A DNA stretch of 32,511 nt from Gemmatimonadaceae bacterium. Its GTDB lineage: Bacteria; Gemmatimonadota; Gemmatimonadetes; Gemmatimonadales; Gemmatimonadaceae. The DNA is taken from positions 1 to 32,511 of the forward strand of contig JALHNZ010000038.1 of NCBI GenBank assembly GCA_022843265.1. Direction: 5' to 3'. This document shows, in pieces, positions 1 to 32,511 of this stretch. How positions within the stretch are numbered: position 1 is the stretch's first letter; every line of letters starts with the position of its first letter. The notes under the pieces were generated by a model, which saw only the letters and a program-made list of their open reading frames with translations, was not told where the DNA came from and searched no databases. The translations under genes were made by a program, and so were the position numbers.

Positions 1-13
1 GCTCTTCCGATCT
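1..13. other. Residual Illumina adapter at the contig edge
   Basis: The first 13 bases are GCTCTTCCGATCT. This is exactly the 3' end shared by the Illumina TruSeq read 1 and read 2 adapters. Genomic sequence therefore probably begins at base 14. An exact 13-base match placed at base 1 is very unlikely to be chance. Confidence 0.9.
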
Positions 14-1617
14 GCGTGTTTCTCGCGAAACTCGCCGCTGGCTTGGCGGCACCGTTGATCGCGGCGCCGCTCGCGGTGCGTGCGGCGCTGGGAGTGTCAG
101 AACTCGACGCGCCGGCACTCGTTGGGCTCACGAATAAGAGTGGCCGCGAAATTGTGGGCGGCTTCGTCAACGATGATGCGGTGCTCGGTCATCAGCTGCG
201 TGACGGCACATTGGCGCGTGACGCGCGCAATCGCGAAGTGCGGCGTACACGCGTGGCGATCGTTGGTGGTGGTATGGCAGGACTCTCAGCCGGCTGGCGA
301 CTTGATCAGCTCGGCGTGCGCGAGTGGCTCTGTCTTGAGCTCGGTGACGCTGCCGGTGGCAACTCACGTGGCGGCGAAAACACGGTGTCTCGCTATCCGT
401 GGGGCGCGCACTATGTACCGGTGCCCTCGCCAGACGCGACACATGTGCGCGCGCTGCTGCGCGAAGTTGGTGTGTTGCACGCCGACGGGAGCTGGGACGA
501 ACGCACCCTCTGTCACTCGCCGCAGGAACGCATCTGGCAGCACGGCGAATGGCATGAAGGGCTGCAACCGCTGGATGCCGCGCCGGCGTGGGAGCGAGCG
601 GAATGGGAACGGTTTGATGCGCAGGTCGCCGCGTGGCGTGCAACGGGAGCGTTCCGTGTGCCGCTCGCCGGTGCGCCCGACAACGTATCGGGAGCCGCAG
701 CTGCGGGCACGCAGGCACTCGATCGTGTGTCAGCGAGTGCGTGGTTTACATCGCAGGGCTATCGATCGCCCACGCTGCGGTGGTGGATCGAGTACGGCAC
801 GCGAGACGACTACGGCGCGTCACTGAATCAGGCGAGCGCCTGGGCTGCAGCACACTATTTCGCCGGTCGTCCGCCAGAAGACGAGGGGCCGCTTACGTGG
901 CCTGAGGGCAACGCATTTCTCGTCCATCATCTCACGCGCAAAGCCGGTGATCGTGTGGTCACCCAAGCTCCGGCGTATGCGATCGAGGCGCGCGGTTCAC
1001 GTTGGCTTGTTCGTACGCCGGCTGGCGACATCGAGTGCGATTGCGTGATCTGGGCAGCACCGCTGTTCATTCTGCCGCGCGTCATGTCGGCGGTGAAGCT
1101 TCCCGTCAGCCAGGAATATGCACCGTGGGTGGTCGCAAACATCACGCTCGATCGGCGCCCGCAGGAACGCGGTGCGCCGATGTCATGGGACAATGTGATC
1201 TACGGCAGTCCATCACTCGGCTACGTATCGGCCACGCATCAGTTCGTCGGTCGCCCCGGTCCACAGTCCGTCTGGACGTGGTATCGTGCCGTTGTTGATC
1301 GACCAGCGGCCGAAGCACGCACGTGGATGCAGCAACGACCCTGGTCCGCGTGGCGTGACGATATTGTGAGCGAACTTTCGCGAGCGCATCCGGATATCGC
1401 CGAGTGCATTACGCGCATTGACGTGCGTCAATGGGCGCACGCCATGGCGCGTCCTACTCCTGGGTTGCTCACGCGCAACGCAACGCTTGCGCAGTGGAGT
1501 CCGGCGCCGCGTGTCTTCATGGCGCACGCGGATCTGAGCGGACTCTCGCTGTTTGAAGAAGCGCAGTGGCACGGTGTGCAAGCCGCCGAGCGCGCAGCGC
1601 GCGTGCTCGGCGGATAA
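14..1617 (+). CDS. FAD-dependent oxidoreductase (amine-oxidase-like), 5'-truncated
   Basis: This is a flavoprotein of the FAD/NAD(P)-binding Rossmann superfamily. A dinucleotide-binding motif, VAIVGGGMAGLSAGW, sits at about residues 80-94 counted from base 16. It is followed by an acidic residue in CLELGDAAGGNSRGG (about 106-120) that would bind the FAD ribose. The frame is open through the adapter to base 1 and the GTG at 16 has no ribosome binding site, so the gene is cut and this GTG is not its true start. The hydrophobic first 25 residues may be the core of a signal peptide, possibly Tat-type, whose basic region is lost. The C-terminus (FMAHADLSGLSLFEEAQWHG) fits the second half of the FAD site. 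The substrate is unknown. It converges on argJ with only 5 bases between stop codons and no hairpin. Confidence 0.75.
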
Positions 1618-1622
1618 GATCA

Positions 1623-2801
1623 TCAGCTCGAATAGTAGGCCGCGTTCTCGTCGATGTACTCACGCGTGAGATCGCAGCCAAACGCTGTGGCCTGGCCCTC
1701 GCCAATGCCAAGATCCACTTCGAGTTCGACCAGGTCGTGACTGAGCGCCGCGCGCACGGTGCCGTCGTCGAATGGCAACCGCTGCCCAGCGCGCACCACC
1801 GGAAAACGATTGATCCACGCGTCCGTACTTTCGGGGCGAATCGTGCAGTCAAAGCACTTGCCAACGGCCATGAGCAAACGTCCCACGTTCGGATCAGCTC
1901 CATGCACCATTGTTTTCACGAGCGGCGAGTTGACAATGCTCTTTGCGACCACGCGCGCCTCCTGGGTGGACGCCGCACCACGCACCTGCACGCGCAGCAG
2001 GTGTTTTGCTCCTTCGCCATCGCGGGCGAGGATTTCCGTCATGCGCACACAACCGGCGAGCAGCGCCGCGCGAAATGCAGGTGCGGACACCGGGCCGGCG
2101 TGACCGTTGGCCAGAATGGCACACGTGTCGGAAGTGCTGGTGTCGCTGTCAACGGAAAGCATGTTGAACGAATCGGCGACGGCATCGCGCAACATGGCGT
2201 CGAGCGTTGTCGCGTCGAACGCCGCGTCGGTGAAGATGTACACGAGCATCGTGGCCATATTCGGCTCGATCATGCCGGAGCCTTTGGCCACCCACGTGAT
2301 CGTTGCGTTCTCCACGCTGAGCGAAATCGCCTTGGGATGCGAGTCCGTGGTCATGATGCCTTCGGCGCCAACCAGCGGGTCATGCTGCAACTCGCGTGCA
2401 ATACCAGGAATGCCGGCTTCAATCATCTTGATCGGCAGTGGAACGCCGATTACGCCCGTCGAGCTCACCAACACGCGATCCGCATCGGTGCCCAACTCGG
2501 TGGCCGCGGCTTTGGCCATGCGCCGTGCGTGCTCAACGCCAATCGCGCCCGTGGCCACGTTGCTCACTTTGCTGTTGGCGATGATCGCGCGCAGCGTGCC
2601 GCCACGAATCGTTTCGCGTCCGAGAATAACGGGTGCGCCTGGAAAGTGATTGCGCGTAAACACGGCCGCGGCCGCGGCGTCCACGTCACTCACAAAAATC
2701 GTGAGATCTTTCGCGCTGGGCTTGAGTCCGACATTTCGGCTCGCGCAACGAAAACCGCGCGGGAAGACTGGCGTTTTGTGGAAGTCTGCGTTCTGAGGCA
2801 T
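1623..2801 (-). CDS. argJ: Glutamate N-acetyltransferase / amino-acid acetyltransferase ArgJ
   Basis: ArgJ moves the acetyl group from N-acetylornithine to glutamate in the cyclic arginine pathway, and some versions also use acetyl-CoA. The 392 residues are the usual length. The self-cleavage site is clear: KGSGMIEPNMATML at about 173-186, with Thr184 as the expected N-terminal nucleophile of the beta chain. The oxyanion-hole motif SSTGVIG lies at about 113-119. DSDTSTSDTCAILANG, HGADPNVGR and the C-terminal YIDENAAY are all recognisable. It is a divergent member: the common NSGNANAxTG stretch reads NSKVSNVATG at about 76-85. The ATG at 2801 has no good ribosome binding site. It lies just beyond the nos-operon terminator, so it is probably transcribed separately. 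No other arg gene is in the window. Confidence 0.9.
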   Translation of the reverse strand: MPQNADFHKTPVFPRGFRCASRNVGLKPSAKDLTIFVSDVDAAAAAVFTRNHFPGAPVILGRETIRGGTLRAIIANSKVSNVATGAIGVEHARRMAKAAATELGTDADRVLVSSTGVIGVPLPIKMIEAGIPGIARELQHDPLVGAEGIMTTDSHPKAISLSVENATITWVAKGSGMIEPNMATMLVYIFTDAAFDATTLDAMLRDAVADSFNMLSVDSDTSTSDTCAILANGHAGPVSAPAFRAALLAGCVRMTEILARDGEGAKHLLRVQVRGAASTQEARVVAKSIVNSPLVKTMVHGADPNVGRLLMAVGKCFDCTIRPESTDAWINRFPVVRAGQRLPFDDGTVRAALSHDLVELEVDLGIGEGQATAFGCDLTREYIDENAAYYSS

Positions 2802-2825
2802 GAGGACTCGCGGAGGCGCGGCGCT

Positions 2826-2858
2826 GAAAATGCAAACGTCCCGCAGGAGAGCGGGACG
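2826..2858 (-). terminator. Intrinsic terminator of the nos operon
   Basis: On the minus strand a perfect 8-bp stem, CGTCCCGC / GCGGGACG (2837-2844 and 2851-2858), has a 6-base loop and is followed by TTTGCATTTT. It lies 62 bases past the stop of the blue-copper lipoprotein gene and 36 bases before the argJ start, separating the two transcripts. Confidence 0.75.
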
Positions 2859-2920
2859 CGTGCACAGAACTTAGCATTTCGGCGCGCCTGACGCGACCGT
2901 CGTAGTGTCCCGGAAGGTCC

Positions 2921-3370
2921 TTATGGTGCCACGACGTTCACATGTCCGATCATTCCCAGCAATGCATGTGGGTCGCACCACAGGAACAACCGCTTGCCAA
3001 CGGCATCGGGAACAACCACCTCGTCGGTCTGACCGGGGAGCTGCAGCATTGGCCCGGCCGGCGGTAATCCGCGCACGCCAGGATTGGAATCCGCCACGAA
3101 GTGCACATTGTGTACGCCGCTGACGAGCACGTACTTGAGTACATCGCCGGGTTTGGCCGTGACTTCGGCCGGTTTAAAGTAGTTCCCGTCGTCGTCCATG
3201 ATCATTTCGATCGTGTGGACGGTGCCGGTTCGTGCGGGCAGGATACTGGCCGACTCAGACGGTGTGGCGGTGTCGGCCGGATTCGTGTCGGCGTTCGGTG
3301 CCGGCGCGTCGCCGCCGCACGCAGCGAGAAAAACCGTTGAGGCAACCAGAAAAACAGAGAACGTGCGCAT
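2921..3370 (-). CDS. Blue-copper (cupredoxin) lipoprotein, last gene of the nos operon
   Basis: This is a 149-residue plastocyanin-like lipoprotein. A lipoprotein signal peptide ends in LAAC, with Cys18 as the lipidation site. A Thr/Ser/Pro/Asp-rich linker follows (about 21-43), then one cupredoxin domain. Type 1 copper ligands are visible: a His in GVHNVHF (His87 or His90) and the C-x2-H-x4-M loop CDPHALLGM with Cys132, His135 and Met140. The open frame extends upstream to 3481, but that part overlaps nosY and precedes the signal peptide, so I take the ATG at 3370. It is the last gene before the nos terminator, 53 bases after nosY. No cytochrome c is encoded here, so a role as periplasmic electron donor to NosZ is a reasonable inference. 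A copper-carrier role is the alternative. Confidence 0.85.
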   Translation of the reverse strand: MRTFSVFLVASTVFLAACGGDAPAPNADTNPADTATPSESASILPARTGTVHTIEMIMDDDGNYFKPAEVTAKPGDVLKYVLVSGVHNVHFVADSNPGVRGLPPAGPMLQLPGQTDEVVVPDAVGKRLFLWCDPHALLGMIGHVNVVAP

Positions 3371-3423
3371 TGGAGTATTCCGTGCGTTGAAGGATGGAGC
3401 AGTGAAACGAACAAACGGCAAGG

Positions 3424-4212
3424 TCAAAAGTCCTTTTTTACGAAGCTCCGGCCCGCAGCGAGCGCCGGCAGCAGAATCCACAGTGCGAGTGCGGTGATCG
3501 TGGCGAGTGCACCGCGATATCCACCAAGTACGTTGGCGAGCACCGCCCCGGTATATCCCATCAGTGCCGCACTATCGAGCTGCAGCATGAGCACCGTTCG
3601 CGCGAGATCCACAGGATTGGCAAACATGAGCGCGAGCATTGGCTTCTCGAGCGGCCAATCGGAGTAGACCGTAGCAAACCACACCACCAAACCGTCGTAG
3701 AGCACTGTCGCAGCAAACCAGATGCCCAATGCCAAGCCGAGCGCTTTGAGCCGATCGTCTTGCGTGGCGCCAATCCACAACGCAATCGCCGCGAAGCACA
3801 GGGTGAGGGCCGTACCCACGAGCAGGTACATCGCCAACAGCGGCGCGATGGCAGCCGTGAGCTCACGATGCAACAACAGCGGGAGTGTGATGCCAACCGC
3901 GTACGCGAGCACCAGCGGAATGGTCAGTCCCAGATAGAGTCCACACCACAGCGCGCGTCGAGGAAGCGGCTGCGCCAGCAAGAGCTCGGTGAACTCGCGG
4001 GACGTGTGCCAGTACACCACCCCGAATACAGTGATCACCAACGGCACGAGCAGCAAGACCACGTTCAACAAGCCACTGAGCGCGCGCGGTGCGCTCCCGC
4101 TGAGCTGATAGAGGGCCTCGGTCAGCACCGCCAGTAGCACGGTGTACGACAGCACCCAGCGATTGCGTGAGAGCTCGGCCACCTGCGCGCGTAACACAGC
4201 CAGGATCAGCAT
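3424..4212 (-). CDS. nosY: NosY-type ABC transporter permease
   Basis: This is the membrane subunit of the NosDFY transporter needed to mature the copper-sulfur site of N2O reductase. The 262 residues show about six hydrophobic segments, beginning near residues 22-40, 48-66, 95-115, 120-145, 155-180 and 235-255. There is no ATP-binding motif. The ATG overlaps the end of nosF by 7 bases, showing translational coupling. Assignment as NosY rests on the nosD-nosF-nosY order, the size and the membrane profile, because ABC-2 type permeases have few diagnostic residues. Confidence 0.88.
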   Translation of the reverse strand: MLILAVLRAQVAELSRNRWVLSYTVLLAVLTEALYQLSGSAPRALSGLLNVVLLLVPLVITVFGVVYWHTSREFTELLLAQPLPRRALWCGLYLGLTIPLVLAYAVGITLPLLLHRELTAAIAPLLAMYLLVGTALTLCFAAIALWIGATQDDRLKALGLALGIWFAATVLYDGLVVWFATVYSDWPLEKPMLALMFANPVDLARTVLMLQLDSAALMGYTGAVLANVLGGYRGALATITALALWILLPALAAGRSFVKKDF

Positions 4213-4931
4213 TGCAGCATCAGGGTGCTGATGGAGCGTTCAAGTGTCAGACCGCCGGTCGAGGTGCGAAGCGCTTCGAGCGTGCCTTGAAAGCGAATCT
4301 TTCCTTCGAGTAGAAACACTACATCGTCGGCCAGCTCTTCAAGTTCACTCAGCACGTGCGAGGTCATCAGGATGGCGCGCCCCTTGTTGCGCTCGGCGAT
4401 GATCCGATCCTTGAGTGCGGCGCTTGACACCGGGTCGAGACCGGCGGTGGGTTCGTCGAGAATGATCACTGCGGGTTCGAAGAGCAGCGCGACCGCGGCG
4501 TTCACACGCTGGCGCTGTCCGCCTGAGCACACGCCGAGCGAGCGCGTGTAAAAGGATTCAAGATCAAATGCGGCCACCAGTTCGTCGATGGCCACGTGTG
4601 GGGCGTGTGGCCGAAGTGACAGCACCAGCTTGAGTACATCACGCGCCGATAGGTTTTCCGGAAATCGTGGCGCTTGCGGCATGTAGCCGATATGCGCGCG
4701 GTACGCGTCGGTTCCGGTGACCGTAGCGCCATTGAGCAGCACGTCACCCGCGTTCGGGCGCACAAGGCCGAGCAGCGTCTTGTTCAGTGTGGTTTTTCCC
4801 GATCCGTTCGGTCCAAGTACGGCGGTCACGCGCCCCGGCATCAAGGTCATGCTGACGTCGTGCAATACCGAGGTACGACCAAATCGTTTGGAGACGCCGC
4901 GAGTTTCGAGGACCGCGTTGAGACTGTTCAT
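4206..4931 (-). CDS. nosF: NosF, ABC transporter ATP-binding protein
   Basis: This ATPase powers the NosDFY complex. All nucleotide-binding motifs are intact in its 241 residues: Walker A GPNGSGKTT (40-48), a Q-loop in YMPQAPRF (about 83-90), signature SGGQR (136-140), Walker B VIILDE (155-160), a D-loop (AGLD) and the switch His192 in MTSHVLSE. The ATG at 4931 overlaps the nosD stop by 4 bases (ATGA arrangement), so the two are coupled. The last ~20 residues end inside the nosY start. Position between nosD and nosY settles the identity. Confidence 0.93.
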   Translation of the reverse strand: MNSLNAVLETRGVSKRFGRTSVLHDVSMTLMPGRVTAVLGPNGSGKTTLNKTLLGLVRPNAGDVLLNGATVTGTDAYRAHIGYMPQAPRFPENLSARDVLKLVLSLRPHAPHVAIDELVAAFDLESFYTRSLGVCSGGQRQRVNAAVALLFEPAVIILDEPTAGLDPVSSAALKDRIIAERNKGRAILMTSHVLSELEELADDVVFLLEGKIRFQGTLEALRTSTGGLTLERSISTLMLQC

Positions 4932-6250
4932 GGGGCGCGCTCATTGCTGCGGCGTGCCGGTACGAGCTGCGCGCTTGGCGCGCGAACGGTCGCGCGCATG
5001 CGAGGTGCCTGATCCAGTAAGGTCGCGGGTGTGAGTGTCGGTGCAATGCGTTCGAGCAAGTCAAGAGCGTCTGCAACCGCGCTTCGCACGAGTAGGAGTG
5101 CCGCGGGTGCACGCTCCACGACCAGCGCAAACAGCCGCACCGGCGCGTGCGGCACATCGCCCACACCATCGCGATCGAGGTCGTAGCCCCGATAGCGGTC
5201 CCAGTAGTTGCCGCGTACGGTGCTGAAGTGTGACTGGCTGTTCGTACTCAGATCAAAAACATTGCGAAAAAAGCTGTTGTCGCGGATCTGGTTCTCCTGG
5301 GCATCGGCGAGCAAGCGCATGGCCCAGCCGTTGGCTTCGAAACGATTGCCGGAGACGTGATTCCGGTTCGCGCCTTCGAGGTGCACCGCAATTGTATTGT
5401 TCAGAAAATCATTCCCAACGATCTGACTGTCGTTGATTTCCTTGAGCAGCAAGCCGTAGGAGGCGCTGTTGCGCGCGTCACTGAACAGGTTGTCGGCGAT
5501 GCGCACGTGTTTGGCGTACATCACGGCCACGCCCGAGCGGTTGGCCACAAAACGATTGGATTCGTATGCGCAGCTGTCTGAAAACATGAAATGCAGGCCG
5601 TACCGAAGGCTCTCCGTCACCACATTCTGCCGCGCCGAGGCCTGCCGCGAAAACTCAAAGTAGATACCGTCGCGATGGCCAGTAATCGTGTTGTGTTCGA
5701 CCTGCACATTGCGGCTGGACCAGACGTGAACGCCATTGCCGGTGGTGCTCTGTGAGCCGGCCAGACCCTGCATGGTGTTTTCGCGCACGATGCACCCGTC
5801 TACCCGCTGCAGGTGTAGCGCAAAAAATGTTGATTCAAAGCGATTTTGCGCGACCACGCACGCAATCGACTCGAAAATGCGCACGGCGGCGCGGTCGTCG
5901 GTGTGGCTGCTGCCCGTGTTGCGAAAGGTGAGGCCTCGGAGCTCGACGGAGTCGCTGTTCACGATCACGAGTCCGCGTGCACCTTGACCATCTAAAATGG
6001 CGCCTGGCTTGCCGGTAATCCGTACCGGCTTCAAAATCACCAGTGTGCTTTCGGCGTACACCCCGGCGTGCACCAGCACCTGTCCATGTCGGGCCACTTG
6101 GCGCAACGCATCGGCAATGGTGGCCGCCGATGGTGACGGCGCACCCTTGCCCACATGAACCAGCGTATCGCCGGACTGCGCCGCGAGTGAACCGTGAACG
6201 GAGAACAGCAGGGCAGTACCTATCACAAGCCATCGTCGGCTGTGTCGCAT
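4928..6250 (-). CDS. nosD: NosD, periplasmic beta-helix copper-maturation protein
   Basis: NosD is a periplasmic right-handed beta-helix protein that docks on the NosFY transporter and helps assemble the catalytic copper centre of NosZ. This protein has 440 residues. A signal peptide occupies residues 1-25 (MRHSRRWLVIGTALLF then a cut after SLAAQ). The rest is a run of degenerate CASH/NosD repeats with the usual N-x-F/I pattern, such as RNNVV-like, ESNRFVANRSG, VGNDFLNN and SGNRFEANGW. The conserved late motif GNYWDRYRGYDLDRDGVGD is present. The open frame continues upstream to 6478 inside nosL. I take the ATG at 6250 because it gives the signal peptide and lies 4 bases after the nosL stop. 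It is followed directly by nosF. Confidence 0.93.
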   Translation of the reverse strand: MRHSRRWLVIGTALLFSVHGSLAAQSGDTLVHVGKGAPSPSAATIADALRQVARHGQVLVHAGVYAESTLVILKPVRITGKPGAILDGQGARGLVIVNSDSVELRGLTFRNTGSSHTDDRAAVRIFESIACVVAQNRFESTFFALHLQRVDGCIVRENTMQGLAGSQSTTGNGVHVWSSRNVQVEHNTITGHRDGIYFEFSRQASARQNVVTESLRYGLHFMFSDSCAYESNRFVANRSGVAVMYAKHVRIADNLFSDARNSASYGLLLKEINDSQIVGNDFLNNTIAVHLEGANRNHVSGNRFEANGWAMRLLADAQENQIRDNSFFRNVFDLSTNSQSHFSTVRGNYWDRYRGYDLDRDGVGDVPHAPVRLFALVVERAPAALLLVRSAVADALDLLERIAPTLTPATLLDQAPRMRATVRAPSAQLVPARRSNERAP

Positions 6251-6254
6251 GGTG

Positions 6255-6773
6255 CTATCGCTCACCAGCGTCCCACGCCGAGGCCGGAGCATGTGCGTGC
6301 GTGTGCGCAAGACTCGAGGCCAACGTGTCTGCAGCCAATAGTTTACGAACCTCGATCCATGACGTGACCGTGCCGCCGTATGAAGCAACAAGGCTTTCAC
6401 GGCTGGACGAAGGCGCAAAAGCGACCACACGCCGTCCCATCGGACTTTCGATGCGCCCGTCCACCAGATAGAGGGCATCTTCGGCCGCGATCAGACTCTC
6501 AGCGTTGGCGAAGTCAGTGACAAAGCCGCCAGTCGTGGGTGTCGCTGCAGGCAGCGTTGCCACAAAGGCAGCCAGGCACTCCACCGAATCAAAGGTGTGA
6601 ATCACGCCTTTGGCGGTCATGTACTGTGTGCCGAAACGAACATCGCTGATGCTCATGCGGCAATACGCGCAGCTATCCTGACCAGCCACAAGGGCGCGCG
6701 GCGCCGCGGGCGCACAGGCGCTGACGGTGGAGAGCGCCAGCAACAGGATGGACATGCGGGTGAGTTGATTCAT
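6255..6773 (-). CDS. nosL: NosL, copper chaperone lipoprotein
   Basis: NosL is an outer periplasmic lipoprotein that binds Cu(I) and passes it to NosD/NosZ. The 172-residue product has a lipobox ending at Cys20 (STVSAC). The family motif CAYCRM covers residues 35-40, and further possible ligands are Met52 in QYMTAKG and Cys66 in FDSVECL. A short His-rich tail, HTHAHAP, at 157-163 could add metal affinity. Its ATG overlaps the stop of the upstream membrane-protein gene by 4 bases, and nosD starts 4 bases after it. The copper-binding motif and context make the call firm. Confidence 0.93.
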   Translation of the reverse strand: MNQLTRMSILLLALSTVSACAPAAPRALVAGQDSCAYCRMSISDVRFGTQYMTAKGVIHTFDSVECLAAFVATLPAATPTTGGFVTDFANAESLIAAEDALYLVDGRIESPMGRRVVAFAPSSSRESLVASYGGTVTSWIEVRKLLAADTLASSLAHTHAHAPASAWDAGER

Positions 6774-7393
6774 TGTGTGTTCTCCGGTGAGTGCAGCAGC
6801 GCTCCATTCGAGCCCGCTTTGTTGCGCGCATCATGTACCAGCACCAGGACGGCGAGTCCCAACGAAGCGAATGCTGCCAGGCCGCCCGGGTCAGGCCACG
6901 ACGTGGCCGTGAAGTTGAGGAGTTGTTTGCTGCCAATCAGCGGCGGCTGATACGACATACCGGGAATCTTGATGGGCGCGTTTTCCCAATCGAGGTTGTG
7001 TCCGTAGTCGTACTGCCACCACCAGAAGTCAGCGAGGCCAGCAAGCGCGCCCACAAAGAAGAGCAGCGTCCAGAGCCGCGCGATGCGCCGGTTACCGAGC
7101 GCTGCCGCACCGAGACCGGTGAGCAAAAGCGCGCCGAGCGCCCAGGGCATGATGCGCAGTTCCGGGATCGCGTCCGGCACGATCCGTTTCATGCCGATGT
7201 AGTGATTCAGGCCGTTGATGTTTTCGAGATGATGCGGTTCAACGCCCTTCACCGTGTTCACGGTGATCAGCATGCCGAGTCCTTCGGGGTACTGCGGCGC
7301 AACCAGAGAGATGCGCCAAAGCGGGAATAGAAATGTGCCGATCAGCAGCAGCGCTGAGACCGCAAGCAACATGCGATGCGCGGGTCGAAGCAT
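6770..7393 (-). CDS. Conserved nos-cluster integral membrane protein
   Basis: This 207-residue polytopic membrane protein lies directly between nosZ and nosL. Hydrophobic segments lie near residues 8-25, 80-100, 107-125 and 170-190. A long loop carries the motifs PQYPEGLGM, INGLNHYIGMK, IPELRIMPW, YDYGHNLDW and PGMSYQPPLIG. Such a protein is recurrent in clade II nos clusters and may be what is called NosB in epsilonproteobacteria, but I cannot confirm that equivalence. Its function is unknown; electron transfer or copper handling are guesses. The frame is open to 7468, but I prefer the ATG at 7393, which has GAGAAG just upstream and gives the MLRPAHRMLL start. NosL overlaps its end by 4 bases. 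Confidence 0.8.
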   Translation of the reverse strand: MLRPAHRMLLAVSALLLIGTFLFPLWRISLVAPQYPEGLGMLITVNTVKGVEPHHLENINGLNHYIGMKRIVPDAIPELRIMPWALGALLLTGLGAAALGNRRIARLWTLLFFVGALAGLADFWWWQYDYGHNLDWENAPIKIPGMSYQPPLIGSKQLLNFTATSWPDPGGLAAFASLGLAVLVLVHDARNKAGSNGALLHSPENTQ

Positions 7394-7471
7394 GATCTTC
7401 TCGTGAGCGGGGAGTGCCACTGGATAGAGTTGACGGCGAATGCCATGTGCATCCGCCGTCATCCCCATCCA

Positions 7472-9613
7472 TCAGCGCGGCTTCGGAACGGCGGGTGCCG
7501 CTACGCGATGTGCCGCGTGTGGATCGACGGTTGGCACGCGCTGGCTATCCGCTTTGGCGCTCAACGGCGATCGCAGCTGATTCAGCGCCATGCGTTCGGC
7601 CGCATTGCCTTGATTCGCGGCCATGCGCGCCGCTTGCTGGGCACGACGTGTCGTGGTGGCGCTGAGTGCGACAGTGGAACCTGATGGACCCACGCGTACA
7701 TACCCCTGCATTTCCTGGTGCAACGCTGAGCAGAAGTCGGTGCAGTACATCGGGTACACACCAGCGGTTTTCGGAATCCACTTGAGCGTGCGCGTTTCGC
7801 CGGGCATCACCAGCAACTCGGCATTGGTTGCGCCCATGATGGCGAAGCCGTGGGGTACATCCCAGTCCTGTTCAATGTTGGTCACGTGGAAGAGCACCGT
7901 GTCGCCAGCCTGAATACCCTCAATGTTGTCGGGTGAGAAGCTGGAGCGAATGGCAGACATGCGTACGTGTACCGTTTTTCCCTTCCGCTCGACACCACTT
8001 TCCCGAGCCGAACGTGCAACCTTGGGATGCGTATTCTCGGCCAGTGAGTAGAACTTCTTCTGCTTGTCCTTGATCAGCGCCGCTGGCAGCGCACTGGCGT
8101 AGTGCGGCTCTCCGATCGTGGGGAAGTCGAGCAGCAGCTTCATGCGATCGCCGCTGATATCGTACAGCTGTGCGGAGTGCGCCAGCTCCGGACCGGTCGG
8201 GAGAAAGCGGTCTTTGGTAATCTTGTTCATGGCCAGCGCGTACTTGCCAAACGGCTTCTTGGTATCGCCGCCGGGAATCATGAGATGGCCAACCGAGTAG
8301 TAAGTGGGAATGCGGTCCACCACTTCCCAGGTACCGAGTTTCCACTTCACCACTTCTGACGAGATGAAGATCGACGTGTACGCGTAGCCCTTGCCGTCGA
8401 ACTCGGTGTGCAACGGGCCAAGGCCCGGATCCTGCACTTCGCCCGCGATCGTCGCTTCGTATTTGAGGATCGGCGCGCCGTACGCGTCGCCATCAAAGGC
8501 CTTGTCCTTGATGGCCTGCATCATGCGTGAGAACGAGTGCACCGGAATCACGGTCGCGAGCTTGCCGCCGGCCACGATGTATTCACCGGTGGGGTCAACG
8601 TCTGCACCGTGTGGTGATTTGGGTGTGGGCATGTAATACAGCGAGCCCGGGCACTGCGACGGCTCCAATACTTTCACGCCGCGCTTGACCGTCGCTTTGC
8701 CTTCACGTGAAAACTCATCCATCACGTTGTGATTGTACTCCGCATCCATGGTGCGGAACGTGCCCTTGGCAACGCAGGCTTCGAGCACTTTCCAGTTCAC
8801 CGCGGCAACGTAGTCCTTGTCGTTCTTCGACGCGTTGATTTCAAGCTTCTCAAACGCTTCTTCCGTGTTGTACGACGTGAAGAACACCCAGTCTTCCGAC
8901 GGCCCTTTGCCGGCGCGTGCGAGGTCGTAGTTAAAGCCCGGCACCAGCAACTGAAAGGCGATATCCATCTGCCCGGGCTTGTCGGCGCGGATGAAGCTCA
9001 CCGTGCCTTTGAAGTTGGTCTTGTAGCTTGAGATCGGAACGTCGGCCTGCGGAATCGGCACGCTGAAACGGGTGGCCGCGAGTACGTACTCGGAGTTACC
9101 CGTTATGAACGGTGACGCGTGATTGCCCGCCGAGTTTGGAATCTGCAGGATCTCAGTGGTCTCCATATGCGTGAGATCCACACGCGCGACACGTGGCGTG
9201 TTGTTGCCATTCACAAACAACCAGCGACCGTCCGTCTCGCCATTGGTCTGCGAGAGCGACGTGTGATGCAAATCGTCCCACGGCACAAAGCCGAAGGTTG
9301 TTTCGAGCATCGGTTTGGTTTCTTCGTTGTATCCGTAGCCATTCTCCGGATGCTGCGAAAAAACCGGAATGATCTTGAGTGTACGACCTGACGGCAGGCC
9401 AACAACCGACAGCTGTCCGTTGAAGCCACCCGAGAGGAAAGCGTAGAACTCATCGTGACTGCCAGGCGCGACATACACCTGTGAGGCGACATCGCCTGTT
9501 GCGCCGATCGTACCACCCGATCGTGCTGCGGGGCCACAGCCGTAGGCGTACAGCGCGACAACGGCGAGGCTCGCTGTTGCAACAGTCCATCCGGTGGAGC
9601 GGGAACGAGTCAT
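7472..9613 (-). CDS. nosZ: NosZ, nitrous-oxide reductase, clade II (Sec-type)
   Basis: NosZ reduces N2O to N2 in the periplasm. The 713-residue protein has an N-terminal beta-propeller and a C-terminal cupredoxin domain. The seven expected CuZ histidines are visible in DDLHHTS (two), GNHASPF, SPHGADVD, PLHTEFDG, VGHLMIPG and EPHYAS. The CuA site is complete: His588 in WDVPHGF and the loop CTDFCSALHQEM with Cys624, Cys628, His632 and Met635. The signal region has no twin-arginine motif and ends in YAYGC, so it looks Sec-dependent and possibly lipid-anchored, as in clade II enzymes. I take the ATG at 9613, which starts the signal peptide; the frame is open to 9670. A tail of about 73 residues, rich in Ala, Arg and Gln, follows the CuA domain. 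It is the first gene of the nos operon. Confidence 0.97.
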   Translation of the reverse strand: MTRSRSTGWTVATASLAVVALYAYGCGPAARSGGTIGATGDVASQVYVAPGSHDEFYAFLSGGFNGQLSVVGLPSGRTLKIIPVFSQHPENGYGYNEETKPMLETTFGFVPWDDLHHTSLSQTNGETDGRWLFVNGNNTPRVARVDLTHMETTEILQIPNSAGNHASPFITGNSEYVLAATRFSVPIPQADVPISSYKTNFKGTVSFIRADKPGQMDIAFQLLVPGFNYDLARAGKGPSEDWVFFTSYNTEEAFEKLEINASKNDKDYVAAVNWKVLEACVAKGTFRTMDAEYNHNVMDEFSREGKATVKRGVKVLEPSQCPGSLYYMPTPKSPHGADVDPTGEYIVAGGKLATVIPVHSFSRMMQAIKDKAFDGDAYGAPILKYEATIAGEVQDPGLGPLHTEFDGKGYAYTSIFISSEVVKWKLGTWEVVDRIPTYYSVGHLMIPGGDTKKPFGKYALAMNKITKDRFLPTGPELAHSAQLYDISGDRMKLLLDFPTIGEPHYASALPAALIKDKQKKFYSLAENTHPKVARSARESGVERKGKTVHVRMSAIRSSFSPDNIEGIQAGDTVLFHVTNIEQDWDVPHGFAIMGATNAELLVMPGETRTLKWIPKTAGVYPMYCTDFCSALHQEMQGYVRVGPSGSTVALSATTTRRAQQAARMAANQGNAAERMALNQLRSPLSAKADSQRVPTVDPHAAHRVAAPAVPKPR

Positions 9614-9750
9614 GGGAGTGTCTCGTGGAAGCGTTGAAGTGTCAGCGTGACCAGACAGGCTGTCGATCACTGCTGTGTGCTATAATGTCGCAACGGGGAT
9701 ACCACTTAAGAGTCGGCAGTCTCCGCGCAATGTTGTCGGGGATTCCCTCT
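9614..9750 (-). promoter_or_regulatory. Leader between the DUF2249 gene and nosZ
   Basis: These 137 bases separate the DUF2249-ScdA_N gene from nosZ on the same strand. A weak sigma-70-like pair can be read on the minus strand, TTAAGT then CATTAT with 16 bases between (about 9685-9712). I see no TTGAT-N4-ATCAA FNR/DNR box and no clear terminator. The motif ATCCCCG occurs twice on the minus strand. The site of nosZ transcription start cannot be fixed from sequence. Confidence 0.3.
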
Positions 9751-10209
9751 TTATTGCCGCGGATCACCATCGGCGTTGAGCGCAGTCTGCTGCAGCGTGG
9801 CCACCAGATGCAGCAGATCAATGCCCTGCGCACGGGCAGCAAACGTGAGCGAATGAGCGCCGCCGCAGCAGGAATCAAGACCGAACGCCGCGAACACCGC
9901 TGCCGTGGCCGGGTGACGGCCGCGGACGCCCGCTACCGTGTGCTCGTCGGAGATATCAACGCGCGTGAAACGTGTGTGCCACGCGCTGGTAGTTGGATCG
10001 TGCGTCGCGGGACGTACGCGAAACCCGCGCGCCGAGAGCGTGTCGTACAGCGGACGTGGGTCAAATGGTGCGATCACTTCCAGCGTGTCTCCGTCAACAA
10101 GCGTTTCGGAGAGCTTGAGTATGTCGCTGAGTGGCTCTTCGCCCGCCGCAATGGCCGGACGCGCATCAAAGGTGATCGTGCGTGGTGCGGTAGCGATAAC
10201 GTTCATCAT
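9751..10209 (-). CDS. DUF2249 - ScdA_N (DUF542) two-domain protein
   Basis: This 152-residue cytoplasmic protein joins two small domains. Residues about 12-80 are a DUF2249 domain (TITFDARP, LSDILKLSE, LEVIAPFDPRPLYDTL). Residues about 90-148 are an ScdA_N domain with its signature DSCCGG. ScdA_N is the N-terminal domain of the YtfE/RIC di-iron proteins that repair Fe-S clusters after nitric oxide damage; the haemerythrin part is absent here. The open frame runs back to 11142, but that part lies inside the upstream gene in another frame and codes for nothing recognisable. The start is ATGATG at 10204-10209, overlapping the upstream stop (ATGATGA). It is translationally coupled to the NnrS-like gene and likely serves nitrosative-stress defence; the exact role is unknown. 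Confidence 0.85.
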   Translation of the reverse strand: MMNVIATAPRTITFDARPAIAAGEEPLSDILKLSETLVDGDTLEVIAPFDPRPLYDTLSARGFRVRPATHDPTTSAWHTRFTRVDISDEHTVAGVRGRHPATAAVFAAFGLDSCCGGAHSLTFAARAQGIDLLHLVATLQQTALNADGDPRQ

Positions 10210-11552
10210 GAGCTCGTGGCGAGGGTAAGTGCAGGGCGCGACGTGCTGGCGGCGACCGCGCGCGCCGGCGCGAAGATCGCAAGCACGTGGTGCAGGGACA
10301 TCAAAACGGTGGCGGCCACATAGGTGAGCGCGGAAACGCGCGATGCACCTGGATGTCCCAGTGCGATCGCGGTCGGCAGTGATACGAGTGCGATGGCGTA
10401 CAACACCACGCTCGCCCAGGCGAGTGTTGGCCTCGCATACTGTTGGACGCGCACGGGCGCCCCCACTACGGGCTGTGTTCCGGGACCGGAGCGAACCATC
10501 CAGCTCAAGAACACGAACACACGAAACAGCACACCCACGATCAGCAGCGACAACCATCCCGCGAGGAACAACACGCCCCATACCGCAATGGCGCGTTGCG
10601 TGGCGACATGCGCGGGCAACAAGAGGCCCGCGAGTGAGGCGGTGGCGAGCGCGAGTTGCAGCACGGTGGCACCTGCCAGCGCGGTAAACGCCATCGCGAC
10701 CGTGCAGAGCGCGGGATCCCACGCAAGCTTGGGTCCGCCTCGAAACCAGCGCAGCGCTCGCCACACGATCAGCAGTTGGCCACACGCAATCGCCAGCACC
10801 GCCACGGGCCGAAGCGACGAGAGCGCCGGAAGAACCGCCGGAAGCAGGAGTGCGGTGCCGCCACGGAGCAGAACGGGAATCGCCAACCCGGTGCGAGAAG
10901 GCTCCTCCCGTACTCCGAGAAACATGGGAATCACATGCGAACCGACCGCCCAGGCGATCAGTGTGCCAAATCCAGACAAGCCAAACGCAATGTGCGCCAG
11001 CCGGAGTCCTGACAGATCCGGCATGAACCCGCGCCAGCCCCACACCAATCGCAAGGCCGCGAGCACCAATACGCCGGCGAGTGATACAAAGCCGAGCGTG
11101 ACAAGCCGCATGCGCGCCCGTGTGCTCTCGGGGGCACGCCACGGGCCGAGCAGCACGATGGCTGATGCCGTGGTGACCACGCTCAGCACGGCCCAGCCGT
11201 GCGCGGCATCATGCAATCGCCCCACGCTGACGCCCCACACAACCGCAACGACGCCAAGCGAATGCGCGGGAAGCAACCACCGCCACAATCTGGACGACCG
11301 CGGGGCCACTTGCAGCGCTACCGGGCCCAGCTGATACAGCGTCCCGATGATGAGCGTCAGCAACCAGCCAAGCGTGAAGGCGTGCACCGCCCCGACCACC
11401 GCTGGGGCGCCCCACTCACCACGCGCCAGTGCGGGCGCCGCTCGTGTCAGCAAGACGCTGGCCGCAACGAGGAACGCCAGGCCTGCGCCGCCGTGTGCGA
11501 GCGGAATCACATGGTGCTGCGCGACCGCGACCGAATGCACGCGAAGACTCAT
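10206..11552 (-). CDS. NnrS-like / haem-copper-oxidase-like polytopic membrane protein
   Basis: This 448-residue protein has about 12 hydrophobic segments. Histidines lie within the membrane segments in positions that recall haem-binding members of the NnrS and haem-copper oxidase subunit I superfamily: VHAFTLGWLLTLIIGTLYQL (about 56-76), LAHIAFGLSGFG with GSHVIPMFLG (about 184-213), LLPAHVATQRAIAVWG (about 318-333) and MSLHHVLAIF near the C-terminus. NnrS proteins are haem- and copper-containing membrane proteins linked to nitric oxide tolerance. The family call is by motif and context, not by alignment. It is transcribed from the AT-rich divergent promoter shared with nsrR and coupled to the DUF2249-ScdA_N gene. 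It is too divergent in visible motifs to be called a nitric oxide reductase. Confidence 0.7.
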   Translation of the reverse strand: MSLRVHSVAVAQHHVIPLAHGGAGLAFLVAASVLLTRAAPALARGEWGAPAVVGAVHAFTLGWLLTLIIGTLYQLGPVALQVAPRSSRLWRWLLPAHSLGVVAVVWGVSVGRLHDAAHGWAVLSVVTTASAIVLLGPWRAPESTRARMRLVTLGFVSLAGVLVLAALRLVWGWRGFMPDLSGLRLAHIAFGLSGFGTLIAWAVGSHVIPMFLGVREEPSRTGLAIPVLLRGGTALLLPAVLPALSSLRPVAVLAIACGQLLIVWRALRWFRGGPKLAWDPALCTVAMAFTALAGATVLQLALATASLAGLLLPAHVATQRAIAVWGVLFLAGWLSLLIVGVLFRVFVFLSWMVRSGPGTQPVVGAPVRVQQYARPTLAWASVVLYAIALVSLPTAIALGHPGASRVSALTYVAATVLMSLHHVLAIFAPARAVAASTSRPALTLATSS

Positions 11553-11692
11553 GGTTCTTCACTGTTTAATAGGTATTTTATATACTGGTATTGTAAATAA
11601 GGGGTAACCTTCGCCATTATGCAAGCGCAGTAGATGCGGTGCCGCGTCTGCGACGTACGGTGACGGACACCGGATTCTTGTGAGTTATTTTT
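11553..11692. promoter_or_regulatory. Divergent AT-rich promoter with two tandem NsrR-like operators
   Basis: Two imperfect 15-base units abut: GGTATTTTATATACT (11572-11586) and GGTATTGTAAATAAG (11587-11601). The first contains the near-palindrome GTATTTTATATAC, which resembles published NsrR sites of the ATGTATTTTAAATACAT type. A possible + strand promoter is TTGTAA (11591-11596), 18 bases, then CATTAT (11615-11620), overlapping the second unit. On the minus strand TTTACA lies in the same repeats. The stretch is strikingly AT-rich against its surroundings. It would serve the NnrS-like gene on - and nsrR on +, consistent with NsrR control of both. Confidence 0.6.
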
Positions 11693-12124
11693 ATGCGCCT
11701 GACCCGCTTCACAGACAACGCGCTGCGATGCCTGACATATCTCGGTTTGCACGAATCAGAGACTTCAACCGTGACGGATGTGGCACGACGGATGTCCATG
11801 TCCGAAGATCACCTGATGAAGGTGGTGCAACGATTGGCATCACTCGGCTATGTGGAAACCATTCGCGGGCGCAACGGTGGCGTGCGATTGGCGTTGGATC
11901 CGGCGGAGATCCGGATCGGCACGGTTGTGCGGCAAACCGAAGACAACCTGAATTTGGTGGAGTGCTTCGACGCGGCGCTGAACACCTGTCCCATCGCGGC
12001 GTCGTGCCAACTTGCGAGCGCGCTTGATGAGGCACTATCGGCGTTTCTTTCGGTGCTCGACAAATACACGCTGCGGGATTTGCTGCAACAACCCAGGCGT
12101 CTGGAGCGACTGCTGCGCGCCTGA
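11693..12124 (+). CDS. nsrR: NsrR-type Rrf2-family nitric-oxide-sensing repressor
   Basis: This 143-residue Rrf2-family regulator matches NsrR in layout. It starts MRLTRFTDNALRCLTYLG, has a winged helix with the recognition region SMSEDHLMKVVQRL and wing GYVETIRGRNGGVRLA, then EIRIGTVVRQTED. Three cysteines in the NsrR pattern follow (ECFD, then CPIAASC, about residues 91-104) and would hold an Fe-S cluster that reacts with nitric oxide. IscR-type regulators space these cysteines differently. It faces the NnrS-like/DUF2249 pair across an operator-like region and starts a + strand series with two DUF481 genes at 28- and 22-base gaps. The ATG at 11693 lacks a clear ribosome binding site. Confidence 0.87.
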   Translation: MRLTRFTDNALRCLTYLGLHESETSTVTDVARRMSMSEDHLMKVVQRLASLGYVETIRGRNGGVRLALDPAEIRIGTVVRQTEDNLNLVECFDAALNTCPIAASCQLASALDEALSAFLSVLDKYTLRDLLQQPRRLERLLRA

Positions 12125-12152
12125 GCTCTGCGCACGCGACTACGTTGCGCAG

Positions 12153-12986
12153 ATGACGAATGCATCCGCTTCTCCCTTCAGCAGCGTGACGCCCCGCCGG
12201 TCGCGGCTTCATGCGTGGACCGCCCGCGTCGTGATATGCGCGTTGGCAACACTCGCGAGCGCCACGAGTCTCATCGAAGCCCAGCGCCCTCCCACTGACC
12301 GCGCCCGCGCGTCCATGCGACGTGTCGCCGCCGAGCGCACGACGCGCTTCGTCAGCGATATGGGCTACGTCAGCACGACGGGCAACACCAAGGTCACCAC
12401 GGTGAATGTGGGTGAAAAATTCAATCTGAACACCGGCTTCTGGCGATTCGAGCAGTTCCTTTCGGTGGTGTACGGCGAGAATGACGGAGCGGTGAACAGC
12501 AACTTCATTCGCGCGGGCATCGGCGGCGAATACGCGCTGCGGTCTACCATGGGTATTGCCGGGGGGATTCTGTTTGACAAGAATCGATTCTCCGGCGTGC
12601 TGCAGCGTACGGAAGAGTACCTCGGGCTCGTGTGGCGCGTGGTGGAGGGGCCACGTGATACGCTGCGACTCGATGCCGGTGGCTCACTGACGCAGCAGCG
12701 GAACATTGACGGCACGGTCCGTCGTTTTCCTGCCGCACGGACGGCGCTGTGGTACAAACGCGGACTGGCACCCAAAGCGTATGTCCTGCAGACCGTCGAA
12801 GTCGTGCCGAACATTGAAACATCGGAAGACTATCGGGTGAATGCGATCGCGTCGCTCATTTCACCCATCTCAAAAGTGCTGGCCGTGAAACTTGAGTTTC
12901 AGTGGCGCTTTGACAATCTGCCCGAACCCGATTTCCAGAGTACGGATCGTATTTTCACGACCGGCATTCAGGTGTCCTTCGAATAA
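12153..12986 (+). CDS. DUF481 outer-membrane beta-barrel protein (copy 1)
   Basis: This 277-residue protein belongs to the DUF481 family of putative outer-membrane beta-barrels (YdiY-like). An N-terminal basic stretch and hydrophobic segment (about 22-40) end in SLIEAQ, a plausible signal peptide. The barrel begins FVSDMGYVSTTGNTKVTTVN, with alternating strands such as FWRFEQFLSVVYGE and RAGIGGEYALRS, and ends in IQVSFE, close to the aromatic C-terminus usual for outer-membrane barrels. The frame extends upstream into nsrR; I use the ATG at 12153. Its function is unknown. It is clearly paralogous to the next gene and follows nsrR by 28 bases, so it is probably in the same transcript. Confidence 0.8.
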   Translation: MTNASASPFSSVTPRRSRLHAWTARVVICALATLASATSLIEAQRPPTDRARASMRRVAAERTTRFVSDMGYVSTTGNTKVTTVNVGEKFNLNTGFWRFEQFLSVVYGENDGAVNSNFIRAGIGGEYALRSTMGIAGGILFDKNRFSGVLQRTEEYLGLVWRVVEGPRDTLRLDAGGSLTQQRNIDGTVRRFPAARTALWYKRGLAPKAYVLQTVEVVPNIETSEDYRVNAIASLISPISKVLAVKLEFQWRFDNLPEPDFQSTDRIFTTGIQVSFE

Positions 12987-13008
12987 TCCTCAAGTCAGCG
13001 AGGCGTTT

Positions 13009-13785
13009 GTGTCCGTTCGTACGAATCATGTGTTGCTCGCGGCGCTCGGCGTGTTCGCGTTGCCGATCACCGCATTGTCCTCGCAGGTCGCTCCAACCGC
13101 ACGCACCACACAGGCCACCGTCGCCGCGGCCGAAAAGCCCGTGACCAGCTTTACCACCGACCTTGGCTACGTGGCCACATCGGGCAACACACGCGTCTCG
13201 ACCATGAACATCGCGGAACGCGTAGTGCACTCGCGCGGATTCTGGCGGTTTGAACAAGTGCTGGGCATTGTGTACGGCGAAGCCGACGGTGAAGAGAATG
13301 CGAATCTGCTGCGCGCCGGACTCGGCGCGGAGTACGCCCTGCGCCCGTGGGTAGGGCTGGCAACGGGTGCCCTCTATGATCGCAATCGATTCGCCGGCAT
13401 TGCCCGTCGAACCGAGGAGTACCTCGGACTTGTCTTTCGCGTGCGACAGGCTGCGCAAGACACGCTGCGTATTGAAACGGGCGGATCGCTGACGCAGCAG
13501 CTTGGTGTAGATGGCGTGCAGAACGACTTCCCGGCCGCCCGCGTCGCCGCCTGGTACAAGCGCATGTTTGGCGCCTCTGCATTCTTCCTGCAAACGATTG
13601 AGACGGTCCCGAATCTTGAAGTGTCGGCAGACTATCGCATCAACAGCGAGTCGGCGCTCGTCGCGCCACTCTCGCGCCGCATAGCGCTCAAGCTGGGGTA
13701 CATCGTACGCTTCGACAACCTGCCCGAAGTGGGCTTTGAAAAAACGGACCGCATACTTTCGTCAGGGCTGCAGGTGTCCTTCTAG
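13009..13785 (+). CDS. DUF481 outer-membrane beta-barrel protein (copy 2)
   Basis: This 258-residue paralogue of the preceding gene is aligned with it over the whole barrel. Shared stretches include YVxTxGNTxVxTxN, GFWRFEQ, RTEEYLGLV, GGSLTQQ and RFDNLPE. The signal peptide is VSVRTNHVLLAALGVFALPI with a cut near LSSQ. The protein ends in LQVSF, the classic terminal Phe of outer-membrane barrels. I take the GTG at 13009, which has GAGGCG upstream and places the signal peptide at the N-terminus; the open frame to 12892 overlaps copy 1. The pair is a tandem duplication in the nsrR transcript unit. What it transports or senses is unknown. Confidence 0.8.
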   Translation: MSVRTNHVLLAALGVFALPITALSSQVAPTARTTQATVAAAEKPVTSFTTDLGYVATSGNTRVSTMNIAERVVHSRGFWRFEQVLGIVYGEADGEENANLLRAGLGAEYALRPWVGLATGALYDRNRFAGIARRTEEYLGLVFRVRQAAQDTLRIETGGSLTQQLGVDGVQNDFPAARVAAWYKRMFGASAFFLQTIETVPNLEVSADYRINSESALVAPLSRRIALKLGYIVRFDNLPEVGFEKTDRILSSGLQVSF

Positions 13786-13799
13786 CGGAGTATTCAGAT

Positions 13800-13857
13800 T
13801 CAGGGGCGTCGGGCCGACACTGTTATCGACGAGTACGCCTGTTCCCAACGCCCCTGA
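13800..13857 (+). other. Long-loop inverted repeat before the hybrid kinase gene
   Basis: TCAGGGGCGT (13800-13809) pairs perfectly with ACGCCCCTGA (13848-13857), with 38 bases between. It ends 6 bases before the ATG of the hybrid kinase and starts 15 bases after the second DUF481 stop. It could end the nsrR transcript, though there is no T-run, or fold in the kinase leader. Confidence 0.5.
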
Positions 13858-13863
13858 GTAGGA

Positions 13864-16161
13864 ATGTCCGCGCGATCGGTCCCTGAACTCATATGCCTTG
13901 AATCTGCCGCCCCTCTCCTGGACGCGGTCGGAGATGCCGTTGTGCTGCTCGATGACGCGCGGCGCGTGGTGTGGCTGAACGGGCCTGCTGCCGTGCTCGC
14001 CGCAGCGCTGGGTATTGATGCACAAACGCTGATCGGACGGGGCCTGCAGGAGCTGATGGGCGAAGCGTCCGGTACGGCGCTTTACGACGCGGTGATGGCG
14101 AACATCGACGATGCGCTCAGGATGCAGGATACCCGCACATTGATGGCCGTTTCCGACCACCTCGCGCTTCCGCTGCGACTGCGCATTGTACCGTGCGCCG
14201 ATGGCGTGGCGATCGTAGCCCGGGAGCGCAATGATGATCAGGCACTTAAGCGGGTTCAGGAGCAGCATGAGCAGCGGTATCGTGCGTTGTTCGACGCGAT
14301 CCCGGTTCCATTGGTTGTCTATGCCCGGGAGTCTGCCACCATCCTCGCGGTGAACCACGCAATGCTCGCGCAGTTCGGCGGCCACGGCGAGTTGGTGGGT
14401 ACGCCCGTCAGCACGCTCGTGCACGCCGACGAGTTGCCTCGGTTTGCCAGCGAGCGTCGCAAGGAGCGTCTGGACGCGCAATCGCAGGGGTTCTGGCACT
14501 TGAAGCGCGGCGACGATTCGACCATGCTGGCCGAAGTGACCACGTTCGATCTGCAGTTCTTTGGACAGGGCGCGCGACTCGCCATGGTTCGCGATGTCAC
14601 CGAATCGAGACGCCTTGGAGCGGATCTGCAACTGCTTCGGGCCGCAATCGGATGTATCAACGATCTGATTGTGATTACGCGCGCCGAATCGAGCGACGAT
14701 GGTACGCACCCGATTGTGTTTGTGAATGAAGCGTTCGAACGACACACCGGATGGTTGCGCGACGAAGTCATGGGCAGGTCCAGTACACTGCTTGATGGCC
14801 CACGCACTGATCAGCACGTGATTGCGCGAGTTCGTGAGCACCTGCGACGCGGAGCCAGTGTTCGCGCCGATATCCTGCACTACACGAAAGAAGGGCGCGA
14901 ATACTGGGTCGAGCTTGTCATCGTGCCGGTCTACGACGACGCAGGCCTGCATACGCATTGGGTCGCGGTGCACCGCGATATTTCCGAGCGCAAGTTGCTG
15001 GAAGAGCAGTTGTTCCAGTCGCAGAAGATGGAAGCGGTGGGCAGACTGGCTGGCGGCATTGCTCACGATTTCAACAATGTGCTCACGGCGATCAGCGGCT
15101 TCAGTGAGCTATTGCTGGAGGAACTTCCTGCTGGCGAGGGGCCGCACGAGGAAGTGCAGCAGATTCGCGCCGCGGCGGCTCGCGCCACCGCGCTGACACG
15201 ACAGTTGCTGGCGTTCAGTCGCAAACAGATCATGCGTCCGCGCACGGTTGATGTGGCGTCGCTTGTGCGTGACATGGAGCGGCTGCTTGAACGTGCGGTG
15301 ACGGAGGAAATTTCGATCCGTATGCACATTGCGGATCGCACGCCTACCGTGCTCGCTGATCCCATACAGCTGGAGCAGGTGCTGCTGAACCTTACGGTGA
15401 ATGCGGCCGAAGCCATGCCCGACGGTGGAGTGCTCACGATCGAAGTGAGTGATGTTGCACTCGGTGAGTCGTATGCGCATCGACATCATGGCGTGCTACC
15501 CGGGCACTATATCTGCCTGGTGGTGAGCGACAGCGGCGTGGGGATGGACCGAGTGACGCGTGAGCGAATATTCGAGCCATTCTTTACCACGAAAGCCGGT
15601 GGCACCGGGCTCGGCCTCTCAACCGTCTATGGCATTGTGCGTCAGAGTGGTGGGCACATCTGGGTGTACAGCGAAACAGGTGTGGGCAGCACGTTCAAGA
15701 TCTATTTGCCGGTCGCTTCGGGCGAAGCGCCGATTGAGCCCGAAGGTGCACCCGAGTCCGAGGCTGTCGGCGGAAGCGAAACCATTCTGGTCGTCGAAGA
15801 CGAGGCGCTCGTGCGCGATGTGACGCGCGCCATGCTATCGCGTCGCGGCTATCGCGTGTTGGTGGCCAAGGACGGCGAAAACGCACTCGCGGTAGCGGCC
15901 AATCACATCGGAGTCATCGATCTGCTGCTCACCGATGTGATCATGCCGCGCGCAAACGGACGCCGAGTGGCCGAGCAGCTGCGAATGATGCGTCCCGAAG
16001 TGCGCGTGGTGTATATGTCAGGCTATACGGAGGACGCCATAGTGCACCATGGTGTGCTCGAAGCGGGTATTGTGCTGCTGGAAAAACCTTTTACCGAGCA
16101 AGCACTCGCGCGAACGGTGCGCGAGGTGCTCGATGCCTCGAAGGATCGACCGCAGAAGTAA
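13864..16161 (+). CDS. Hybrid histidine kinase with three PAS domains and a C-terminal receiver
   Basis: This 765-residue sensor has no obvious membrane segment, so it is probably cytoplasmic. Domain order: PAS at about 13-115, PAS at about 135-250, a LOV-like PAS at about 255-375, HisKA with phospho-acceptor His401 in GGIAHDFNN, HATPase_c (ATP-lid motifs VSDSGVGMD and GGTGLGLSTVYGI), then a receiver at about 640-755 with Asp691 in LLLTDVIMP and the Lys in LEKPF. The third PAS keeps the LOV-like surroundings (TGWLRDEVMGRSSTLLDG) but has Ser307 where photoactive LOV proteins have Cys, so flavin-adduct photochemistry is not expected. The signal is unknown. No separate response regulator is adjacent. 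It converges on another kinase gene. Confidence 0.9.
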   Translation: MSARSVPELICLESAAPLLDAVGDAVVLLDDARRVVWLNGPAAVLAAALGIDAQTLIGRGLQELMGEASGTALYDAVMANIDDALRMQDTRTLMAVSDHLALPLRLRIVPCADGVAIVARERNDDQALKRVQEQHEQRYRALFDAIPVPLVVYARESATILAVNHAMLAQFGGHGELVGTPVSTLVHADELPRFASERRKERLDAQSQGFWHLKRGDDSTMLAEVTTFDLQFFGQGARLAMVRDVTESRRLGADLQLLRAAIGCINDLIVITRAESSDDGTHPIVFVNEAFERHTGWLRDEVMGRSSTLLDGPRTDQHVIARVREHLRRGASVRADILHYTKEGREYWVELVIVPVYDDAGLHTHWVAVHRDISERKLLEEQLFQSQKMEAVGRLAGGIAHDFNNVLTAISGFSELLLEELPAGEGPHEEVQQIRAAAARATALTRQLLAFSRKQIMRPRTVDVASLVRDMERLLERAVTEEISIRMHIADRTPTVLADPIQLEQVLLNLTVNAAEAMPDGGVLTIEVSDVALGESYAHRHHGVLPGHYICLVVSDSGVGMDRVTRERIFEPFFTTKAGGTGLGLSTVYGIVRQSGGHIWVYSETGVGSTFKIYLPVASGEAPIEPEGAPESEAVGGSETILVVEDEALVRDVTRAMLSRRGYRVLVAKDGENALAVAANHIGVIDLLLTDVIMPRANGRRVAEQLRMMRPEVRVVYMSGYTEDAIVHHGVLEAGIVLLEKPFTEQALARTVREVLDASKDRPQK

Positions 16162-16202
16162 GGCGCGAGAAAACGCCGGTCCAAACGCGCGATGCGAGTG
16201 TT

Positions 16203-17876
16203 TCAGCTCTGCACGGATGGCAGCCACACACGAAAAGACGCGCCGCTACCGACGTCGCTTTGCACGGTGCACAGCCCACCGGACTGCGCGACAATGCCGT
16301 ACACGGTGGCGAGTCCCAGCCCCATGCCGGCGCCAACATCACGTGTCGTAAAGAACGGCTCGAAGACACGGTCGATCAACTGCGGGCTGATGCCGTGCCC
16401 GTTGTCGCGCACGGTGAGCGTGACCCACGTGCCGGGAGGCACCGCCATCGGTCGCGCGGTGAGTGGAGCCGTGAGTGTGGTGACTCCCGTGGAGATGCGC
16501 ATCACACCGCCGTCGGCCATCGAATCGCGCGCGTTGAGCGCCAACTGCATGATGACTTCGTGAAGCTGCGTCGCGTCGGCGTATACCATGACCGATTCAC
16601 TGGCGAGCGACGTCTCAATGGCGATGGATTCGGGGAGCGCTCGCACAACCGTTGGCATCGCCGCTGCGAGCACGCTGTGCAGCGAAATGAGCTGCGGGTC
16701 GAGCAACTGCTGACGACTGAATGCCAGTAGTTTGCGCGTCAGTTCGGTGGCACGCGCCGCCGCGCGGCGAACCTCATCGATTTCTGTTTGCGCTTCAGTC
16801 GCGAACGGCGTGAGCAACATCAACTCGGCGTTGGCCGCAATGACGGTCAGCAGATTGTTGAAGTCATGCGCCACGCCACCGGCCAGCAGACCGATGGCGT
16901 CAAGTTTTTTCGCTTCTCGCACCTGCGCTTCGCGACGCCCGCGCACCGCATCGGCATGACGAGCCACGCTGATATCACGCAGCGTGACGATCAGTCCCGC
17001 ACCCATCACAGACGCGCGGGCGTCGAACCAGCGATCACTCGCTTGATTGTGCCACGTGCAACTCGCCGGCAGTCGCGTATCAAGGGCCCGCTGCCACGAC
17101 GCCAGCACAGCGCTGTCCACGAGGGCGCCAAGCGCGAGTCGTGCGTCTTGTCCGACCACCGCATCGGGTGACATCGCAAGCCATTGTGCCATGGCGTCGT
17201 TGCACCAACTCACCTGCCAACGTGCATCAAGCACCAGCACGCCGTCGGGAAGCGCCGAGAGAACGTCGGTCGCGAGCGCGCCGCTCGTACGATCCTTGTG
17301 CGAACCAAGCGAGGTCACGCGCTCGAACGAAGCTGAAGGAGCGAGCAATGCACTGATCGCGGTGGAGAGAGAATCCAGCAGTTGCACGTCGCTGTCTGTC
17401 CACCAGCGCGGGATACCGTCCAACGCGCTGAGCGCGCCGTTTACCCGACCGCTTTCGTCGCGCAACGGCACGGCAAGCAGTGCCAACACGCGGTGGCCAC
17501 GCACAATGGGCGTGCTCTGCAGTAGCGGGTGGGCGCGTGTGTCTTCCACGATCAACGGTGCCGCTGACTGCTGCACCGCGTTCGAGAGGATCCCCGTGAG
17601 CTCCGTATCGCGTCCCAGCAGTGCCGAAATCCTCGAATCCGGGCGATCGGCGGTGCCGGAAATGGACGATTCCAGCGCGTCCGGTGACGCGCCGACAAGC
17701 ACCACCGGCACTCCCAGTACCCGGCGCGCAACGGCCGTGAGAGCCTCCACGGCACCGACAACGTCACGCGGGCGGCCACCGGGAGTAATGGCCGGGGACC
17801 GATCGGTAGAGGTTATTGGACCGATGCCTTCCCGCACACTGTCACGTGATGGGAAGGGAGCCGAAGCGTGCGTCAC
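16203..17876 (-). CDS. Cytoplasmic sensor histidine kinase (GAF-PAS-HisKA-HATPase)
   Basis: The 557 residues hold a GAF-like region at about 40-178 (PLIVEDTRAHPLLQ, LALLAVPLRDESGRVNGAL), a PAS domain at about 203-305 (LPDGVLVLDARWQVSWCNDA), HisKA with His337 in GGVAHDFNN and an ATPase domain with VRDNGHGIS and GMGLGLATVYGI. There is no receiver domain and no membrane segment. The HisKA and ATPase parts resemble those of the convergent hybrid kinase, so the two belong to the same subfamily. No dedicated response regulator is nearby; phosphotransfer to the neighbour's receiver is conceivable but unproven. A GAF domain suggests a small-molecule or redox input. Confidence 0.9.
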   Translation of the reverse strand: MTHASAPFPSRDSVREGIGPITSTDRSPAITPGGRPRDVVGAVEALTAVARRVLGVPVVLVGASPDALESSISGTADRPDSRISALLGRDTELTGILSNAVQQSAAPLIVEDTRAHPLLQSTPIVRGHRVLALLAVPLRDESGRVNGALSALDGIPRWWTDSDVQLLDSLSTAISALLAPSASFERVTSLGSHKDRTSGALATDVLSALPDGVLVLDARWQVSWCNDAMAQWLAMSPDAVVGQDARLALGALVDSAVLASWQRALDTRLPASCTWHNQASDRWFDARASVMGAGLIVTLRDISVARHADAVRGRREAQVREAKKLDAIGLLAGGVAHDFNNLLTVIAANAELMLLTPFATEAQTEIDEVRRAAARATELTRKLLAFSRQQLLDPQLISLHSVLAAAMPTVVRALPESIAIETSLASESVMVYADATQLHEVIMQLALNARDSMADGGVMRISTGVTTLTAPLTARPMAVPPGTWVTLTVRDNGHGISPQLIDRVFEPFFTTRDVGAGMGLGLATVYGIVAQSGGLCTVQSDVGSGASFRVWLPSVQS

Positions 17877-17933
17877 GACAGCTGAGGAAGCGAAGCGGGG
17901 GGCGGTGCGGGAGCGTCTCGAGGGGAATCTCGT

Positions 17934-17963
17934 AGTGTATCACGCCAAACAAACTCCTGCCAT
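17934..17963 (-). promoter_or_regulatory. Possible promoter of the GAF-PAS kinase gene
   Basis: On the minus strand an extended -10 element, TGATACACT, has its hexamer at 17934-17939. An ATGGCA -35-like hexamer lies at 17958-17963, with 18 bases between. It is 58 bases upstream of the kinase start. The match is moderate. Confidence 0.35.
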
Positions 17964-18082
17964 GCTACCGCCGAGCTCGCCAACTCGTCCCCGGGGTCCT
18001 ATAGCGGAGCTCGCTACAATCAGTAGTTTCCAATTTCGCCCGTGACGTTTCGTCGCGTCCCTCGTCTCATTTTCTTTTCGCC

Positions 18083-18643
18083 ATGGTCCGACTCCCCGTG
18101 CCGTCGCAGCCCACTCTCCGGCCCTTCGATGTGGCGGTGGCCCTGCGCTTGTTGCTCGAACCGGAAGATCGGTACGAACCGTTGGCTGAGGCATTGGCCA
18201 CAAGTACAAGCGCGGTGCATCGCGGCGTCGCACGATTGCAATCCGCGGGGATTTTGCGGGCGGGTAGTCGCACCATCGCGCGACCGGCGCTGCGTGAATT
18301 CATTCTTCACGGCGTGCGCTATGCGTTTCCTCCGCTTCGCGGGCACGAGGTGCTCGGCATGCCGACGGCATGGTCGCACCCGGCGATTGCCGCGTTGCTC
18401 ACTGCCGACACGCAGCCCGACGGCCTGCGGCCGCACGTGTGGCCCGAAGAATCCGGCACGGTACGCGGTGATATGCTCGTCCCCTTATTCCCATCCACGG
18501 GGAAGGTGGCGAAGCAGGATCCACGACTCTATGAGCTGCTCGCGGCCGTCGACGCAGTACGGCTGGGGTCGCCAGCCGTTCGCCGTTTGGTGAGCGATTT
18601 TCTTGCGGAGCGTATCTTGTGGGGCGAGGAAGTCACCGCGTAA
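18083..18643 (+). CDS. Putative winged-helix DNA-binding protein of unknown role
   Basis: This 186-residue protein has a helix-turn-helix-like region at about 20-62: DVAVALRLLLEP, then LAEALATSTSAVHRGVARLQ as the recognition part, then a turn SAGILR. The remainder, with HGVRYAFPPLRG, GMPTAWSHP and HVWPEESGTVRG, looks conserved but I do not recognise a function. There is no membrane segment or signal peptide. The ATG at 18083 has no clear ribosome binding site; TACAAT at 18015-18020 is a possible -10 with no good -35. It is divergent from the kinase gene at 16203-17876 and converges with the ArsR gene, 12 bases away. Whether it controls either neighbour is not evident. Confidence 0.6.
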   Translation: MVRLPVPSQPTLRPFDVAVALRLLLEPEDRYEPLAEALATSTSAVHRGVARLQSAGILRAGSRTIARPALREFILHGVRYAFPPLRGHEVLGMPTAWSHPAIAALLTADTQPDGLRPHVWPEESGTVRGDMLVPLFPSTGKVAKQDPRLYELLAAVDAVRLGSPAVRRLVSDFLAERILWGEEVTA

Positions 18644-18655
18644 ACGCGCGGCCGT

Positions 18656-19006
18656 TTATCTCGCCACGAGCGCACGTTCCTGCGCTTTGACATCACGCAG
18701 CACGCGTCCGCACACGAGATCACAGAGCGTGAGCACATCGTCGTCGGCCAGCGCGTAATACACGAACAGGCCATCTTTGCGGCGTGATACAAAGCCCGCC
18801 GCGTGCAGCTGTTGCAACTGCTTTGATGCATTAGCCAGTGAAAGTCCGGTGCTCGCCACAAGATCACCAACCGCCATTTCTCCAGACTGCAGCGCGTGCA
18901 GCAACACCAGGCGCGTGGGTTCGGCGAGCGCCTTGAAGCGGTCGGCCACCTGATCCATCATGGCGGGCGTCAGCGATTTGGGAGCGCGACGTCGGGGCGC
19001 ATTCAT
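18656..19006 (-). CDS. ArsR/SmtB-family repressor of the sulfur operon
   Basis: This 116-residue winged-helix repressor shows the ArsR family pattern: ALAEPTRLVLLHALQSGEM, then VGDLVASTGLSLANASKQL as the DNA-reading helix, then the wing VSRRKDGLFVYYAL. Its only cysteines are Cys95 and Cys99 in LCDLVCG in the C-terminal helix, a C-x3-C pair that could form a metal site or a disulfide/polysulfide bridge. The known persulfide sensors BigR and SqrR use a different, more widely spaced pair. The ATG overlaps the CstB-like stop by 4 bases, but the gene also has its own strong ribosome binding site (GGAGGT at 19013-19018, 6 bases away). It is the last gene of the operon and probably autoregulates it. 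Confidence 0.85.
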   Translation of the reverse strand: MNAPRRRAPKSLTPAMMDQVADRFKALAEPTRLVLLHALQSGEMAVGDLVASTGLSLANASKQLQQLHAAGFVSRRKDGLFVYYALADDDVLTLCDLVCGRVLRDVKAQERALVAR

Positions 19007-20460
19007 GCGACCACCTCCGTTCCTCGCTCCACGGGCAGTCCAGCCGAACTCCAGCCGGCGAATCCGCCCGTCAGGTTAATCACGTCCTGTCGACCGCCGC
19101 GCATCAATACACTGGCGCCAATCATCGAGCGCGCACCGCTCTGGCACTGGACCACGATGGAACGGTGCGGATCGAGTGATGCAACTGCACTCGGCAGCAG
19201 TCCAACCGGAATATTGCGTGCGTTCGGCAAATGACCCGCGTCGTACTCTGACTGCGCGCGAACATCAAGCACCTGCCAGTCTTCGGTGTCACGCCGCGTG
19301 GCCAGCGAGGTGGCGTCAATTTGCGGCACGATGGCAAACGCCTGTCCACTGCGTTCCCACGTCGAGAAGGCAGACGCATCGAACCACCCCGCCACACGAT
19401 CCAGACCAATCAGCATCATGTCATGCACGGCGTGCAGCACGGCGTCGGGCACGATGTCTCCGGTAGCGGTTTCATCCGTGAGCAGGTACAGATCGGCGTC
19501 GTATGGCAACAACCAGCCAGCCCACGTCGCGAACGTGCGTGAGTGCGGAATTGACAGTGAACCCGGAATGTGTGCGGCAGCAAACGCGGCGGCCGCGCGC
19601 ACGTCCACAATCCACGCCTTGTTGTGCACAAGCGTTGGCAGGATCGAGGCGTCAAGCAAACGCGGTGGTGCCATGTTACCCAGCACGGGCGGGCCATCGC
19701 GGTTGATGCGCTTCATCTGTGCGAAATACGCTGGCGGGTCTGGCTGCCCTTCCAGCACCATGGTAACGAACTCAGTTTCGCTCGTGGTACCAACACCCCA
19801 ATTCGCGCGCTTCTCGTAGCCAACAGTCGATGACGGCACGGCGCCAAGTGCTTTGCCGCACGCCGACCCTGCGCCATGCCCAGGCCACACCTGCAAGTGA
19901 TCGGGCAGGGCACGAAACTGTTCGAGCGAGTGAAACAACGTGCGCGCACCGGCTTCCATGGTATTCGCGACCTTCGCCGCTTTCTCCAGCAGATCCGGGC
20001 GGCCGACATCACCGACGAACACAAAATCGCCCGTCACGACGCCCATGGCGCCAGCGCCAGCCGGCTGATCGGTCACGACGAACGACAGATGCTCCGGTGT
20101 GTGTCCCGGAGTGTGCAACACATCCACGCGAATATTGCCCACGTTGATGACGTCACCGTGTCGCACAAGCGTGGCGCCGTCCGCCGCCGCAAACGCGTAC
20201 TGCCAGTCGGTGCCACCTTCTGCCGACAAGTACAGTGTGGCGCCGGTGCGCGACGCGAGCTCACGCGCACCCGACACAAAGTCGGCATGAATGTGGGTTT
20301 CTGTGACGTGCGTAATGCGCAGACCTTCTGCAGCGGCAACCGTGAGATACGGCTGCACATCGCGGAGCGGATCAATCACAATCGCGTCTCCGGTTGCCTG
20401 ACAGCCAATCATATAACTCGCCTGGGCGAGCGACTGGTCATAGAACTGTCGAAAGAACAC
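19003..20460 (-). CDS. cstB: CstB-like persulfide dioxygenase - pseudo-rhodanese - rhodanese fusion
   Basis: This 485-residue enzyme has the three-part layout of Staphylococcus CstB, which oxidises persulfides and yields thiosulfate. Residues 1-240 are an ETHE1-type metallo-beta-lactamase-fold dioxygenase with THIHADF (His56, His58, Asp60), His120 in HTPGH, Asp145 and His195. Cys201 lies in GSACGK, at the position number I recall for a key CstB cysteine. Residues about 280-360 form a rhodanese-like domain whose active-site Cys is lost (LYLLTDE). Residues about 385-480 form an intact rhodanese with Cys439 in VVQCQSGARS. The GTG at 20460 is chosen because it gives the family start MFFRQFYDQ and has GGAGGT 5 bases upstream. 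The operon with TauE/SafE and ArsR supports sulfide or persulfide detoxification. Confidence 0.9.
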   Translation of the reverse strand: MFFRQFYDQSLAQASYMIGCQATGDAIVIDPLRDVQPYLTVAAAEGLRITHVTETHIHADFVSGARELASRTGATLYLSAEGGTDWQYAFAAADGATLVRHGDVINVGNIRVDVLHTPGHTPEHLSFVVTDQPAGAGAMGVVTGDFVFVGDVGRPDLLEKAAKVANTMEAGARTLFHSLEQFRALPDHLQVWPGHGAGSACGKALGAVPSSTVGYEKRANWGVGTTSETEFVTMVLEGQPDPPAYFAQMKRINRDGPPVLGNMAPPRLLDASILPTLVHNKAWIVDVRAAAAFAAAHIPGSLSIPHSRTFATWAGWLLPYDADLYLLTDETATGDIVPDAVLHAVHDMMLIGLDRVAGWFDASAFSTWERSGQAFAIVPQIDATSLATRRDTEDWQVLDVRAQSEYDAGHLPNARNIPVGLLPSAVASLDPHRSIVVQCQSGARSMIGASVLMRGGRQDVINLTGGFAGWSSAGLPVERGTEVVA

Positions 20461-20461
20461 G

Positions 20462-21274
20462 CTACACCTCCGATTGGTGATCGCCTGAAGCCGCGTGCGG
20501 CACGGCCGCCGTCGCTTCACGCGTGAACACGCCGCGATTCTGGTACATCACAAAACTGCCAACCACAAGCAGGAGCACGCCGAACGTTCGACGCAACACG
20601 GACTGCGGCACGCGTTGCGCGGTGGAGGTGCCAATCGCGACGCCGAGCAGAGCCACACCGATAAAGGGAATCAGCAGGGCAAAGGGCCATGTGACCTGGC
20701 CGATGTAGCCGATGGTGCCCGCCGTCGCATTCATCGCAATCACCGTGAGCGAGGTCCCGATAGCCACCCGCATGGGAATTCGCGCAAGTCGCACCAGCGC
20801 CGGCACGATCAAAAATCCGCCACCCACGCCAACCAGACCGGTCAGCACACCAACGCCGAGCCCGATCGGCGCCAACTCTCCGATCGCGACGCGCGCAACC
20901 TCGGGTTCGTTGAGGGGCACACCTTTGCGCGTCCGAAGCATCGAGATCGCAGCGAACAACATCACCGTCGCAAACAACAGCATTTGCGTCTGTCCGGAAA
21001 TCCACTGCGCCGCGCGCGCGCCGGCAAAGCCGCCAATCATCGCAAACGCGCCGAATGTCACGGCGATCCGCGCATGTACATTGCCGGCGCGCCAATGCCC
21101 AAGCGCACCAAACAGGCTGCTCAGCGCGACAATGGGGAGTGACGCCGCAATCGCCGTTTTCGCATCAAGACCCGACACATACGTGAGTACGGGAACTGTG
21201 AGAATCGATCCACCGCCGCCGAGCATGCCCAGGGCCACGCCAATGAGCAGTGCAAACGCGAGGGTCAACACCAT
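20462..21274 (-). CDS. TauE/SafE-family sulfite/organosulfonate exporter
   Basis: This 270-residue inner-membrane protein has about eight hydrophobic segments and the two family repeats: LGMLGGGGSILTVPVL near residue 16 and GLVGVGGGFLIVPAL near residue 145. TauE/SafE proteins export sulfite or other sulfur anions. The gene stands first in a three-gene operon, one base before the CstB-like GTG, which fits removal of sulfite made by persulfide oxidation. The ATG at 21274 has AGGA 8 bases upstream. The ribosome binding site of the next gene lies within its last codons. Confidence 0.9.
   Translation of the reverse strand: MVLTLAFALLIGVALGMLGGGGSILTVPVLTYVSGLDAKTAIAASLPIVALSSLFGALGHWRAGNVHARIAVTFGAFAMIGGFAGARAAQWISGQTQMLLFATVMLFAAISMLRTRKGVPLNEPEVARVAIGELAPIGLGVGVLTGLVGVGGGFLIVPALVRLARIPMRVAIGTSLTVIAMNATAGTIGYIGQVTWPFALLIPFIGVALLGVAIGTSTAQRVPQSVLRRTFGVLLLVVGSFVMYQNRGVFTREATAAVPHAASGDHQSEV
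20466..20471 (-). promoter_or_regulatory. Ribosome binding site fixing the cstB GTG start
   Basis: GGAGGT on the minus strand lies 5 bases before GTG at 20460. It overrides the longer open frame that begins at 20520 inside the TauE/SafE gene. Confidence 0.85.
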
Positions 21275-21284
21275 ACGTCGTTCC

Positions 21285-21334
21285 TGAACTGTTCAACCAT
21301 TTAGAAGAATAGTACGATTGCGCGTTGAGCGCAA
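21285..21334 (-). promoter_or_regulatory. Promoter and candidate ArsR operator of the sulfur operon
   Basis: On the minus strand a -35 TTGCGC (21329-21334) and a -10 TATTCT (21306-21311) are 17 bases apart. The perfect 11-base palindrome TGAACAGTTCA (21285-21295) lies about 10 bases downstream of the -10, just before the TauE/SafE ribosome binding site, where a repressor would block transcription. A second inverted repeat, TTGCGC-GTTGA-GCGCAA (21318-21334 on +), overlaps the -35. Either dyad could be bound by the operon's own ArsR protein. Confidence 0.6.
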
Positions 21335-21388
21335 GTTGCTGTGGTGCCGCGGCGGATCGCGCATGATCGCCGACTGGACACATCCACG

Positions 21389-22117
21389 CTACGCGCCAAG
21401 CGCACTCCACAGCACGGCCGCGAGGGAGGCGCCGATGAGCGGTCCCACCACGGGAATCCAGGCGTAGGACCAGTCGCTCTCACCCTTGCCGGCGATTGGA
21501 AGTATCGCGTGCGCGATACGCGGCCCCAGATCGCGCGCCGGGTTGATCGCGTAGCCCGTCGTGCCACCGAGCGAGAGTCCGATGCCCCAGACCAGCGCCG
21601 CGACGAGCACGGCGCCAAGGTTGGTGGCGGGCGACGTACCCGCCACGCCCGCGGAGCCCAGCGCAAACGCGCCGATCAACAGCACGAAGGTGCCAATAAC
21701 TTCGCTGATAACGTTTGGCACCGTTTGCCGAATCGCGGGCGCGGTGCAGAAGCACGCATGCTTGAGGTCAGTGCTCGGCGTCTCCTTCCAGTGCGGCAGG
21801 TAGTGCAGCCAGACGAGTGTGGCGCCAAGGATTGCGCCGCCAAATTGCGCGGCCACGTGAAACAGAGCGTCGGTCGCCGTGCGCTCGCCCCGCAACACAT
21901 TGGCGAGCGTGACCGCCGGATTCAGCTCGCCGGGGGCGCCAAGTGCCAGCGCGGCCGCAACGCCGATCAATACACCGATGGCCCAACCTGTCGTGATGAC
22001 AATCCATCCAGCGTTGTGGCTCTTTGTTTTTTCGAGGACCACACCGGCCACGACGCCGTTACCGAACAGAATGAGCAGACAAGTACCAACGAATTCACCG
22101 ATAACGCTCTGGGGCAT
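21389..22117 (-). CDS. glpF: Aquaglyceroporin (MIP family, GlpF-like)
   Basis: This 242-residue membrane channel has the two NPA half-helices of the aquaporin family: GELNPAVT at about 64-71 and YAINPARD at about 189-196. The Asp after the second NPAR box is typical of glycerol facilitators rather than strict water channels. About six hydrophobic segments are present and the length fits. I take the ATG at 22117 (MPQSVIGEFVGT); the open frame runs to 22186 without a better start, although AGGAG lies 33 bases upstream. No glycerol kinase or glycerol-3-phosphate dehydrogenase is adjacent, so the solute (glycerol or another small polyol) is inferred from family residues only. Confidence 0.85.
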   Translation of the reverse strand: MPQSVIGEFVGTCLLILFGNGVVAGVVLEKTKSHNAGWIVITTGWAIGVLIGVAAALALGAPGELNPAVTLANVLRGERTATDALFHVAAQFGGAILGATLVWLHYLPHWKETPSTDLKHACFCTAPAIRQTVPNVISEVIGTFVLLIGAFALGSAGVAGTSPATNLGAVLVAALVWGIGLSLGGTTGYAINPARDLGPRIAHAILPIAGKGESDWSYAWIPVVGPLIGASLAAVLWSALGA

Positions 22118-22130
22118 ACGGCGGCGTATG
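22115..22130 (-). other. Hairpin containing the glpF start codon
   Basis: CATACG-GCGG-CGTATG (22115-22130) is a perfect 6-bp inverted repeat. On the minus strand its 3' arm contains the proposed glpF ATG. It could limit ribosome access, or the true start may differ. Confidence 0.35.
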
Positions 22131-22272
22131 AGAGGGGTAGATGAACAGCAACTCCTATTGAAGCCGCGAATATGCACACGGTGCACCGCGCCGAACAGAC
22201 AGCGGCCAGAGGTGTGACGAAGTTGCCACGCACGCTATGTCGGATCTTGCGGTGAAACGATAGTCTCAACGC

Positions 22273-22821
22273 ATGGCTGAATCGTCGCGCCGCCCACCGA
22301 AATCGTCGCTCGCCGCGTTGCGCACAACCGCGGCGCCGTGGGGCATTCCGGTGCCAGCCAAACCCAAAGCGCCGGTGTTGGCCAGCGCCTCGATTCCGAT
22401 TCGGGCGGCGCGTCCGGCTACGGCCGGCCAGACGCGGGTGCGGTCCGCGAGCGAACAGCGCACGATTGTCACAGTGATTGCCGCGGGCGTTGGGCTGTTG
22501 CTCGCGCTCAGCGTGATGGGCGCGAAAGCGAGCTTCGCGGTGTCGGCGTCTGAACAGGCGATCGGAGGAACGCTCGGCCGTGCGTCTCTGGCGCAAATGG
22601 AGTTTCGCGCGCGCCACGAACGTTTCGCGCTTTGGGAGGAGCTGGAAGCGAAGGGCATGCGGTTGCCGGAAGACGTGACGGTCCTGCATTCGAACGCCAC
22701 CACGTCGCACTGGTACCTGCGCCTTCGGCATCGCGCAACGGGCGTAACCTGTGAGCGCCTGGGGCAGCTGACTGATCCGCCGTCTGATCTCGTGAAGCCC
22801 ACCTGCGCACGCGCGCCGTAA
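22273..22821 (+). CDS. Uncharacterised single-span membrane protein
   Basis: This 182-residue protein is not recognised. A basic, Pro/Ala-rich N-terminus (1-62) is followed by one hydrophobic helix at about 64-84 (TIVTVIAAGVGLLLALSVMG). The C-terminal soluble part of about 95 residues contains RHERFALWEELEAKGMRLP, SHWYLRLRHR and two cysteines (TGVTCERL and the near-terminal KPTCARAP) that could form a disulfide in the periplasm. That part loosely recalls the globular domain of type IV pilin-like proteins, but there is no prepilin cleavage motif. It stands alone between divergent glpF and a same-strand TonB receptor 54 bases downstream. The ATG at 22273 is the first in frame. Confidence 0.6.
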   Translation: MAESSRRPPKSSLAALRTTAAPWGIPVPAKPKAPVLASASIPIRAARPATAGQTRVRSASEQRTIVTVIAAGVGLLLALSVMGAKASFAVSASEQAIGGTLGRASLAQMEFRARHERFALWEELEAKGMRLPEDVTVLHSNATTSHWYLRLRHRATGVTCERLGQLTDPPSDLVKPTCARAP

Positions 22822-22875
22822 CCCATCATTCGGCGCCCCAGTTGCATATGTTGGTCCACCAGCGTTGAATGTGGT

Positions 22876-25023
22876 GTGACCCAACTCTCTCAGATTCAGA
22901 ATCGCATGGGCGCGCTGCGCGCTGCGTGTCGCGTCGCGACCAGTGTGTGCCTCGTCGCCGCGTCGTCCACCGCGCTGCTTGCGCAACGCGACACGGCCCG
23001 TGGTACGACCACCATTGACGAAGTCCGTGTACGCATCGCGCGCGACGCCGAACGATCCGTGCTCGATTTGCCGTTCGCCATCAGTCGAGTGTCGCCGGAT
23101 AGTCTGCGCCCCCAGCTGCGGCGCGCGAATGTGGGGGATCTGCTGTTCGCGATTCCCGGCGTGCAGGTGCAAACGCGCAACAACCCCACACAAGACGCGC
23201 GCATTGCGGTTCGCGGATTCGGAGCGCGCAGCGCGTTTGGTGTGCGCGGCGTGAAGGTGCTGCGCGACGGCATTCCAATCACGCTGCCAGACGGACAGAC
23301 GCCCATGGACTGGCTCGATCTGGAAAGTGTGGGCAGCGTTGAAGCCATTCGTGGCACGGCGGCCGCGCTCTACGGCAACGCCGCAGGCGGCGTCCTTGAC
23401 TTTCGGACGCGTGATGCGGCGACGACGCCCGCCGCAGCGCACGCGCGCGTGTGGGACGGTGGTGGCGCACGACGCGCACAAGCATTGGCATCGGGCACGC
23501 TTGAATCCGCACGCGGACCCTCGCGCACCTGGCTGGCGAGTGTGGCGCACACGCGCACAGACGGACCCCGCATGTATGCACGGCAGGAAGCAACCAGCGC
23601 CTTTGTACGCGGCGAAGGCAGTGTGGGTGGCGCGCGCATTCGCCTCTATGGCAGTGCATTCGATATGCCCCTCGCCGAGAATCCAGGCGCGCTCACCGCC
23701 GGCGAGCTCGCACGTGATGTACGACTGGCCGATTCGCTGTCAGTTGCGCGAGGGGCGAGCAAAACGGTGCGACACGCGCAACTCGGCGTGAGTGCAGAAC
23801 AGGGCACGGCCGACGATGGACTGGCGATTGCTGCCTGGGCCGGCGCGCGCGAGTTGGACAATCCCTTGCCTTTTGCCGTGGTGAATGTTGACCGTCGCAA
23901 TATGGGCATGTGGGTGCGCGGCACGTCCACGTCGCAGCTGCGCGGGCTGACCGCACGCATGTCGGCCGGCATCGATATTCAGAGCGTCAATGACGATCGA
24001 CGCAACTTTGAGAACTGTGTAGGGCAAGCCACCTCTGCGCGATGCCCCACCGCGGGCAGTGATCGCGGGCGGCTCCGATTGGATCAGCGTGAGGTGGTGC
24101 AATCGGAAGGTGCCTTCGTGCGCTACGAAATCGGATTACCGCGCACGCTGGAGGCGAGCGTAGCGCTTCGCTGGGACCAGATTCGTTTTCGCGTCACCGA
24201 TCGTTTCGTGACCACAACAGATCGCGACGACAGCGGCGAGGAAGGACAGACCGCGGTGAATCCGATGCTCGGGCTCACGTGGCGCGTACGACCATCGCTT
24301 TCCGTGTATTCCAATCTGAGTTCGGCGTTTGAGACGCCCACGGTCACCGAACTGACCACGCAGGCGGATGGCACGGCCGGACTGAACGCCGTACTCAAAC
24401 CCCAACGCACGCGTACGCTTGAAGCGGGTGTGCGCGGGTTGCTCGGCACACGCACGTGGCTCGATGTCGCGCTGTTCGAAGCGAGATCACTCGATGAGCT
24501 CGTGCCCTTTGATGTGCCGAATGCACCGGGTCGCCGAGCGTTCAGAAATGCCGGACGGACGTCGCGTCGTGGACTCGAGGCGAGCGCGCGCACGCTCGTA
24601 GGTCGCGGCGATATCGGTGTCTCATACACGGGCTCGCGCTTTCGATTTGTTGACTACGAAGTGAGCGGCACGCGCTTTGACGGAAATGTCGTGCCTGGCA
24701 TTCCGTCGCATCAGTTGCAAGCGTGGAGCACGTGGCGCGTACAGCGCTGGTTCGTGACCACCGATGTGGCGCTGGCTTCTTCCGTTAGCGTGAATGATGC
24801 GGCCACGGAACGCGCTGACGGTTGGACGCTGGTGGGACTGCGTGGCGGCCTCGAGAATGGTGCGTCGATTGGCCGTTGGAGCGTGGCGCCGGTGTTCGGC
24901 GTGGAGAACCTGTTGGATTCCCGCTATGCGAGCGCTGTGCTGATCAATGCAACGCGCGGTCGATTCTACGAGCCGGCGGCGCCGCGCACGTTCTTTGCCG
25001 GATTGCGCATGGACGTGCGCTAA
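22876..25023 (+). CDS. TonB-dependent outer-membrane receptor, YncD/PqqU-like plug
   Basis: The product of up to 715 residues has a signal peptide (MGALRAACRVATSVCLVAAS, cut near LLAQ), a plug domain at about 55-180 and a 22-strand-type beta-barrel to the end. The plug reads IAVRGFGARSAFGVRG, then DGIPITLPDGQ, then VEAIRGTAAALYGNAAGG. This pattern is shared with YncD/PqqU of E. coli, a receptor that takes up the cofactor pyrroloquinoline quinone; other receptors also carry parts of it. A disulfide may form between the two Cys of NFENCVGQATSARCP. The GTG at 22876 is given as start, but the ATG at 22906 sits exactly at the signal peptide and is equally likely. The ligand cannot be fixed from sequence. 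Confidence 0.88.
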   Translation: MTQLSQIQNRMGALRAACRVATSVCLVAASSTALLAQRDTARGTTTIDEVRVRIARDAERSVLDLPFAISRVSPDSLRPQLRRANVGDLLFAIPGVQVQTRNNPTQDARIAVRGFGARSAFGVRGVKVLRDGIPITLPDGQTPMDWLDLESVGSVEAIRGTAAALYGNAAGGVLDFRTRDAATTPAAAHARVWDGGGARRAQALASGTLESARGPSRTWLASVAHTRTDGPRMYARQEATSAFVRGEGSVGGARIRLYGSAFDMPLAENPGALTAGELARDVRLADSLSVARGASKTVRHAQLGVSAEQGTADDGLAIAAWAGARELDNPLPFAVVNVDRRNMGMWVRGTSTSQLRGLTARMSAGIDIQSVNDDRRNFENCVGQATSARCPTAGSDRGRLRLDQREVVQSEGAFVRYEIGLPRTLEASVALRWDQIRFRVTDRFVTTTDRDDSGEEGQTAVNPMLGLTWRVRPSLSVYSNLSSAFETPTVTELTTQADGTAGLNAVLKPQRTRTLEAGVRGLLGTRTWLDVALFEARSLDELVPFDVPNAPGRRAFRNAGRTSRRGLEASARTLVGRGDIGVSYTGSRFRFVDYEVSGTRFDGNVVPGIPSHQLQAWSTWRVQRWFVTTDVALASSVSVNDAATERADGWTLVGLRGGLENGASIGRWSVAPVFGVENLLDSRYASAVLINATRGRFYEPAAPRTFFAGLRMDVR

Positions 25024-25031
25024 CGGATTCG

Positions 25032-25063
25032 CTCCGGCGCGGTGCGTAGAGCACGCGCCGGAG
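25032..25063. terminator. Hairpin between convergent genes
   Basis: CTCCGGCGCG (25032-25041) and CGCGCCGGAG (25054-25063) form a perfect 10-bp GC-rich stem with a 12-base loop. It lies between the TonB receptor stop and the stop of the convergent secreted-protein gene, so it could act in both directions. There is no T-run on either side. Confidence 0.6.
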
Positions 25064-25066
25064 TAA

Positions 25067-26014
25067 CTACTGGTACTGAATGTAGAGCGGCGCTGGTGTG
25101 AGCTTGACGATCTCAGCGGGCGTCATGAGCGAGCTGCCGTTCCAGGTGTCGTTCTTGTAGAAAATCTTGAATCCGGCGAACTGCACGGGCTCTTTGAAGA
25201 CGTACGCGTTGTACGTGTCGCGCTTCAGGCGCGGCGACCCCCAACCATCCATGTGCATAACCACCTGCACGCGCGGATCACGCTTGATGCGGTCGTAGCC
25301 GGTGACCATGCGCTGTGTGTAGCGATGAATCACGAGCACCTTGGGCGGCAAGTTGTGCTTGGTCACCAGCGCCGCGAGATAGTCGATCACCCAGTTGATT
25401 TCGTCGGCATCGTAGGTGCCCACCCGCTTGCCCGGAATCGCACCGCCCTTCATGGCGAACTCAGGATCAATGCCGAGGTGTACATCGGGCATCGATAAGT
25501 ATTTTTCGAAGCGCGGCGCTTCCGCCTGAATTGAGCTCTGGCCGACTTGCAGGTCGAGGAACAACACCGCATTTCGGCGCTTGGCCCAACCGTGCACCCG
25601 ATCAACCAGCGTGTCGGCCATTTTCGTGCGCCACTTTTTGTCGCGGCCGGCGCTCCCCTGCGCGACCATGGCGATAAAATGCAGCGCCGGCTGCACGGGC
25701 GTGGACGGATCTGCAGCGTTCCACGCGGCGACTTCCTTGTCGAGGCGAGCCAGCATCTGGTCTACCGGCAACTGGCCAAGAATGCCCATTCGGTTGGACA
25801 GTGGATTGCCGTAATACGCGACAATGCGTTTGGACGGCAACAGCGAGCCCGGCAGCGGTGGCGGACCTGGCACCGGCCACACCGGCCCCGACTTGGTAAC
25901 GGCTGTCGCACTCTTTGCGGAGTCCTGCGCCTGCAGCGGACCGCCTGCGAGCAACGCCGTCGCCACGGCGATGCCGGTCACGGCGAACGATGGTGTCGTA
26001 AACAGGCGCCGCAT
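25067..26014 (-). CDS. Secreted protein of unknown function, possible TIM-barrel hydrolase fold
   Basis: This 315-residue exported protein starts MRRLFTTPSFAVTGIAVATA and has a predicted cut after PLQAQ. After a Pro-rich linker (about 40-60) the mature part alternates strand-like and helical stretches as in a beta/alpha barrel: RIVAYYGNP, ALHFIAMVAQG, AVLFLDLQVGQSS, VHLGIDPEFAMKG, VLVIHRYTQRM and VQVVMHMDGWG. Acidic residues at strand ends (FLDLQ, DPEF, MDGWG) recall glycoside hydrolases, but no family catalytic pair can be assigned. The frame is open to an ATG at 26053 directly after the sppA stop (TAAATG), but the ATG at 26014 places the signal peptide correctly. It follows sppA on the same strand and is likely co-transcribed. 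Confidence 0.7.
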   Translation of the reverse strand: MRRLFTTPSFAVTGIAVATALLAGGPLQAQDSAKSATAVTKSGPVWPVPGPPPLPGSLLPSKRIVAYYGNPLSNRMGILGQLPVDQMLARLDKEVAAWNAADPSTPVQPALHFIAMVAQGSAGRDKKWRTKMADTLVDRVHGWAKRRNAVLFLDLQVGQSSIQAEAPRFEKYLSMPDVHLGIDPEFAMKGGAIPGKRVGTYDADEINWVIDYLAALVTKHNLPPKVLVIHRYTQRMVTGYDRIKRDPRVQVVMHMDGWGSPRLKRDTYNAYVFKEPVQFAGFKIFYKNDTWNGSSLMTPAEIVKLTPAPLYIQYQ

Positions 26015-26053
26015 CACACCGCGATTCGCGTTCGTGCAGAATGAGTAAGTCAT

Positions 26054-28084
26054 TTACGGAAGTTGAATCACAAAGGGCATGCGCGCATACGTGCCGCGCG
26101 GATCGTTCAGCATCAGGAGACCACCGAGCTCGCGCGCCAGCGAACGCACCGCGTCCGCAAGAGGTCCGTGACGTGAAGCGGAGCGTGTCCACGCATCAAT
26201 CGCAGCACTCGTCTGCACGGGAGCACTCGCTCCACCAAGCGCCTGACGTACTGTACCCACAACAGGCGGCGGAGTGTCATCAAACAGCTCCTGCAGCATT
26301 TCCGTGGTGCCCTTCACCTTTGGCACTTCCAGCAATCCGTAGTCATCGCCCAGCTGCGCCGCTGATGCGGCGTGCACAATCGCATCGTTCAGATCGCCCA
26401 TCTCATCCACGAGACCGAGCGCGAGCGCGTCTTCACCAGACCAGACACGTCCTTCCGCGATCGCGGCCACAGAGTCGAGTGGCAGGGAACGTGCGTTCGC
26501 AACGCGAAGGAGGAACGCATCGTACACGGCGTCAATGCTGCGCTGCACGAGTGCGAGCTCCGCGTTCGTCCGTGGCCGCGCGATGGAATAGATGTCGGCG
26601 TAGCGCGCGGTGCTGACGGTATCCGTCGTAATGCCGTTCTTCTCCGCGATGCCCTTGAGGTTCGGGAAAATGGCGAACACACCGATTGAACCCGTCAGTG
26701 TGGTTGGCTGCGCAAACACACGGCGCGCGGCCGTGGCAATCCAGTAGCCGCCGCTTGCCGCGAGTGTGCCCATCGACACCACGACCGGCTTCTTGGCGTT
26801 CAGCAGCACCAGCTCACGCTGAATCTCTTCCGAGGCCGTGACGCTACCGCCCGGGCTGTTCACGCGCAGCACGATGGCTCGCACTGAATTGTCGTTGCGC
26901 AGCTTGCGCAGCTCGCGCGCGAACGACGTGCCACCCACCTGATCCGTGCCGCCTTCGCCATTCACGATTTCGCCCTGCGCATACACAATCGCGATCTTGC
27001 GGCGCGCGGTCGCGTCACTGGTGCGCGCGACCGCGATCTGTGCGTAGTTGCGTAGCAAGATCTGTGGCAACGACGTTGGCAGTGATGGTAGCAGTGAGCC
27101 CGAGGTCGACGTGTCGGCACTCATGGTGTCCGCCGCGTCGGAACCGGCGGCGGAATCGGCGGCCATTGCCAGAGGTGCGGAATCAACGGAGCTGGCGGTC
27201 GAATCGCCGCCGCTCGCCGTTGCACTCGATGCGACCGTCGCGCCACTTGCACGTCGCAAGTCGCCAAGCAGCACATCAAAGTGCGCCACGCGATCAATGA
27301 GCCCGTAGCGCAACGCTTCCTCGGGAGTGAACAACGCGACCGAATCGGCGAGTTGCTGCAACTGCGCCGTGTCCAACACGCGTGACTCCGCAACACTGCG
27401 TTTGATTTCACTCCAGGTGGCTTCGAGATATCGACGCGTTTGCGCGCGATTTTCCGGGCTCATGTTCGGGCGCGTAAACGGCTCGACAGCCGCCTTGAAC
27501 TTGCCCACTCGGCTCACCTGCACACCAATGCCGTACTTTTCCAGGAAGCCGGCAAAGTGCACCTGCGTCGCGGACAATCCGTTGAACTGCAGGGTGCCAA
27601 ACGGATCGAGCGTGATGGTGCTGGCGGCGCTCGCGATGTAGTAGTCGCGAACCGTGGGGTCCACGAGATACGCATGCACCGGCTTGCCCGCGGCTACCAC
27701 GCCAGCGAGCGCTTCGCGAAACTCGATCAGTCCGCCATACCCGGACGAAAGGCCGTCACTGGCCACGTTGCCGCGCAGCAAAACAGCACTGATACGATCA
27801 TCGGAGGCGGCCTCTTGCAATGCGACCACGGCGCCACGCAACGACAGCTTCGATGCGCCCGGATCGGCGAGTGCGCGGTCCCACGCGCTACCCGGCGAGC
27901 GCTCAGCGGGCCGATCGGCCAGCGCTTGCGACAGGTCCACCACAAGGACCGCACCATTGGGCACCGACGGCGCTGAATCTCCCGACGCCGCCGCAATCAG
28001 CCCGATCGTGAGCATCAGCACGACCAGAAAGAGCAGGGCGATGGTAGCGAGGTTGGCAGCGATGTTGGTGAAGAACTGTTTCAT
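26054..28084 (-). CDS. sppA: Signal peptide peptidase SppA, long (67K) type
   Basis: SppA is an inner-membrane serine/lysine protease that degrades cleaved signal peptides. This 676-residue version has an N-terminal membrane anchor (about 10-33) and two SppA/ClpP-fold halves. The dyad is split as in E. coli: Lys197 in VGKFKAAVEPF in the first half and Ser444 in TLAASGGYW in the second. RVNSPGGSV (about 407-415) marks the second active-site region. A low-complexity Ser/Ala/Asp/Thr linker of about 55 residues (283-337) separates the halves and accounts for most of the excess over the 618-residue E. coli enzyme. The ATG at 28084 gives the membrane anchor. It precedes the secreted-protein gene with almost no gap. 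Confidence 0.95.
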   Translation of the reverse strand: MKQFFTNIAANLATIALLFLVVLMLTIGLIAAASGDSAPSVPNGAVLVVDLSQALADRPAERSPGSAWDRALADPGASKLSLRGAVVALQEAASDDRISAVLLRGNVASDGLSSGYGGLIEFREALAGVVAAGKPVHAYLVDPTVRDYYIASAASTITLDPFGTLQFNGLSATQVHFAGFLEKYGIGVQVSRVGKFKAAVEPFTRPNMSPENRAQTRRYLEATWSEIKRSVAESRVLDTAQLQQLADSVALFTPEEALRYGLIDRVAHFDVLLGDLRRASGATVASSATASGGDSTASSVDSAPLAMAADSAAGSDAADTMSADTSTSGSLLPSLPTSLPQILLRNYAQIAVARTSDATARRKIAIVYAQGEIVNGEGGTDQVGGTSFARELRKLRNDNSVRAIVLRVNSPGGSVTASEEIQRELVLLNAKKPVVVSMGTLAASGGYWIATAARRVFAQPTTLTGSIGVFAIFPNLKGIAEKNGITTDTVSTARYADIYSIARPRTNAELALVQRSIDAVYDAFLLRVANARSLPLDSVAAIAEGRVWSGEDALALGLVDEMGDLNDAIVHAASAAQLGDDYGLLEVPKVKGTTEMLQELFDDTPPPVVGTVRQALGGASAPVQTSAAIDAWTRSASRHGPLADAVRSLARELGGLLMLNDPRGTYARMPFVIQLP

Positions 28085-28312
28085 GCGGGCTCCAAAGCGT
28101 GGACAGAAAGCGATACAGGGAGTCTAACGCGGCGGCGGTTCAAGTAGTGTCGAGCAGGGGCAGGCGCAAAACATGACGCCAGCGTCGTGATTTGGCCTTG
28201 TCGGACCGCCGGTTCAATCGCATCTTCAAGGCAGGCCGCAGAGCTCTGGCGCGCCGGGACCGCACCACGGTCCGGCTGGCTCCGCGATGGTTGTCCTCCC
28301 TTGAGGTGTTGC
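28085..28312. other. Divergent intergenic region, sppA / acyl-CoA dehydrogenase
   Basis: These 228 bases hold the two divergent promoters. The only clear structure is a small hairpin GGACCG-CACCA-CGGTCC (28257-28273). I could not identify convincing -35/-10 pairs on either strand. Confidence 0.3.
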
Positions 28313-30103
28313 ATGCCCACGTATCGCGCTCCGCTCGACGACATTCGCTTTGTGCTGCATGACGTTCACGGCGTGGCCCGTCTGGCCGAGCTGCCTGGCT
28401 GCGAAGAGGCGACGCCCGATGTGGTGGATGCCGTGCTCGCGGAAGGCGCGAAAGTGTGTGAAGAGGTGCTCTTCCCGATCAATCAGTCGGGCGATGCCGA
28501 GGGCTGCACCTATGATCAGGGTACGGTGCGCACGCCGAGTGGTTTCATTGATGCGTACAAGCAATACACCGCGGGCGGCTGGACCGGCATTGCCGCCGAT
28601 CCCGCGTACGGCGGTCAGGGTCTGCCCGAAGCCGTGCGCTTTGTGTTTGAAGAAATGCTCTGCTCGGCGAACTTGTCGTTCAGCATGTATCCGGGGTTGT
28701 CGCACGGTGCCTACAGCGCGCTCACGAGCCACGGTGATGACGAACTCAAGGCGCGCTATCTGCCCAAGTTGGTGGACGGCAGCTGGGCTGGCACCATGTG
28801 CCTGACCGAGGCGCATGCGGGCACCGATCTCGGCATTCTCACCACGCGCGCTGTCCCGTCGGGAGACGGGGCCTACAGCATTACCGGTACCAAGATTTTT
28901 ATCTCGGCCGGCGAGCAGGATCTCACCGAAAACATTTTGCATCTCGTCCTCGCCAGGCTGCCCGATGCGCCGGCCGGAACCAAGGGGATCAGTATGTTTC
29001 TCGTGCCCAAATTCTTGCCCACGGAAGAAGGACGTCCCGGCACACGCAACGGCGTCACGTGTGGTTCGATTGAGCACAAGATGGGCATCAAGGGATCGGC
29101 CACGTGCGTCCTGAATTTTGACAGCGCCACCGGCTTCATGGTGGGCGAAGCCAACAAGGGCATGCGCGCCATGTTCGTCATGATGAATGGTGCGCGCCTG
29201 GCCGTTGGCATGCAGGGATTAGGATTGTCAGAAGTCGCGTATCAGAATGCGCTCGCGTACGCGAAGGATCGTCTGCAGGGGCGTTCGCTTACGGGCGCGA
29301 AGAATCCGAGTGGTCCGGCAGATTCGATTCTTGTGCATCCCGATGTGCGAAAGGGGCTGCTACGCGTGAAGGCGTTTAATGAAGGGGCGCGTGCGCTGGC
29401 GTACTGGGTGGGCATGCTCATCGACATCGAGCATCGTCATACCGATGCTGCCACTCGCGAAGAAGCGGCCGATGTGGTGGCGCTGATGACCCCAGTGATC
29501 AAAGCGTTCTTTACCGACCTGGGTTTTGACAGCACGAACATTTCGCTGCAGACGCTGGGCGGTCACGGCTACATCCGGGAATACGGCATTGAGCAGTACG
29601 TGCGCGACGCGCGCATTGCGCAGATCTACGAAGGGACCAACGCGGTGCAGGCGCTTGATCTCGTGGGTCGTAAGCTGCCAATGGAAGGTGGGCGGCTCGT
29701 TCGTCGATTCTTTTCGCTGGTCAAGTCGGACATTGACTCAGCCGCGGATGACGAGGTGCTCGAGGCACTGGCCAAGCCGGTTGGCGAAGCGCTGGTCAAA
29801 CTGCAGAAGGCCACGATGCTGCTGGCGGAAAAGGGGTTTGCCAATCCTGATGAAGCGGGCGCGGTCGCCACGGATTACCTGCACCTGATGGGCTACACCG
29901 CGCTTGGGTGGCAGTGGCTCAAAATGGCCACCGTGGCGCGCCGGAAGCTGGCGGCTGGCGAGGGCGATGCCACGTTCCTTGGTGCGAAGGTCAAAACGGC
30001 GCGTTTTTATATGTCACACATGATGCCGGAGACGAATGCGTTGCTGGCGCGCATTCAGGCCGGTGCGTCGTCGATCATGGCATTGACGGAAGCGGAGTTT
30101 TAA
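28313..30103 (+). CDS. Acyl-CoA dehydrogenase, long form with C-terminal extension
   Basis: This 596-residue FAD enzyme oxidises an acyl-CoA to its 2,3-enoyl form. It has the N-terminal helical domain, the middle beta domain (MCLTEAHAGTDLG, about 162-174, and GTKIFISAGEQD), and the C-terminal helical domain with TLGGHGYIREYG and the catalytic-base region IYEGTNAVQALDL, where Glu440 is the likely base. It exceeds the usual ~380 residues by an extra C-terminal domain of about 130 residues, as in the FadE/DmdC-like group (DmdC acts on methylmercaptopropionyl-CoA); the substrate here is unknown. I choose the ATG at 28313 (MPTYRAPLDDIRF), preceded by GAGGTG; the open frame to 28187 has no such site. 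A terminator-like hairpin follows 20 bases after the stop. Confidence 0.92.
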   Translation: MPTYRAPLDDIRFVLHDVHGVARLAELPGCEEATPDVVDAVLAEGAKVCEEVLFPINQSGDAEGCTYDQGTVRTPSGFIDAYKQYTAGGWTGIAADPAYGGQGLPEAVRFVFEEMLCSANLSFSMYPGLSHGAYSALTSHGDDELKARYLPKLVDGSWAGTMCLTEAHAGTDLGILTTRAVPSGDGAYSITGTKIFISAGEQDLTENILHLVLARLPDAPAGTKGISMFLVPKFLPTEEGRPGTRNGVTCGSIEHKMGIKGSATCVLNFDSATGFMVGEANKGMRAMFVMMNGARLAVGMQGLGLSEVAYQNALAYAKDRLQGRSLTGAKNPSGPADSILVHPDVRKGLLRVKAFNEGARALAYWVGMLIDIEHRHTDAATREEAADVVALMTPVIKAFFTDLGFDSTNISLQTLGGHGYIREYGIEQYVRDARIAQIYEGTNAVQALDLVGRKLPMEGGRLVRRFFSLVKSDIDSAADDEVLEALAKPVGEALVKLQKATMLLAEKGFANPDEAGAVATDYLHLMGYTALGWQWLKMATVARRKLAAGEGDATFLGAKVKTARFYMSHMMPETNALLARIQAGASSIMALTEAEF

Positions 30104-30123
30104 CGCTCGTTCGCGAATTCAAG

Positions 30124-30175
30124 AAAAGGGGGAGGGAGGCCGAAGCTCCTAGACAACACTTTCTCCCTCCCTTTT
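30124..30175 (+). terminator. Intrinsic terminator ending at the next gene's start codon
   Basis: AAAAGGG (30124-30130) pairs with CCCTTTT (30169-30175) and AGGGAG (30133-30138) pairs with CTCCCT (30163-30168), with a two-G bulge and a 24-base loop. The T-run ends one base before the diguanylate cyclase ATG at 30177. It suits termination of the acyl-CoA dehydrogenase transcript but would also sequester the leader of the next gene. Confidence 0.65.
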
Positions 30176-30176
30176 A

Positions 30177-31433
30177 ATGTTCTTCCGCAAGTTCAGTCTG
30201 GATCGCGGTGGGGCAGCGAAGACGAACTCCACGCCGACGACGACGCCGTCTCCTGCCGAGAGCATTCGCCCGAGCGCCGACGCCTCTGGTACATCGAGTC
30301 TGACCGCCGTGAACGGTGGTCTCTCCGGTCGTTCTCGTCCAACACCAGCGCATGGGCTTTCACTGCGCACGGTCGACGGGCGCGTGGATGAGGTCGGGCT
30401 CGTGCTGGATACGCTCGGCAGCATTCTCACGGCGTTCTCGCGTCACGCGTTTGATTTGCCGGATCGTTCAGCTGAGGAGATCTCAAGCGAGCTGCAGCGT
30501 TGGCAGCGACACGCTACGCTTGGCGTACCGGTGGAGGAGCAGGCCGGCGGCGCGCTTGGCGTGCGTGAGCGTGACTGGGACGGCATTTCGAGAACGTTCA
30601 CGCAACACCGTCGCGAAGAGTCCAGATACGTAGACACGGCGGTCACGGAGTTGCGCGATGCGCTCTGGTCTGTTGTGGAGACGGTGCATAACGCCGTGAA
30701 GGCCGAACAGACGGCTGATCGTGTGACTGACACCGCGGTGCATCGGGCGCGTAGCGCGATGACGCGCATGCAAACGGGTCAGATCAAGCAGGAAGTGCTC
30801 GGGGCGCTGTCCGCTATTGAAGAGGCGTTTCGCGTGCGTCAGCAGCAAATGCAGGCGCAGTATCAGGCGTTGGCCGGCCGCATTGAGAATCTTGGCCACC
30901 AGCTCGAAGAAGCGAAGAAGGAGAGCACCACCGACGCGCTCACCGGGCTGGGCAATCGCAAGCTGTTCGACGCCATGGCGCATCGGGCCGTGCACATGCA
31001 CGCGCTCTCCCGACAGCCTGTGGTGCTGGTGCTGGTCGACCTGGACAAGTTCAAGATGGTGAACGACATGTACGGCCATCAGGCGGGCGACCAGACCCTC
31101 GTGAACGTGGCGAAATGCCTGTCCAAGGTGTTCATGCGCCAGACGGACGTGGTCTGCCGCTACGGCGGCGACGAGTACGCGGTGGTGCTGAACAACACCG
31201 ACCTCAAGGTGGCGCAGATGCTGTCGCACCGATTGGTGGAGGCGATTGGTGAGATGCCCACGCCGCACCAGTCCATGGAGTTTGCAGTTGGCGCGTCGAT
31301 GGGAATCGCCGAGTACGACGGCGAGGAGAATCTGGAGGCGTGGATCGCGCGGGCGGACCGGGCGTTGTACACGGCGAAGCAGATGGCCGGGGACCGGATT
31401 GCGGTGGCGGGGGCGACGTTGGCGGTGAGTTAG
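30177..31433 (+). CDS. Diguanylate cyclase (GGDEF domain)
   Basis: This 418-residue protein makes cyclic di-GMP. Residues 1-60 are Ser/Thr/Pro-rich and look unstructured. Residues 60-255 are mainly helical with coiled-coil character (VLGALSAIEEAFRVRQQQMQ) and hold no recognised sensor domain. The GGDEF domain covers about 258-412: DALTGLGNRKLFD, VDLDKFKMVNDMYGH, and the active site GGDEY at 330-334. An inhibitory I-site RQTD (321-324) lies exactly five residues before it, so product inhibition is likely. There is no membrane segment. No ribosome binding site precedes the ATG at 30177, which directly abuts a terminator-like T-run. No other start gives a better site before residue 40. Confidence 0.9.
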   Translation: MFFRKFSLDRGGAAKTNSTPTTTPSPAESIRPSADASGTSSLTAVNGGLSGRSRPTPAHGLSLRTVDGRVDEVGLVLDTLGSILTAFSRHAFDLPDRSAEEISSELQRWQRHATLGVPVEEQAGGALGVRERDWDGISRTFTQHRREESRYVDTAVTELRDALWSVVETVHNAVKAEQTADRVTDTAVHRARSAMTRMQTGQIKQEVLGALSAIEEAFRVRQQQMQAQYQALAGRIENLGHQLEEAKKESTTDALTGLGNRKLFDAMAHRAVHMHALSRQPVVLVLVDLDKFKMVNDMYGHQAGDQTLVNVAKCLSKVFMRQTDVVCRYGGDEYAVVLNNTDLKVAQMLSHRLVEAIGEMPTPHQSMEFAVGASMGIAEYDGEENLEAWIARADRALYTAKQMAGDRIAVAGATLAVS

Positions 31434-31462
31434 TGGCGTTAAGAGGTAGTGATACGAGTCAC

Positions 31463-31500
31463 GGGCAGGCCGCCGTTAGCAGGCGGTCTGTCCGTTTTCT
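31463..31500 (+). terminator. Intrinsic terminator of the diguanylate cyclase gene
   Basis: CAGGCCGCC (31466-31474) pairs with GGCGGTCTG (31482-31490), one pair being G-T, with a 7-base loop. Two further pairs follow beyond a one-base bulge, then TTTTCT. It lies 30 bases past the stop. Confidence 0.75.
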
Positions 31501-31707
31501 ACTTGAGTTGGCGGGCTGGACCGTAGCGGAGTTGGGTCATACTGTTGCGTCTCCGCGACGGCGGACGTGCTGACTTGAACAGCTGGTTCCTGAACCCGGA
31601 AACTCCTGTCACGTTCGTTAAGCTGTAAGGCTTGATGAAGTAACGTCTTCCCTTATTAGGAATGTCTCGATCCTGCGCTTTCCCTATTCGACGATCTTTC
31701 ACGTGAG

Positions 31708-31724
31708 TTGGCATGCTGATTGCA
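31708..31724 (+). promoter_or_regulatory. Sigma-54 (-24/-12) promoter of the PEP-CTERM gene
   Basis: TTGGCATG-CTGA-TTGCA matches the sigma-54 consensus TTGGCACG-N4-TTGCA at all but one defined base. The invariant GG (31710-31711) and GC (31722-31723) are exactly 10 bases apart. Transcription would start near 31735, leaving a leader of about 65 bases. PEP-CTERM genes are known to be driven by sigma-54 with the PrsK/PrsR two-component system in several bacteria. Confidence 0.8.
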
Positions 31725-31801
31725 CTAATGGCGGCCAAGCGGAGTTAGGTCGCTTTCATCGCAACTTGCGATTCTATCACTTTTTAAATGGTCGAGATGG
31801 C

Positions 31802-32428
31802 ATGACTAACAAGAGCTATTTGATCGCCAGCCTCGCCGCGCTGCTGACTGTGCCCGCTTCTTCGGCGCAGGCTGCGCCGCCGCCTCCGGCGTCGCTCCCC
31901 AACTGCAATGCAGCGGCCACGTTTGCATCGAAGCCGATGACGTTTGTTTCATGCTTTGGTGCTCTCGCGGGCAACGACGACATGCCTGGCATCGCGGCGC
32001 AGGTATCGACGTCCTTTGCGGCGTTCATCGGCGGTGCCACAGTAACCAACTTGGGTAAGTCTGACGCGGCAGGTGCAGGGCCGTTCACTGCCAACGTGAC
32101 CTCTGCTTTTGGTACGCTCAACTTTGACTCCCCCCAGTTCGGATACTTCGCGCTGATTTTGAAGGGATCAACCGCTTATAGCGGCTATCTCTTCAATGCT
32201 GGTGCGGCGGGAATGAGCTCTGTCGACTTCAACATGGCCGGAACGGCCGTGAACGCGAACAATGTCGTACAGGGGCTCTCGCATGCTCGCCTGCTCAGCA
32301 TTCAGAGCCCGGCAGGTGGTTGCGTTGGCTGCGAACCCAACATCGTTCCTGAGCCTTCCTCGTTCGCTCTGATGTTTGGTGGGCTCCTCGGCATGGGCGT
32401 CGCCGCCCGCCGTCGTCGCAACTCGTAA
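31802..32428 (+). CDS. PEP-CTERM sorting-signal secreted protein
   Basis: This 208-residue exported protein has a signal peptide (MTNKSYLIASLAALL, cut near SSAQA) and a textbook PEP-CTERM tail: VPEP at 182-185, a hydrophobic segment (FALMFGGLLGMGVAA) and a basic RRRRNS end. Such tails are recognised by exosortase (EpsH/XrtA) and are typical of bacteria that make an extracellular polysaccharide matrix. The mature part is Gly/Ala/Asn-rich with four cysteines (PNCNA, VSCFG and GGCVGCEP) and no known enzymatic motif. I choose the ATG at 31802 because it gives the signal peptide and lies downstream of the sigma-54 promoter; the frame is open to 31703, inside that promoter. No exosortase is in the window. 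A strong terminator follows. Confidence 0.9.
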   Translation: MTNKSYLIASLAALLTVPASSAQAAPPPPASLPNCNAAATFASKPMTFVSCFGALAGNDDMPGIAAQVSTSFAAFIGGATVTNLGKSDAAGAGPFTANVTSAFGTLNFDSPQFGYFALILKGSTAYSGYLFNAGAAGMSSVDFNMAGTAVNANNVVQGLSHARLLSIQSPAGGCVGCEPNIVPEPSSFALMFGGLLGMGVAARRRRNS

Positions 32429-32446
32429 TCAGCTCGCACGAACTTG

Positions 32447-32484
32447 AAGCGCCCCGGTCCTCACGGACCGGGGCGCTTTTGTTT
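32447..32484 (+). terminator. Strong intrinsic terminator after the PEP-CTERM gene
   Basis: GCGCCCCGGTCC (32449-32460) and GGACCGGGGCGC (32465-32476) form a perfect 12-bp stem, extended to 14 with two A-T pairs, with a TCAC loop and a TTTTGTTTT tail. It begins about 20 bases after the stop. Confidence 0.95.
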
Positions 32485-32511
32485 TCGACCCACGCGCAAC
32501 ATTCTGCGCAC

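Follow-up and report, generated by a model that had tools for sequence, protein, structure and literature searches.

The window, by which we mean the whole 32,511-nt stretch of DNA that was analyzed, carries near its end a gene for a PEP-CTERM protein. The gene is quite likely part of a regulon in which sigma-54 controls surface proteins that are sorted by exosortase in this Gemmatimonadaceae bacterium. In the mechanism that we propose, RNA polymerase with sigma-54 (RpoN, encoded on contig C33) would sit closed at a -24/-12 element ahead of the gene, and a phosphorylated NtrC-type activator, bound ~150 nt further upstream at an inverted repeat (TGTYGC-N6-GCRACA), would open the promoter. The product would then be exported via its predicted signal peptide and probably be stabilized by a C35-C51 disulfide, its PEP tail would be handled by the single exosortase detected in the genome, which is encoded on contig C59 near polysaccharide export and glycosyltransferase genes, and the protein would most likely join the extracellular matrix. 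On balance, we lean toward the broader reading that the Gemmatimonadaceae, which lie outside the Proteobacteria, run a sigma-54 PEP-CTERM regulon in which the enhancer code is their own (TGTYGC-N6-GCRACA) and the activator is something other than PrsR.

The features of the locus are collected in Table 1. A palindrome similar to ATCGCAACTTGCGAT is visible by eye in the leader of the closest orthologue (genome G136). Taken whole, the predicted leader of the window gene folds no better than its shuffles (z -0.02). A search for sigma-70-type promoters at 31400-32511 found none (shuffles 0.3). Elsewhere in the window, on the minus strand at 7472-9670, lies a gene for a nitrous-oxide-reductase-like protein (nos_propeller match), whose adjoining ORFs resemble accessory and ABC-transporter genes by eye.

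Table 1. Features at and around the PEP-CTERM gene, in window coordinates.
Feature	Position	Strand	Basis or remark
GGDEF gene	30177-31433		GGDEF domain match; upstream neighbor of the PEP-CTERM gene
Terminator-like hairpin, intrinsic	31461-31495	+	14 pairs, T-rich tail; 3' of the upstream GGDEF gene
Inverted repeat TGTTGCGTCTCCGCGACG	31543-31560	.	1 mismatch to TGTYGC-N6-GCRACA; probable enhancer (predicted activator site)
Sigma-54-type -24/-12 element TGGCATGCTGATTGCA	31709-31724	+	Pattern match and position
Predicted transcript start	31735	+	Inferred from the element; 12 nt past the -12 C
Palindrome ATCGCAACTTGCGAT, perfect	31758-31772	+	Within the predicted 5' leader
PEP-CTERM protein gene, 208 aa	31802-32428	+	ATG at 31802; apparently a single-gene unit
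Predicted signal peptide, residues 1-24, SAQA end	31802-31873	+	Read by eye from the sequence
C35-to-C51 segment	31904-31954	+	Both Cys invariant in 15/15 aligned homologues; disulfide inferred
C174-V-G-C177 pair ahead of the tail	32321-32332	+	Alignment of 15 homologues
PEP-CTERM sorting tail: VPEP, hydrophobic stretch, RRRR	32345-32419	+	Profile matches
Strong intrinsic terminator-like hairpin	32446-32479	+	15 pairs

The original prediction had described the gene as encoding a PEP-CTERM protein with a mature domain that it did not recognize, and the PEP-CTERM tail was borne out. The tail exceeds the curated cut-offs of PF07589 (25.8 bits; cut-off 20.7) and TIGR02595 (28.1 bits in the genome search and 24.2 bits with the protein; cut-off 16), and it is the only part of the protein matched by Pfam. 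With the tail attached, all 15 of the homologues described below match NF038129 and 14 of them match PepA (E ≤0.01), yet no NCBIfam family matches the mature domain once the tail is removed. We therefore rejected its assignment to PepA, NF038129, or any other named PEP-CTERM family. Neither the protein nor a 15-member profile matched any solved structure, the protein had no match in PHROGs or in a plasmid search, and contig scans with the protein and with the exosortase found no relative. Single-sequence structure prediction gave a mean pLDDT of 38.4, which is of no use for the fold. The domain does recur in relatives of the same family: at E ≤0.001, 45 of 250 genomes of the order contain a match, many by the tail only, and among 15 chosen homologues covering most of the protein, the invariant positions are C35, C51, G114, S127, Y129, G147, S160, H161, and the PEP tail. 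C35 and C51 are common to all of these homologues and are probably bridged. The four cysteines had been expected just before the tail, which is true of C174 and C177 (GGCVGC), whereas C35 and C51 lie near the mature N-terminus. Among the 15 aligned homologues, the GGCVGC pair is common only to the window protein and its closest orthologue, and four more homologues (L092, L096, L097, and L098) have a differently spaced cysteine pair before the tail. Across the 98 PEP-CTERM proteins of the own and held-out genomes, a set without the 71 from six relatives, C-x(1-4)-C occurs close before the tail in two. A very small predicted PEP-CTERM protein of ~64 aa (C23:50643-50720) has CEDC close before its tail and almost nothing else.

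The element TGGCATGCTGATTGCA has a single mismatch to TGGCACGNNNNTTGCW, the sigma-54 -24/-12 consensus, and 77 nt separate its last base from the ATG, in agreement with the predicted one-base difference and placement 78 bases 5' of the start. The bare pattern does not exceed chance in the window, where 11 matches were found with ≤2 mismatches vs 10.03 expected, and genome-wide there are 107 matches within one mismatch of TGGCAYGNNNNTTGCW, fewer than for the reversed pattern (129). The case for sigma-54 at TGGCATGCTGATTGCA thus rests on position. Exact TGGCAYGNNNNTTGCW sites number only four in the genome, and two of the four are directly upstream of PEP-CTERM genes (the window gene and C9:73387). 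Another of the four falls on C164, a short contig on which a long cysteine-rich ORF (C164:1894-4881) looks eukaryotic by eye and is possibly contamination of the draft genome. An exact consensus also lies inside an export-protein ORF (C59:8645-8660), ~150 nt before a sugar-transferase gene, and may be an internal promoter or chance.

Position was assessed in two sets of PEP-CTERM genes. The derivation set combined all 25 TIGR02595 matches of the own genome (23 above cut-off) with 71 of the 105 matches from six relatives, and three of these 96 were dropped for short upstream regions, leaving 93. Start codons were picked by a simple rule (a hydrophobic stretch plus a basic residue), and the choice for the gene on C153 is probably wrong. 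The held-out set comprised 74 of the 196 matches in eight genomes, mostly the better scoring, whose promoters had not previously been looked at as a set; one was dropped, leaving 73. Among the 93 derivation genes, 29 have an element with up to two mismatches whose distance to the start is 30-150 nt (with the reversed pattern, 3; on the opposite strand, 1; in 100 dinucleotide shuffles, mean 1.53, maximum 5), as do 25 of the 73 held-out genes (on the opposite strand, 1; in 50 shuffles, mean 0.78, maximum 3), with the caveat that genes from related genomes are not mutually independent in any of these counts. Both frequencies are far above the shuffles. The search for other genes with the same promoter, which the original prediction had proposed as a check, thus finds such elements before other PEP-CTERM genes. 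Of these 54 elements, 45 sit 45-81 nt before the start. Within the own genome, 10 of 24 PEP-CTERM genes have an element by the same definition (shuffles 0.36) and 14 are without one, while 5 of 24 have one within a single mismatch (shuffles 0.02); these 24 include two genes below the PEP-CTERM cut-off (C3:58014 and C16:10670), the latter un-PEP-CTERM-like by eye. The frequency is uneven by genome, ranging from 8/15 in G223 and 6/9 in G194 to 3/19 in G010, which belongs to the same family as the source genome, and 0/14 in G116. The closest orthologue of the window gene (G136; 63-64%) has a weaker element, with three mismatches, ~87 nt before the aligned start, and an upstream alignment with two G136 orthologues gave no clear footprint, the aligner having failed to line up even the two elements. 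Overall, the positional enrichment in both gene sets supports a predicted sigma-54-type promoter at this site. Two arrangements in the own genome are worth recording: one PEP-CTERM gene on C9 is preceded by two tandem sigma-54-like elements, at 73387-73402 and 73510-73525, lying 49 and 172 nt before it, and at C17:54882-56613 two adjacent, similar-looking PEP-CTERM genes have one sigma-54-like element apiece, 77 and 56 nt upstream.

The genome encodes both a sigma-54 factor and an exosortase, as had been anticipated. A gene for rpoN is present once (C33; PF04552, 207 bits), and its translation contains ARRTVAKYR, which we take to be the RpoN box. The single exosortase detected (C59:10837-12447) matches PF09721 at 145 bits and TIGR02602 at 143 bits (cut-off 105.55), and it has a fused EpsI domain (50.6 bits over 42.8). 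Contig C59 also encodes a polysaccharide tyrosine kinase (TIGR01007, above cut-off) and holds four PEP-CTERM genes; its further genes include an export protein, a sugar transferase, and a glycosyltransferase, named by best NCBIfam matches that are below cut-offs. On the same contig is an NtrC-type response regulator (C59:2379-4004) with receiver, sigma-54 interaction, and Fis-type domains, adjoined by a kinase (C59:1269-2372) for which Pfam shows an ATPase domain only. Its position beside the exosortase/polysaccharide cluster makes this regulator the best candidate for the activator, and regulator and kinase together are candidates for a functional analogue of PrsR/PrsK near exosortase and polysaccharide genes. 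In G136 and G112, neither of the two was found next to the exosortase.

A sizeable possibility, though not the one that we favor, is that sigma-54 control is real and a different NtrC-type activator operates it, so that the PEP-CTERM genes would follow pili, flagella, or some other state of the cell. Against the PrsR model, the NtrC-type regulators on C67, C28, and C121 all outscore the C59 regulator (C28:15176-16564, 384.6 bits; C121:2853-4409, 372.9 bits; C59, 367.7 bits), a pilin-like ORF (C28:14579-15016) stands beside the C28 regulator, and the C121 regulator adjoins a flagellar-type ORF, both ORFs having been named by eye. However, the C28 and C121 regulators are not close to the exosortase cluster, and no copy of the inverted repeat within one mismatch was found in the stretches around them, although none was found around the C59 regulator either. 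The C59 regulator is our candidate by its position only.

The inverted repeat TGTYGC-N6-GCRACA was recognized in the 200 nt upstream of 38 elements, namely 31 with ≤2 mismatches at 15-150 nt and seven with three mismatches and an intact core. It is shared within one mismatch by 12 of the 38 (30 shuffles, mean 0.17, maximum 1; the other 12 spacings, 0-2) and within two mismatches by 19 (shuffles, mean 1.97, maximum 5; other spacings, 1-8), and at the latter threshold some other spacings also exceed the shuffle mean (spacing 4, 8 vs 2.53 in shuffles; spacings 1 and 9, 6 each). The pattern was assembled from words in word counts, and the 38-site count is therefore not independent of the data from which it was built. 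Having been derived from these 38 sites, the pattern was tested on the eight other genomes, which provide an independent test. Among the 25 held-out genes with an element, 13 have the repeat within two mismatches (shuffles, mean 1.4; other spacings, 0-5) and two have it within one (shuffles 0.07). The 13 copies are also symmetric at positions that the pattern does not impose, with a purine at position 7 in 12 of them and a pyrimidine at position 12 in 11. Repeats lie 81-182 nt upstream of the elements with ≤2 mismatches, and a palindrome at such a distance from a sigma-54 element is the expected site of an NtrC-type activator. The window copy, TGTTGCGTCTCCGCGACG, is 148 nt before the -24/-12 element and is the sole site within one mismatch in the window; the best repeat of the G136 orthologue has three mismatches. 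On its own the repeat is unspecific, with 127 genomic sites within one mismatch vs 110 for the reversed pattern. As a composite of repeat and element (two mismatches each, 60-160 nt apart), it occurs at one place in the window, counting both strands, and this place is before the PEP-CTERM gene. Of 74 held-out upstream regions, 13 contain the composite (none on the opposite strand). The control loci have it at nine sites in 474,888 strand-bases (reversed control 0); one of the nine is the window itself, and a sigma-54-like match had been the reason for choosing many of these loci. Two copies of the repeat, each with one mismatch, abut at C59:12532-12567 (at 12532 and 12550), with the divergent exosortase gene on one side and, on the other, a PEP-CTERM gene whose own sigma-54 element is at 12676. 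Taken together, the repeat is a probable enhancer that the activator would bind. At C36:12562-12579, an exact TGTYGC-N6-GCRACA precedes a PEP-CTERM gene lacking a good sigma-54 element.

We consider it unlikely that the repeat is instead the site of a repressor or unrelated regulator, with the sigma-54 activator binding elsewhere. Such a site would fit the finding that held-out genes without a good element also carry the repeat, 6 of 48 within one mismatch (shuffles 0.23) and 19 of 48 within two (shuffles 3.2), and that the spacing-0 form is raised in these same genes (4 of 48 within one mismatch; shuffles 0.43). However, some of these 48 genes carry elements with three mismatches, and the distance of the repeat upstream of the elements is the usual place of an enhancer. 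Furthermore, no rival motif stood out, since in the word counts every single word and dyad stayed within the shuffle maximum.

The original prediction had attributed the promoter to a PrsK/PrsR-type system. This holds in the loose sense of sigma-54 with an NtrC-type activator, and only in that sense, because no match passes the cut-off of either model: none of 36 PrsR matches (TIGR02915) reaches 502.6 bits, the best being 393.3 in a draft genome that is 95% complete, and none of 49 PrsK matches (TIGR02916) reaches 300 bits, the best being 92.6. Strict membership of either family was accordingly rejected. In the same assembly, 16S rRNA was not found by a search that was positive in 9 of 14 control genomes. 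A true PrsK/PrsR pair driving the promoter as in Proteobacteria is, in our estimation, very improbable. The layout is the same, since in that system the distance from the sigma-54 element to the PEP-CTERM start averages 71 nt (Haft et al. 2006; PMC1569441), compared with 77 nt here, and an NtrC-type regulator is again found near polysaccharide genes. However, beyond the model scores, the kinase beside the C59 regulator shows only an ATPase domain in Pfam, and the regulatory motifs were, among the species of that paper, confined to Proteobacteria (PMC1569441). Its second motif, of 17 nt and ending in TTTACA, lies a mean of 62.8 nt (32-92) upstream of the element (PMC1569441), and here an exact TTTACA at that spacing precedes none of the 38 elements, with only 0.4 expected from shuffles; forms with one mismatch precede 9 of 38, an uncontrolled count. 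As for the -24/-12 match being a product of chance, the unremarkable frequency of the bare pattern in the window and genome would allow it, but the positional enrichment in the derivation and held-out genes leads us to reject it for the gene set and to give it practically no weight for this gene.

If the regulon is as we propose, exosortase substrates either came under sigma-54 before the PrsK/PrsR pair arose or were placed under it on two occasions. A second phylum with this promoter logic, but with an enhancer of another kind, would give a regulon of exosortase-dependent surface proteins in Gemmatimonadota that can be read from sequence, and TGTYGC-N6-GCRACA would be a motif usable for finding the activator.

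Several known systems can be set beside this one. A comparative survey tied sigma-54 promoters to exopolysaccharide and other envelope genes and includes Gemmatimonas in a phylum figure, with PEP-CTERM and exosortase having no occurrence in its main text (PMC3162934). A transcriptome of G. phototrophica names one light-induced PEP-CTERM gene, RpoN having no occurrence in the available text (PMC11406998), and in the open-licence PMC literature, as far as its texts were available, we found no report of a sigma-54-run PEP-CTERM regulon in Gemmatimonadota. The exosortase on C59 passes the general model TIGR02602 and has the EpsI domain in the same protein, but it falls below the model for exosortase A (XrtA/EpsH; TIGR03109), with 167.4 bits vs a cut-off of 208. 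The pepA gene of Aquincola tertiaricarbonis is likewise a PEP-CTERM gene behind a -24/-12 promoter; it is RpoN1-dependent, and its start was mapped by primer extension behind the -24/-12 motifs (PMC9850573). Unlike the present genome, Aquincola is a Proteobacterium with PrsK/PrsR (PMC9850573), and the window protein scores 25.6 bits against floc_PepA (NF033554; cut-off 80), with nothing left without the tail. The closest counterpart is the proteobacterial system of Haft et al., through which sigma-54 control of PEP-CTERM genes is already described for Proteobacteria in connection with PrsK/PrsR, with PrsT as a further component (PMC1569441). Both have single-gene units, a sigma-54 element ~70 nt upstream, a second motif further 5', and an NtrC-type regulator near polysaccharide genes (PMC1569441), whereas the present system has no PrsK/PrsR equivalog over cut-off and a non-proteobacterial host. 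The second motif is 18 nt here (TGTYGC-N6-GCRACA) and 17 nt in Proteobacteria, a comparison of sequence that covers the TTTACA end, and it is 81-182 nt from the element here vs the shorter proteobacterial spacing given above (PMC1569441). The promoter part is thus of the same kind as the proteobacterial one, and what is new is an upstream repeat that differs from the proteobacterial upstream motif in both sequence and distance.
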